Shown piece by piece: positions 1 to 48,950 of a DNA stretch of 48,950 nt (positions within the stretch are counted from its first letter, which is position 1; each line of letters opens with the position of its first letter). Where the stretch lies: NCBI GenBank assembly GCA_016882525.1, contig VGPU01000013.1, positions 1-48,950 on the forward strand. The letters run 5' to 3'. A model generated the notes under the pieces. The model did not search any database. It was given only the letters and a program-made list of their open reading frames with translations, and was not told where the DNA came from. Both the position numbers and the translations under genes were made by a program. This DNA comes from Cyanobacteria bacterium M_surface_10_m2_119. GTDB lineage: Bacteria > Cyanobacteriota > Cyanobacteriia > PCC-6307 > Cyanobiaceae.

Positions 1-50
1 GGGTTGATGCGATGGATGGCCATGGAGTGGCCAGAAATCGATCGACCCAA

Positions 51-76
51 AAGCCACCCTGCGGGGTGGCTTTTTT
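51..76 (+). terminator. Rho-independent terminator
   Basis: A perfect 9-bp inverted repeat (AAGCCACCC / GGGTGGCTT) with a TGCG loop runs directly into six T residues on the plus strand. It would end transcription of a plus-strand gene lying left of the window, and it isolates pyrF from that gene. Bases 1-50 show no recognisable coding end, and 77-210 hold no other clear signal. Confidence 0.85.
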
Positions 77-210
77 GTTGGATGCCGTCTGGGTGCACGC
101 ATTCCGTTTGAGGGGAATGTCAGGGGCTTGGCGGTCTGGATCTCGGTGCAGGGATGGGCCGATGCTGTGTGAGGCTGGATCACTGCTGGATGTGTGTGCT
201 CTGCCGTGAT

Positions 211-219
211 GGAGGTGAT
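211..219 (+). promoter_or_regulatory. Strong Shine-Dalgarno site of pyrF
   Basis: GGAGGTGAT matches the anti-Shine-Dalgarno end of 16S rRNA without mismatch and lies seven bases before the ATG at 227. It lies inside the longer open frame that could start at 194 or 209, so it argues that translation begins at 227 instead. Confidence 0.75.
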
Positions 220-226
220 CCCCGAC

Positions 227-985
227 ATGCTGGGCTCCACGGGGCAGCCACTGGATGGGGCTGACCGGGTGATCGTTGCCCTGGATGGCATGGATGGCCC
301 TGCTGCCCTCGCTTTTGTGGACGGAATTCCCGATCTGCGGTGGGTCAAGGTGGGCCTCGAGCTCTTCACTCTCGCCGGGCCCGAGGTGATCCAGGCTCTG
401 CGCAGGCGTGGTTTGCAACTCTTCCTCGACCTCAAATTTCATGACATCCCGGCCACCATGGCCGGGGCCTGCCGGAGTGCGGCCCAGCTCGGTGCTCACC
501 TGATCACGGTGCATGCCTGTGCGGGCCGTGAAGCCCTGATCGAGGCCCATGTGGGGGCCAGCCAGGGAGCCGAAGCCGCGGGTTTGAAGGCTCCGCCAAC
601 GCTGCTGGCCGTCACGGTCTTGACCAGTTGGGCTGCGGAGCGACTGCGCGCACAGCTGCAGATCGACACGCCGCTGCCGACGTATGTCAGGGACCTGGCG
701 GCTCTGGCCGCGGATGCGGGCATCGGGGGCTGTGTGTGCTCTCCCCAGGAGGTGGCCGCCCTCCGCAGCGACCATCCTGAGCCTTTTGCCCTGGTTACCC
801 CGGGTATCCGACCGCTGGGCAGTGACGTCGGAGATCAGGCGCGGGTGTTGACCCCCGATCAGGCTCTGGCCGCCGGCGCGTCCCGGCTGGTGATCGGCCG
901 ACCGATCACCGCTGCGAAGGATCCCGCTGCTGCCTTTGCCGCCTGCTGTGCCGCTTGCCGTCCTCAGGCTGGTACCACCGACTGA
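227..985 (+). CDS. pyrF: Orotidine 5'-phosphate decarboxylase
   Basis: Decarboxylates orotidine monophosphate to UMP, the last step of de novo pyrimidine synthesis, in the cytoplasm. The start VIVALDG strand, the catalytic loop [10 protein letters not shown] (the Asp-Lys-Asp arrangement of the family) and the phosphate-binding end LVTPGIRP...VIGRPIT are all present in order, and the 252-residue length is normal for a bacterial type I enzyme. The ATG at 227 was chosen because a perfect GGAGGTGAT site stands seven bases before it; in-frame GTG/ATG codons at 194 and 209 would give 263 or 258 residues. It is monocistronic here: a terminator precedes it and its last 22 bases overlap the end of the convergent glycosyltransferase gene. 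Confidence 0.96.
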
Positions 986-2220
986 GAGGGGGCCAGCAGC
1001 TGGTCATAGAGCTGCTCCAAGGCGTCGATGTTGCCCTGAAGGGTGTATCGCTGCAGGACGCGTTCGCGTGCCTGGCGTCCCAGGGCTGCGGTGAGAACCG
1101 GTTGATCCCGCAGCACCGGCAGGAGGGTGCGCAGCTGGGTGGTGACCCCCTGCGTGCTGATCACGATCCCCGCTCCCCCCTCCAGCACTTCGCCGTCGGC
1201 ACCGGCATCGGTGGCCACGCAGGCCGTGCCGCTGGCCATGGCTTCCAGCAGGGAGAGGCTCAGCCCTTCCACCAGGGAGGGGAGCAGAAAGACTTCTGCC
1301 AGCTGCTGTAAAGCCACCCGCATCTCCAGGCGCGGTTCATAGCCCCACCACAGCACACTCGGATCGCTGTAGCTGGCCTCCAGGGCGCTACGCAGCGGGC
1401 CGTCGCCCACGATCAGCAGGCGGCAACCCGCCGGTTGCACCAGCCGCCAGGCCCGCAGCAGGGCTTCCACATTCTTCTCGGTGGCAATCCTGCCCATGTA
1501 GAGAAAGATGCGCTGGCCGCTGAAGCGCTGACGCAGTTGCTGAAGCTCCGGGGTCGGCTCACCCGCCGGGCGCCACGTCTGGGTGTCAACGCCGTTGGGA
1601 ATCACCGCCAGCCGTTCGCCGCGCACCCCCAGGCGCTGGAGAACCTCCGCCTGCAGCTCGGAGAACACGATCACCCGGTCGAATCGACTCAGGGCTGGGG
1701 CGTAGAGCTGGTAGGTGAGCTGCTGGGTGCCCGCCGTGAGATTTCTCAGGCTTGCATCAAAGGGAGGATGAAAGGTGGCGACAAGCGGCAGCCCGAGTTG
1801 CTGGCAGAGGTCGGGGAGACGGAAGTCCAGGGGTGAGAGGGTGAGACTGGCGTGCACCACGTCGGGGCGCAGCCGTTCGAGCGATTCGCGCAGTTCCCGT
1901 TGAGCGCCCGGCGATGGAATGGTGTAGACCTGCGACTTCACCAGATAGGGGAGGGCCACCTCCGGCTCCGGCTCACCGGGGCGCCACGACTCCGCCTCTT
2001 CGATCTGGGCATGCGGGCCGGCCTGTTCCCGGAGGCTGCCCGCCGTCGGGAGCCAGGCATGCCCTGGGGGTTGAAGCCCCAGTTGGCCGGTGGCCCGGGT
2101 ATCAAAGTGAATGAAGCTGATGCCATGCCCCCGGCTGCGCAGGGCATGGGTGGTGGAGAGCCCGTAGGTGACGTTGCCGCAGAACGGAGACTTCTTGCCC
2201 AGCCAGGCAATGTGGGCCAC
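964..2220 (-). CDS. Glycosyltransferase family 4 protein, possibly a galactolipid synthase
   Basis: A 418-residue GT-B fold glycosyltransferase of the GT4 family. An N-terminal nucleotide-like half begins [19 protein letters not shown]; the donor-binding half contains [20 protein letters not shown] and the family signature [20 protein letters not shown], in which the E-x7-E pair binds the nucleotide sugar. The acceptor cannot be read from sequence. The N-terminal pattern recalls the cyanobacterial group that includes the digalactosyldiacylglycerol synthase DgdA, but this is recollection, not proof, so no symbol is given. The start is GTG. It is the last gene of the minus-strand operon hpf-deoC-recO-MFS and ends inside the 3' end of pyrF. 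Confidence 0.85.
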
Positions 2221-2247
2221 CCACCCTCGTGCGTCAGTGGATTCAAA

Positions 2248-3642
2248 CTAACAGCGGCGCCACGGCCGCTCTGCCAGGGCAGCGGCCAGGGCGATCCCGG
2301 CCAGTCCCCAGAGCACCGGCAGCAGTCCCCAGCGGCTCACCACGGCTCCCGCCACCACCAGTGGAAGGCTGAGAGCGATGTTGATGAGGTTGTTCTGCAG
2401 GCCGAACACCTTGCCCCGCAAGCTTTCCGGTGTGTCTTCCTGGATCGTGGTCTGGGCGGGGATCGCCAGCATCGCCGCCCCGATCCCGAGCACCACGCAC
2501 AGCAGCAGGGTGAAGGTGAGATGGCCGCGCAGCTGACCAAGCAGCAGCAGGCTCCAGCCGATCGTGCCCAGGCCTGCGGCAGCCAGGCGCCGGCGGTTGA
2601 TGCCATAACCCAGTTGGGCGACGGCCAGCGCCCCGCACGCCAGGCCGATGCCACTCATGGCCAGCAGGGTGCCGAAGCGGGTTGGGCCGAGCCCAGGCAC
2701 TGCGGCGGCCAGGCTGATGGCCAGCACGTAGAGCGCCGCCAGCAGGCTGTACAGCAACACCAGCTGCACCATGGCGTTCGCGACCCGGGGCTGGTGGCGC
2801 AGCACGGCCAGGCCCTCGCCAATCTCCTGCCAGACACTGCTGGTGCGGGGGGGCTGCTCTGCTTCCCGCCAGCGGATGCGGCTGATGGCCAGGGCGGCGG
2901 AGCCATAGCAGAGCGGCAGCAGCAGGAACTGCCCCCCCTCGATGCCCACGGCTGCCAGCCCATGCTCCAGGCCCCTCAGGATTGGGTCGCCGAGGGCAAA
3001 CCCCAGAATCGTGGCCGCCATGCTGGTGGCCTGATAGAGGGAATTGGCGGCCAGCAGGTGTTCAGCCGGCACGAGCTGGGGAATCGCCGCCTGCTCGGCC
3101 GGGGCGAAGAACTGGGTGAGCACCGACTCCAGAAAGGTCATCGCCACCAGGCCCCAGTAGCCCCAGCTCAGGCCCAGCCACTGGGGGCCTGGCACGAGCA
3201 TCAGGGGGGTGAGCAGCACCAGCAGGGCCCTGAGGCCATTGGAGGCGACCATCACCGCCCGCTTGGGCCAGCGGTCGGCCCACACGCCGGCCACCGTGCC
3301 CAGCACCATGGCCGGCACGGTGTTGGCCACGTAGATCCCCGTGGCCAGCAGGGTGATCATCTGGGCCCTGGTTTCCGGCAGGTCGAGCCGGATGGCCGAT
3401 GCTGCTTCGGCCAGGGCCGGATTGGCACCTGGGGTGTCGGTCACCCAGATCTGGGCGATCAGGTACACCATCAGCACGATGTAGAACTTGTCGGCGAGCT
3501 GGGAAAAGATCTGCCCCAGCCACAGCCATCGGAAGTCCCTGAGCCCCAACACCGTCTGGAGGCCATTGCGACCGGCGTTGCCCTGGCCCGATTCCCGCTG
3601 ACTGCCTTTCAAGCTCTTCGCGGATCGACCTCGGCTCGTCAT
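2248..3642 (-). CDS. Major facilitator superfamily transporter
   Basis: A 464-residue multi-pass membrane protein with roughly 10-12 hydrophobic segments. The opening FRWLWLGQIFSQLADKFYIV and the loop GVWADRWPKRAVMVASN (the MFS motif between helices 2 and 3) place it in the MFS_3-type group with enterobactin-exporter-like and lysophospholipid-transporter-like proteins. The substrate is unknown; drug or lipid efflux is inference. The longer open frame extends 23 codons upstream, but the ATG at 3642 was chosen because it overlaps the recO stop in an ATGA arrangement, which suggests translational coupling. A 27-base gap separates it from the downstream glycosyltransferase gene. Confidence 0.9.
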   Translation of the reverse strand: MTSRGRSAKSLKGSQRESGQGNAGRNGLQTVLGLRDFRWLWLGQIFSQLADKFYIVLMVYLIAQIWVTDTPGANPALAEAASAIRLDLPETRAQMITLLATGIYVANTVPAMVLGTVAGVWADRWPKRAVMVASNGLRALLVLLTPLMLVPGPQWLGLSWGYWGLVAMTFLESVLTQFFAPAEQAAIPQLVPAEHLLAANSLYQATSMAATILGFALGDPILRGLEHGLAAVGIEGGQFLLLPLCYGSAALAISRIRWREAEQPPRTSSVWQEIGEGLAVLRHQPRVANAMVQLVLLYSLLAALYVLAISLAAAVPGLGPTRFGTLLAMSGIGLACGALAVAQLGYGINRRRLAAAGLGTIGWSLLLLGQLRGHLTFTLLLCVVLGIGAAMLAIPAQTTIQEDTPESLRGKVFGLQNNLINIALSLPLVVAGAVVSRWGLLPVLWGLAGIALAAALAERPWRRC

Positions 3643-4424
3643 GATGCCCCAGCCTGGGCCCCGCGCAGGAGCCGAAAGGCCCGTGGACGTCCCCCCAGGT
3701 TGGCGTCGCACCAGCAGCCCACCAGGTCGAGCAGGTGCAGCCAGACGGCGCCCGGCCCGAGCAGGCCCCCATCTCTGCGGCGGGGCAGCGCTGGACGCAC
3801 CAGCCGCTGGAGCAGGGCGAGTTCGGAGGGATTGAGCAGCACCGGCGCTCCAGGCACCGCGCCGATCACCAGCCCCTCATTGCTGATCAGGCTGCAGCGC
3901 CAGTCCCACTGGCCCAGGGGCGGCTCCAGGGGTTGGCCGGTGCGGGCGCAGCAGGCCAGGGGAATCCCATAGCCACCCAGGGCCAGCAGGTGCACGCTGC
4001 CCTGCACCGCCACGGCCAGGGCCTCGAGCTGGCAGCCGGGCTCGCGCCCATGCTCCTCCAGGCGCCCCAGGTGCATCAGCATCGCCGCCAGCATGCCGGG
4101 CGCTGCATCCTCGGCGGGCACGAGGGCCAGGCAGAGCTCGGCCAGGGCCTGGGCTCCAGCCAGGCTTTCCAGCTGCTGGCCCAGGGCGCCGAAGTGGCGG
4201 AGCACCCGCAACTGGCGCACCCGGCCGAGGCTCCGTCCGCGACTGACCTGAAGATCCAGATGGCTGAGGGGCACGGCTGCCGCCAGGCTGCTTTTGGGCC
4301 GCCTGGCTCCCGGCACCGCCAGGCGCACGATGCCCTGGTCTTCGCTGAGGAGGCTGAGCAGCCGGTCATTCTCGCCGAGGGGGCGGCAACTCAGGGCCAG
4401 GCCTTCCAGCCGAAACTCCGCCAC
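3639..4424 (-). CDS. recO: DNA repair protein RecO
   Basis: Recombination mediator that anneals single strands and, with RecR, loads RecA onto SSB-coated gaps (RecFOR pathway). The 261-residue product has the RecO layout: an N-terminal OB fold beginning with EGLALSCRPLGENDRLLSLL and the basic loop VPGARRPKSSL, followed by a helical C-terminal domain containing LVRPAL. A CxxC zinc site is not obvious, as in many cyanobacterial members. Start is GTG. It lies seven bases after deoC and its stop overlaps the MFS start. Confidence 0.93.
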   Translation of the reverse strand: MAEFRLEGLALSCRPLGENDRLLSLLSEDQGIVRLAVPGARRPKSSLAAAVPLSHLDLQVSRGRSLGRVRQLRVLRHFGALGQQLESLAGAQALAELCLALVPAEDAAPGMLAAMLMHLGRLEEHGREPGCQLEALAVAVQGSVHLLALGGYGIPLACCARTGQPLEPPLGQWDWRCSLISNEGLVIGAVPGAPVLLNPSELALLQRLVRPALPRRRDGGLLGPGAVWLHLLDLVGCWCDANLGGRPRAFRLLRGAQAGAS

Positions 4425-4431
4425 GGGCTGC

Positions 4432-5106
4432 TCAGCTGCGCAGGGCTTGCATCAGCGCGACACCCCGGCTGGTGCCGAGCCGGCTCGCTCCGGCCGCCAC
4501 CAGGGCAAGGGCCTGGTCCAGCTCGGCGATTCCTCCCGCCGCCTTCACCGCTGCCCTGCCCCGGGCCAGGCCCTGCAGGTGGTTCACCTGCTCCACGGTC
4601 ACCGGTGCACCGAAACCACTGCCGGTCTTGAGGAAGCGCGCTCCGGCATCGATGCTGATCTCCACCAGCAGCTCCAGCGCTTCCAGGTTGAGGCGACTCA
4701 CCTCGAGGATCACCTTCACCGGCAGGCCCAGTTCGCAGATGGCTTCCAGGTCGCTCAGCACAGCGCCGCTGTCGCCATCAGCCAGGGCACCGAAATCGGG
4801 CACCACATCCAGTTCGTCGGCGCCGGCATCGGCCGCCTGCACCGCCTCTGCAAGCTTCACGGCAGCAGGAACGGCGCCGAAGGGAAACCCGACCACCGAG
4901 ACCAGACGGGGTTGGTGTCCCTTGCCGCTCCCCTGCAGCGGCAATCGCTCCCGGGCCCGGCTCACCCAGCGGGAGGCCACGCACACCCCGGCAAAGCCGA
5001 AGTGACGAGCCTCATCGCAGCAGCGTTCGATCGCGGCCTGGCCCTGATGGGGGTCGAGCAGCGCATGGTCGATCAGGGGCGCCAGGTCGGGCAGCTCCGG
5101 GATCAC
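4432..5106 (-). CDS. deoC: Deoxyribose-phosphate aldolase
   Basis: Cleaves 2-deoxyribose 5-phosphate to glyceraldehyde 3-phosphate and acetaldehyde, recycling deoxynucleosides. The 224-residue TIM barrel shows both expected lysines: K131 in LPVKVILEV (the Schiff-base lysine of the family) and K160 in ARFLKTGSGFG, plus the acid D100 in GADELDVV. Start is GTG at 5106, overlapping the hpf stop as GTGA; recO follows after seven bases. The deoC-recO pairing with an upstream hibernation factor is a recurring picocyanobacterial arrangement as far as I recall. Confidence 0.95.
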   Translation of the reverse strand: MIPELPDLAPLIDHALLDPHQGQAAIERCCDEARHFGFAGVCVASRWVSRARERLPLQGSGKGHQPRLVSVVGFPFGAVPAAVKLAEAVQAADAGADELDVVPDFGALADGDSGAVLSDLEAICELGLPVKVILEVSRLNLEALELLVEISIDAGARFLKTGSGFGAPVTVEQVNHLQGLARGRAAVKAAGGIAELDQALALVAAGASRLGTSRGVALMQALRS

Positions 5107-5690
5107 GTGTCCTTGGCCTGAATCACCCCGAATCCTCCATGATTGCGGTGGTAGGCGACCTGGATCTCCCCGCTCTCGCTGTCGCGGAACACATAGAAAT
5201 CGTGGTCGATCAGCTCAAGCTGATGCAGGGCCTCATCCAGGCTCATCGGGGGCATGTCGAAGTATTTGCGACGGACGCCGCGGCTGGGCAGCTCGGCCTC
5301 CTTGCCATCCGTGAGGCTGGATCCCGGGGGGGGCAGGGTTGCCGCGCCGGCCTCCTCGTCGCGGGCGGAGCGATGCACGGGGCCCTGGTGGCGATCCTGG
5401 ATGCGCTCCTTGTAGCGATTGAGCTGCCGGGCCAGCTTGCTGGCCACCAGGTCGATGCTGGCGTAGAGGTTGTCGCTGCTCTCCTGGGCGCGGATGACCG
5501 TGCCGTTGGCGAACATCGTCACCTCGGCGATCTGCTGGGGGACCCTCGGGTTCCGGGCGACCGACAGGTGCACGTCGGCCTCCTTCACCATGCCTTCGAA
5601 ATGGTTGATGGCGCGGGTGAGCTTGGTTTCGGTGTACTCCCGGATGGCCGGGGTGACTTCAAGATTGCGGCCGTGAATCAGCAGTTTCAT
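5103..5690 (-). CDS. hpf: Ribosome hibernation promoting factor, long form (LrtA)
   Basis: Binds the 30S decoding region and dimerises ribosomes into inactive 100S particles. The 195-residue product has an N-terminal S30AE domain (MKLLIHGRNLEVTPAIREYT, about residues 1-100), a charged linker and the C-terminal dimerisation domain (VRRKYFDMPPMSLDEA, DHDFYVFRDSESGEIQV, to the end). That makes it the long form, known in cyanobacteria as light-repressed LrtA. An upstream open frame would add 25 residues, but MKLLIHGRN is the conserved family start. Only 53 bases separate it from the divergent lipB, so both promoters must lie there. Its stop overlaps deoC. Confidence 0.95.
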   Translation of the reverse strand: MKLLIHGRNLEVTPAIREYTETKLTRAINHFEGMVKEADVHLSVARNPRVPQQIAEVTMFANGTVIRAQESSDNLYASIDLVASKLARQLNRYKERIQDRHQGPVHRSARDEEAGAATLPPPGSSLTDGKEAELPSRGVRRKYFDMPPMSLDEALHQLELIDHDFYVFRDSESGEIQVAYHRNHGGFGVIQAKDT

Positions 5691-5743
5691 CAGATGGCAG
5701 CCGCCTCCGGTGCTCTCTGTGCCAACGCTAGGTAGGCCAACCC

Positions 5744-6424
5744 ATGGCATCCCAGCTCGATGCAATCCTTTTCGAAGCCTCCCAGCCCGTTCCCTTCCTC
5801 AAGGGATGGCAGGCCCAGCAGTGCCTGCAGCAGCGCCTGCTGGCCCATCCCACGGGCCCCGATGCGGTGCTCGTGCTGGAGCACGAGCCCTGCTACACCC
5901 TCGGGCGTGGGGGCAGCACGGCCCATCTGCGCTTCGCGGTGGACAACCCGCCCTGGCCCCTCTTCCGCATTGACCGTGGTGGGGAGGTCACCCACCATCT
6001 TCCCGGGCAGATCGTGGTCTATCCCGTGCTCAATCTCCAGCGGCACGGCGCGGATCTGCACCTCTATCTGCGCCAGCTCGAGCAGGTGGTGATCGACCTG
6101 CTCGCTCTCCTCGGTCTGCAGGGTGAGCGGATCGCCGGCTTGACGGGCGTGTGGTGCGAGGGCCGCAAGGTGGCGGCCCTCGGCGTGGGAGCCCGGCGCT
6201 GGATCAGCCAGCACGGCCTGGCCCTGAACGTGGACTGCCCCTTGGAGGGGTTCGGGGCCATTGTTCCCTGTGGAATCGCCGACCGGCCGGTGGGTCGCCT
6301 CTGCGACTGGCTTCCGGGTCTCACGGCCGCTGGGTTGCGCCAGCCTCTGGTGGAGCTCCTGGCCGGCCGCTTCCAGCTCCGGCTGCGCCCCCCCGGGCCC
6401 CAGGAAAGCCTTCCGGGGTGGTAA
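5744..6424 (+). CDS. lipB: Octanoyl-[ACP]:protein N-octanoyltransferase
   Basis: Transfers the octanoyl group from acyl carrier protein to lipoyl domains, the first step of lipoate attachment. In this genome a substrate would be the PdhC encoded at 16,230. The 226-residue product shows the expected motifs: [14 protein letters not shown], the [12 protein letters not shown] substrate loop, the lysine in [19 protein letters not shown] and the nucleophile cysteine in [10 protein letters not shown]. It is divergent from hpf and precedes aas by 30 bases, a gap holding one HIP1 octamer (GCGATCGC at 6431). Confidence 0.95.
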
Positions 6425-6454
6425 CCCTTGGCGATCGCTTGATCTCGGATCCCC

Positions 6455-8407
6455 ATGGCTGCGGCCACCATCCACTGGACTGCCAGCCCTGCTGACCACC
6501 AGGCCCTCGCACAACGGCGCGATTGGGGGATGCTCACCGGTCTGGAGCAGCTCTGGCCCTCCCTCGCCGAGATCCACGGGGATGCGATCGCCCTGGAAGC
6601 CCCCCATGCGGCTGAGCCCGAGACCATCTCCTACAGCCAGCTGGCCGGGGGTGTTGAACAGGTGGCTGCGGGGTTCGCGGCCCTTGGCGTGGTGCCGGGG
6701 GATGTCGTGGCCCTGTTCGCAGAAAACGGTCCCCGCTGGCTGCTCTGCGATCAGGGCCTGATGCGGGCTGGTGCGGCGGATGCCGTGCGGGGCGCGACCG
6801 CTCCCCCAGAGGAGCTGCGCTACATCCTGGGCGACTGTGGGGCCGTGGCTCTGGTGGTGGAGTCCGCCGCCCTGCTGGAGCGTCTCGACCTCTCCCCGGA
6901 GCTGCTGGGCCAGCTGCGGTTCGTGGTGCTGCTGGAAGGGGAGCGCAGCAGTCAGGCTCCTGCCCTGCCCTGCCATCGCTGGAGCGATCTGCTGCAGCGG
7001 GGGGCGGAGGCCCTGGCCTCGGGCCGTCCCGCCCCGCCCGCACCGGAACAGGCCGCGCGTCTGGCCACGATCCTCTACACCTCCGGCACCACCGGCCAAC
7101 CCAAGGGGGTGCCCCTCAGCCATGCCAACCTCCTGCACCAGGTGCGTCACCTCGGCGTTGCCGTTGCGCCCCGGCCTGGCGATCGGGTGCTGAGTGTGCT
7201 GCCGATCTGGCATGCCTATGAACGCAGTGCGGAGTATTTCCTCCTGTCCTGCGGCTGCCGTCAGACCTACACCACCCTCAAGCAGCTGCGAGGGGATCTG
7301 CAGCGGGTGCGCCCCAACTATCTGATCAGCGTGCCCCGCCTCTGGGAGGCCCTCCTCTCAGGCTTCGAGGACGCCTTGGCGGCGATGCCCGCCGGGCGCC
7401 AGCGCCTGTTGCGGCGCGCCCTCGCCAACAGCCGCTCCTACGGCCTCGCCCTGCGCCGGTTCAGTGGCCTCACCCTCAGCCCTGAAACGCCCGCGCACCG
7501 GCTCACGGCTGGTGTGAAGGCCGCCCTGCGCTGGCCCCTGCACCGACTGGCCGACCGGCTGATCTGGCCAAAGATGCGCCAGCAGCTGGTGGGCGGGGAC
7601 CTGCGCACCGCCATCAGCGGTGGTGGCGCCCTGGCTCCGCACGTGGATGGCTTCTTCGAGGCGATCGGCATCGAGCTGCTGGTGGGCTACGGCCTCACCG
7701 AGACCAGTCCGGTGCTCACGTGCCGCCGCCCCTGGGCCAACCGCCGGGGCAGCGCCGGTCAGCCCCTGCCCGACACCGCAATCCGGATCGTGGATCCCGA
7801 GACGCGCCAGCCCCTGGCGATCGGCGAACGGGGACTGGTGCTGGCCCGGGGGCCCCAGGTGATGGCGGGGTACTGGGGCAAACCGGACGCCACCGCCAAG
7901 GTGCTGGACGGCGAGGGGTGGTTCGACACCGGCGATCTGGGCCTGCTGCTGGCCGATGGGTCCCTGGTGCTCACCGGCCGCGCCAAGGACACGATCGTGC
8001 TCAGCAATGGGGAGAACATCGAGCCCGGTCCCCTGGAGGAGGCCCTGGTGGCCAGTCCGCTGATGGAACAGGTGATGCTGGTGGGCCAGGACCGCAAACA
8101 GCTCGGGGCCCTGATCGTTCCGCGTGTCGAGGCGTTGGAGGCCTTTGCCGCTGCCGCTGGCTTGCCCACTCCCCAGGCTGCTGGGGCGGGCTGGCGGGCG
8201 GAACCGCCCCTGCTGCGCGCCCTCAGCCGCGAATGCAACCGTCTCCTGGCCGAGCGTCCCGGCTCCAGGCCCGACGAGCGGCTGGGGGGCGTGGCCCTGG
8301 TGGAGCCCTTCAGCCTCGAGAACGGCCTGCTCACCCAGACCCTGAAGCAGCGCCGTGACCGGATCGCCGCCCGCGATGCCCAGGTGATCGCCGCCCTTTA
8401 CGCCTGA
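6455..8407 (+). CDS. aas: Long-chain acyl-ACP/acyl-CoA synthetase (AMP-binding)
   Basis: Activates free fatty acids through an acyl-adenylate. In cyanobacteria the single enzyme of this type recycles fatty acids released from membranes onto ACP. The 650-residue product carries the AMP-binding P-loop ILYTSGTTGQPKGVPLSH, the VGYGLTETSPV motif, GWFDTGDLGLL and the hinge/lysine region TGRAKDTIVLSNGENIEPG. Whether the acceptor is ACP or CoA is inferred from the cyanobacterial family. It probably forms a transcription unit with lipB. Its stop codon lies ten bases inside the convergent ggpP gene. Confidence 0.92.
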   Translation: MAAATIHWTASPADHQALAQRRDWGMLTGLEQLWPSLAEIHGDAIALEAPHAAEPETISYSQLAGGVEQVAAGFAALGVVPGDVVALFAENGPRWLLCDQGLMRAGAADAVRGATAPPEELRYILGDCGAVALVVESAALLERLDLSPELLGQLRFVVLLEGERSSQAPALPCHRWSDLLQRGAEALASGRPAPPAPEQAARLATILYTSGTTGQPKGVPLSHANLLHQVRHLGVAVAPRPGDRVLSVLPIWHAYERSAEYFLLSCGCRQTYTTLKQLRGDLQRVRPNYLISVPRLWEALLSGFEDALAAMPAGRQRLLRRALANSRSYGLALRRFSGLTLSPETPAHRLTAGVKAALRWPLHRLADRLIWPKMRQQLVGGDLRTAISGGGALAPHVDGFFEAIGIELLVGYGLTETSPVLTCRRPWANRRGSAGQPLPDTAIRIVDPETRQPLAIGERGLVLARGPQVMAGYWGKPDATAKVLDGEGWFDTGDLGLLLADGSLVLTGRAKDTIVLSNGENIEPGPLEEALVASPLMEQVMLVGQDRKQLGALIVPRVEALEAFAAAAGLPTPQAAGAGWRAEPPLLRALSRECNRLLAERPGSRPDERLGGVALVEPFSLENGLLTQTLKQRRDRIAARDAQVIAALYA

Positions 8408-9651
8408 GCAGCCAGCTCCACAAAGAAGCTTCGGTACTCGGCCGGCCCCCCGGGAAACAGCACATCCAGCTGCAGGGGGTCATCGGGGTCGCTCAGGCCC
8501 GCCAGATCGCCCGAGGCCATCGAGGGGCGCTGCACCTCCCCGCCGCTGCTGTCGACCAGCACCACCCGGTTGGGGCGATCGAAATGCCGCCCCAGCTCCT
8601 GCACCAGGGTGAGGAATCCCCGGTCGCTGCCCCCGCGCTCCCACTGCCCTGGCGCTGCTCCCGGCTGGGAGGTGATCGTGTCGCCGATGCCCACCACCCG
8701 CGGCATCAGGGCGGGGGGGATGTGCGCCTCGGCCAGGGCCAGCAAGGCGGCGTGGCTGCGGGGTGCCGTGCGCACGTTGAAATCGGCCCCCAGGGGGTGA
8801 TGGCCGTGGTGGCGCGCGATGTGCTCGTTGATCAGCACCAGCAGCCCGGCTTCCTTCACCGCCCCCTGCAGCAGGCACTGCACGTCGGTGGTGCCGATGC
8901 CGGCCGGTGAGGCCAGCAACAGCTCCTCCTCGCCTGTCGGTCCGATCACGCTGGGGGCCAGGTGCAGTCTGAAATTCCCTGCCAGGTCTGAGTCGGTGGC
9001 TGCGGCCAGCAGCTCCTGCATCAGGGCGAGGCCCCCTTCCTGCAGTGCTGCCGCCAACGGGCGCCCGTTGCGGTCATGGGGGGCGCTGCAGGCGAACAGG
9101 CCGTGCAGGTTCAGGGTGGGCGAGAGCGGGTTGTCCTGAACGGCCAGATGCACCTGGTGCTCCAGGGCCTCTCCGTTCAGCCAGGGCAGGATCCCGGGCA
9201 GCCAGGCCCTGAGGGCCTCCCGCATCTGGGCGGGGAGCGCCGCCAGGAACGCCAGTTCCGCCTCCTGCACCCCCGGCGTGGTGATCGTGCCGAAACGGTC
9301 CTGGAGCTGCACCCCGCCTGCGGCCAGGCCAGGGAGATAGAGCCCATCACGGGCGGGATCGTGGTCCGGCCCGAGGGCTCGCTCCACCAGCGGATTCACC
9401 CCACGCCGGCTTCCGTGCTCCCCGTTCGTGAGCACGCAGAAGCAGCCGTCGAGCTGACGGGCGGCCAGCACGTAGCGCGCCTCCAGGCGCCGCTGAAGCG
9501 GATCGAGCACCAGATCCATGCAGACGCCGTCGAGGTCCTGCACCAGCAGCAGCCCTGCAGGGGAGGCCAGATCAGGCCGCAGCGCATCCCAGAGCTCCCG
9601 GGGAGACTGCAGTCGCCGGGACTGCGGGTGGGAGCCCGGGGTGGCGGCCAT
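8398..9651 (-). CDS. ggpP: Glucosylglycerol-3-phosphate phosphatase
   Basis: Dephosphorylates glucosylglycerol-phosphate to the compatible solute glucosylglycerol, used for salt acclimation (also called StpA). The 417-residue product has the StpA hallmark VQDLDGVCMDLVLDPLQRRL, a DxDG-type nucleophile motif, followed by YVLAARQLDGCFCVLTNGEHG, which matches my memory of Synechocystis StpA. A C-terminal GIGDT motif (VVGIGDTITSQPG) suits an HAD-like acidic residue. The partner synthase GgpS is not in the window. The gene is convergent with aas (10-base overlap). The bases 9652-9796 upstream of it, shared with the divergent YlqD-like gene, show no clear signal. Confidence 0.9.
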   Translation of the reverse strand: MAATPGSHPQSRRLQSPRELWDALRPDLASPAGLLLVQDLDGVCMDLVLDPLQRRLEARYVLAARQLDGCFCVLTNGEHGSRRGVNPLVERALGPDHDPARDGLYLPGLAAGGVQLQDRFGTITTPGVQEAELAFLAALPAQMREALRAWLPGILPWLNGEALEHQVHLAVQDNPLSPTLNLHGLFACSAPHDRNGRPLAAALQEGGLALMQELLAAATDSDLAGNFRLHLAPSVIGPTGEEELLLASPAGIGTTDVQCLLQGAVKEAGLLVLINEHIARHHGHHPLGADFNVRTAPRSHAALLALAEAHIPPALMPRVVGIGDTITSQPGAAPGQWERGGSDRGFLTLVQELGRHFDRPNRVVLVDSSGGEVQRPSMASGDLAGLSDPDDPLQLDVLFPGGPAEYRSFFVELAAQA

Positions 9652-9796
9652 CGGCTGGCGTCGGCTCGGTCCACCCTGCCAGCGCTGCCGCCTGCCGGGT
9701 GGCGGGTGCTGTCAGCTGGGGCTGCGTGCTGCGGTCTGAGGTGTGGTTGACCGCTGGCCAGCCGACTGACACGCTGAGCGCTGCTCTGCAGGATCC

Positions 9797-10240
9797 ATGG
9801 CCGACGGCACCCTCTCCATCAAGCGCACGATCACGGTGCGGGCGGTGGTCACTCCGCGTTGGAAGGAGGATGCCGAGCGCGAGCTGAGCAATGCCGTCAG
9901 CAATACCGATGCCCAGCTGGCCCAGCTGGAGCAGGAGGGGCAGCAGCTGATCGACGAGATCCGGCGCCAGAGCGCCAACCCCCTCGATCCGCGGGTGCAG
10001 GATCAGGTGGGTTCAGTGCAGCAGCAGGTCGCCGCCAAGCGGGCGGAGCTGGAGGAGCAGAAGCGCCAGATCCTGGAGCAGCAGCGCCAGGTGCGTGACC
10101 TGGAGATGGAGCAGATCGTGGAGCAGGGGCAGCTCGAGAGCACGGTGGAGGTGCGCGTCGGCGACAACCTGGTGGAGAAGCTTCAGGCTGCCGTGCTGGT
10201 GCGCGATGGGGTGGTGGAGGCGATTGAGGGCGCCCTCTGA
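9797..10240 (+). CDS. YlqD-like coiled-coil protein
   Basis: A 147-residue protein of the YlqD family, conserved in cyanobacteria and without known function. The N-terminal strand LSIKRTITVRAVVTPRWKED is followed by a long charged heptad-rich helix (about residues 35-115, rich in Q, E and L), then a C-terminal beta segment with EVRVGDNL. No signal peptide or membrane segment is seen, so it is probably cytoplasmic. It is divergent from ggpP and followed by a CHAT-domain remnant. Confidence 0.8.
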   Translation: MADGTLSIKRTITVRAVVTPRWKEDAERELSNAVSNTDAQLAQLEQEGQQLIDEIRRQSANPLDPRVQDQVGSVQQQVAAKRAELEEQKRQILEQQRQVRDLEMEQIVEQGQLESTVEVRVGDNLVEKLQAAVLVRDGVVEAIEGAL

Positions 10241-10283
10241 GGTTCGCCTGGGGGGCAGCCCCCAGCAGCGCGACTCGTAAAAT

Positions 10284-10478
10284 CCCGCCACCCTGCTCTC
10301 CCTCTGGAAGGTGGGGGATGCGGCCACCGGCTACTTCATGCAGCGCTACTACGAGCGTCTGCGGGAGGGGCTGGCACCGATGGAGGCGCTGGTGGCGGTG
10401 CAGGAGGAATTCCGCACCGATCCCCCCTACCGCGACTGGCGCTCCCCCAGCGCCTGGGCCGCCTGGCAGCTCACCGGC
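10284..10478 (+). pseudogene. C-terminal remnant of a CHAT-domain protein
   Basis: In one frame, starting directly after a TAA at 10278, the DNA encodes ATLLSLWKVGDAATGYFMQR, then a YYERLREGLAPMEALV segment and AWAAWQLTG. This is the characteristic C-terminal end of CHAT (caspase-HetF/TPR-associated) protease domains: the SLW-V-D-AT-FM helix, the large-AL-Q helix and the final WAAFQLTG strand. The His-Cys catalytic part is missing and no convincing start exists (a GTG at 10311 falls inside the motif). The end overlaps the last codons of potC. I read it as the tail of a deleted gene. Confidence 0.7.
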
Positions 10479-11253
10479 TGGGATCCTCCTGGGGCCGGCA
10501 GGCCAGCAGCAGCAGCGCCGCACTCACCAGCAGCACCAGGGTGGAGAGCACCTGGATCTGGGGAGAGATCTCCCGCTGGAACGCTCCGGCCAGGTAGAGG
10601 GGCAGGGTCACTGTTTCGCCGGCCGTGAAGCTGCTGATCACGTAGTCGTCGAAGGAGAGGGAGAAGCAGAGCAGGACGGCGGCGAACAGGCCCGGCGCCA
10701 GCAGAGGCAGGGTGACCCGCCGGAAGGCCTCCAGCGGCGGGGCGCCCAGGTCCTGGGCCGCCAGCTCGAGGGTGGGATCGAAGCCCGCCAGCCGTGCCTT
10801 GAGGGTGAGGGCGGCATAGCTGAGGCAGAAGAGGCTGTGGGAGAGCAGCAGCGTGAGCGGCCCCCGCGGCAGGTTCAGCCCCACGAAGAGGTTCAGCAGG
10901 GCGGCGGCCAGCACGATCTCGGGGTTGGTGAGCGGCAGCGCCAGCAGCAGCTCGATGCCGCGGCGGCCGCGCACCCGGGCGCGGGCCAGGGCCAGGGCCA
11001 TCAGGCCCCCCAGCAGCACCGCTAGCAGGGCCGCCGCCAGGGCCAGGGCCAGGCTGGTGAGGAAGGCCTGGGTGAGGGCTGCGTCGCGGAGGGGATGGCG
11101 CCAGTTCTCGAGGGTGAAGCCCTGCCAGAGCAGGTTGAAGCGGCCGCGGGGGGCGTTGAAGCTGAACAGCACCATCACCGCGATCGGTGCGTACAGCAGC
11201 CCGTACACCAGGGCGCTCCCGAGGGCGAGCATGAGGCTCCCGAGGCGGCTCAT
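10471..11253 (-). CDS. potC: Polyamine-type ABC transporter permease PotC
   Basis: A 260-residue inner-membrane permease with about six hydrophobic segments and the EAA-type cytoplasmic loop ELAAQDLGAPPLEAFRRVTL that contacts the ATPase. The pattern DDYVISSFTAGETVTLPLYL is typical of PotC/YdcV-like spermidine/putrescine permeases. The ATG at 11253 overlaps the potB stop as ATGA; the open frame continues upstream only as a shadow of potB. It is last in the potADBC operon and its 3' end meets the convergent CHAT remnant. Exact substrate (spermidine, putrescine or another cation) is not decided by sequence. Confidence 0.9.
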   Translation of the reverse strand: MSRLGSLMLALGSALVYGLLYAPIAVMVLFSFNAPRGRFNLLWQGFTLENWRHPLRDAALTQAFLTSLALALAAALLAVLLGGLMALALARARVRGRRGIELLLALPLTNPEIVLAAALLNLFVGLNLPRGPLTLLLSHSLFCLSYAALTLKARLAGFDPTLELAAQDLGAPPLEAFRRVTLPLLAPGLFAAVLLCFSLSFDDYVISSFTAGETVTLPLYLAGAFQREISPQIQVLSTLVLLVSAALLLLACRPQEDPSR

Positions 11254-12182
11254 GGCAGGGGCAGCTCCTCGAGCCCGCGGCCCCGCAACTGCAGCACCAC
11301 CGCCAGGCTGATCAGCGCCATCAGCACCAGGGTGAGCGCGGCGGCCCGGGGCGCCTGCAGCTGCACCAGCAGCAGGTTCTCGATCGTGTTGGCGATCATC
11401 CGCTGGTTCGGTCCGCCGAGGAACTGGGGATTCACCACGTCGCCGGCGGCGGGGATCAGGCTGAGCAGCAGGCCCGCCACCAGCCCCGGCCGCGACAGGG
11501 GCCACACCACCTGGGTGAAGCAGCGCAGCGGGCCGGCGTGCAGGTCGGCGGCGGCCTCCAGCAGGCGTTTGTCGATGCGCTGCAACGCCACCACCAGGGG
11601 CAGCAGCAGAAAGGGCAGCAGGTTGGTGGTGAGCCCCAGGATCACCGAGGCCGGGGTGTTCAGCAGCCGGCCGTCCTGCAGCACGCCCAGGGTGGTGAGC
11701 AGGCCGCTGAGCCCCAGGCGGTGCACCAGGGCCAGCACCGGTCCGCTGTCGCCCAGCAGGCTGGTCCAGGAGATCGCCCGCACCAGATAGGAGCTGAGGG
11801 AGGGCAGCACCACCAGCCCGATCAGCAGGGGCTGCCAGCGGCCTCCGCGGAAGCGTATCGCCAGTGCGAGCGGGTAGGCGAGCACCAGCCCGATGCCCGT
11901 GGCGAGCAGGGCGTAGCCGAAGGAACGCAGCAGGATGGGGCCATGGCTCTGCAGCACCTCCCGGTAGTTGCTCCAGTGGAAGGTGAACACCGTCTCCAGC
12001 CCGAAGCGGCTCACCGGCTCCGAGAGCGAGAGGGGCACCAGAGCCAGCAGGGGCAGCCCATAGAGCCCGATCAGCCAGAGGAGCCCCGGGGCCAGCAGGG
12101 CCCACGGCCACCAGCGGCGCCAGGGCTGCCGCCGCGCTCGCCGCACCGGGGCCGACCCCTCAGCCTTCGGTGATCTCGGCAA
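11250..12182 (-). CDS. potB: Polyamine-type ABC transporter permease PotB
   Basis: A 310-residue permease with about six membrane segments, starting after a basic N terminus at WWPWALLAPGLLWLIGLYGL. The EAA loop LLEAAADLHAGPLRCFTQVV and the GDVVNPQFLGGP motif are typical of PotB/PotH. The longest frame uses TTG at 12182, which overlaps the potD end by 23 bases; GTG at 12146 (298 residues) is an alternative that leaves a short gap. It partners PotC in the membrane and overlaps its start. Confidence 0.9.
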   Translation of the reverse strand: MPRSPKAEGSAPVRRARRQPWRRWWPWALLAPGLLWLIGLYGLPLLALVPLSLSEPVSRFGLETVFTFHWSNYREVLQSHGPILLRSFGYALLATGIGLVLAYPLALAIRFRGGRWQPLLIGLVVLPSLSSYLVRAISWTSLLGDSGPVLALVHRLGLSGLLTTLGVLQDGRLLNTPASVILGLTTNLLPFLLLPLVVALQRIDKRLLEAAADLHAGPLRCFTQVVWPLSRPGLVAGLLLSLIPAAGDVVNPQFLGGPNQRMIANTIENLLLVQLQAPRAAALTLVLMALISLAVVLQLRGRGLEELPLP

Positions 12183-13341
12183 AACGCGCCTCCCAGCGTT
12201 CCTCCTCCTTGGCGCTGAGGGGCCCGAAGCTGTGCAGCCGCTTCTGCATCGCCGCGTCCGGGAACATCAGCGGGTTCTCTGCCAGGGCCTGGGTGGCCGG
12301 ATCCTTCGCCAGGATCTGCTGCACCCCCTCCACCGGGGAGATGTACTGCACGGCAGCGGCGATCCGGGCCGCCTCGGCGGGCTCATACACCCAGTTCATC
12401 CAGGTGGCCGCCGCTGCGCGGTTAGGGGCCCCCTTGGGCATGAGCATCACGTCGGCCCAGAGCACCCCGCCGGTTTCGGGCACGAGGAAGCGCAGATCCG
12501 GCTGCTCCAGCGCCAGCTGCGCCACATCCCCCGACCAGCCGATGCAGGCGGCCAGGTTTCCGGCCAGCAGATCGTTCTGGTAGTCGTTGCCGGTGAAGCG
12601 GCGGATCTGGCCATCGCGGCGGGCCTTCTCGAGCTGCGCGAAGGAGGGCTGGGCCGCCTCCCAGGTGGGCTTGGTGATGTCCTTGCCGTCGGCGAGCATC
12701 AGAAGGCCCATGGTGTCGCGCATCTCCAGCAATGCAGACACCTTCCCCTTCAAGGCCGGATCGAAGAGGTCGTTGACGCTGGTGAGCTCCCGGCCGGTGG
12801 CCTTGATGTTGTAAGCGATGCCGGCGATGCCCGATTGCCACGGCAGGGTGAAGCGCCCCTGCGGATCCCAGGAGGGGTTGCGCAGCGTGGGGATGAGGTT
12901 GCGGGCGTTGGGCACCTCCGCCAGGGGGAGCGGCTCCACCCAGCCGAGCTGGATCAGCCGCTCGGCCATCCAGCCGGTGAGCACCACCAGGTCTTGGCTG
13001 AGGGGCCGGCCGGCGGCCAGCTGGGGCTGGATGCGGGCGAAGAACTGCCGCACATCGTTCACATCCTCCAGGTAGCGGAGGTTGATGCCGGTTTCCTTCT
13101 GGAAGCGGGCCACGCTGCCGGGCGCGCCGGGGGCATCGGCATCGATGTAGAGGGGAAAGGTGGAGAGCACCAGCTCCTTCCCGCCGCCACCGCCACCTCC
13201 ACCTCCACCGCTGGCGCCACCGCCATCGCCCTGGCCGCAGGCCTGCAGCAGCGCCGGCGTGAGCGCCGCGCCGGCCGCCGTGAGTCCGAGCCGGCGCAGG
13301 AAGGCCCGGCGACCGCGGGGCTGGGGGGAGCGGGAATGCAT
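12160..13341 (-). CDS. potD: Polyamine-type ABC transporter substrate-binding lipoprotein PotD
   Basis: A 393-residue periplasmic binding protein. Near the N terminus RRAFLRRLGLTAAGAAL is a twin-arginine-like signal and ALLQAC is a lipobox, so the mature protein would be lipid-anchored at the cysteine. A run of ten glycines follows (near 13,180-13,215), presumably a flexible tether. The mature domain shows LVLSTFPLYID, then LEDVNDVRQFFARI and NLIPTLRNPSWDP, which fit the PotD/PotF class. The ATG at 13341 overlaps the potA stop (ATGA). Confidence 0.9.
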   Translation of the reverse strand: MHSRSPQPRGRRAFLRRLGLTAAGAALTPALLQACGQGDGGGASGGGGGGGGGGKELVLSTFPLYIDADAPGAPGSVARFQKETGINLRYLEDVNDVRQFFARIQPQLAAGRPLSQDLVVLTGWMAERLIQLGWVEPLPLAEVPNARNLIPTLRNPSWDPQGRFTLPWQSGIAGIAYNIKATGRELTSVNDLFDPALKGKVSALLEMRDTMGLLMLADGKDITKPTWEAAQPSFAQLEKARRDGQIRRFTGNDYQNDLLAGNLAACIGWSGDVAQLALEQPDLRFLVPETGGVLWADVMLMPKGAPNRAAAATWMNWVYEPAEAARIAAAVQYISPVEGVQQILAKDPATQALAENPLMFPDAAMQKRLHSFGPLSAKEEERWEARFAEITEG

Positions 13342-14339
13342 CAGAGCGTGGGCTCCTCCAGGGCGTGGCTGTGGGCGGGGTTCCAGCGGCACCAGAGCTC
13401 CGATCCCACGCGCAGATTGTTGGGCAGATTGGCGCTGGTGTCGATGGCGATCAGGGGTCGATCACAGCGGCTGCGCAGGCGCACCTCCACGGTGGCGCCC
13501 TGGAACACCAGCTCCTCCACCCGCGCCTGCAGCCCCCGCTCACCTTCGCCCGGCGGCTCGGGCCCCAGCCGCAGCCGCTCCGGCCGCAGCAGCCGCTGCC
13601 CGGCGCCGGAGGGCTCCGGCAGCAGGTTGGCGGAGCCCAGGAAGGTGGCCACCACGGCGCTGCGGGGCTGCTCGTAGAGCTGCCGGGGCGTGCCCACCTG
13701 CTCGAGGCGGCCGCGGTTCAGCACCGCCAGCCGGTCGCTGAGGCTGAGGGCCTCCTCGCGGTCGTGGGTGACGAGCACGAAGGTGATGCCCACCTCCCGC
13801 TGGATGGCCTGCAGCTCCCGCCGCATCGTGCGCCGCAGATCCGGATCGAGGGCGGCGAGCGGTTCATCGAGCAGCACCGCCGCCGGGGCGTTCACCAGCG
13901 CCCGCGCCAGGGCCACCCGCTGCTGCTGCCCCCCCGAGAGCTGGTGGGGGCGGCGGCGCGCCAGCTCCGGGAGCCGCACCACCTCCAGGGCTTCCCCCAC
14001 CCGCCGGCGCAGCTCGGCGTCCGCCATCCGCCGGGAGCGGGGCCCGAAGGCCACGTTGTCCCACACGCTGAGGTGGGGGAAGAGGGCGTAGTTCTGGAAC
14101 ACCAGGTTCACCGGCCGCCGGTGCGGCGGCGCCTCGGTGAGGTCGCGGCCCTGCAGCAGGATCCGCCCGCTCTGGGGGCGATCGAAGCCGGCGATCAGCC
14201 GCAGGGTGGTGGTTTTGCCGCAGCCGGAGGGGCCCAGCAGGGAAAAGAACTCCCCCGCCCCGATCGAGAGGGTCAGGGGCTCCAGGGCGGTGAGGCTGCC
14301 GTAGCGGCGGCTCACCTCCTGCAGGGCGATCACATCCAT
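13341..14339 (-). CDS. potA: Polyamine-type ABC transporter ATP-binding protein PotA
   Basis: A 332-residue ATPase that powers the potBC permease. Walker A (LLGPSGCGKTTTLRL), the Q-loop FQNYALFPHL, signature LSGGQQQRVALARAL, Walker B with DEPLAALD and the switch histidine in LVTHDREEAL are all intact. A C-terminal TOBE-like domain follows (about residues 240-332). The ATG at 14339 was chosen by alignment with the family start DVIALQEVSRRYG; upstream codons in this frame are non-homologous. It is first in the operon, so the promoter should lie in 14,340-14,427, the gap shared with the truncated amine oxidase. Confidence 0.93.
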   Translation of the reverse strand: MDVIALQEVSRRYGSLTALEPLTLSIGAGEFFSLLGPSGCGKTTTLRLIAGFDRPQSGRILLQGRDLTEAPPHRRPVNLVFQNYALFPHLSVWDNVAFGPRSRRMADAELRRRVGEALEVVRLPELARRRPHQLSGGQQQRVALARALVNAPAAVLLDEPLAALDPDLRRTMRRELQAIQREVGITFVLVTHDREEALSLSDRLAVLNRGRLEQVGTPRQLYEQPRSAVVATFLGSANLLPEPSGAGQRLLRPERLRLGPEPPGEGERGLQARVEELVFQGATVEVRLRSRCDRPLIAIDTSANLPNNLRVGSELWCRWNPAHSHALEEPTL

Positions 14340-14427
14340 GGGGCCCTGTTTAGCAATACTTGCCGGGGGACGAGGGTCCAGGTGGAACTTGCCAGGATCC
14401 GCTGGAACGGCTGCAGGTCTGGAGCGC

Positions 14428-14661
14428 ATGGAAGCCGATGTGGCGGTGGTGGGCGCCGGCCTCTCCGGCCTGGTGTGTGCCCGGGAACTGATCCGCCGGG
14501 GGCTGCGGGTGCAGGTGCTGGAGGCCCGCGAGCGCTGGGGCGGGCGGATGCACGGCCACCGCACCGCCTGCGGCCTCACCGTGGACCTGGGGGGCCAGTG
14601 GGTGGGCGCCACCCACCACCGCCTGCGGGCGCTGCTGTCTTGCTTGCTGAGGACGAACTGA
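14428..14661 (+). pseudogene. Truncated flavin amine oxidase (N-terminal fragment)
   Basis: The frame encodes 77 residues. The first 70 are the FAD-binding start of a bacterial flavin monoamine/polyamine oxidase: DVAVVGAGLSGLVCARELI is the dinucleotide-binding GxGxxG, VLEARERWGGRM the FAD ribose/GG motif, and VDLGGQWVGATHHRLRALL the next conserved segment. Full-length enzymes have about 450 residues. Homology stops near 14,636 and the frame ends after seven unrelated residues at the border of the less G+C-rich islet. No continuation is found to the right, so this looks like a deletion or replacement, not a simple insertion. It is divergent from potA, suggesting a former polyamine-related enzyme. 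Confidence 0.8.
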
Positions 14662-14804
14662 CCACCCGCCTGACCCTGTTGGCACTGGAGGCGGTTGGTG
14701 ACCCTCAGGTGACCTCAGGGGTGCTGAACCTCCTGGAAGACCTGTCGCCACTGGTGGAGATGTGCGAAGAGGCGGTGGGTCTGACGGTTCCTTGTGGGTC
14801 GTAG
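14640..14804 (+). other. Short open frame of unknown origin at the islet border
   Basis: From the amine-oxidase breakpoint one frame reads ELTTRLTLLALEAVGDPQVT, then a segment ending NLLEDLSPLVEMCEEAVG before a TAG. It could start at TTG 14640 (54 residues). The composition (acidic, helix-like, Leu-rich) looks more like coding sequence than chance, but I recognise no family. It may be the tail of a gene whose start was lost with the rest of the amine oxidase, or a small gene with a weak start. Confidence 0.3.
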
Positions 14805-14813
14805 GAGGTAGTG

Positions 14814-14828
14814 GCGCAACCATTGCGC
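14814..14828 (-). terminator. Possible terminator hairpin
   Basis: A 6-bp perfect stem GCGCAA/TTGCGC with a 3-base loop lies two bases beyond the stop of the minus-strand gene at 14831. No T-run follows in the minus direction, so its role as terminator is uncertain. Confidence 0.3.
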
Positions 14829-14830
14829 TT

Positions 14831-15049
14831 CTAACACCCTTTGTCGCTGCGATTGGAGTTGTTGACTTCCTTAGATTGCTCTTGGCGATTTCTCCACTGC
14901 CTTCTTTCTTCTTGCCCGAGCACGACAGTTTCCATCGTCACCCACGACCCAAATGCCAGGGCAATCATCCCCGTGCTGCCCTTCACCGCCCCTATGAGCA
15001 TCAGTAGAACTGCCGTGGCAACCCCAGCAATCTGAATTGGACTGCTCAT
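14831..15049 (-). CDS. Small membrane protein of unknown function
   Basis: A 72-residue product: a hydrophobic N-terminal half (IQIAGVATAVLLMLIGAVKG and MIALAFGSWVTMETVVL, one long or two short membrane segments) followed by a hydrophilic, charged tail rich in R, Q, E and N. No family is recognised. The ATG at 15049 is preceded by GAGG at a spacing of eight bases; an open frame continues 57 codons upstream but looks non-coding. It is the last of three minus-strand genes of the islet, 140 bases after the preceding one; that gap holds nothing I recognise. Confidence 0.5.
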   Translation of the reverse strand: MSSPIQIAGVATAVLLMLIGAVKGSTGMIALAFGSWVTMETVVLGQEERRQWRNRQEQSKEVNNSNRSDKGC

Positions 15050-15189
15050 CTGAATCGCCTCAATCCTTGAGTTCTTATGAGCTCTTTGAATTCTGGCGAA
15101 TCTCCTCGTTGCCTGTCGCTTTATGGAGAAAACGCATATCCCAGTTTCTTGCCTAGTCGTCTTCTTCCCCTGCTGCGGCACTATGCCTT

Positions 15190-15372
15190 TTACCTTTTGC
15201 CTTCCTTGTCCCCTCTCCAAATCTTCTCCAGCGACCTCCTGAACTCCCTCTCACTCAGCGGTCTTGCCAGATCTCGCTTCCTGAGAGTGCTGCCGATCCA
15301 CCACACCTGAAGACCTCCAAAGGCAAGAGCGACCAGACCCAGTTGGAGGTATCCCCAGTTCAGGTGCTCCAT
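15190..15372 (-). CDS. Small single-span membrane protein of unknown function
   Basis: A 60-residue product with one membrane segment near the N terminus (LQLGLVALAFGGLQVWWIG) and a strongly charged C-terminal tail (RKRDLARPLSEREF, then basic residues to the end). The ATG at 15372 overlaps the stop of the upstream Cys/His-protein gene as ATGA, arguing for a real, translationally coupled gene. I recognise no family. Small basic-tailed membrane proteins of this shape include SOS-induced division inhibitors and toxins in other bacteria, but that is only an analogy. Confidence 0.55.
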   Translation of the reverse strand: MEHLNWGYLQLGLVALAFGGLQVWWIGSTLRKRDLARPLSEREFRRSLEKIWRGDKEGKR

Positions 15373-15683
15373 CACGCTGCCTGCTGCGCTTTCTGACACC
15401 GCTTGGACTGCTGGTGTTGCTTGAACGCCCACTGGGTTCCCTTGATGACCTGTCCGCAGTGCTCGCAGGTCGTTGAGGGTGCTCTGCGAATCCAGTTCTC
15501 AGGGCGCTCCCCGACTAGTTCCCGCCTTGACGGATCAATGCCTCTTCCCTGCTGGTATCTGGACAGGGCAGGAGCGGTGGTGACGAACCCTGTCTCCAGA
15601 CAGCGGAACAGGAGGGTCTGACCCCGCAGGTTCTGGGTGTTGTAGGCGGCGTGAGTCATCTCATCTTGCTCGACCCTGCCCAT
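15372..15683 (-). CDS. Small Cys/His (zinc-finger-like) protein
   Basis: A 103-residue protein. Its first part has the pattern LLFRCLETGFVTTAPALSRY with QQGRGID after it, which I recall in short uncharacterised picocyanobacterial proteins. The C-terminal part CEHCGQVIKGTQWAFKQHQ plus a following Cys gives a C-x2-C...H-x5-C arrangement able to bind zinc. It may bind nucleic acid, but nothing proves this. ATG 15683 has GAGG nine bases upstream; ATG 15659 is an alternative. It is first in the minus-strand islet operon, downstream of the palindrome at 15747. Confidence 0.6.
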   Translation of the reverse strand: MGRVEQDEMTHAAYNTQNLRGQTLLFRCLETGFVTTAPALSRYQQGRGIDPSRRELVGERPENWIRRAPSTTCEHCGQVIKGTQWAFKQHQQSKRCQKAQQAA

Positions 15684-15746
15684 AGTGGCAACCCTCAGGG
15701 TGGAACGCTACAGGCAGCGTTGCTTGACCCTCTTGACCGATGCGAA

Positions 15747-15762
15747 TAATACAGGTGTATTA
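15747..15762. promoter_or_regulatory. LexA-like operator palindrome between divergent genes
   Basis: TAATACA-GG-TGTATTA is a perfect 7+7 bp palindrome in the 90-bp gap between the divergent starts at 15683 (minus) and 15774 (plus). Its core ATACA-x2-TGTAT is the same as in the palindrome just upstream of lexA (27066). Cyanobacterial LexA sites are known as TAC-x(6)-GTA-type palindromes, so LexA control of both islet transcripts is a reasonable inference. Another repressor with a similar site cannot be excluded. Confidence 0.6.
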
Positions 15763-15773
15763 GCGCTTTTCCT

Positions 15774-16043
15774 GTGACATCTGCCCGCCCCTCCTCCTCT
15801 GCTGCCCTCTCCCCTGAAGAGTGGGACTACTTGGAGTGGGATGTCCTCAAACCCTCCCGCTCCAGTGCCGTCTGTATCACCTGTCAGCACTTCCGCTATG
15901 AGGTCGGCAGGCACTGCGTCACCTTGCTGACCTGTCCGATTCATCAGGGTCTAATTCCCCAGGGAGAGCACCTGACCAAGCGGTGCTCACAGTGGGTGGG
16001 GCGGAAGGAGTTGGCGGTTGGGTGGTGTCCTGAGGGTGGGTGA
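15774..16043 (+). CDS. Small Cys-rich protein of unknown function
   Basis: An 89-residue product. Four cysteines and two histidines are arranged as CITCQHF...LLTCPIHQGLIPQGEHL...RCSQW, a pattern I recall from short hypothetical proteins that occur in several copies in marine Synechococcus. A zinc-ribbon-like fold is likely; no catalytic motif or membrane segment is visible. Translation probably begins at GTG 15774, only 11 bases after the LexA-like palindrome, so a leader would be very short. The downstream gap to pdhC (16044-16229) holds only a candidate promoter. Confidence 0.55.
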   Translation: MTSARPSSSAALSPEEWDYLEWDVLKPSRSSAVCITCQHFRYEVGRHCVTLLTCPIHQGLIPQGEHLTKRCSQWVGRKELAVGWCPEGG

Positions 16044-16104
16044 GGTGGTTTCGTCCTTCTGGTGGCGGTCCTCAATCGACCGACTCTCCCCGTGGTGACT
16101 GGGG

Positions 16105-16133
16105 TTCTGGCGGGTATCACGCCGTCATAAAAT
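16105..16133 (+). promoter_or_regulatory. Candidate sigma-70-type promoter of pdhC
   Basis: TAAAAT at 16128 matches the -10 consensus in five of six positions, and a weak -35 (TTCTGG at 16105) lies 17 bases upstream. It would give a leader of about 90 bases before the pdhC start. The weak -35 keeps confidence low. Confidence 0.3.
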
Positions 16134-16229
16134 CCCCCGAACACCCGACCCCGACCTGCCTCCAGCACTTGGAGAAAAGTTGGAACAACGGTTGGAACAC
16201 CCCTCCAAAACGCCGACGGGCACTGGTCT

Positions 16230-17600
16230 ATGGCAACCCACGAAATCTTCATGCCCGCCCTCTCCTCCACCATGACGGAGGGCAAGATCGTGGAGTGGCT
16301 CAAGAAGCCGGGCGACCGTGTCGAGCGTGGTGAGTCGGTGCTGGTGGTGGAGAGCGACAAGGCCGACATGGACGTGGAGGCCTTCCAGGAGGGCTTCCTG
16401 GCTGCCGTGCTGATGCCTGCCGGTGGTTCGGCGCCGGTCGGTGAAACCATCGGTCTGATCGTGGAGACCGAAGCCGAGATCGCTGAGGCGGCCGCCAAGG
16501 CTCCGGCTGCGCCCGCCGCTGCTGCTGCTCCGGCCGCAGCTCCCGCGCCTGCAGCCGCACCCCCTGCTCCGGTCGCTGCTGCTGCCCCTGCCCCTGCAGC
16601 GCCGGCCCCTGCCCCGGCTCCCGTGGCCGCTCCCGCCCCAGTGGCGGTGAGCGCCCCGGCCTCCACCGCCAGCGGCCGGGTGGTGGCCTCGCCCCGCGCC
16701 AAGAAGTTGGCCAGCCAGTTGGGGGTGGATCTGGGTGCCCTGCGCGGCAGCGGACCCCATGGCCGCATCCAGGCCGACGATGTGCTGGCCGCCACTGGTC
16801 AGCCGATTTCCGTGCCCCGGGTGGCTGAGGGCAGTGGCCCGGCCGCGAGTGCGGCCGTGGGCCAGGGCAACGGCGCGCCGGCTCCGGCCCCTGCTCCCGC
16901 CGGTGACGCCTTCGGTCGCCCCGGCGACACGGTGGCCTTCAACACCCTGCAGAACGCGGTGAACCGCAACATGCTCGCCAGCCTGGAGGTGCCCTGCTTC
17001 CGGGTGGGCTACACGATCACCACCACCAGGCTCGACGCCTTCTACAAGCAGGTGAAGGGCAAGGGCGTCACCATGACGGCCCTGCTGGCCAAGGCCGTGG
17101 CCGTGACCCTGGCCCGCCATCCCCAGGTGAATGCCGCCACCAGCGCCGATGGCAGCGCCATGGCCTATCCCGCCGCGGTGAACGTGGCCGTGGCAGTGGC
17201 GATGGAGGACGGCGGCCTGATCACGCCGGTGCTGGCCAGCGCTGACAAGACCGACATCTATTCGCTGGCGCGCAACTGGGCCGACCTGGTGGCCCGGGCC
17301 CGCAGCAAGCAGCTCAAGCCGGAGGAGTACAGCACCGGCACCTTCACCCTCTCCAACCTGGGCATGTTCGGGGTGGATCGCTTCGATGCGATCCTGCCGC
17401 CGGGCACCGGCGCCATCCTGGCGGTGGCGGCGTCGCGGCCCACGGTGGTGGCCGGCAAGGACGGCTCAATCCGGGTGGCCCACCAGATGCAGGTGAACCT
17501 CACCTGCGACCACCGCACCATCTATGGCGCCCACGCGGCGGGCTTCCTCAAGGACCTGGCCCAGCTGATCGAGACCAACCCTGAGAGCCTGGCGCTCTGA
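16230..17600 (+). CDS. pdhC: Pyruvate dehydrogenase E2, dihydrolipoamide acetyltransferase
   Basis: Core of the pyruvate dehydrogenase complex; transfers the acetyl group from the E1-formed lipoyl arm to CoA. The 456-residue product has one lipoyl domain (residues 1-80, lipoyl lysine K44 in VESDKADMDVEAF), a long Ala/Pro linker (about 88-145), an E3-binding domain (SPRAKKLASQLGVDL...GSGPHGRI) and the catalytic domain ending with the CDHRTIYGA active-site histidine motif. The Ala/Pro linker is normal for E2. Start ATG 16230. LipB (5744) would supply its octanoyl modification. The permease gene follows after 13 bases. Confidence 0.95.
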   Translation: MATHEIFMPALSSTMTEGKIVEWLKKPGDRVERGESVLVVESDKADMDVEAFQEGFLAAVLMPAGGSAPVGETIGLIVETEAEIAEAAAKAPAAPAAAAAPAAAPAPAAAPPAPVAAAAPAPAAPAPAPAPVAAPAPVAVSAPASTASGRVVASPRAKKLASQLGVDLGALRGSGPHGRIQADDVLAATGQPISVPRVAEGSGPAASAAVGQGNGAPAPAPAPAGDAFGRPGDTVAFNTLQNAVNRNMLASLEVPCFRVGYTITTTRLDAFYKQVKGKGVTMTALLAKAVAVTLARHPQVNAATSADGSAMAYPAAVNVAVAVAMEDGGLITPVLASADKTDIYSLARNWADLVARARSKQLKPEEYSTGTFTLSNLGMFGVDRFDAILPPGTGAILAVAASRPTVVAGKDGSIRVAHQMQVNLTCDHRTIYGAHAAGFLKDLAQLIETNPESLAL

Positions 17601-17613
17601 TCGCCCCACCGCC

Positions 17614-19479
17614 GTGAACCAGCCAGCGGCTCCTGCCCTGTTCCGCTGGCTGTTCGGCCGGCCCCTGCCGAAGACCGCCGCCGCTAGCGAACGGCTGGCC
17701 AGCATGCAGGCCCTGCCGATCCTGGCTTCCGATGCCCTCTCCTCGGTGGCCTATGCCACCGAGGCCGCCCTGGGTGTGCTGGTGCTGGCCGGCAGCCAGG
17801 CCCTGCGGCTCTCGCTGCCGATCACCCTGGCGATCCTGGTGCTGATCGCGATCGTGGTGGCGTCTTATCGCCAGACGATCGAGGCCTACCCCCAGGGCGG
17901 CGGTTCCTACGTGGTGGCCCGGGAGAACCTGGGCACTGGCCCTTCCCTGTTGGCCGCCGCGGCCCTGCTGGTGGATTACACCCTCACGGCGGCGGTGAGC
18001 CTGATGGCCGGCACCCAGGCCCTCTCCTCGCTCTGGCCGGCTCTGCTGCCCTACGAGGTGCCCCTGGCGCTGCTGTTGCTGCTGCTGGTGGGCTGGGCCA
18101 ACCTGCGCGGCCTGCGGGAGGCCGGCCAGGTCTTCACCATTCCCATTTAAGCCTTTGTGGCGATGGTGGCCCTGCTGGCCGTCTTCGGCCTGCAGAACCT
18201 GGTGGCGGCCCATGGCTTCACCCCCGATCCGCCGCCGCTGATCCGGGCCGTGGAGCCCCTGGGGTTGTTCCTGGTGCTGCGGGCCTTCAGTTCAGGCTGC
18301 TCGGCGATGACCGGCATCGAGGCGATCGCCAATGGCGTGTCGGTGTTCCGGGAGCCGGCGGCGCGCCGCGCCCGCGCCACGATGCTGGTGATGGGCCTGA
18401 TGCTGGCCTCGATGTTCCTGGCCGTGAGTGGCCTGGCCTACCTCTATGGCGTGGCCCCGGATTCGGATCGCACCGTGCTGGCCCAGGTGGGCCTGCGCGT
18501 CTTCGGTGAGGGCAGCCTGCTGTTCTGGGCGCTGCAGATCACCACCCTGCTGATCCTCACCCTGGCCGCCAACACCGCCTTCGCAGGCTTCCCGCGGCTG
18601 GCGGCGATGCTGGCCCAGGATCGCTTCCTGCCGCGCCAGATGGGCTGGATCGGCGACCGGCTGGTGTTCCAGAACGGCATCGCCGTGCTGCTGGCGGCCA
18701 CCGCCCTGATCATCCTGGTGTGCCGCGGTGACACCACCGTGGCGGTGAACCTCTACGCCCTCGGGGTGTTCATTGCCTTCACCCTCTCCCAGGCCGGGAT
18801 GGTGGTGCGCTGGTGGCGCCAGCGCGGGGCTGGTTGGCTGGGGCGGCTGGCGATCAACGCCCTGGGGGCCTTCACCACCCTGGTGGTGCTGCTAGTGATC
18901 GTGGTGAGCAAGTTCGCCGAAGGCGCCTGGACTGTGGTGATCGCCATCCCCCTGCTGGTGTGGCTGCTCGCTAGCATCCACCGCCGCTATCGCCGGGTCT
19001 ACGCCGCCATTGCCCTGCCGGCCGAGGCCCGCAGCCGTGTGGTGCTGCCGACCCGCCGCGATCCGGTGGGCAATCGCAGCATCGTCTGGATCGCCTCCCT
19101 CTCTCGCCCATCGCTCGAGGCCCTGCGCTATGCGGCCACGGTGTCGGATCAGGTGCTGGCGGTGTGGGTGCGCTCCGAAGAGGACGACACCGACCGCATT
19201 CGCCACGATTGGCAGCGGCTGGTGGGCGATGGGCCCGGCATCAGCCTGCAGATCCTGGAGAGCCCCTTTGCCTCGCTGATCGACCCCTTCGTGGCGTTTG
19301 TGGCGGCTCAGGAACAGGCCCATCCCGAGGTGAGCCACACGATCGTGATGCCGATGGCCATTCCGCGCTATCGCTTTGATTCCCTGCTGCTCAACCAGCG
19401 CGGGATCAACATGCATCGGGCCCTCGATGCCAGCGGCAATCGGGTGTTCACCCTCGTGCGCTATTACCTACCGGCCTGA
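17614..19479 (+). pseudogene. KimA-like APC-superfamily permease interrupted by an in-frame TAA
   Basis: Two open frames in the same phase, 17614-18150 and 18157-19479, together encode one full-length transporter of about 620 residues. The only interruption is TAA at 18148 inside VFTIPI-stop-AFVAMVALLAVFG, where relatives would have a residue such as Tyr. The protein has 12 predicted membrane segments with ILASDALSSVAYATEAALGV and YRQTIEAYPQGGGSYVVARE, close to Bacillus KimA (YdaO) potassium importers and related APC permeases, plus a C-terminal cytoplasmic domain from about 19,000. It starts with GTG 13 bases after pdhC and precedes queA by 16 bases. Either a recent nonsense mutation or a sequence error; no other damage is visible. 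Confidence 0.8.
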
Positions 19480-19495
19480 CCGCTGCCCCCTCGGC

Positions 19496-20665
19496 ATGAC
19501 CACTCCCGCTGATCAGCGGCTCTCGAGTTACGACTTCCACCTGCCCCAGGAACGCATCGCCCAGCGGCCGGTGGAGCCGCGCCATGCGGCCCGGTTGCTG
19601 GCGGTGGATCCGCTGGGGAGCGGAGCTGCTCCCCATGGGCGCCATCTCAGCGTGTGGGATCTGCAGCAGGAGCTCCGGCCGGGCGATCTGCTGGTGGTGA
19701 ACGACACCCGGGTGTTGCGGGCGCGCCTGGAGGCGCGCCGGCCCACGGGTGGGGCCGTGGAAGTGCTGGTGCTCGAGCCCTGGCAACCGGTCAGCGCCGC
19801 CGCCGATCCCGCGGCAGTCGCGGCGGGAGCAGGACGCTGGCTCTGCCTGGCCAAGCCCGCCAAGAAGCTGCAGCCCGGTGACCGGATCGAGGTGGTGGCG
19901 GACGGCAAGCCCCCCCTGCCTGTGCAGGTGCTGGGCAGTGACCCCGAGACCGGAGGCCGCATCCTGCAGTTCCCCGCCGACTGCAGCGATGCCGCCGCCC
20001 TCGAGCCACTGCTGATCCAGTACGGGGCGATCCCCCTGCCGCCCTACATCCACGAGCACGACGATTCCGACAACGAGCGCTACCAGACCCGCTACGCCGC
20101 CCGCCCCGGTGCCGTGGCGGCCCCCACGGCCGGCCTGCACCTGAGCGATGCGCTGCTCGCCGCCATCCGTGAGCGGGGCGTGGAGCTGGCCACCACCACC
20201 CTGCACGTGGGTCTGGGCACGTTCCGGCCGGTGGAAACGGAAGACCTGCGCCACCTGGAGCTCCACAGCGAGTGGGTGGAGGTGACCCCGGCGCTGGTGG
20301 AGGCGGTGGCCGCCTGCCGGGCGCGGGGAGGCCGGGTGATCGCCATCGGCACCACCTCGGTGCGCAGCCTGGAGGCCGTGGCCCGGCTCCATGGCGGCGA
20401 GCTGCGGCCCCACACCGGCCCGGTGAATCTGGTGATCCAGCCCGGCTACCGCTTTGCCGTGGTGCAGGGCCTGCTCACCAATTTCCACCTGCCCAAGAGC
20501 TCCCTGCTACTGCTCGTGAGTGCCCTGATCGGCCGCGAGCGCCTGCTGGCTCTCTACGCCGAGGCGATCGAGCGCCAGTACCGCTTCTTCTCCTACGGCG
20601 ATGCCATGTGGATCGCGCCGGAGGCGGTGCTTCCTTCAGCCGTTTCCCAGCCGACCCGCCCCTGA
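19496..20665 (+). CDS. queA: S-adenosylmethionine:tRNA ribosyltransferase-isomerase
   Basis: Transfers and isomerises the ribosyl moiety of AdoMet onto 7-aminomethyl-7-deazaguanine in tRNA to give epoxyqueuosine. The 389-residue product shows [20 protein letters not shown] at the start, [23 protein letters not shown], the signature [30 protein letters not shown] and the [15 protein letters not shown] end. The ATG at 19496 fits the family start; the upstream frame extension is the shadow of the permease. It ends facing the sodB terminator. Confidence 0.96.
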
Positions 20666-20685
20666 GCAGGGTTGGGGTCGCCATC

Positions 20686-20712
20686 AAAAAGCCCCCGGGT
20701 TCACCGGGGGCC
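20686..20712 (-). terminator. Rho-independent terminator of sodB
   Basis: On the minus strand GCCCCCGG-TGAA-CCCGGGGGC is followed by five T residues. The hairpin lies between the convergent queA and sodB ends and ends sodB transcription; for queA it would be a hairpin without a T-run. Confidence 0.8.
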
Positions 20713-20757
20713 CTGGGGAGACGAGCTCCCTGTCGGTTCACCGTTGCCGGGCCGGAA

Positions 20758-21357
20758 TCAGGCGGCGGCCAGGTTGGCAGCCACGAAGTCCCAGTTCACC
20801 AGCTTCTCGAGGAAGGTGGTGATGTAGTCGGGTCGGCGGTTCTGGTAGTCGAGGTAGTAGGCGTGCTCCCACACGTCCATGGTGAGCAGAGCCTTCTGGC
20901 CGTGGGCCAGCGGGAGGTCGGCGTTACCGGTCTTGGTGACCTTGAGGGTGCCGCCATCGAGCACCAGCCAGGCCCAGCCGCTGCCGAACTGGGTGGCGCC
21001 GGCGGTCTTGAACTGCTCCACGAAGGCCTCGAAGCTGCCGAAGTCGGCATTGATCTTCTCGGCCAGGGCGCCGCTGGGCTGGCCGCCGCCACCGGGCTTC
21101 ATGCACTGCCAGTAGAAGCTGTGGTTCCAGACCTGGGCGGCGTTGTTGAACACGCCCGCCTTGGTGGCGTCACCCGCCACGGCGGTGATGGTGTCTTCCA
21201 GGCTCTTGCCCTCCAGCTCGGTGCCGGCGACCAGGTTGTTCAGGTTGGTGACGTAGGCGTTGTGGTGCTTGCCGTGGTGGAACTCCAGCGTGCCGCGGGA
21301 GATATTGGGCTCGAGCGCGTCGAGGTCGTAGGGCAGCGCGGGCAGCGTGTGAGCCAT
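20758..21357 (-). CDS. sodB: Iron superoxide dismutase
   Basis: Converts superoxide to peroxide and oxygen in the cytoplasm. The 199-residue product has all four metal ligands in context: His in LEFHHGKHH, His in [10 protein letters not shown], Asp and His in [16 protein letters not shown]. The [14 protein letters not shown] and GSGWAWL patterns favour iron over manganese. Preceded by a 143-base gap with a strong hairpin (21461) after the FKBP gene, so it is probably transcribed by its own promoter. Confidence 0.95.
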
Positions 21358-21460
21358 GGGACGGGAACGGGTGCTTTTTGTTGCCGGCCGGGGTGCCCGT
21401 CGGCCGAGGCATCCTAACGATCGCTACAGGTTTCGAAATTCCGCCGTTGGTGGGGTTAAC

Positions 21461-21484
21461 CGCCGCGGGACAGCTCCCGCGGCG
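21461..21484 (-). terminator. Strong hairpin downstream of the FKBP gene
   Basis: CGCCGCGGGA and TCCCGCGGCG form a perfect 10-bp stem with a CAGC loop, 17 bases past the stop of the FKBP isomerase gene. No T-run follows, so it may act as a weak terminator or as a 3'-end stabiliser. The rest of the gap up to sodB (21358-21460) contains no promoter I would defend. Confidence 0.45.
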
Positions 21485-21500
21485 AACCTGACCGATGGGT

Positions 21501-22130
21501 TCAGCCGCGGATCTCCAGCAGTTCCACCTCAAACACCAGGGTGGCGTTCGGGGGGATGACGCCACCGGCACCACGCTCGCCGTAGGCCAGGTCGGGGGGA
21601 ATCACCAGCTTTCGCTTACCGCCCACCTGCATGCCAGCCACGCCCTCATCCCAGCCGCGGATCACGCGACCCGCACCGAGGGGGAACGAGAAGGGGCCGC
21701 GGCCGTAGCTGCTGTCGAACTCCTTGCCGTTCTCCAGGGTGCCGCGGTAGTTCACGATCACGGTCTGGCCGGAGCGGGCTTCGGGGCCGTCGCCGATCAC
21801 CAGGTCGGTGATGCGCAGGCCGCTCTCGGTGACACGTTCCTTGGCAGCGCTCATCTCACCGCCAAGGGCACTGGCCTGGGCGAGGGTGTTATCCGGGTCG
21901 GGGGCCATGGCGAAGAGGGTGGGATTCGGATCTTCCGGATCCAGTTCGAAGGCACCGCGGCCGCTGTCGCGCACCAGGGCCTGCCGGTTGACGGGCTGGA
22001 ACGGCTGGGAGAGTTCGGCGGCCACCGCCGCAGGGGCGGCCTCCACGCGGGTGGGATGCACCAGCTGACTCACCAGGGCGAGCAGCAGGCAGGCCACACA
22101 GACGGTGGCGCTGATCAGGATCTCGCGCAT
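21501..22130 (-). CDS. FKBP-type peptidyl-prolyl cis-trans isomerase
   Basis: Accelerates proline isomerisation in folding proteins. The 209-residue product has an N-terminal hydrophobic segment (ILISATVCVACLLLALVSQL) acting as signal peptide or anchor, a linker, and a C-terminal FKBP domain (about 105-209) with VIVNYRGTLENGKEFDSSYG, VIRGWDEGVAGM and YGERGAGGVIPPNATLVFEV. It should face the periplasm or thylakoid lumen. The ATG at 22130 is the first codon giving a sensible signal segment; the upstream frame is a shadow of the neighbouring gene, 28 bases away. Confidence 0.92.
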   Translation of the reverse strand: MREILISATVCVACLLLALVSQLVHPTRVEAAPAAVAAELSQPFQPVNRQALVRDSGRGAFELDPEDPNPTLFAMAPDPDNTLAQASALGGEMSAAKERVTESGLRITDLVIGDGPEARSGQTVIVNYRGTLENGKEFDSSYGRGPFSFPLGAGRVIRGWDEGVAGMQVGGKRKLVIPPDLAYGERGAGGVIPPNATLVFEVELLEIRG

Positions 22131-22158
22131 GCGCTTCCGGAAGACACCTGATTGTGAC

Positions 22159-22536
22159 TCACCTCTCACCAACCTGGGATTCGCCGTCGGGCCGCTGAAG
22201 CTGGCGCAGGCTCTTCTCCAGGCGGTCGATCCGTCCCCGCAACTCGTCGAGTTCCCGCTGCTGGGGGACGCCCAGATCCTGCAGCAGCTGGTCGCGATTG
22301 CGCTCGAGCTGGCGGCTTGCCTGCTCCTCGAGGCCCGGAGTCTCTCCGCGCAATGCCCGCAGCACGTCCTCCACGAGGGCCGAGGCATGGCTCGGGTCAA
22401 GCTTGCCGCTGCGTACCCATTCCTGGCTCACGTAGCGCAGGCGATCGGCCACCAGGGAGCCCGTGCCCAGGCCGCGCAGCAGCAATTGTTGAAGGGGATT
22501 GGAGGGGTCCATCGACGGGGCGAAGGGCTCTGCCAT
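22159..22536 (-). CDS. Conserved coiled-coil protein of unknown function
   Basis: A 125-residue soluble, helical protein. NPLQQLLLRGLGTGSLVADR near the N terminus and a C-terminal heptad-like coil (LDELRGRIDRLEKSLRQLQ) are seen; the first motif recurs in cyanobacterial hypothetical proteins resembling phasin-like or polyhydroxyalkanoate-associated helices, a weak resemblance. The ATG at 22536 was chosen because upstream residues are a Pro/Arg-rich shadow. It is divergent from lnt with only 23 bases between starts. Confidence 0.7.
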   Translation of the reverse strand: MAEPFAPSMDPSNPLQQLLLRGLGTGSLVADRLRYVSQEWVRSGKLDPSHASALVEDVLRALRGETPGLEEQASRQLERNRDQLLQDLGVPQQRELDELRGRIDRLEKSLRQLQRPDGESQVGER

Positions 22537-22559
22537 CACGATGGCGCTTTCTGGGCTCG

Positions 22560-24125
22560 ATGGCCATGGGGCTGCCGCGCACGCATCGCCAGGGGCGGTT
22601 GGTTGCCGCCGCCGGCCCCTGGCTGACAGCCCTGGGGGCCGGGGGGCTGGCGGGACTGGCCCTGCCGCCACTGGGCGCCCCGCCGTTGGTCTGGCTGGCC
22701 CTCGCCATTCTCTGGACTCTGCTGGAGACGGCCATTCCCAGGCGGGCCGCGGCCTGCTGGGGGGGCGTGGCCGTGCTGCTGAGTCACCGCTGGCTGTTAG
22801 CCCTCCATCCCCTCGACTGGATCGGAGTGCCGGCCCCCCTCAGCCTGCCGATCTGCTGGCTGTTGCTGCTGCTCTGCGCCACCCTCGCTGGGCTGCTGCT
22901 GCTGGTCTGGGCGGATCTCGCCCTGCGGCTGGACCCCCGCAGGCCCGGTAGCGCCCTGGTGCTGGCGGCGGTCTGGGGCCTGGGTGAGGTGCTACTGGCC
23001 CAGGGGCCGCTGTTCTGGATTGGTCTGGGGGCCTCGGCCCTGCCCGGCGATCCCCCGTTGGCGGCCCTGGCCAGTGTGGGCGGGGCGGGGCTGGTGGCAG
23101 CGCTGCAGGTGTTGATCGGCTGGGGGATCTGGCGCCTGCTGTGTGTCCGTCCGCTCCGCTTCAGCCGGCGGCTGCTGCAGGTGGTGCTGGCCTGTCTGCT
23201 GCTGGTGGGGGTGCATGCCCTGGGGGGGGTGCAGCTGGCGGCCCTGGGGGCGCAGGCCGCGGCAGATGCTGGGGGCGTGGCCGAGCAGGTGCTGGTGGTG
23301 CAACCAGCCATTCCGACCCGGGAAAAGTTCCAGTGGCAGGCCCGCCGCCGTCTGCATCGGCAGCTCCAGACAGCGTTCCTGGAGGCGGAGGCGCAGGCTG
23401 CCGATCTGGTGGTGCTGCCTGAAGGGGCGCTTGGGGTGGATCCCGAACTGGCCGCCCCAGCGGCCGTGGAGCTGCTCAGCGGGGGATTCCGTTGGCAGGA
23501 GAGTGAGGGGGCGGAACCGGAGCAGCGCAGTGCTCTGCTGCGCTTCCCCCCCGGCGCCCAGCGCCACACCACGGCCCTCGACAAGGCCCGGCTCGTCCCT
23601 CTGGGGGAGTGGATTCCCATGGCCCAGCTGCTGCGCTGGAGCGGCCTGTCGGCGGTGGGGGGCGTGCAGCCGGGGCCACCGTCGCGACTGCTGGCCCGGC
23701 CCGCGGGGAATCTGGCGGCCGCGATCTGTTACGAGATCGCGGATGGACGCTCCCTGGCCCAGGCGGTCGCCCAGGGGGGCGGCTGGTTGCTGGCGAGTGC
23801 CAATCTCGATCCCTACCCCCTGGTGCTGCAGGACCAGTTCACGGCGCTGGCGCGTCTGCGTGCGATGGAGAGCGCTCGCTGGTTGCTGAGCGCGGCCAAC
23901 ACCGGCCCCAGCCTCCTGATCAGCCCCGCCGGGCAGATCGTTGAGCAGCTGGCGCCCGGGCGACCGGCCATGCAGTTGTTGCGGGTGCCCGTTCTGCATG
24001 GCCGCACGGCCTATGCCCGCTGGGGCGAAACCCCTGTGCTGCTGCTGCTGCTCCTCGGGTTGGGGTGGAGGTGGTGGGAGCGATCCCGTGAAAGTACCGA
24101 GGCATCCCCAGCCCGACTAGGGTGA
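22560..24125 (+). CDS. lnt: Apolipoprotein N-acyltransferase
   Basis: Adds the third acyl chain to the N-terminal cysteine of lipoproteins, such as PotD of this window. The 521-residue product has about six N-terminal membrane segments (residues 20-230) and a C-terminal nitrilase-like domain containing the catalytic triad: Glu in VVLPEGALG (about residue 288), Lys in LDKARLVPLGEW (about 342) and Cys in AAICYEIADG (about 390). Start ATG 22560 or 22566. Its 3' end is followed after 22 bases by two small genes on the same strand. Confidence 0.93.
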   Translation: MAMGLPRTHRQGRLVAAAGPWLTALGAGGLAGLALPPLGAPPLVWLALAILWTLLETAIPRRAAACWGGVAVLLSHRWLLALHPLDWIGVPAPLSLPICWLLLLLCATLAGLLLLVWADLALRLDPRRPGSALVLAAVWGLGEVLLAQGPLFWIGLGASALPGDPPLAALASVGGAGLVAALQVLIGWGIWRLLCVRPLRFSRRLLQVVLACLLLVGVHALGGVQLAALGAQAAADAGGVAEQVLVVQPAIPTREKFQWQARRRLHRQLQTAFLEAEAQAADLVVLPEGALGVDPELAAPAAVELLSGGFRWQESEGAEPEQRSALLRFPPGAQRHTTALDKARLVPLGEWIPMAQLLRWSGLSAVGGVQPGPPSRLLARPAGNLAAAICYEIADGRSLAQAVAQGGGWLLASANLDPYPLVLQDQFTALARLRAMESARWLLSAANTGPSLLISPAGQIVEQLAPGRPAMQLLRVPVLHGRTAYARWGETPVLLLLLLGLGWRWWERSRESTEASPARLG

Positions 24126-24147
24126 ATCACGGGACAGGCGCAACCCG

Positions 24148-24369
24148 ATGCGGATCACGCAGTGCGACGACCAGTTTCTGCTGGCCCTCAATCGCCAGGA
24201 GGCTTCGCGCCTGATGGATGCCTGCGCGATGGTGGTGATCGCCTCCCAGACCGCCCCTGAGGCCCGGCTGCCTGCCGACATGGCGGCTGTGCTCTGTGAA
24301 CTCTTCCAGGGGCTGAAGGCCCGTGCCGACCAGCCGCAACCACGGCCCAGGCGGCTGCAGGGACCATGA
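24148..24369 (+). CDS. Conserved small protein, first of a tandem pair
   Basis: A 73-residue soluble protein of unknown function. MRITQCDDQFLLALNRQEAS, then LMDACAMVVIAS, aligns position by position with the start of the next gene product, so the pair probably arose by duplication. No motif or membrane segment identifies a role. Its stop overlaps the start of the second gene (ATGA). It follows lnt closely. Confidence 0.6.
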   Translation: MRITQCDDQFLLALNRQEASRLMDACAMVVIASQTAPEARLPADMAAVLCELFQGLKARADQPQPRPRRLQGP

Positions 24370-24590
24370 AAGTCACCCATCACGGCGACCAGCACCTGCT
24401 CTGCCTCTCCAGCGAAGAAGTGGGGTATCTCGTGGATCTCTGCCATGCAGGGGCCTTTTCCGACCATCTCCCCCGCTCGCGGGCCCGAAGGCGCCGGCTG
24501 GAGGCCTTCCTGGGGGATGTGCGGGCGACCCTGATGGCCACCGCCCAGCAGCCCCTGCGCCGGCCGGTGGTCAGGCCTCGGAACGGGTGA
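24366..24590 (+). CDS. Conserved small protein, second of a tandem pair
   Basis: A 74-residue paralogue of the preceding product: MKVTHHGDQHLLCLSSEEVG, then YLVDLCHAGAFSD, matches the D-Q-x-LL-L-x(3)-E pattern and the following helix with a conserved Cys. The C-terminal halves differ and this one is more basic (RSRARRRRLEAFL). Function unknown. The gap to the convergent chrA gene is 83 bases and shows no clear terminator. Confidence 0.6.
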   Translation: MKVTHHGDQHLLCLSSEEVGYLVDLCHAGAFSDHLPRSRARRRRLEAFLGDVRATLMATAQQPLRRPVVRPRNG

Positions 24591-24673
24591 AGTTCAGAAC
24601 CACACCAGGGGGTGAAGCACTCCCGGGGGCGAAGCGGCCGGACTGACTCCGGATTCACGCTTCAGATCCAGGC

Positions 24674-26011
24674 TCAGTGAAGGAGTGAATCCAGGACAGC
24701 CCACCCGGCTCCAGCCAGAGCTGAGGTGCCGATCACCCTCAGCACACTCCAGCGCAGGCGCAGCTGGGCGAACAGGGCCGCCCCCGCCACCACCGGAGTC
24801 CAGGGGGCGAAGCGGCCATCGGGCCAGAGCACCGGCGCCGCGAAGAACACCGCCAGGCTGGCGATCAGGCCCACAACCACGGCGGTGATCGCGCTCAGGG
24901 GTGCCCCGAAGCGCAGGTCGCCGCGGCTGGCTTCCACCAGCGGCGCCCCGGCCAGGATGAATCCGAACGACGGCAGAAAGGTGAACCAGACCGTCACCAA
25001 CGTGGCGGCAATGGCCATGGCCCCAGGGGCGCCACCGGCGGCAAGGCCCTGGTTCCAGCCACCCATGAACCCCACGAAGGCCACCACCATGATCAAGGGC
25101 CCCGGAGTTGTCTCACCAAGGGCCAGCCCATCGAGCATCTGGCTGGGTGAGAGCCAGTTGAACTGCTCCACCGCTCCCTGGGCCACGTAGGGAAGCACCG
25201 CATATGCCCCACCGAAGCTGAGCAGTGCCACCCGTGTGAAGAAGCGGGCCATCAGCGCCAGGATTCCGTTCCACCCGCCAAGGCTCACCAGGGCAAGCAG
25301 GGGCACCAGCGTGGCCAGGGCCCAGGCCCCCAGCGTCATCACCAGGCGCCACGCGGAGAAACGGGCATGGTCGGGACTGCTGGAGTCGTCGTCGTGGAGG
25401 GCTCGAGCGTGAGCGTGATCAGGGCTTGTTGTTGCGGTGCGCTCGGGCTTGCTGTGGGCCACCAGCAGCCCGGGGCGCCAACGGGCGACGAGCAGGCCGA
25501 TCACACCGGCGCCGATCACCAGAAGTGGATAGGGAATGTTGAACAAGGTGAGACCCAGAAAGCCGGACAACGCCAGCGCCCGGAGCAACGGGGTGCGCAA
25601 TGTCCGGCTGCCGATCCGAAAGGCCGCCATCACCACAACCGCCAGCACCGCGGGTTTGAGCACGGCGAACACCGAGACCAGCAGCGGCAGCTGACCCCAC
25701 AGGGCGTAGACGGACGACAGGCCCGTGAGCACGAACACCGAGGGCAACACAAACAGGCCGCCGGCGATCAGCCCGCCGGGCACCCCGTGCATCAGCCAGC
25801 CCAGATAGGTGGCGAGCTGCATGGCCTCGGGGCCGGGCAGAAGCATGCAGTAGTTGAGGGCATGCAGATAGCGCTGCTCTGAGATCCAGCGCCGCCGCTC
25901 CACCAGTTCCCGGTGCAGCAGGGAAATCTGGCCTGCAGGCCCTCCGAAACTCACCAGCCCGAGCTGCAGCCAGAAGCGGGAAGCCTCCCGCAAGGTGATG
26001 CTGCTGCTCAT
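24674..26011 (-). CDS. chrA: Chromate transporter, two-domain ChrA
   Basis: A 445-residue inner-membrane protein of the CHR family made of two homologous halves. The first half shows FWLQLGLVSFGGPAGQISLL and MLLPGPEAMQLATYLGWLMH; the second repeats it as VALLSFGGAYAVLPYVAQGA and LALGETTPGPLIMVVAFVGF. Family members export chromate by proton motive force; whether that is the physiological substrate here is inferred. A charged His/Asp-rich loop joins the halves (around 25,380-25,450). It stands alone, with tandem 17-bp repeats 87 bases upstream. Confidence 0.92.
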   Translation of the reverse strand: MSSSITLREASRFWLQLGLVSFGGPAGQISLLHRELVERRRWISEQRYLHALNYCMLLPGPEAMQLATYLGWLMHGVPGGLIAGGLFVLPSVFVLTGLSSVYALWGQLPLLVSVFAVLKPAVLAVVVMAAFRIGSRTLRTPLLRALALSGFLGLTLFNIPYPLLVIGAGVIGLLVARWRPGLLVAHSKPERTATTSPDHAHARALHDDDSSSPDHARFSAWRLVMTLGAWALATLVPLLALVSLGGWNGILALMARFFTRVALLSFGGAYAVLPYVAQGAVEQFNWLSPSQMLDGLALGETTPGPLIMVVAFVGFMGGWNQGLAAGGAPGAMAIAATLVTVWFTFLPSFGFILAGAPLVEASRGDLRFGAPLSAITAVVVGLIASLAVFFAAPVLWPDGRFAPWTPVVAGAALFAQLRLRWSVLRVIGTSALAGAGWAVLDSLLH

Positions 26012-26097
26012 GGCGGGGGCAAGCCCGGGGCAAGGGTGTCCATCTGCATGCTGGATCTGTCAGGCGCGGGTCCCGGACCACTGGAGAGCCGGCGATC

Positions 26098-26131
26098 AGA
26101 AGGCGCTGTCAACCAGAAGGCGCAGTCAACG
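26098..26131. repeat. Two tandem 17-bp direct repeats upstream of chrA
   Basis: AGAAGGCGCTGTCAACC is followed at once by AGAAGGCGCAGTCAACG, differing at two positions. They lie in the 199-base gap between the chrA start and the tRNA terminator, about 87 bases upstream of chrA, a position suitable for a regulator. The function is unknown. The rest of 26012-26173 holds nothing recognisable. Confidence 0.6.
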
Positions 26132-26173
26132 GTCGATCTCCGGATTCCTCTGCATGCTCTCCTGCGCGTTGCC

Positions 26174-26201
26174 AAAAAAAACCTCTTGCAGTGCAAGAGG
26201 T
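26174..26201 (-). terminator. Rho-independent terminator of the tRNA-Ala gene
   Basis: On the minus strand a near-perfect hairpin (CCTCTTGCA / TGCAAGAGG) is followed by eight T residues, starting ten bases past the tRNA 3' end. Confidence 0.9.
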
Positions 26202-26210
26202 CTACGTGAA

Positions 26211-26283
26211 TGGAGCCAAGGAGACTCGAACTCCTGACCCCCTGCATGCCATGCAGGTGCTCTACCAGCTGAGCTATGGCCCC
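26211..26283 (-). tRNA. tRNA-Ala (anticodon GGC)
   Basis: The 73-base minus-strand sequence folds into a complete cloverleaf: acceptor stem GGGGCCA / TGGCTCC (one G-U pair), D arm GCTC-AGCTGGTA-GAGC, anticodon stem CCTGC / GCAGG with loop ATGGCAT (anticodon GGC, reading GCC), five-base variable region, T arm AGGAG-TTCGAGT-CTCCT, discriminator A. CCA is not encoded. Its promoter should lie in 26284-26397, where no clear motif was found. Confidence 0.96.
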
Positions 26284-26397
26284 GTTTGGTGCGCTCGGGT
26301 GACGAGAGCCTGGTGACTTCGTTCGGGGAGCCGGATGGAACCTGAAAAACAAGCTGTTTTCCGGGCATCCGGGTTCCGTGCCTGGCACTCCGAAAGT

Positions 26398-27048
26398 TTA
26401 CACCGCAGCCTGTCCTCCTCTCACCTGCCGCCAGACGGCGACCAGCTGGCCCTGCACGGTGACCTGGTCAGCCGGCAGCACAATGGGTTCGTAGGCCGGG
26501 TTGGCGGCTTCCAGGGTGACGCGGTTGCCCGTGCGGAAGAAGTGCTTGAGGGTGGTGCCGCTACCGGGCACCAGCGCGCTCACGATCGTGCCGGGGCGCA
26601 GCCGGGAAGGGTTTGACACCGGTTCCATGAGCACCATGTCGCCATCAGCGATGTGGGCGTCCACCATCGAGTCCCCATGCACGGTGAGGGCAAACAGCCC
26701 CCGTCGCTCAAGCAGGGTGGAGAAGTCGAGGTGCTCCTGGACGTCATCGAAGGTCTCGACCAGGCCGCCGGCCGCCACCACGCCCAGGACGGGCACACCC
26801 GGATTCAGCTCCCCCAGAAGCTGAAGGGTGCGCGCCTGGCCCTCCTGCCAGGTGAGCCAGCCCTTTTGCTGCAGGTGCCGGAGCCGGCTCTGGATCGGGG
26901 CTGGCGAGCGCAGTCCCATCGCCTCCATCATCTGGCGGATGGAGGGGCTGTGGCGGTGTTCGCCGATGTAGGCGGTCAGCCAGTCGTAGAGCTCCTGCTG
27001 GGCGGGGGTGAGCTCGGCCTGCTTGGAGTGGGAGATGGGAGCCGGCAA
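26398..27048 (-). CDS. lexA: LexA repressor (SOS regulator, S24 peptidase)
   Basis: A 216-residue repressor with an N-terminal winged-helix domain (residues 13-75, LTPAQQELYDWL...SPSIRQMMEAMGLRSPAPIQ) and a C-terminal S24 latent protease. The self-cleavage bond A93-G94 (GVVAAGGLVE), nucleophile S127 (VHGDSMVDAHI) and general base K168 (GTTLKHFF) are all present, so RecA-stimulated autocleavage should be possible, unlike in some cyanobacterial LexA proteins. The only sensible in-frame start is TTG 27048; the upstream frame is non-homologous and contains the operator. The palindrome at 27066 suggests autoregulation. argF lies upstream on the same strand. Confidence 0.93.
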   Translation of the reverse strand: MPAPISHSKQAELTPAQQELYDWLTAYIGEHRHSPSIRQMMEAMGLRSPAPIQSRLRHLQQKGWLTWQEGQARTLQLLGELNPGVPVLGVVAAGGLVETFDDVQEHLDFSTLLERRGLFALTVHGDSMVDAHIADGDMVLMEPVSNPSRLRPGTIVSALVPGSGTTLKHFFRTGNRVTLEAANPAYEPIVLPADQVTVQGQLVAVWRQVRGGQAAV

Positions 27049-27065
27049 GGAGGCCCTGCAACACT

Positions 27066-27079
27066 GATACAGATGTATC
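27066..27079. promoter_or_regulatory. LexA operator upstream of lexA
   Basis: GATACA-GA-TGTATC is a perfect 6+6 bp palindrome, 17 bases before the lexA start. It has the TACA-x2-TGTA core of cyanobacterial LexA boxes and sits where an autoregulatory site would be. The same core occurs at 15747. Confidence 0.75.
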
Positions 27080-27136
27080 GCCTGGTGCGCTCTTTGTCCA
27101 GGGTTTCGGGCCTTCCGCCGGGATGGGGGACCGGGT

Positions 27137-28165
27137 TCAGGGTGTGGGAGGTGCGCATTCGGGGCTGAGCAGTGCCGCCAGCAGGGCCTGCTGGGCATGC
27201 AGGCGGTTCTCGGCCTGGTCGAAGACGCGGCTGCTGGACCCTTCAATGGCCCCGGCGCTGATCTCGAGCCCGCGGTAGGCCGGCAGGCAGTGCAGCACGA
27301 TGGCCCGGCTGTCGGCCTCGGCGATCAACGCCTCATCCAGGCACCAGCCGGAGAAGGCACGCTCCCGTTCCGCCTTTTCGTCTTCCTGGCCCATGGATGC
27401 CCACACGTCGGTGTAGAGGGCATGGGCGCCGTGCACCGTGGCCACCGGTTCGTGCACCACCTCGACCGTGGCGCCGCTCGCTGCAGCGAGTTGCCGGGAG
27501 CGTTCCAGTACACCGGCATCGGGCTCGAAGCCCAGAGGGCAGCCGATACGCACGTTCACCCCCAGCAGGGCGCCACAGAGCATCAGGGAATGGGCCACAT
27601 TGTTGCCGTCGCCCAGGTAGCTCAGGGTGAGGCCCTTCAGGGCATCCAGCTGAAGCCCGCCATCGCCGGTGCGACCGAAGCATTCGGCCAGGGTGAGGTA
27701 GTCGGCCAGGGCCTGGCAGGGATGCTCGAGGTCGGTGAGGGCATTGATCACAGGGATCGAGGCCCAGTGGGCGTACTCCTCCAGCTCGCTCTGGGCGAAG
27801 GTGCGGATCGCCAGGGCATCCACATAGCGGCTCAGCACCCGGGCGGTGTCGGCCACCGGTTCGCCGCGTCCCACCTGGGTCACCTGGGGATTGAGGTCGA
27901 GGGTCTGGCCGCCGAGGCGGGTCATCGCCACGGTGAAGCTCACCCGCGTGCGGGTGGAGGACTTCGAAAAGATCAGGCCGAGGGTCTTCCCCCCCAGGTG
28001 GATCTGTCGCCGGCCGCTCTTGAGATCGGCCGCCAGGAGCAGCAGGGCCCGGGTCTCGGCCGCCGAGAGATCTGCGGAGGAGAGCAGATCCCGTCCCCGC
28101 AGGCCCTCGAGGCCTTGCCTCGCTGCCTCGGCGACGCCGCTGGGGGGAGAGGGCTGGCTGGCCAT
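27137..28165 (-). CDS. argF: Ornithine carbamoyltransferase
   Basis: Condenses ornithine with carbamoyl phosphate to citrulline in arginine synthesis. The 342-residue product carries the carbamoyl phosphate motif SSTRTRVSF (STRTR at 70-74), HPCQALADYLT (HPCQ at 148-151), the ornithine loop around YTDVWASMGQ and the HCLPAYRG motif near the end. About 25 N-terminal residues extend beyond the usual start; an internal start is possible but none is better supported. Located between ftsH and lexA; the 88-base gap to lexA holds the operator. Confidence 0.95.
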   Translation of the reverse strand: MASQPSPPSGVAEAARQGLEGLRGRDLLSSADLSAAETRALLLLAADLKSGRRQIHLGGKTLGLIFSKSSTRTRVSFTVAMTRLGGQTLDLNPQVTQVGRGEPVADTARVLSRYVDALAIRTFAQSELEEYAHWASIPVINALTDLEHPCQALADYLTLAECFGRTGDGGLQLDALKGLTLSYLGDGNNVAHSLMLCGALLGVNVRIGCPLGFEPDAGVLERSRQLAAASGATVEVVHEPVATVHGAHALYTDVWASMGQEDEKAERERAFSGWCLDEALIAEADSRAIVLHCLPAYRGLEISAGAIEGSSSRVFDQAENRLHAQQALLAALLSPECAPPTP

Positions 28166-28185
28166 CAGGGCCGTCTCAAAGAACC

Positions 28186-28215
28186 CTTATCGGGGATCGA
28201 CCCCGGAGTCGTCAA
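28186..28215 (-). promoter_or_regulatory. Candidate argF promoter with embedded hairpin
   Basis: On the minus strand TTGACG (28215-28210) and GATAAG (28191-28186) are spaced by 18 bases, 20 bases before the argF start. The spacer contains CGGGG-TCGAT-CCCCG, a small inverted repeat that could serve as an operator or as a terminator for ftsH. Support is by pattern only. Confidence 0.35.
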
Positions 28216-28242
28216 GGGGCTTGGGGGCGCCCAGGACCAAGA

Positions 28243-30123
28243 TCAAGCCGCCAGCTCGGCCTCGGCCGGGAGCACGCTCTCGGCCAGGAGGGTCCTGAGC
28301 TCGTCACCTTCGATCACCTCCTTGTCGAGGATCTCCTGGGAGATGCGCTCGAGCAGATCGCGGTTGTGGCGCAGGATTGACAGGGCGCGGTCGTGGGCCC
28401 GGTCCACCAGTCCCCTCACTTCCCGGTCGATGGCCTGGGCGGTGGCATCGCTGACGACGCGCCGTGGATTGTTGGCGCCACCCAGGAAGCGGCTGCCCCC
28501 TTGCTTGTCGTAGGCCAGGGGGCCGAGGGTCTCGCTCATGCCATAGGTGCCCACCATCTGCTCGGCGATGTCGGTGGCACGCTGCAGGTCGTTGGCCGCG
28601 CCCGTCGTCACCTCACCGAACACCACCTCCTCGGCGCTGCGGCCGCCCAGCAGGGTGGCGATCTGGCCTTCGAGATCCTCCTTGGAGTTCAGGAAGCGCT
28701 CCTCGGTGGGCAGTTGGAGGGTGTAGCCGAGGGCGCTCATGCCCCGCGGCACGATCGAGATCTTCGCCACCTTGCTGCCGCCGGGCATCAGGTGACCCAC
28801 GATCGCGTGGCCGACCTCGTGATACGCCACCACCTTCTTCTCATCGGCCTGGAGCACCCGGCTCTTCTTCTCCAGGCCGGCCACCACCCGCTCGATGGCC
28901 TCGTTGAGGTCACCCTGCTCCACGGTGGTGCGCTTGGCCCGAGCGGCCAGCAGCGCCGCCTCGTTCACCAGGTTGGCCAGGTCGGCTCCGGCGAAGCCGG
29001 CGGTGGCCTGGGCGATGCGATCGAGATCCACCCCTTCGGCCAACTTCACCTTCTTGGCATAGATGTCGAGGATGGTGCGGCGTCCGGAGAGGTCAGGGCG
29101 GTCCACCAGCACCTGGCGATCGAAGCGCCCCGGACGCAGCAGGGCGGCATCGAGGGTTTCCGGCTGGTTGGTGGCGGCCAGCACGATCACCGGCTTGTCC
29201 TTGGCGGCAAAGCCGTCCATTTCGGTGAGCAGCTGGTTGAGGGTCTGCTCGCGCTCGTCATTGCCCCCGACCACGCCCATGGATCCTGCCCGGCTCTTGC
29301 CGATGGCATCGAGTTCGTCGATGAAGATGATGCAGGGTGCTTTTTTCTTGGCTTCCTCGAAGAGATCGCGCACGCGGGCCGCGCCGGCACCCACGAACAG
29401 CTCCACGAATTCGGAGCCGCTGATGATGAAGAACGGCACACCGGCTTCACCGGCCACGGCCTTGGAGAGCAGGGTCTTGCCGGTGCCCGGAGGGCCCACC
29501 AGCAGCACGCCCTTGGGAATGCGGGCGCCGATGGCGGCGTAGCGCTCCGGAGTTTTGAGGAAGTCGACGATCTCGGTGAGCTCGGCTTTCGCCTCATCCA
29601 CGCCGGCCACATCGGCAAAGGTGACCCGGGATTCTTCATCGGGCACGTACACCTTGGCCTTGCTCTTGGTGAAGCTCAGGGCACCCTGGGCGCCGCCCAT
29701 GCCGCTGCGGCGGGCGAAGAACTGCAGCACCAGGATGAAGATCAGCGGTGGTACCACCCAGCTGAGGATCGTGGTGAAGATGTTCGGTTTCTGGGGCGGG
29801 GCCGCGGCGAATTCCACCCCGTGCTGCTCCAGTCGCTGGGGCAGCTCCATGTCGAAGATCGGCGTGGTGGCCAGCACCGTGGGGGCGCCTTCGGCCGGCG
29901 CCTCCTTGAGCTCGTAGCGGATCTGATCGGAGGTGATGTAAGCCCGGCGCACGTTGTCGTCGTTCACCTGGTCGATGAACAGCGAATAGGGCACCCGCGG
30001 CACCTGGGTCGCCGGATTCGGCAGGAAATTGCTGAACAGCAGCAACACGCCAAAGCCGATCAGCAGCAGGTTGATCAGGCCGAAGCGCCGGCTGGGGCGG
30101 TTGTCGTCCTGGCGGATGGGCAT
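28243..30123 (-). CDS. ftsH: ATP-dependent zinc metalloprotease FtsH
   Basis: Membrane-anchored AAA+ protease for quality control of membrane proteins. The 626-residue product has two N-terminal membrane segments (about 14-33 and 118-138) around a lumen/periplasmic domain, then the AAA module with Walker [12 protein letters not shown], Walker [12 protein letters not shown], the pore motif near [14 protein letters not shown] and the SRH arginines ([11 protein letters not shown]), and the zinc site [10 protein letters not shown]. The C-terminal region resembles cyanobacterial FtsH1 ([17 protein letters not shown]) more than the photosystem-II repair FtsH2, from memory of the families. Start ATG 30123; divergent from the SRAP gene across 103 bases that contain GC-rich inverted repeats. 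Confidence 0.95.
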
Positions 30124-30226
30124 GGCGCGCGGCCTGCAGATCGGCCCAGGCTAGGGGGGCCGGCCCCGGCCGAGATCCCAGGCCTGGGGGGGAAACCGAA
30201 TCCCGCCGGGCCATCACACTGGAACG

Positions 30227-30910
30227 ATGTGCGGCCGCTTCTCGCTCACCACCGCCATTGATCAGCTGTTGCCGCGGCTGCAGGGGCCGTTGCCGCCGCA
30301 GCTGGCGGAGCACTACGCGCCCCGCCCCCTGATCCGGCCCGGGGAACCGCTGCTCATTCAGCGACAGCAGCAGGGCCAGCTTGAGGTGGCCTTTGCCCTC
30401 TGGGGATTGCTGCCGGCCTGGGTGAAGGATCCGGCCGATCCGCGCCCGTCCGCCCAGCGGTCGCTGCAGCGCCCCATCAACGCCCGCAGTGAAACCGTGG
30501 CCGAGAAGGCCAGCTTCCGAGGCCCTTGGCGCCACCACCGCTGCCTGATCCCTGCCGATGCCTTCCACGAGAAGGGCCAGCGCATCGGCCGCGGCGATGG
30601 CGCACCGTTCTGGTTGGGGGGCCTGTGGGAGCGTTGGCTGGGCGCCGATGGCAGCCAGCTCGACACCTGTTGCATCCTCACCACCCGCCCCAATGCCCTG
30701 GTCGCGCCGATCCACACCCGCATGCCGGTGATGATTCCCGAGGGGCTCGAGCAGGCCTGGCTGGCGCCGGTGCACGGGGCCGAGCTGCGGGCCCTCGAGC
30801 CACTGATGGAGCCCTGGGATCCGACCGGCTGGCTGGCTGAACCCCTGGAGCCCTCCCGGCCCGCTACCCCTGGGATGGACCGCCTGCAACTGAGCCTCGA
30901 TCTGCCATGA
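30227..30910 (+). CDS. SRAP (HMCES/YedK-type) abasic-site protein
   Basis: SOS-response-associated peptidase family; the N-terminal Cys2 crosslinks to abasic sites in single-stranded DNA and shields them. The 227-residue product begins MCGRFSLTT, so removal of Met exposes Cys2, and the other active-site residues are seen: Asn in INARSETVAEKASF, Glu in CLIPADAFHEKG and His in APIHTRMPVMIPE. Full length for the family. It forms an operon with the DUF427 gene (ATGA overlap). No LexA-like palindrome was seen upstream in spite of the family name. Confidence 0.92.
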   Translation: MCGRFSLTTAIDQLLPRLQGPLPPQLAEHYAPRPLIRPGEPLLIQRQQQGQLEVAFALWGLLPAWVKDPADPRPSAQRSLQRPINARSETVAEKASFRGPWRHHRCLIPADAFHEKGQRIGRGDGAPFWLGGLWERWLGADGSQLDTCCILTTRPNALVAPIHTRMPVMIPEGLEQAWLAPVHGAELRALEPLMEPWDPTGWLAEPLEPSRPATPGMDRLQLSLDLP

Positions 30911-31407
30911 CCGGATCGCCCCTGCCCCGCGAACGGGTCGCCGACTATCCCCGCCCGCCGGCCCTGGTGGCCAGCACGGAGCACGTGCTGGTGGAAGCCC
31001 TCGGTCAGCTGCTGGCCGAGACCCAGCAGTCCCTGCGGGTGCTGGAGACGTTCCATCCACCCACCTATTACCTGCCGCCCGAGGCCCTGCGGCGCGAGCT
31101 GCTGGAGCCGGTCGAGGGCCGCAGCTTCTGTGAGTGGAAGGGCATCGCCCGCTACTTCGATGTGGTGGTGGCGGCGGGCACGCCGGCGGAGCGGCGGCTG
31201 CGGCGGGCGGTGTGGAGCTACCCCAGCCCCACGCCGGCCTTTGCCGCGCTGGCGGGATGGTTCGCCCTCTACCCCGCCCTGATGGACGGCTGCTGGGTGG
31301 ATGGCGAGCTGGTGGTGCCCCAGCCCGGCGGCTTCTACGGCGGCTGGATCACCGACCGGGTGCAGGGGCCCTTCAAGGGCGATCCCCTGCACCCGGAGTT
31401 GCGATGA
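30907..31407 (+). CDS. DUF427 domain protein
   Basis: A 166-residue protein containing one DUF427 domain (about 45-135) recognised by LRVLETFHPPTYYLPPEAL, FCEWKGIARYFDVVV and VWSYPSPTPAF. The function of the family is not established. The C-terminal tail has GGFYGGWITDRVQGPFKG, found in cyanobacterial members. The start overlaps the SRAP stop as ATGA, and the last 35 bases overlap the end of the convergent mechanosensitive-channel gene. Confidence 0.88.
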   Translation: MTGSPLPRERVADYPRPPALVASTEHVLVEALGQLLAETQQSLRVLETFHPPTYYLPPEALRRELLEPVEGRSFCEWKGIARYFDVVVAAGTPAERRLRRAVWSYPSPTPAFAALAGWFALYPALMDGCWVDGELVVPQPGGFYGGWITDRVQGPFKGDPLHPELR

Positions 31408-32392
31408 CCATGCGGGTGGGGAAGGGCATTGCCGCTCCGGCCTGCTCCACCACGGCGCCGATCAGCAGCAGCACCCGCTGGCGCAGGGCCCAGGCCTCCT
31501 GGATGTCGCCGCTGGCGGCATAGCAGAGCAGGCGCAGGTTGAGGCTGGACTCGGCGTAGTCCACGAAGTGCACCAGGTGGTCCTTGGCCAGGTCGACGCC
31601 CGGCACGCTCGCCAGCCGCTCCTGCAGCTGGCGGGTGATGGTCTCGATCCGGGGCAGGTCGTCGAAGCGGAGTCCGAATTCGATCCAGATGCGGCGGTTG
31701 TCGATCTGGGCCACGTTCTGCACGGCCTGGGTGGTGAACACCCCATTGGGCACGTAGATGCGCTGGCGATCGGGATCGCGCAGCTCGGTGTAGAACCAGC
31801 CCACCGCTTCCACCGTGCCCAGCAGATTGAGGCCGGGCAGGTTGATCGTGTCGCCCAGGGTGAAGGGGCGGTTGATGTAGAGACTCAGCCCACTGAGGCC
31901 GTTCTCCACGATCGTGCGTGCCCCGAAGCCCAGGGCTGCCGCGCCGAAGCCGCCGGCCGTGATCAGCACCCCTGCCGACACGCCGAGCAGATCCAGGGTC
32001 ATCAGGCCGACCACCAGCAGGGCGGCGCTGGTGAGCAGCTTGTCGATCACGTCCAGCAGGTACAGCTGGTCCTTGGTGGCCAGTTGAGGCAGGAGCTGGG
32101 CGGCGTAGTGCTCGCTGCGCTGCTTGAGCTCGCCGCGCCAGCGCAGCAGGGTCCACACCAGCCCGGCGGTGAGCAGCAGATTGCGCAGCTCCAGCCCCGC
32201 CAGCCACCAGCCGATGCCGCTGATCAGCATCGCCAGGCTCAGGCTCAGCCGGCCGCTGTGCAGCAGGGCCCGCGCCAGCGACCCTGAGGGACAGCGGCGG
32301 CCCAGTTGATCCAGCACCAGCCAGGCCAGCAGGGCCAGCAGCACCCCGGCCAGGGGGATCTGCAGGTTGAGGGGCAGGGCGGCGGCAGCCAT
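31373..32392 (-). CDS. MscS-family mechanosensitive ion channel
   Basis: A 339-residue membrane protein that would open under membrane tension to release solutes upon hypo-osmotic shock. Four N-terminal hydrophobic segments precede the pore-lining helix ITAGGFGAAALGFGARTIVE and the MscS middle domain (YINRPFTLGDTINLPGLN, GTVEAVGWFYTELRD, IYVPNGVF), then the C-terminal alpha/beta domain. The ATG at 32392 was preferred to an upstream frame that gives a Pro/Arg-rich shadow. It is last in the GH116-DUF3122-ribD operon, seven bases after ribD. Confidence 0.9.
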   Translation of the reverse strand: MAAAALPLNLQIPLAGVLLALLAWLVLDQLGRRCPSGSLARALLHSGRLSLSLAMLISGIGWWLAGLELRNLLLTAGLVWTLLRWRGELKQRSEHYAAQLLPQLATKDQLYLLDVIDKLLTSAALLVVGLMTLDLLGVSAGVLITAGGFGAAALGFGARTIVENGLSGLSLYINRPFTLGDTINLPGLNLLGTVEAVGWFYTELRDPDRQRIYVPNGVFTTQAVQNVAQIDNRRIWIEFGLRFDDLPRIETITRQLQERLASVPGVDLAKDHLVHFVDYAESSLNLRLLCYAASGDIQEAWALRQRVLLLIGAVVEQAGAAMPFPTRMVIATPGAGDRP

Positions 32393-32399
32393 CGGCGAG

Positions 32400-33509
32400 C
32401 TAGGGGGGTGGGCAGGGCGCCGCATCCAGGCGCCAGAGCAGGTCGGGGCCGAGGGGGGTGACCGGCAGGCTGTGCCAGGGGGCCAGCTCCGCCATCGAGC
32501 CATAGCCCAGCTCGCCCACCGGGGTGCGGGCCGGCTGGCCCCCCAGCAGCTTCGGGGCGATCACGGCAGCCACCTGTTGCACGCAGCCCTCAGCCAGGGC
32601 GGCGGCCGCCAGCTCCGGACCGCATTCCCACAGCACCTGGTTGCAGCCGCGCTGGGCCAGCTCCTCCAGCAGCAACCGCGGACTGCAGGCCGGCAGCACC
32701 AGCCGCTCCACCCCCAGCTGGTCGAGCTGGAACCGCCTGCGGCAAGGCGCCCCGAAACTGTGGGCCACCAGGGTCGGCGCAACCTGCTGATCCCAGAGCC
32801 GGGCCTGGCGCGGCAGCTCCAGGCTCCGGCTGAGCACCACCCGCAGGGGTTCCCGCTCGCGGCGGCCGCGGCTGGTGAGCAGGGGATCGTCGGCGCGCAC
32901 CGTGCCGCCTCCGACGATCACCGCATCGCATCGGGCCCGCAGGTCGTGAACCCAGGTGCGGGCCTCCGGCCCGCTGATCCACTGGCTGGCGCCATTGGAG
33001 AGGGCCGTGCGCCCATCGAGGCTCATCGCCCACTTGAGGATGCCCAGGGGACGTCCCGTGGTGATGCGGTGGCAGAAGGCGCGGTTGAGCGCGCGGGCCT
33101 CGGCTTCGGCGACACCCGTGATCACCTCGATGCCGGCAGCCCGGAGCTCGGCGATGCCCCCCCCGGCCACCCGGGGATTGGGATCGGCCATGGCCAGCAC
33201 CACCCGGGCGATGCCCGCGGCGATCACGGCCTGGCTGCACGGGGGCGTGCGGCCGTGGTGGCAGCAGGGCTCCAGCGTCACCACCAGCGTGCCGCCCCGG
33301 GCCCGCTCCCCCGCCTGGGCCAGGGCTCCCACCTCGGCATGGGGATTGCCGGCCCGGGCGTGATAGCCCTCGCCCACCAGCCGGCCGCCGGCATCGAGCA
33401 CCACCGCCCCCACCAGGGGGTTGGGGCTGGTGTGGCCGGTGCCCAGGGCCGCCAGCTGAAGCGCCCGCTGCATCCAGGGGCGCCAGGGGCAGGCGGTGGA
33501 GGAACCCAT
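32400..33509 (-). CDS. ribD: Bifunctional riboflavin deaminase/reductase RibD
   Basis: Catalyses deamination then reduction of the pyrimidine intermediate in riboflavin synthesis. The 369-residue product has an N-terminal deaminase domain with zinc ligands in NPHAEVGAL and EPCCHHGRTPPC, and a C-terminal reductase domain (from about 145; WAMSLDGRTAL, SQWISGPEAR, VGGGTVRADDPLLT). Start ATG 33509 fits the family beginning WMQRALQLAALGTGHTSPNP; the frame is open 12 codons further. Eight bases separate it from the DUF3122 gene. Confidence 0.95.
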   Translation of the reverse strand: MGSSTACPWRPWMQRALQLAALGTGHTSPNPLVGAVVLDAGGRLVGEGYHARAGNPHAEVGALAQAGERARGGTLVVTLEPCCHHGRTPPCSQAVIAAGIARVVLAMADPNPRVAGGGIAELRAAGIEVITGVAEAEARALNRAFCHRITTGRPLGILKWAMSLDGRTALSNGASQWISGPEARTWVHDLRARCDAVIVGGGTVRADDPLLTSRGRREREPLRVVLSRSLELPRQARLWDQQVAPTLVAHSFGAPCRRRFQLDQLGVERLVLPACSPRLLLEELAQRGCNQVLWECGPELAAAALAEGCVQQVAAVIAPKLLGGQPARTPVGELGYGSMAELAPWHSLPVTPLGPDLLWRLDAAPCPPP

Positions 33510-33517
33510 GGGCCGGT

Positions 33518-34042
33518 CTAGGTGGCGGTGGTGAGGCTGCGCCATTCGCCCACCACGAAGGGCGGCACGGGCAACTCCACGAACACGCCGGGCAATTCCA
33601 GGCGCAGGGGCCGGTTCTGCTGCAGATCGGCGATCAGGGGGGCCAGATCGAATTCGGCGGCCGCAGCGCGGCCGTCACCGGCGAGCTTGGGGTTGTCGAG
33701 GGTGATGTCGGCCAGTTGCCATTGCCGGCGACCGCTGCGCACCAGCAGTGCCGTGGGGTGATCCAGCCGCACCTTGCCCGGGTAGCCGACGATCCGCAGC
33801 TTCAGGGGGCCGCCCGGTCGACCTTCGCGGTAGGCCACCACCTGCCAGCTCTGGTAGTCGAGATCGCGCAGACTCTCCAGGCTGCGCACCACGGGGGTGC
33901 CGCTTTCGTCCGGATGGGCATGCACCTGGGCCTGGGCAGGCAGTGGCAACGCCACGATCCCGGCCAGACCAAGGGCCGCGGCCACCAGCAGGCTCAGGAG
34001 GGCGCCCGGGAGTCGTGCGATGGGTGAGGCGCTTGTCGTCAT
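33518..34042 (-). CDS. DUF3122 domain exported protein
   Basis: A 174-residue cyanobacterial protein. The N terminus has a signal peptide (hydrophobic LLSLLVAAALGLAGIVALPL followed by PAQAQVH with a cleavage-like AQA), then a beta-rich domain with SLESLRDLDYQSWQVVAYRE and LRIVGYPGKVRLDHPTAL, characteristic of DUF3122. Periplasmic or lumenal; function unknown. ATG 34042 overlaps the GH116 stop (ATGA). Confidence 0.82.
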   Translation of the reverse strand: MTTSASPIARLPGALLSLLVAAALGLAGIVALPLPAQAQVHAHPDESGTPVVRSLESLRDLDYQSWQVVAYREGRPGGPLKLRIVGYPGKVRLDHPTALLVRSGRRQWQLADITLDNPKLAGDGRAAAAEFDLAPLIADLQQNRPLRLELPGVFVELPVPPFVVGEWRSLTTAT

Positions 34043-36573
34043 GGCTGTCGCTCGGCACCGGGAATCACCCGCCAGCCGGTGTGGGTGGCCCACAGGGCCC
34101 AGATCGCCATGGCCCGCAGGTAGTGACAGGCCCGGAAGGTGTTCACGGCGGTGATCGCCTCGGGGGTCCGGAACTGCAGGCCACCGCCGTACACCTGCTC
34201 CACCACGGCGCCGGTGATGGCGAAGGCGGTGGCGCTCTCCCCCATCAGCCGGTAAAAGGCGGCCAGGCCGAAGTTGATGCCGGTCCACACCTCCAGGGGG
34301 TGGGTGCCGTTGGGGTCGAGGGGGGTGCCGTCGCGGCGCAGGCCGTTGGCCACGCCAAGCTGACCGCCCTCAAAGCGCTCGAAGCAGGCCTCGCGGATGG
34401 CGCCCAGGGCGCTGCGGGCCCTCTCCTCGCTCACCACGGGAGGCAGCCCCAGAAGCCGGGCGTAGAAGTCGCCGCAGAGCTGGTCGGCCATCACCACCGG
34501 GGTGCCGCTTTCCGCGTCGATGGCGTAATACTCGCCGTTCCAGAGCAGGCGATCGAAATTGGCTCGGGATTGCTCCAGCCAGCCGCCGAATTCCCGCTGC
34601 TCGCTGGAGGTGTCGAGCCCCAGATCCAGCTGCAGCCGTTGGCCCATGGCCAGAGCCGCCTCCAGAGCCGCGATCCAGAGGGCGCCGCAGTAGGCGCTCA
34701 CGCCCTTGAGCGGCCAGTCATCGAAGGTCTGGTCCGGCGCGCCCCCGTTGTCGGGCAGGCCGTCCCCATTGGCATCGAAGGTTTTGAGGTAGCGCAGGGC
34801 CTGCACCGCCGCCGGCCAGCAGTCGGCCAGGAAGCGCAGGTCTTCGCCGCTGGGAGCGAGCCTGAAGGTGCGCCACACCTGCAGCACGAAGTCGCTGGCC
34901 AGGTCCTTCCAGAGGTTGCAGTCCTGGTAGGCGGTGTAGTTGCTGGCATCCCAGGGGCGCTCGTTGGGGGCGCCCAGGTCGTGGGGGGTGGCGCCGGCCA
35001 CCTTGCGGGCCGCCTCCACCCGCCCCTTGCCCTGGGTGAAATACCAGCCGATCGGCCGCGGCGTCGGGTCTGCGGCGGGAATGGCGCGGGCGAAGCTGCG
35101 CAGCACGCTCTTGTCGAGCTCCGGCCACAGCTGCAGCAGGGCGAAGGAGCCGTAGAGGCGCACATCGAGGCTCTCGTACCAGGCGTAGTCGAGGCACTCG
35201 AGCACGCCGAAGCGCCCCACCGGGTCGGCACCGCTGGTGGCGGTCCAGAGGGTGCCGCCGGAGGCCAGGTCGTAGAGCTCGTTGAACAGGGCCATGCGCA
35301 GGGGCTCGGGCAGATCGCTGCGCTCCAGCACTGGCCGCTGCCAGGCCTCGATCTGGGTGCGCCAGTCACGCCAGCCCGCCAACGCCTCGGCGGCGATGGC
35401 GGCAGCGCCGGTGCCCTCGGAACCAAAGAAGTCGGTGTAGCGGCGCAGGCAGCGGGTGCCCGTCGCGAAGGCCGTCACCGGCAGGTCCCAGCTGATCACC
35501 AGTGGAATCTCGATGCTCTCGCCCGGTTCCAGCCGGCACTTCACCGCCAGGGAGGCGCTGGCGGGATCGTTCGCACCGCTGCGGCGGTCGTTGTTGCTCT
35601 CGGGGATCGAGCCATCGGCCGCAAACGGCTCCCACAGCTCGGCGCCGTCGCTGGCGGGGTTCCAGCGGCTGCAGCGCTGGATCCTGAGGCCCGGATGGCG
35701 CTCGGCCAGGGTGGCATCCGTGGCGATGCACCACTGACCCTGCCCCTCCACCAGCGGCGCGCTGTGCTCACCTCCCAGCAGCACGCCGCACACGGGGCCG
35801 TCGCTGATCCAGCGGTTGCGCTGACCCTCGGTGCGGCCGATGGCGGGCACGTAATTGTGCTCGGGGCTGCCGTCGTCCCGGAAGTGCACCGAGGCGGAGG
35901 GGTCGGTGTTGGTGAACCAGCCGGTGGTGTTGCGCCAGCTCAGCAACAGCGACAGATCGAGGGGTGCTCGGGTGGGGTTGCGCAGCGTCCACACGAACAC
36001 CGCCAGTGGATAGCTGCTGCGTCGGTAATCACCGGGCAGGATCGGGCTGAAGGCCTGGCAGCTCACCTCGGCGTCGAAGACGCCGCTGTAGTGGTTCCAG
36101 CTGAGGGGGTAACGGGCGGCATAGGTGCCCGTGCTCCGCTCGGGAGTGCTGGCGGGGTACCAGGTCCAGGCGCTCAGCGGCTCACCGGCGTCGGGCCGGG
36201 AGGCGTCGGCGCTGGGCTTCACCGCCAGGGCATGGGCGCGGCGCTGCTCGCCGCTGCCTTCAAACAGGGCGAACTGGCAGTCGGGCAGGGTGCCGAACCA
36301 GTGCTCCCCGCCATCGAGGTGCCAGAGGTTGAAGCTGCCGTCGGGGGCGCGGCCGATGCAGCCGGCGCCGAAGCCCCCGAGGGGCATGCCGTGGTTGGGG
36401 CCATCGTCGAGGTTGCTGGCGTAGCGCACCGTGTAGGGACGCTCCCAGCCCAGGCCGAAGGGGCGGCTCCAGCTCGCGGCCGGGGGCGGCCAGCCCTGGC
36501 GGCTGCTGCGGGAAGGGCCGGAACGGCTGCGGCGCAGCAGCGCTTTGAGGGCAGAGAGGCTGGGGCGCGCCAT
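34039..36573 (-). CDS. GH116 family beta-glucosidase (GBA2-like)
   Basis: An 844-residue glycoside hydrolase related to human bile-acid/glucosylceramide beta-glucosidase GBA2 and archaeal/bacterial GH116 enzymes. An N-terminal beta-sandwich domain (GMPLGGFGAGCIGRAPDGSF) precedes an (alpha/alpha)6 barrel. The likely nucleophile is Glu in FGVLECLDYAWYESLDVRLY (about residue 456) and the acid/base Asp lies in APDQTFDDWPLKGVSAYCG (about 616), by comparison with the family pattern. No signal peptide is evident, so it is probably cytoplasmic. The natural substrate is unknown. It follows the frameshifted gene by 27 bases and is coupled to DUF3122. Confidence 0.9.
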   Translation of the reverse strand: MARPSLSALKALLRRSRSGPSRSSRQGWPPPAASWSRPFGLGWERPYTVRYASNLDDGPNHGMPLGGFGAGCIGRAPDGSFNLWHLDGGEHWFGTLPDCQFALFEGSGEQRRAHALAVKPSADASRPDAGEPLSAWTWYPASTPERSTGTYAARYPLSWNHYSGVFDAEVSCQAFSPILPGDYRRSSYPLAVFVWTLRNPTRAPLDLSLLLSWRNTTGWFTNTDPSASVHFRDDGSPEHNYVPAIGRTEGQRNRWISDGPVCGVLLGGEHSAPLVEGQGQWCIATDATLAERHPGLRIQRCSRWNPASDGAELWEPFAADGSIPESNNDRRSGANDPASASLAVKCRLEPGESIEIPLVISWDLPVTAFATGTRCLRRYTDFFGSEGTGAAAIAAEALAGWRDWRTQIEAWQRPVLERSDLPEPLRMALFNELYDLASGGTLWTATSGADPVGRFGVLECLDYAWYESLDVRLYGSFALLQLWPELDKSVLRSFARAIPAADPTPRPIGWYFTQGKGRVEAARKVAGATPHDLGAPNERPWDASNYTAYQDCNLWKDLASDFVLQVWRTFRLAPSGEDLRFLADCWPAAVQALRYLKTFDANGDGLPDNGGAPDQTFDDWPLKGVSAYCGALWIAALEAALAMGQRLQLDLGLDTSSEQREFGGWLEQSRANFDRLLWNGEYYAIDAESGTPVVMADQLCGDFYARLLGLPPVVSEERARSALGAIREACFERFEGGQLGVANGLRRDGTPLDPNGTHPLEVWTGINFGLAAFYRLMGESATAFAITGAVVEQVYGGGLQFRTPEAITAVNTFRACHYLRAMAIWALWATHTGWRVIPGAERQP

Positions 36574-36600
36574 GGAGCAGCCGGAGGTGGGCCCAGCTTG

Positions 36601-36877
36601 TCAGAGCTGGTTCCGGGTGGCTCCGCCCTGGTGGCCCAGGGCGCCCGCCCCCAGCTCCTGGTCCACCAGGGCATCGAGGGTGGCTGGAGCGCACCAGCGC
36701 CTGGTAGTGCTGCACCAGGCGGCGGTTGCGCTCCAGCCACCCGGCGGGGTTCGCCTGGGCCGCCGCCAACGGTCCCCCCTCGTCGCCATCGAGCAGCTCC
36801 AGGCCGGGTTGGCGGGCGATCAGGGCCAGCAGCAGGTCGTGGATGCGTTTGCGGCGGGCGTCCGGGGAGGAGCTCAC
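36601..36877 (-). pseudogene. Frameshifted small gene upstream of the GH116 gene
   Basis: The ATG at 36877 opens DARRKRIHDLLLALIARQPG and then NPAGWLERNRRLVQHYQALV. Near 36,685-36,695 the coding pattern moves to another frame that reads APATLDALVDQELGAGALGH and ends at TGA 36601, shortly before GH116. The total length is one base more than a multiple of three, so a single inserted base explains it. Joined, the product would be about 91 residues, soluble and helical, with a pattern I recall from short cyanobacterial proteins; no function is known. A sequencing error is possible. Its start is 38 bases from the divergent cobL. Confidence 0.5.
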
Positions 36878-36915
36878 GGTGGGGCGGTGCGCTGGGGCGG
36901 ATCCGGCCCAGCATC

Positions 36916-38190
36916 ATGGCGGCACTGGAGGAGCGCCCTGTGGCCTGCCACGTGATCGGTTGCGATGCCGCCGGGCCGGCTGGCCTGGGGCCCTTCGTTC
37001 AGGAGCTGGTGCAGCAGGCCGAGCTGCTGGCCGCGCCGCGCCGGCTGTTGCCCCAGCTCGCCCACTGGTTGCCCGATCCAGCACCTCCCCTGCTCGCCTC
37101 CGACCAGCCGGAAGAGCTGCTGCAGGCGGTGGAGCAGGCCCTCGGGGCCGATCGGCGCGTGGTGGTGCTGGCCAGTGGCGACCCCCTCTGGTTTGGTATC
37201 GGCCGGTTGCTGCTGCAGCGCTTCGGCCCTGGCCCGCTGCACTTTCACCCTGCCCCCAGCTCCCTGCAGCTGGCCTTCGCCCGCATCGGCCGCCCTTGGC
37301 AGGACGCCAGCTGGGTGAGCCTGCATGGCCGGGAGCCCGAGCCGCTGGCCGCGGCCCTGCAGCAGCGGCCAGCCGCCCTGGCGGTGCTGACCGATCCCGG
37401 CCTCGGCTCCGCCGCGGCCGTGCGCCGGATCCTGGCGGCTTCGGGGCTGGAGGCCGCCTATGCCCTCTGGCTGTGCGAGCGTCTCGGCCACCCCGAGGAG
37501 CGGGTGCTGCGGCTGGCGCCCTCCGACCCCTTGCCGGTCGATCTCGATCCGCTGCATCTGGTGCTGCTGATCGCCGAGCCCCCGGCTGCCGTGGGGGATC
37601 CGCAGGGGCTGCCCCTGTTCGGGCTGGAGGACGGCCACTTCCTCCAGCATCCGGATCGACCGGGGCTGATGACCAAGCGGGAAGTGCGCATCCAGCTGCT
37701 CGCCGACCTGGATCTGCCTGACCAGGGGGTGCTCTGGGACATCGGGGCCGGTGTGGGCTCGGTGGGCCTGGAGGCTCTGCGGCTGCGCCCCCGGCTGGCG
37801 CTCTGGGCCCTGGAGGCCCGTGGCGGTTCGGCGGCCCTGATCGCCGCCAACGCCGAGCGCCTGGGGGTGCGGCCTGCGGCGATCCGCGAGGGTCGGGCTC
37901 CCCAGGATCTCGGCTGCTTTCCGGATCCGGACCGGGTGCTGATCGGCGGTGGCGGCCGCGAGCGCTCGGCCGTGCTGCAGGCCGTGCTGGAGCGCCTGCG
38001 GCCCGGAGGGGTGGTGGTGATTCCCCTGGCCACGCTGGAGGCCCTGGCGGAGCTGCGGCCCCTGCTGGCCGAGGCCGCCCTGGCCGTGCGGGTGACCCAG
38101 TTCCAGGCCTGGCGTGGAGCCCCCCTGGCCGAGGGCACCCGCCTGGCCCCCCTCAATCCGGTGCTGGTGCTCTCCGGTCGGCGTCGCTGA
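36916..38190 (+). CDS. cobL: Precorrin-6Y C5,15-methyltransferase (decarboxylating), CbiET fusion
   Basis: Methylates C5 and C15 and decarboxylates the acetate chain in corrin ring synthesis. The 424-residue product fuses a CbiE-type domain (residues 1-210; VVVLASGDPLWFGIGRLLLQ is the tetrapyrrole methylase GDP motif) with a CbiT-type AdoMet domain (from about 245; LWDIGAGVGSVGLEALRL). The very long open frame that continues upstream from 33748 is only the antisense shadow of the GH116 operon; ATG 36916 starts the homologous part. The last 38 bases overlap the end of the convergent DUF192 gene. Confidence 0.93.
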   Translation: MAALEERPVACHVIGCDAAGPAGLGPFVQELVQQAELLAAPRRLLPQLAHWLPDPAPPLLASDQPEELLQAVEQALGADRRVVVLASGDPLWFGIGRLLLQRFGPGPLHFHPAPSSLQLAFARIGRPWQDASWVSLHGREPEPLAAALQQRPAALAVLTDPGLGSAAAVRRILAASGLEAAYALWLCERLGHPEERVLRLAPSDPLPVDLDPLHLVLLIAEPPAAVGDPQGLPLFGLEDGHFLQHPDRPGLMTKREVRIQLLADLDLPDQGVLWDIGAGVGSVGLEALRLRPRLALWALEARGGSAALIAANAERLGVRPAAIREGRAPQDLGCFPDPDRVLIGGGGRERSAVLQAVLERLRPGGVVVIPLATLEALAELRPLLAEAALAVRVTQFQAWRGAPLAEGTRLAPLNPVLVLSGRRR

Positions 38191-38692
38191 GCCCCGGCGT
38201 CCAGGGCTCGATCGCCACGCCGGTGCCCACGATGATCCCCAGGGCCTCGGCCTGGCCGGCGGCCAGTTCCAGCACCCCGTCGATGGGCTGATCCGGTCCG
38301 TAGCTGGGGCAGGGCAGCTGCATGCAGGGCTGGGCATGGCGCTCGATGGCGATCACCGTTCCCTCGCGGATGAAGAGCATGTCCAGGGGGGCGGGGGTGC
38401 GGTGCATCCAGAAGCGCGCCACCGCTGGAGGGGCGTAGGGGAACCACATCCCGCGCAGGGGGGGCAGGGGAGGGCGCAACTGCAGGCCCAGGGTCTGCTG
38501 CCGGAGGGTCGCCGCCACCTCCAGGGCGATGCAGGTCTGGGGCCTGAGGCACCAGCGGGCCGTGAGCGGCAGCAGCTGGGGTGGACCATCGGCCTCTCCC
38601 CTGGCCGGCAGGGGCAGGGGCATCAGCACCGTGGCTCCCACGGCCAGCAGGGCCCCCAGCTGCCGGTGTGCTGACCGCCTTGACCTCCGCAT
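38153..38692 (-). CDS. DUF192 exported protein
   Basis: A 179-residue protein with an N-terminal signal peptide (basic start, then LGALLAVGATVLMPLPLPA) and one DUF192 domain (about 50-175) with QTLGLQLRPPLPPLRGMWF, ARFWMHRTPAPLDMLFI and QPIDGVLELAAGQAEALGI. The family is widespread and has no settled function. The start was set at ATG 38692, since the longer frame needs a TTG four codons upstream. It lies 22 bases after the response regulator gene. Confidence 0.85.
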   Translation of the reverse strand: MRRSRRSAHRQLGALLAVGATVLMPLPLPARGEADGPPQLLPLTARWCLRPQTCIALEVAATLRQQTLGLQLRPPLPPLRGMWFPYAPPAVARFWMHRTPAPLDMLFIREGTVIAIERHAQPCMQLPCPSYGPDQPIDGVLELAAGQAEALGIIVGTGVAIEPWTPGLSDADRRAPAPD

Positions 38693-38714
38693 CGGTGTGC
38701 TCAAGCGGTGCGGA

Positions 38715-39398
38715 TCAGCGATGCTGCCCCAGGGGCGGCATACGCTCGCTCAGGCAGTAGCCCCGGCCGCGGATCGTGTGGATCAGGCGCCGCTCGCCCC
38801 CCTCCTCCAGCTTCTGGCGCAGGTAGCGCACGTAGACCTCGATCACATTGCTGCTCGCACCACGATCGTCGTTCCACACCAGCCGCTGGATCTGCTCCCG
38901 GCTCACCACGGTGCCCTGCCGTTCCAGCAGCAGCAGCAGCAGCTGGTATTCGCGGGCAGTGAGGGCCACCGCCCGCTTGCCCCGTTTCACCTCATGGTTG
39001 CTGGGGTTGAGGCTGAGGTCGGCGACCTGGAGCAGGGGCGAGGGGGGCATGCGCCGCCGGCGCAGATCGAGCTGGAGACGCACCCGCATCAACAGGTCGC
39101 TGGGGCCCTGGCTGGAGAGCCAGAAATCATCGGCACCGGTGCTCAGGCAGTGCACCCGGCCCTCCAGGGTGTCGTCGCCCTCGTCCAGCAGGATCGGCAC
39201 CGCCTCCAGCAGCTCGCGCAGGGCCGCGATGCGCTCGGCGGCATCCGCCGCCAGCACCACCAGGTCAATCCTGCTCTGGGGCTCCGGGGTGGCGGCGAGG
39301 CCCGCTTCCCCGCAGATCACCCCATAGCCCGAGGCCTCCAGGCGGGATGCCAGCGCTTCCGCGTCCGCTCCCAACAGCAGGAGCAGGGCCCCGCTCAC
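38715..39398 (-). CDS. OmpR-family response regulator with a degenerate receiver
   Basis: A 227-residue two-domain protein. The C-terminal winged-helix domain (about 130-220) is intact, with [48 protein letters not shown] and [11 protein letters not shown]. In the N-terminal receiver the strand [13 protein letters not shown] has Ala where the phosphorylated Asp should be, and the usual acidic pair at the start is reduced, so phosphorylation is unlikely. This recalls atypical cyanobacterial regulators such as NblR. The GTG start overlaps the nadK stop (GTGA). The target genes are unknown. Confidence 0.85.
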
Positions 39399-40312
39399 GA
39401 CACCACCCCGTTACCCGGTTTGGCCACGTGGGGCAGGCCCCAGCCCAGCTTGTTGCGCAGCACCTGGAAGAACTCGTGGTCGGCCAGGCGCACAAAGCGC
39501 ACCGGTTCCTCGCTGCGCCGGATCAGCACCCGATCCTCCGGCCAGATGTAACAGCCGGCACTGCCGTCCACCACCATCATCAGCCGTTCGGGCGTGGCCG
39601 GAAACACCGTCACCGGCTCGCGATCGCTGAAGACCAGGGCCCGGGAGGCCAGGGAATGGGGGGCGATCGGGGTGAGCTGCAGCACCGGACAGTCGGGGGT
39701 GATCACCGGCCCGCCGGCGCTGAGGGCATAGGCCGTGGAGCCGGTGGGGGTGGAGAGAATCACCCCATCGGCGGCGATGTCCACCGGGGCGTGGCGGCCC
39801 ACGGCGATCTCGAAATGGCACATCGAGGTGAGCGGCTCGCGGTGCAGGGCCATCTCGTTCAGGCAGAGCACCTCCCAGCGGCGCTGCTCGCCGCGCATCA
39901 CGCTCACCACCAGCATGGTGCGCTCCTCGACGGTCCATTCCCCCGCACGCACCTGGCGCAGGGCCTGGTCGAGCTGCTGGAGGTAGGCCTCCGCCAGGAA
40001 GCCCAGATGGCCGGTGTTGATCGTGAGGATCGGCACGCCGATCGGTGCGGTCTGGCGGGCTGCCGAGAGCACCGTGCCATCGCCGCCCAGCACGATCGCC
40101 AGTTCCATCTCGGCATGGAAGGTCGCCGGCACGCAGGCGCTGTACCCCCGGGTGCGCAGGTGCTGGTCGGGGTTGGCAAAACCCACCATGCCGCCGGAAC
40201 TGCTCACCCGCACCACGGCGTAACCCTCGCCCTCCAGTTCGCTCTGGATGCGATCGGCGGTGCTCACGGCCAGATCCTTGCCGTCGTTGACGATCAGTCC
40301 AACGCAGGGCAC
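39395..40312 (-). CDS. nadK: NAD kinase
   Basis: Phosphorylates NAD to NADP with ATP or polyphosphate. The 305-residue product has the catalytic motif [26 protein letters not shown], the signature [20 protein letters not shown] and the [11 protein letters not shown] end. The start was set at GTG 40312, giving [15 protein letters not shown], the common picocyanobacterial beginning; the frame upstream is a shadow of pheS. It sits 41 bases after pheS. Confidence 0.94.
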
Positions 40313-40353
40313 CGATCGGGCGGCGGGGTACAGGGGGAGTTTATGGGCGACCC

Positions 40354-41361
40354 TCAGAACTGCTCGAGGAAGCGCAGGTCGCTGGTGTAGAGCCGGCGGA
40401 TGTCGTCGATGCCGTGGCGCACCATGCAGAAGCGCTCCACGCCCAGGCCGGCGGCAAAGCCGCTCCAGCGCTCGGGATCCAGGCCCATGCCCGTGAGCAC
40501 CGCCGGATCCACCATGCCGCAGCCCATCACCTCCAGCCAGCGGCCGCGCCACTGCACGTCCACCTCGGCGCTGGGCTCGGTGAAGGGGAAGTAGCTGGCC
40601 CGGAAGCGCACCGGCAGATCACCGAAGAAGCGCTGCAGGAAGGTGGTCACCGTGCCGCGCAGATGGGTGAAGTCGAGTCCTTCATCGATCGCCAGCACCT
40701 CCACCTGGTGGAACACCGGCGAGTGGGTGGCATCCACCGCATCGCGGCGGTACACGCGGCCCGGCGCGATCACCCGCACCGGCGGCGGGTTGTTCTCCAG
40801 GTAGCGGATCTGCACCGGCGAGGTGTGGGTGCGCAGCAGCCGGCCATCGCCCAGATAGAAGGTGTCCTGCATGTCCCGGGCGGGATGGTGCTCCGGGATG
40901 TTCAGGGCGGTGAAGTTGTAGTAGTCGGTCTCGATCTCCGGCCCCTCGGAGACCCGATAGCCCAGGCCGGCGAAGATGTCGGTGATCTCCTCGATCGTGC
41001 TGATCAGTGGGTGGCGGTGGCCCGGCGGCACGTAGCGACAGGGGGCCGTCACATCCAGGGTCTCGCCGGCGATGCGCTCGGCCAGGGCGGCGGCCTTGAC
41101 GGCGCTGAGCCGCTCCGCCAGCAGGCTGGTGAGCTGGTCTTTCAGCACGTTGGCTCGCTGGCCGATCACCGGTCGATCGGGGCCGGGCAGCTTGCCCATC
41201 GCCCCGAGCACCACCGAGAGCCGGCCCTTCTTGCCGAGCAGCCCCACCCGCAGCTCCTCGAGCGCGGCGGCCGTGCTCGCGGCGGCGATCTCGGCGGCGG
41301 CTTCGGCCTCCAGCTGCCCCAACTGGGCCGTGAGATCCTCAAGCGACACGGTGACGCTCAC
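40354..41361 (-). CDS. pheS: Phenylalanine--tRNA ligase alpha subunit
   Basis: Catalytic subunit of the heterotetrameric enzyme that charges tRNA-Phe. The 335-residue product has an N-terminal coiled-coil (residues 1-85, binds tRNA) and the class II core with [24 protein letters not shown] (motif 1 region), [29 protein letters not shown] (motif 2) and [19 protein letters not shown] (motif 3). Start is GTG. pheT is not in the window. It is divergent from surE across 56 bases. Confidence 0.97.
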
Positions 41362-41417
41362 AACAAACCCGGGCTGGAAGGCACGGGGGAGACTGTACGG
41401 AGCAGCCCCGCGAGCCG

Positions 41418-42257
41418 ATGGTGCACGAGCCGAGCCAGCCCCTGAAGATCCTGATCAGCAACGACGACGGTGTCTTCGCGGGCGGCATCCGCACCCTGGC
41501 CAATGCGGCCAATGCCCGGGGCCATCAGGTGACGGTGGTGTGTCCCGACCAGGAGCGCTCCGCCACCGGCCATGGCCTCACCCTGCAGACACCGATCCGG
41601 GCCGAGCGGGCCGATGAGCTCTTCGACGACGGCGTCACCGCCTGGGCCTGCAGCGGCACCCCCAGCGACTGCGTGAAGCTGGCCCTCTTCTCCCTGCTCG
41701 ATGAGTGGCCCGACCTGGTGCTCTCCGGCATCAACCATGGCCCCAACCTGGGCACGGATGTGCTCTATTCCGGCACCGTGAGCGCGGCGATGGAGGGCAC
41801 GATCGAGGGCCTGCCCGCCCTGGCGGTGAGCAGTGCCGACTTCCAGTGGCGTCACTTCGAGCCGGCGGCCCGGATCGCCCTCGATGTGGCGGAGGCGATG
41901 CTGACCGAAGGCTGGCCCGAGGCGATGCTGCTCAGCCTCAACGTGCCGCCCCTGCCTGCCGAGAGCATCGGCCCCCTGCGCTGGTGCCGCACGGCGGTGC
42001 GCCGCTACACCGAGCAGTTCGATCGCCGGGTCGATCCCCGCGGCCGCACCTACTACTGGCTGGCGGGTGAAGTGGCCAACGATCTGGAGGCCAAGGTGGC
42101 TGGGCCTGGCGACTGGCCCACGGATGTGGCCCATGTGCATGCCGGGGGCGTGTCCCTGACTCCCCTGCAGCCGGAGCTGTTCTGGAGGGGCGACACCCGC
42201 AGCCTGCCGGGCCTCAGCGGGCTGGCCGGTGAATCCGCTGGAGCAGCCAGAGGCTGA
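41418..42257 (+). CDS. surE: 5'-nucleotidase SurE
   Basis: Metal-dependent nucleoside-monophosphate phosphatase linked to stationary-phase survival. The 279-residue product has the metal site [43 protein letters not shown] and [20 protein letters not shown]. The last 44 bases overlap the end of the convergent DUF3611 gene. Confidence 0.95.
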
Positions 42258-42798
42258 GGATCAGGCCGATCAGGTGGGCGAAGAGCACCTGGGTGTTGCC
42301 GAGCACCGAGAACATCTCGATCGACGTGATCGGCAGGCCCACCACCCGGCCCCCGGCCCCTGGAGTGGTCTGGATCTGGGCTCCGAAGAACCCGGGCACC
42401 TGTTGGGAGGCCTGCACGAACAGGCTGCCGGCCATGGCCTGATACCCCACCGCCGCCAGGGTGAGGCCGGCCAGGTCGGCCAGGAGCCCTCGCTTCACCA
42501 GCCGCGCCGTTTCCCCCTTGCTTGGGCGCACGGGACTGGCCAGGGCACGACCACAGCGCACCACCAGCCAGCTCTGCCAGATGCACCAGAGCAGCACCAG
42601 AAAGGCCAGGGTGGTCAAAGAGATGCCCGGGCCCAGACCCAGCGCCCGGGCGGAATTGGCCACCAGGCGGCCGCCGATGTTGTTGAAGAGCAGCACCCCC
42701 ACCACCACGACGCCCAGCACCAGCTGAACCCAGAAGCGCACCCAGCCCACCCGGCGCAGGGCGGCGGAGATCCGTTGCAGGTCAAGCTGGTCGGCCAT
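42214..42798 (-). CDS. DUF3611 membrane protein
   Basis: A 194-residue membrane protein of a cyanobacterial/plastid family (DUF3611), with four membrane segments: [54 protein letters not shown] and [20 protein letters not shown]. The motif [20 protein letters not shown] lies in the central loop. Function not established. ATG 42798 begins [20 protein letters not shown], the family start; upstream codons are antisense to ribF. It is divergent from ribF by 48 bases. Confidence 0.85.
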
Positions 42799-42846
42799 GG
42801 GGCGAGGTCCGCTGCCCCAAAGGTGCCATGGGAGGATCGATCTGGC

Positions 42847-43887
42847 GTGCCTTGGCTTCGGGAACTGTCGCGTTCGATTCCCCTGCTGGCTCCCGGTGAT
42901 GCTCGGCGCCCCACCGCCATCGCCCTGGGCAGCTTTGATGGCCTGCACCAGGGCCACCGGCGGGTGATCGGGGCGGTGACCGCCCCGGGGATCGGTGTGC
43001 CGACGGTGGTGAGCTTCTGGCCCCACCCCCGCGAGGTGCTGCACGGGGAAACCCGTCTGCGCCTGGATCTGCCGGAGGAGAAGCTGGGCCTGCTCGGTCC
43101 CCTGGGGATCGAGCAGCTCGTGCTGGTGCCTTTTGATCGCGCCCTGGCCCGGCTTGAGCCCCAGGCCTTCGTGGAGCAGGTGCTGGTGGGTCAGCTCGAT
43201 GCCCGGCGGGTGGCGGTGGGGGAGAACTTCCGCTTTGGCACCGGTCGGCAGGGGGATGCCGACGATCTGCGCCGACTCGGGGCGGCGCAGGGGGTGGAGG
43301 TGACCGTGGTGCCGATGCTCTGGGACGGCGCTGAGCGGGTGAGCAGCAGCCGCATCCGGCGGGCGCTGGCGGCCGGGGAACTCACGGAGGCCCGGCGGCT
43401 GCTGCAGCGCCCTTACCGCTTCAGCGGCCAGGTGGTGCAGGGGCGGGGTCTGGGTCGCCAGCTGGGCTGGCCCACGGCCAATCTCCAGGTGGATGGTCGC
43501 AAGTTCCTGCCTCAGGAGGGGGTCTACGCCGCCCTGGTGCAACTCCAGGTGGATCCGCGCTCCCCGGGCGGAGAAGGGCACGGCGGGGGTGACGGGCCCT
43601 GGATGGCCGCCGTGATGAACCTCGGTCCGCAGCCCACCGTGGATCCGGCAGCTCCCTCGGCGGTGGAGGTGCACCTGCTCGACCGGCACCTGGAGCTGGT
43701 GGGACGCGGGCTGCGGGTGGAACCCCTGGCCCTGTTGCGGCGCCAGCAGCGCTTTGATGGCCTGGAGTCTCTCCAGGCTCAGATCGGTCGGGACGCGGAC
43801 CAGGCCCGGCGTCTAGCTGCCGGGGTAGGCGTGGGTGAGGCCCCAGCCGATGAAGGCGGCGATTCCGCCCAGCAGCAGAATTCCTGA
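42847..43887 (+). CDS. ribF: Bifunctional riboflavin kinase/FAD synthetase
   Basis: Makes FMN from riboflavin and FAD from FMN. The 346-residue product has an N-terminal adenylyltransferase domain (ALGSFDGLHQGHRRVI, the GxFDGxHxGH nucleotidyl motif, then VGENFRFGTGRQGD and RVSSSRIRRAL) and a C-terminal kinase domain (GRQLGWPTANLQVD). The C-terminal tail after about residue 320 is Gly/Gln-rich and lies over the antisense 42-residue gene, so the true stop may be functionally irrelevant. GTG 42847 was chosen for the start; the upstream frame is antisense to DUF3611. Confidence 0.93.
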   Translation: MPWLRELSRSIPLLAPGDARRPTAIALGSFDGLHQGHRRVIGAVTAPGIGVPTVVSFWPHPREVLHGETRLRLDLPEEKLGLLGPLGIEQLVLVPFDRALARLEPQAFVEQVLVGQLDARRVAVGENFRFGTGRQGDADDLRRLGAAQGVEVTVVPMLWDGAERVSSSRIRRALAAGELTEARRLLQRPYRFSGQVVQGRGLGRQLGWPTANLQVDGRKFLPQEGVYAALVQLQVDPRSPGGEGHGGGDGPWMAAVMNLGPQPTVDPAAPSAVEVHLLDRHLELVGRGLRVEPLALLRRQQRFDGLESLQAQIGRDADQARRLAAGVGVGEAPADEGGDSAQQQNS

Positions 43888-43941
43888 CACCAGCACGAGC
43901 ATCGGGCTGTCGCTCCCGGCCTGTTCGATCTCGTTTGCCAT
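43813..43941 (-). CDS. 42-residue single-span membrane peptide
   Basis: ATG 43941 to TAG 43813 encodes MANEIEQAGSDSPM, then the hydrophobic span LVLVSGILLLGGIAAFIGWG, and the end LTHAYPGS. A GGGAG site lies nine bases before the start. The layout (short acidic N terminus, one span, short tail with a Trp-Gly) is like small photosystem or cytochrome-complex subunits, but I do not recognise the family. It overlaps the last 75 bases of ribF tail-to-tail; the Gly/Gln-rich ribF tail is best explained as the antisense of this gene. Confidence 0.6.
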   Translation of the reverse strand: MANEIEQAGSDSPMLVLVSGILLLGGIAAFIGWGLTHAYPGS

Positions 43942-44001
43942 CACACCGGTCTCCCGACTGCTGGGTGGGGCCCCAACCTAAGCAGGGATTGTCAGCGCGC
44001 C

Positions 44002-45144
44002 ATGGTCAACGGGCCTACCGATAAAAGGCATCCCGAGAACGGGCAGCCCCAGCCCGCGCCGCCCGAGGGGCTGCCATCCGAGACCCTGCCGGCGGTGTTG
44101 CGGCTGCTCGATGCCAATCTCGACCGCGCCCGCGAGGGCCTGCGGGTGCTCGAGGACTGGGCTCGCTTCGGCCTGGGCCGTGCGGCGCTGGTGGAGCGCA
44201 CCAAGGACATGCGCCAGCGTCTGGGGCGCTGCCACCGCGACCGCTACAAGCAGGCGCGCCATGCCGCCACCGATCCGGCCACCGGCCTGGGCCATCCCGC
44301 CCAGCAGCTCCGACTGCGGCCGGAGCAGGTGGTGGCCGCCAATGCGGCGCGGGTGCAGGAGGCCCTGCGCGTGCTGGAGGAATTCGGCCGCGGTGTCGAC
44401 CCGGAGCTGGCGGCTGAGGCCGCCAGTCTGCGCTACGGCCTCTACGACCTGGAGCTGGAGCTGTTGGGCCTGCACGCCGGCGGGGGCGACTGGCGCCGGG
44501 AGCTGCTGCAGCGCTGCCACCTCTATCTCGTCACCGGTCCGGTGGCCGGCCTGGAGGAGCGGGTGGAGGCCGCCCTGGGGGCCGGGTTACGCCTGGTGCA
44601 ATACCGGGCCAAGGAGGGCAGCACCACCGCCGCCGGCACCCCCCTCACCGACGCCGACCGGTTGGCTCAGGCCAGGGCGCTGCGCCAGCTCTGCAGCCGC
44701 CATGGGGCTCTCTTCCTGGTGAACGACCGCATTGATCTGGCCCTGGCGGTGGAGGCCGATGGGGTGCACCTTGGCCAGGGCGATCTGCCGCCGGCCGTGG
44801 CACGGCAGCTGCTCGGTCCGGATCGGCTGGTGGGGCGCAGCACCCATGCCCTTCCCCAGCTGCGCCAGGCCGTGGCCGATGGCTGTGACTACGTGGGGGT
44901 GGGGCCGGTGAACGCCACGCCCTCCAAGCCCGGACGGGAGCCCGTCGGCCTCGCCTACGTGCGCCAGGCCTGCGCCGAGCAGGCGCTTCCCTGCTTCGCC
45001 ATCGGCGGCATCACCAGTGCCGCGGTGCCTGAGCTGCAGGACGCCGGGGCCAGCCGCGTGGCGGTGGTGCGGGCGATCACCGAGGCCGGGGATGCCGCTG
45101 TGGCCACCCGGGCCCTGCTGGAGGCGCTGGGGAGCGAACACTGA
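44002..45144 (+). CDS. thiE: Thiamine phosphate synthase with N-terminal extension
   Basis: Joins HMP-pyrophosphate and thiazole phosphate to give thiamine phosphate. The C-terminal half (from about residue 172; LYLVTGPVAG, LVQYRAKEG, LFLVNDRIDLALAVEADGVH, LGQGDLPPAVARQLLG, YVGVGPVNATPSKPGR, FAIGGITSA) is a complete ThiE barrel. The N-terminal 165 residues (VLRLLDANLDRAREGLRVLE, AANAARVQEALRVLEEFGR) form a helical domain typical of cyanobacterial ThiE, with an internal repeat of the LDANLDRAREGLRVLE type. Its role is not established. 88 bases separate it from thiS. Confidence 0.94.
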   Translation: MVNGPTDKRHPENGQPQPAPPEGLPSETLPAVLRLLDANLDRAREGLRVLEDWARFGLGRAALVERTKDMRQRLGRCHRDRYKQARHAATDPATGLGHPAQQLRLRPEQVVAANAARVQEALRVLEEFGRGVDPELAAEAASLRYGLYDLELELLGLHAGGGDWRRELLQRCHLYLVTGPVAGLEERVEAALGAGLRLVQYRAKEGSTTAAGTPLTDADRLAQARALRQLCSRHGALFLVNDRIDLALAVEADGVHLGQGDLPPAVARQLLGPDRLVGRSTHALPQLRQAVADGCDYVGVGPVNATPSKPGREPVGLAYVRQACAEQALPCFAIGGITSAAVPELQDAGASRVAVVRAITEAGDAAVATRALLEALGSEH

Positions 45145-45232
45145 ATCCGGGCCATGCAGGACTCCCCCGCCCTGGCACCGGGGCATGCCGGTGGGATGGC
45201 CGGCAGCATGGAGCCTGTTCACGCCAGCAGCC

Positions 45233-45499
45233 ATGGCCTCTGATTCCGCCGGTGCCTCCCCCTCGTCGGGTCCGGCCGCACCGGGCGGGGCTTGGATCAC
45301 CATCCAGGTGAACGGTGAACCGCGCCAGTGTGCGGCAGGCCTTGGGCTGGATGAGGTGCTCAGCTCCCTCGGCTATCGCCCCCAGCTGGTGGTGGTCGAA
45401 TTCAACGGCGCGATCCTGCCCCGGCAGTGCTGGGCCGAACAGCAGGTGCAGGAATCCGACTGCCTGGAAGTGGTCACCATCGTGGGAGGGGGTTCTTAG
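45233..45499 (+). CDS. thiS: Sulfur carrier protein ThiS
   Basis: Carries sulfur as a C-terminal thiocarboxylate to the thiazole synthase ThiG. The 88-residue product has a disordered N-terminal 20 residues, then the beta-grasp fold ITIQVNGEPRQCAAGLGLDE, VVVEFNGAILPRQCW and the end CLEVVTIVGGGS. The Gly-Gly expected at the very end is followed by one Ser. thiG is not in the window. Start ATG 45233 has CAGCC only upstream; the longer frame from 45017 is the shadow of thiE. Confidence 0.9.
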   Translation: MASDSAGASPSSGPAAPGGAWITIQVNGEPRQCAAGLGLDEVLSSLGYRPQLVVVEFNGAILPRQCWAEQQVQESDCLEVVTIVGGGS

Positions 45500-45583
45500 A
45501 TTCTATCTCAGTCCTCCCGCTGGGCTGCGGCGGTGCCGTCAGATTTCCTCGACGGCCCCCTGCACTGACGCCCGCCATCGCGC

Positions 45584-46567
45584 ATGCCCCGTCTCCCCCA
45601 TCTCGCTTCACGCCGCCAGGTGCTCTGGTGGCAGCGGCTTCTTCTGGGTCTGAGCGTCCCCGTGCTGGCCCTGGCCCTGCTGGTGTTCCATCCCGATCCC
45701 AGCTGGGCTGCCAGCGGTGGTCGCATCGGTGGCGGCAGCTTCCGTTCGGCTCCCTCCATGCCCCGCAGCTATGGCGGTGGTGGCTACAGGGGCGGGTATG
45801 GCGGCGGTTACAGCCGGGGCGGCTATGGGGGAGGCGGCATCGGCTTCCCCTTCCTGATTCCCTTCTTCGGCTTCGGCGGAGGTGGCCTGTTCGGCTTCCT
45901 CGTGCTCATGGCGGTGATCGGCCTGATCACCAATGCCCTGCGCGGCGTCGGCCCTGCCCTGGCGGGCGGCGATGGCGGCGGAGCGATCAGCCGGCCGGAT
46001 GGGCCCGTGAGCCTGGTGCAGGTGCAGGTGGGCTTGCTGGCTTCCGCCCGGGCGCTGCAGCAGGACCTGCGCCGCCTGGCCGCCACCGCTGACACCTCCA
46101 GCAGCTCAGGTCTGATGACCGTGCTGCAGGAGACCACGCTGGCCCTGCTGCGACACCCCGATCTCTGGGTCTATGCCGGCCTCGACGTGGGCCAGGTGCC
46201 CTTCGCCAGCGCTGAGGCCACCTTCAACCGCCTCACGATGGCCGAGCGCAGCAAGCTCTCCCGCGAACTCACCACCAACGTGGCGGGTCGCCGCGACACG
46301 CCTGCCCAGAGCGAGGCGATCACGGCCGGAGACAGCGATGCCGCCAGCGACTTCATCGTTGTGACGGTGCTGGCCGCCACGCGCCAGCGCCTCACCCTCA
46401 AGGGAGCGGCAAGCGCCGAGCAGCTGCGCTCCAGCCTGCAGGCCCTCGGAGGCCTGGCTTCGGAGGATCTCCTGGCCCTCGAAGTGATCTGGCAACCCGA
46501 TGGAGCCGGGGATGTGCTCAGCACCGAGGAGTTGCTGACGGCCTACCCCGATCTGCAGCACCTCTGA
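45584..46567 (+). CDS. DUF1517 membrane protein
   Basis: A 327-residue protein of a cyanobacterial/plastid family (DUF1517). It has a basic N terminus, a membrane segment or signal (LLLGLSVPVLALALLVFHP), a Gly/Tyr/Arg-rich stretch (about residues 60-85), a second hydrophobic span FGFLVLMAVIGLITNALRG and a soluble C-terminal domain (about 140-327) with LVQVQVGLLASARALQQDLR. The family is associated with thylakoid membranes; the exact role is unknown. The last 50 bases overlap the end of larB. Confidence 0.87.
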   Translation: MPRLPHLASRRQVLWWQRLLLGLSVPVLALALLVFHPDPSWAASGGRIGGGSFRSAPSMPRSYGGGGYRGGYGGGYSRGGYGGGGIGFPFLIPFFGFGGGGLFGFLVLMAVIGLITNALRGVGPALAGGDGGGAISRPDGPVSLVQVQVGLLASARALQQDLRRLAATADTSSSSGLMTVLQETTLALLRHPDLWVYAGLDVGQVPFASAEATFNRLTMAERSKLSRELTTNVAGRRDTPAQSEAITAGDSDAASDFIVVTVLAATRQRLTLKGAASAEQLRSSLQALGGLASEDLLALEVIWQPDGAGDVLSTEELLTAYPDLQHL

Positions 46568-47228
46568 GCGCCAGCATGCGGATTGCGGCCATGGCGGCGC
46601 CGTAGCCGTTGTCGATGTTCACCACGCTCAACCCCGGCGCGCAGCTGGCCAGCATCCCCTGGAGGGCTGCCGCTCCGCCTGCGCTCACCCCATAGCCCAC
46701 GCTCACCGGCACGCCGATCACCGGCTGGGGCATCAGCCCGGCGAGCACCGTGGGCAGGGCCCCTTCCATCCCGGCGCAGGCGATCAGCACATCCGCCTGC
46801 TCCAGGTTTGGCAGTTGCTGAAGCAGCCGGTGCAGCCCGGCGACACCCACATCCAGCACCAGCTCTGCGGCGATGCCGTGACAGGCCAGGGCCAGGCGTG
46901 CTTCGGCGGCCACCGGCAGGTCGCTGGTGCCGCCGCTCAACACAGCGACCCGACCACGGGTGGGATCGATGGCCGGCAGGGGGCCGGCGGTGAGGCAGCG
47001 GGCCTGCGCGTGCCAGTGGATGTCCATGGATCCAGCCAGGTCCTGCTGCACCGCCTCTGCTTTGTCCTCACTCACCCGGGTGGCCAGGGCCAGTTCGCCT
47101 GCTGCCTGGGTCTCCTCGAGGATCCGGGCGATCTGGGAAGCGCTCTTGTGTTCCCCCCAGATGGCTTCGATCATCCCCAGCCGCTGGCGGCGGCCGAGAT
47201 CGAGCCGGTGGGCTGGTGCCTCGCTCAT
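46518..47228 (-). CDS. larB: Nickel-pincer cofactor biosynthesis protein LarB
   Basis: Carboxylates and hydrolyses nicotinic acid adenine dinucleotide in nickel-pincer nucleotide synthesis. The 236-residue product has an N-terminal region with AIWGEHKSASQIARIL and a PurE-like C-terminal domain with VAVLSGGTSDLPVAAEARLA, VLIACAGMEGALPTVLAGLM, VIGVPVSVGYGVSAGGAAAL and VVNIDNGYGAAMAA, the LarB pattern. LarA, LarC and LarE are not in the window. Start overlaps the methyltransferase stop (ATGA). Confidence 0.9.
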   Translation of the reverse strand: MSEAPAHRLDLGRRQRLGMIEAIWGEHKSASQIARILEETQAAGELALATRVSEDKAEAVQQDLAGSMDIHWHAQARCLTAGPLPAIDPTRGRVAVLSGGTSDLPVAAEARLALACHGIAAELVLDVGVAGLHRLLQQLPNLEQADVLIACAGMEGALPTVLAGLMPQPVIGVPVSVGYGVSAGGAAALQGMLASCAPGLSVVNIDNGYGAAMAAIRMLALRGAADRGRPSATPRC

Positions 47229-48088
47229 GGCAGCTCCCAGATCTGCTCCACCAGGGCCGGGGTCACCCAGAGGCTGGTGTGGTCCCGCGCCCAGCGCAGC
47301 TCGTCCTCGAGGGCGGCCTGCTCCGCGGTGCTCCAGCGACCGGCGGCCCTCAGCTGCTCGGGATAGCTGGTGAGAAAGTCCTGCAACCAGCGAGACTCTG
47401 GCTGGTCGGCTGGGGTGCAGGCCATCACGCTCCTGCTCTCCAGCAGGCGGAAGCCGCGGGCTTCAAGCAGGGCCGGCAGCCGCCCTGCCACATCCGGATC
47501 CCCGCCGTGCTCACGCCAGAGGGCAATGCAGCGCTGCACAAAGGTGGCCAGGGCCGGCCCTCGGGGATGGAGGGAGAAGGTGTCCCAGCGCACGTATTCA
47601 TTCAGCACCAGCCGTCCGCCGGGACGCAGGGCCTGCACCAGCAGATCGAGCATCGGCTCCAGCCGGGGCAGGAACATCGCCAGCCAGCGGCACCAGGCCC
47701 CATCCCATGGCCCCGCCCCCAAGCCGCCCGCCAGGGGTTCCGCCAGGTTGTGTTCCAGAACGGTGAGCTGGTGGAGCTGGCGCCGCTGCTGCTCAGCGGC
47801 CAGGTGGGCGAGGAAGGCCCGGGCGCTGTCGATCGCCAGCACCCGGCCGGCAGGCCCCACCAGCTCGGCCAGCTCAAGGCTGGCCAGGCCTGGGCCGCAG
47901 CCCAGATCGAGCAGCCGTTGTCCCGCGGCGAAGCTGGCTCGCTGCCATCCGGCCTGCATCGCGGCCTGCCAGGTGTTGTGCTGGCGCTCCAGTCGGGCAA
48001 GCTCCTCGCCATGGCTTCCCAGCACGTAGGTGTGCCCATCCCTGGATGGGGTGCCGGGGCTGGTTGGCAGGGCTGAACGCTCCGTCAT
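47225..48088 (-). CDS. Class I SAM-dependent methyltransferase
   Basis: A 287-residue Rossmann-fold methyltransferase. Motif I LLDLGCGPGLASLELAEL, the acidic motif II VLAIDSARAF and a motif near GRLVLNEYVRWDTFSLHPRG are visible. The substrate is unknown. It is coupled by ATGA overlaps both to TIGR03792 upstream and larB downstream, so the four genes form one operon, but context does not define the reaction. Confidence 0.85.
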   Translation of the reverse strand: MTERSALPTSPGTPSRDGHTYVLGSHGEELARLERQHNTWQAAMQAGWQRASFAAGQRLLDLGCGPGLASLELAELVGPAGRVLAIDSARAFLAHLAAEQQRRQLHQLTVLEHNLAEPLAGGLGAGPWDGAWCRWLAMFLPRLEPMLDLLVQALRPGGRLVLNEYVRWDTFSLHPRGPALATFVQRCIALWREHGGDPDVAGRLPALLEARGFRLLESRSVMACTPADQPESRWLQDFLTSYPEQLRAAGRWSTAEQAALEDELRWARDHTSLWVTPALVEQIWELP

Positions 48089-48543
48089 GCAGGGTCCAGC
48101 TCTCCTTCAAAGACCAGGGGGAAGGGATTGCCCTCTAGGCCGGTCGCGTGGCGCGCCAGATCCTCGAAGCGCCGCTGCACCGCCTCCACGACCTCGGCGG
48201 GGATGGCCTTCCAGTGCCGGCGATCGACCCAGCGGATCAGAACCGTGCCCTCCTCCCGGGCGGGGTCCCAGTACAGCTGCCGGTCGAGGAAGCCCTCCTG
48301 CTCTGCCAGCCAGGGCTCCCAGCTCTGCCGCTCCGCCTCCAGCCAGGCCTCCCGTGCGTCCGCTGGCACCCGCAGGCGCAGGTGTTCCACCACCACGCCG
48401 GCAGCAGCACGGCTGTCCGTGCGGCCGCCGGGATCGTCCGCCGCCTGGGCCGGTACTCCGTGGAGGGTGAGCAGCAGCACCAGAACCGTGGCCAGCAGGG
48501 CGGCCGGCACCCTAGGGAGCACATGGGGGCCTGGGCGGTTCAT
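48085..48543 (-). CDS. TIGR03792 family exported protein
   Basis: A 152-residue protein with a signal peptide ([20 protein letters not shown] then AQAAD) and an antibiotic-monooxygenase-like ferredoxin-fold domain (about 50-140) with [29 protein letters not shown] and [19 protein letters not shown], the TIGR03792 pattern of cyanobacteria. Function not established. It overlaps the ispF stop and the methyltransferase start (ATGA on both sides). Confidence 0.85.
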
Positions 48544-48950
48544 GGCCGTTGCAGCAGCGCGACGGCATGGCAGGAGATGCCCTCCTCACGCCCTTCAGCT
48601 CCCAGCCGTTCGTTGGTGGTCGCCTTGACACCCACCTGCTCTCCCTCCACCCCCAGGCGCGCTGCGATGGCGTCGCGCATGGCGGCGATGTGGGGTTTGA
48701 GTTTGGGGCGTTCGGCGATGACCACCGTGTCGATGTTCACCACCCGCCAGCCCCGCTCCTTCACCAGGCCCACCACCTGCTCGAGCAGCACCAGGCTGTC
48801 GGCCCCTTTCCACTGGGGATCGTCGGGGGGGAAGTGCTGGCCGATGTCTCCCAGGGACAGGGCCCCCAGCAGGGCATCCATCACCGCGTGCACCAGCACG
48901 TCGGCATCACTGTGGCCATCGAGCCCCAGTCCTGCGGGGTGGTGCAGTTG
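48540..48950 (-). CDS. ispF: 2-C-methyl-D-erythritol 2,4-cyclodiphosphate synthase, partial
   Basis: Cyclises CDP-methylerythritol phosphate in the plastid-type isoprenoid pathway. The visible 136 residues start within [20 protein letters not shown] (zinc-site and family signature) and include [32 protein letters not shown] and [19 protein letters not shown]. The 5' end, with the start codon and about 20 residues, lies beyond the window. It is the first visible gene of the ispF-TIGR03792-methyltransferase-larB operon. Confidence 0.95.

Follow-up and report, generated by a model that had tools for sequence, protein, structure and literature searches.

A small four-cysteine protein family of picocyanobacteria very probably belongs to the LexA regulon, as indicated by conserved operator-like palindromes

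We analyzed a 48,950-nucleotide stretch (the window) of the genome of Cyanobacteria bacterium M_surface_10_m2_119, a member of the Cyanobiaceae, in which two palindromes share the same core. We consider it highly likely from the sequence that both are operators of the organism's own LexA, and that the small gene beside the first is one member of a family that spans the clade, often in several copies per genome, and regularly forms part of the SOS regulon. The LexA regulon and the type of box are known; the apparent novelty is that a family of small proteins found across the clade regularly belongs to the SOS response, with a plausible connection to the reaction to phage. Few photosynthetic organisms are as abundant as Prochlorococcus and marine Synechococcus, and to our knowledge lexA, recA and umuDC account for most of what has been learned about their SOS response. 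A family that has no Pfam or NCBIfam model, is nearly always preceded by a box and occurs in about 90% of the clade's near-complete genomes is a strong candidate for a protein at the core of the damage response.

Both palindromes are present where the original prediction had placed them, TAATACA-GG-TGTATTA at 15747-15762 and GATACA-GA-TGTATC at 27066-27079, and in each the arms (7 and 6 bp) match perfectly and flank a central dinucleotide that is itself non-palindromic. Their common core, ATACAnnTGTAT, is found at these two places only in the entire genome of 2.62 Mb. The pattern ATACANNTGTAT matched twice in the window, where shuffled sequences gave an expectation of 0.00, and twice genome-wide, where a reversed control pattern gave 0 matches. 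A LexA matrix was made from 48 sites published by Li et al. 2010 (PMC3091678), none of them from this genome, and was used to scan the window; the genome-wide scan was done by pattern matching. At 9 bits or more the matrix returned exactly two sites in the window, 15748-15761 (17.2 bits) and 27066-27079 (13.5 bits), and in 60 shuffles none reached 13 bits. Both sites fit the published picocyanobacterial LexA box, TAGTACA-N2-TGTACTA / AGTACWNWTGTACT (PMC2921402, PMC3091678, PMC3744912), within its published variation. On the other side, scanning for promoters gave no sigma-70 consensus at the 15748 site. We regard the two palindromes as putative, and very probable, DNA-damage (LexA) switch sites. 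Coordinates of these and other features are collected in Table 1.

Table 1. Positions of the putative LexA boxes and associated genes. Positions without a prefix are those of the window, except in the G129 rows, where they are those of G129.
Feature	Position	Strand	Remarks
Putative LexA box AATACAGGTGTATT	15748..15761		part of the 16-bp palindrome 15747-15762; GTG of the small gene 12 bp downstream; same position as the boxes of homologues
Small gene	15774..16043	+	GTG start; 89 aa; CxxC-x16-C-x16-C and GEHLT motif; uncharacterized picocyanobacterial family
Divergent small gene	15372..15659	-	95 aa; CxxC...HxxxxxC at the C-terminus; box in the region between it and the small gene
lexA	26398..27048	-	LexA_DNA_bind and Peptidase_S24; likely TTG start (27048)
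Putative LexA box GATACAGATGTATC	27066..27079		before lexA; predicted autoregulatory site
recA, box	C8:31064		at most one mismatch to DRTACANNTGTAYH
dprA, box	C56:15022		at most one mismatch to DRTACANNTGTAYH
Epimerase-like gene, box GATACAGGTGTACT	C26:10621 (L030:2022)		41 bp upstream of the gene
Small gene, box	C38:2775		paralogue of ORF 15774-16043
Small gene, box	C109:257		paralogue of ORF 15774-16043
G129 operon, DUF1651 ORF (PMM0684)	652944		successive overlaps of a few bases or less along the operon
G129 operon, 45-aa ORF			between the DUF1651 ORF and the family copy
G129 operon, family copy	653377		last of the three

The product of lexA matched both PF01726 and PF00717 of Pfam and, when aligned to solved LexA chains, retained the Ala-Gly cleavage bond as well as the catalytic Ser and Lys. 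The second palindrome stands 17 bp upstream of the likely start codon, and the relatives of the same taxonomic family that were examined have GGTACATCTGTATC or a variant of it at the equivalent place before lexA. The form found in the window, GATACATCTGTATC, is one base off the commonest form in its own genus. Because the 27066 box is orthologous to one conserved before lexA across the taxonomic family, the proposal that it is the lexA autoregulatory site is borne out.

The gene next to the first palindrome encodes a protein for which no fitting match was found in Pfam, NCBIfam, PHROGs or PADLOC. Alignments of its homologues have an invariant CxxC, third Cys, GxHL and fourth Cys, and the window ORF is intact with every family motif residue retained. 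We found the family in 182 of 200 near-complete picocyanobacterial genomes of the same taxonomic family, and a single genome had as many as 13 matches when fragments are counted. Among 60 relatives, the only match outside that taxonomic family was weak and contained stops, and no phage homologue of the four-cysteine family was found.

A box of at least 12 bits precedes 71 of the 77 named family loci that have enough upstream sequence, as compared with 3.0% of 2,257 background windows taken from the same loci. When the members were reduced to a non-redundant set (57 members, <82% mutual identity), 51 had the box, and its distance to the start codon fell into two main groups of 6-18 and 85-97 bp. 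Mean column identity in this set was 0.79 for the box, a value somewhat inflated by choosing the best-scoring site, and 0.34 and 0.28 for the 30-bp flanks. Since the box columns are far more identical than the flanks and chance sites in the background rarely reach 12 bits, the box itself is under selection. The few copies with no box within 250 bp include some that are degenerate and some that lie downstream in a boxed operon, such as certain high-light Prochlorococcus copies found downstream of a DUF1651 gene that has the box. It could be argued that a regulator other than LexA recognizes a similar palindrome before the family genes, as some copies belong to genomic islands, regions that react to more than one kind of stress (PMC3744912, PMC2518516). 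We find this highly improbable, however, as a single matrix covers the promoters of lexA, umuDC and the family, and the sites vary in the way published LexA sites do, so that a second regulator is unneeded.

The 15748 box does depart from the usual form at one pair of positions, 2 and 13, where it has A/T and not G/C; among the family boxes this form is rare (1 of 51). The islet in which it lies (14650-16050) has a GC content of 53-60%, as compared with at least 70% around it, and cuts off an amine-oxidase-like gene. These features would suit a decayed leftover, in which the islet is a recent foreign insert and the box has been inactivated by G-to-A and C-to-T changes. We think this improbable, since both changes are symmetrical and the palindrome is therefore intact, the lexA box of the same genome has the same A/T pair, and neither the reading frame nor the motif of the small gene has been lost.

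Returning to LexA operators as the preferred reading, we hypothesize that LexA bound at 15748, just before the start codon, would block transcription of the small gene. DNA damage would then lead to RecA-stimulated self-cleavage of LexA and release of this site, while the 27066 box would place lexA under the control of its own product. LexA binding, repression and damage induction at these sites are what we infer from the sequences, and we speculate that the small protein acts in response to damaged or phage-attacked DNA.

The original prediction had suggested that the genes on both sides of the first palindrome may be damage-inducible. For the right-hand gene this holds to the extent that 15748 is very probably a LexA operator, judging by the box kept before the family across the clade, while the case for its divergent partner is much weaker. 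LexA control of the partner through the same site is possible, with 88 bp separating the site from the ATG at 15659 and about 64 bp from a longer alternative ATG at 15683. A bidirectional operator would make the islet a two-gene SOS module, and several freshwater loci do have the partner next to the family gene in divergent orientation. Only in the window, L209 and L219 is there a strong box within about 270 bp of the partner, and L203 has a weak one. We nevertheless find bidirectional control doubtful, as in L220, L222 and L224 the partner is remote from the box of the family gene and lacks a strong one itself, no strong box occurs within 700 bp of the partner's homologue in G002 (L294), and the window box stands directly before the start of the right-hand gene only. 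The amine-oxidase-like gene adjoining the islet (ORF 14338-14661, 107 aa) ends after its N-terminal part, and the small ORFs 14831-15220, 15190-15432 and 15372-15659 of the islet, all on the minus strand, have no known family.

Scanning the genome for further boxes had been proposed along with the original prediction, and boxes were indeed located before recA, umuDC and dprA as well. Patterns allowing one mismatch to DRTACANNTGTAYH placed those of recA, dprA, the epimerase-like gene and the two small genes of C38 and C109 (Table 1). The umuDC box, AGTACAGGCATACT, is weaker and lies on the operon's own strand (13.0 bits). Both other full copies of the four-cysteine family in this genome (C38 and C109) carry AGTACAGGTGTACG. 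The boxed epimerase-like gene of C26 is possibly of the cyanobacterial 'sulA' type. The other one-mismatch matches had no clear placement, and their number was near that obtained with the control pattern. Two perfect boxes were also seen, neither with an evident known target. One, AGTACACCTGTACT at L028:2034 (C1:183933), lies about 200 bp after recQ between convergent genes; we found no gene at this locus that it could control, and an unannotated small RNA or peptide there is possible. The other, AGTACAGCTGTACT at L032:2067 (C77:2067), is about 35 bp before the gene of a 170-aa hypothetical protein that has a hydrophobic stretch and a similar neighbor copy upstream.

The suggestion that these sites define a previously undescribed LexA regulon is not supported, as the picocyanobacterial regulon and its box have already been published (PMC2921402, PMC3091678, PMC3744912). 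The window genome agrees with that regulon in operator type, regulator and the known members lexA, recA and umuDC, and dprA has been suggested as a member in WH7803 (PMC7393227). It differs in having a small four-cysteine family behind boxes, which the main texts consulted do not name as a member.

We also looked at what the small protein might be. A first AlphaFold model, with the window protein as first sequence, was too poor (pLDDT 64.8), and a search of the PDB with it gave no matches. With a second, better model (pLDDT 86.9), Foldseek gave no match under E 0.001, and neither did BFVD. When the Foldseek candidates were realigned, high-potential iron-sulfur proteins (HiPIPs) and small subunits of benzylsuccinate synthase were listed with Z scores of 2.8 to 4.2, values that can arise by chance, and none reached 5. 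The similarity of fold is thus weak at best, and it comes with a CxxC...C...C order of four cysteines; the x16-x16 cysteine spacing of the family differs from that of the HiPIP chains aligned. Among 45 family members there was no Pfam match to HIPIP (PF01355) at E <=10, profile comparison with HiPIP was not significant (hhalign probability about 1%), and in the profile test 6 of 100 shuffles with the cysteines fixed did equally well. The HiPIP-like fold matches and the four-cysteine pattern together give a hint of an iron-sulfur protein, and on this weak evidence the family may have a HiPIP-like fold. We speculate that the small protein could bind a metal or a [4Fe-4S] cluster on such a fold, and binding of zinc by the four cysteines is equally possible.

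A connection to phage infection comes from Prochlorococcus. We take genome G129 to be MED4, because the positions of its 6S and Cyano-1 RNAs agree with those published for yfr7 and yfr3 of MED4 (PMC1242208). In G129, the box AGTACACCTGTATT at 652922 heads a tight operon in which a family copy follows a DUF1651 gene (Table 1), and gene order indicates that this copy is probably PMM0685. PMM0684 and PMM0685 are reported to be host genes induced by phage in a second wave (Steglich et al. 2008, PMC2518516), and Fedida and Lindell 2017 (PMC5490813) report PMM0684 among the DUF1651 genes that respond to phage. Three of the six DUF1651 genes in the genome taken as MED4 have LexA boxes, namely PMM0684 and two others with strong boxes, of which the one at 774489 is probably PMM0819 by interpolation. 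A subset of high-light Prochlorococcus DUF1651 genes (L295, L316, L317, L318 and L320) has LexA boxes about 70-80 bp before the domain.

Of these boxed DUF1651 genes, PMM0684 is the one that shares a tight operon with a family copy. DUF1651 is a protein family distinct from the four-cysteine family, and the small gene of the window has no Pfam match to it (PF07864). DUF1651 was matched only by neighbors of other copies (C38, C109 and the genome taken as MED4); the window copy has no such neighbor, and the pairing was seen for 7 of 86 copies, so it is not general. There is no mention of LexA in PMC5490813, which leaves the cause of induction open ('Perhaps it is a stress response gene'), and the passages of PMC2518516 consulted contain no SOS link. 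Under an SOS reading, the induction of some genomic-island genes by infecting phage would have a simple and testable explanation. We tentatively propose a clade-specific SOS arm, made up of a near-universal small metal- or [4Fe-4S]-binding, HiPIP-like protein and a subset of DUF1651 proteins behind LexA boxes, in which the phage 'host-response' genes PMM0684, PMM0685 and probably PMM0819 would be SOS genes switched on by damage that the phage inflicts on DNA.

In the 2,606,748-bp genome that we take to be CC9311, a boxed family copy lies 12.5 kb from umuC. Mitomycin induction has been reported for sync1608-1613, 1615 and 1620-1623 (Tetu et al. 2013, PMC3744912), and this copy falls within the interval of mitomycin-induced unknown genes of that study. 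We consider the ties of the family to published expression, in MED4 with phage and in CC9311 with mitomycin, to be suggestive. SYNW1405/sync1474, another mitomycin-induced unknown of Tetu et al., was considered as a possible member and rejected, as no copy was found near the rough expected position of sync1474 in the same genome.

The gene PMM0686 is also reported to be phage-induced (PMC2518516). The ORF L295:4613-4792, which is PMM0686 by order, matched the ClpS adaptor family below threshold (E 3e-4), and PMM0686 is the most phage-induced host mRNA of MED4.

Follow-up and report, generated by a model that had tools for sequence, protein, structure and literature searches.

The window, that is, the whole stretch of 48,950 nucleotides analysed here, belongs to a draft assembly of 118 contigs totalling 2.62 Mb (99.9% completeness, 2.66% contamination); the named organisms nearest to it are strains of Cyanobium and Synechococcus. 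It contains an interrupted gene, assigned below to kimA, which lies between two intact genes of the same strand. The upstream neighbour is named pdhC here, presumably for dihydrolipoamide acetyltransferase, and the downstream neighbour queA, which we take to encode the tRNA-queuosine enzyme. The features of the locus are as follows.

16230–17600, plus strand: pdhC, intact upstream neighbour; open reading frame that adjoins kimA in relatives, with 13 bases from its stop to the kimA start
17614–18147, plus strand: 5' part of kimA, codons 1–178 (TM1–4 and the start of TM5), open from GTG 17614; matches KimA (6s3k) and AA_permease_2
18148–18150, plus strand: in-frame TAA at codon 179, within the predicted helix 167–200; across 79 related loci this codon gives Tyr 77 times and Phe twice
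18151–19479, plus strand: 3' part of kimA, codons 180–621 with the native stop (everything from the remainder of TM5, including the C-terminal alpha/beta domain); 442 open codons with a 6s3k match
18157–18165, plus strand: possible restart codons GTG 18157 and ATG 18163, without an upstream ribosome-binding-site-like motif
19496–20665, plus strand: queA, intact downstream neighbour; open reading frame that adjoins kimA in relatives

The frame 17614–19479 comprises 621 codons and the native stop and is open apart from TAA at 18148–18150. Translation thus bears out the original prediction that both halves lie in one frame with this TAA as the only internal stop. Two details of that prediction have to be amended. 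The codon at 18157, given as ATG, is in fact GTG; no ATG follows the stop until 18163. The segment around the stop had also been described as fully conserved; near relatives read P-T-Y-A-F versus P-I-stop-A-F in the window, so that the residue preceding the stop is altered as well. The frame past TAA shares up to 92% protein identity with its nearest relatives, and 442 open codons at this level of identity must be the remainder of a real gene rather than a product of chance. The gene occurs once, with no second kimA copy found in the assembly of the window. A search for a short-patch donor of the altered bases found no template: the 12-mer around the stop has no second occurrence in the genome, nor has its 10-mer in the window.

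Elsewhere in the window, the roughly 6 kb upstream of pdhC (10242–16230) hold a transporter-like gene set on the minus strand (10471–14612) that has no counterpart at this place in two relatives, and a tRNA-Ala (GGC) gene is found at 26211–26283, also on the minus strand. The assembly (G000) contains tRNA-Tyr (GTA) three times (C42:14833-14996, C69:9301-9382 and C71:7360-7523), in two cases with tRNA-Thr alongside. Contigs C42 and C71 share 81% identity over 694 bases, as might result from a duplication or from foreign contigs.

Identity of the interrupted gene

Sequence comparison identifies the gene as an orthologue of kimA, which encodes a K+/H+ symporter of the KUP family. The 5' half aligns to residues 5–174 of KimA (PDB 6s3k; E 1e-44) and the 3' half to residues 179–584 (E 6.1e-78), while the protein of an intact relative, L049, aligns over residues 5–584 (E 7.7e-128). 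The Pfam family AA_permease_2 also matches each half, but far more weakly than 6s3k does. In PMC6994465, 13 ion-path residues of KimA are named. Eleven of these are retained in the window according to alignments read by eye (D36, Y43, D117, Y118, T121, S125, T230, E233, N237, T317 and Y377), and the remaining two, S320 and Q324, are replaced by Ala and Arg both in the window and in intact L049. The far stronger match to KimA, together with the ion-path residues, rules out a general amino-acid permease. Accordingly, of the earlier designation as a potassium/amino-acid permease, the potassium transporter stands, now as a KimA-type symporter, and the amino-acid permease is dropped. PMC6994465 also treats KimA as a subfamily separate from classical Kup. 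In our search, the Pfam model of the latter, K_trans, scored 17.6 bits, below the curated cut-off of 24.8, and its sole match was kimA itself. The window therefore has a kimA gene, but as it stands this gene is predicted to yield no working KimA, since its frame is interrupted. A further characteristic of KimA-type transporters is potassium transport that cyclic di-AMP inhibits.

The genome of the window also encodes one TrkH-family gene with an open frame, and a search of this genome for KdpA gave no match. In principle, the TrkH-family gene would make the loss of KimA tolerable, a physiological reason that is inferred. According to PMC9361551, Ktr and Trk systems are present in all picocyanobacteria studied there. 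The same paper lists a putative potassium transporter of patchy distribution, CK_00002470, which may or may not be kimA, in 43 of 67 freshwater, 7 of 17 brackish and 8 of 48 marine strains.

The kimA locus in related genomes

The order pdhC-kimA-queA is, as judged from the loci compared, widespread. Both flanks are present on 31 of the 79 related loci, including those of WH7803 and RCC307, by a hand count in which contig ends shorten many loci. Within the genus of the window the picture is different. When the 12 other genomes were searched at the protein level, G010 was the only one to give an intact kimA (62% identity), and G007 gave a trace. The flanks, searched for as DNA, showed that pdhC is directly followed by queA, without kimA, in eight of the 12 (G001, G002, G004, G005, G006, G009, G011 and G012); the junction could not be assessed in G003, where only the queA flank was found, and in G008, where neither was. 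Remnants of the kimA 3' end persist in two of the eight, G006 (E 1e-8) and G009 (E 0.002). In G007, three pieces of kimA remain in order within about 140 bases between the end of pdhC and queA. They match window positions 17597–17684, 19201–19237 and 19455–19479, with E values of 3e-27, 1.4e-9 and 7e-4 against a 1.9-kb target.

In a tree of pdhC and queA, built from 35 rows chosen from loci holding both genes, the window is sister to G007 (99/97), followed by G010, and at least three changes of kimA state are required. The tree alone cannot separate gain from loss, but the kimA scraps point to loss. Taken together, the junctions, scraps and tree indicate that the genus has lost kimA several times. 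This loss is not universal, given the intact gene of G010. In the literature searched, we found no description of kimA loss in picocyanobacteria.

A divergent kimA (about 51–64% protein identity) is found in L046/G010, L048, L050–L053, L055, L057 and L058, in most of them at the same place. In G010, the proteins flanking it are 85–91% identical to those of the window. A divergent kimA between flanks this similar suggests allele replacement at the locus. In the comparison of divergence, G010 also stands close at pdhC (7.9%) and far at queA (17.8%), and recombination may occur near the kimA locus.

Explanations for the in-frame stop

Codon 179 is covered in all 79 related loci, where it specifies Tyr in 77 and Phe in 2; none has a stop there. 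At codon 178, where the window has Ile, the same loci have Thr (70), Val (8) or Met (1). Lesions elsewhere in kimA affect three of the 79, namely L055 and L056, which shift to another frame and come from metagenome-assembled genomes, and L060, whose alignment contains a single stop. An AlphaFold2 model of intact L049, built with 22 aligned locus proteins (mean pLDDT 83.9), places codon 179 within helix 167–200 and not in a loop.

Outside this site, kimA looks like a gene under normal constraint. In a comparison of 616 codons with L004–L007 and L049, 11 replacements (the stop included) and 27 synonymous changes are unique to the window. The corresponding replacement/synonymous counts are 4/17 in L004, 1/9 in L005, 5/13 in L006, 3/3 in L049 and 43/81 in L007. 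The window does not differ from L004, L005, L006 and L049 pooled without the distant L007 (11:27 versus 13:42, Fisher p 0.63); no relaxation is seen, which a very recent lesion would lead one to expect. Between the window and L049, 24% of kimA codons differ silently and 9% by replacement, compared with 25–26% and about 10% in the flanks. Such a pattern implies that the gene was constrained until almost now and that the lesion is either recent or an error. A recent import of kimA into the window is not supported, its divergence from L049 being about equal to that of the flanks. Three of the 11 unique replacements, A173V, T178I and Y179-to-stop, fall within seven codons (p 0.036, in a test chosen after the fact); once they are removed, the comparison with the pool gives a Fisher p of 1.0. 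At the level of bases the cluster is unexceptional, as a stretch of 10 bases near 19230 likewise holds three unique changes. The replacement cluster could fit a multi-base mutation and a local consensus fault alike.

Probably, then, a nonsense change at codon 179 has only recently disabled kimA of this Cyanobium/Synechococcus-type picocyanobacterium, in a group whose members have repeatedly deleted the gene. Very recent loss was one of three readings proposed originally, and it is the best supported of them: the rest of the gene is constrained, and nine of the other 12 genomes in the genus either lack kimA or retain scraps of it.

The main rival, also among the original readings, which we consider unlikely although by no means negligible, is that kimA is intact in the living cell and that TAA is a wrong base call in the draft genome. 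The stop is the sole sign of relaxed selection on the gene, and a consensus error would give the same picture. The intact and constrained remainder of kimA, the clustering of replacements around the stop and the draft state of the assembly, with its many contigs and some contamination, all agree with an error, and the frameshifts of the metagenome-assembled L055 and L056 may be faults of like kind. However, substitution errors that create stops are rare in polished drafts, and most genomes of the genus, the sister included, have lost the gene. In addition, we placed frames of at least 120 codons from the contigs of two relatives on the window by tblastn and inspected the best placements for stops, frameshifts being outside the test. 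Among 77 placements, 19 with stops, kimA alone has an internal stop with 25 or more of 30 residues identical on either side, and it does so against the frames of both relatives. The other stop-holding placements may reflect overlap with a neighbouring gene, shadow frames or sequence ahead of the true start.

Two-part expression, in which translation terminates at TAA and resumes from GTG 18157 or ATG 18163 to give two pieces that form a working transporter, had also been proposed and is very doubtful. The nearest start codon, 6 bases past the stop, is close enough for reinitiation in principle, and split transporters such as LacY can work when co-expressed. The break, however, lies inside the predicted helix 167–200, no split at this site occurs among the 79 related loci, each of them having a residue there, and a ribosome-binding-site-like motif is absent before both restart codons, as it also is before the native GTG 17614. 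Even more doubtful is its fuller version, a two-subunit KimA in which a split in TM5 is tolerated through reinitiation six bases past the stop and the pieces are co-translated, in a genus otherwise discarding kimA. Least credible of all is recoding or suppression: a single base separates TAA from a Tyr codon and Tyr is found in 77 of the 79 relatives, but no other placed gene with well-matched sides is interrupted by TAA, and no stop-reading anticodon is present among the 42 tRNAs called by ARAGORN (of 43 tRNA matches in the genome, the 43rd is weak, at 30.2 bits, and ARAGORN calls nothing there).

Consequences and comparison with known systems

If kimA was inactivated by the nonsense change, TAA would end translation after TM4 and part of TM5, and the resulting 178-residue product would be unable to transport. 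The cell would then rely on the TrkH-family (Trk/Ktr-type) potassium uptake left to it. Able to do without the transporter, such a lineage would later delete the locus, which would bring pdhC next to queA, as in the relatives. Most likely, the window represents the first step of a further kimA loss in the genus. Should the stop be real, this first step is caught here, while the later steps, scraps and a clean pdhC-queA junction, are visible in the sister genomes, and the locus offers a small worked example of picocyanobacteria shedding one of several potassium-uptake systems. Should it be an error, it matters for annotation alone. An early loss of kimA at this locus is most likely an ordinary event.

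The closest known counterpart is KimA of Bacillus subtilis, the potassium/proton symporter represented by 6s3k, nearly the whole length of which is covered by the two halves. The window differs from it by the stop, at the position of KimA Tyr175, and by Ala and Arg in place of S320 and Q324. The C-terminal alpha/beta domain of KimA is also predicted by the model of the cyanobacterial relative L049. Among picocyanobacteria such as Synechococcus WH7803 and RCC307 and Cyanobium sp. T1B-Tous, the window shares the place of kimA and the order of its neighbours, and its nearest relatives in this group are those with up to 92% protein identity; unlike the window, the others have no stop at codon 179. 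With ordinary recent nonsense pseudogenes the window shares a single stop in an otherwise intact frame, intact orthologues and loss in sister lineages, with no notable difference.
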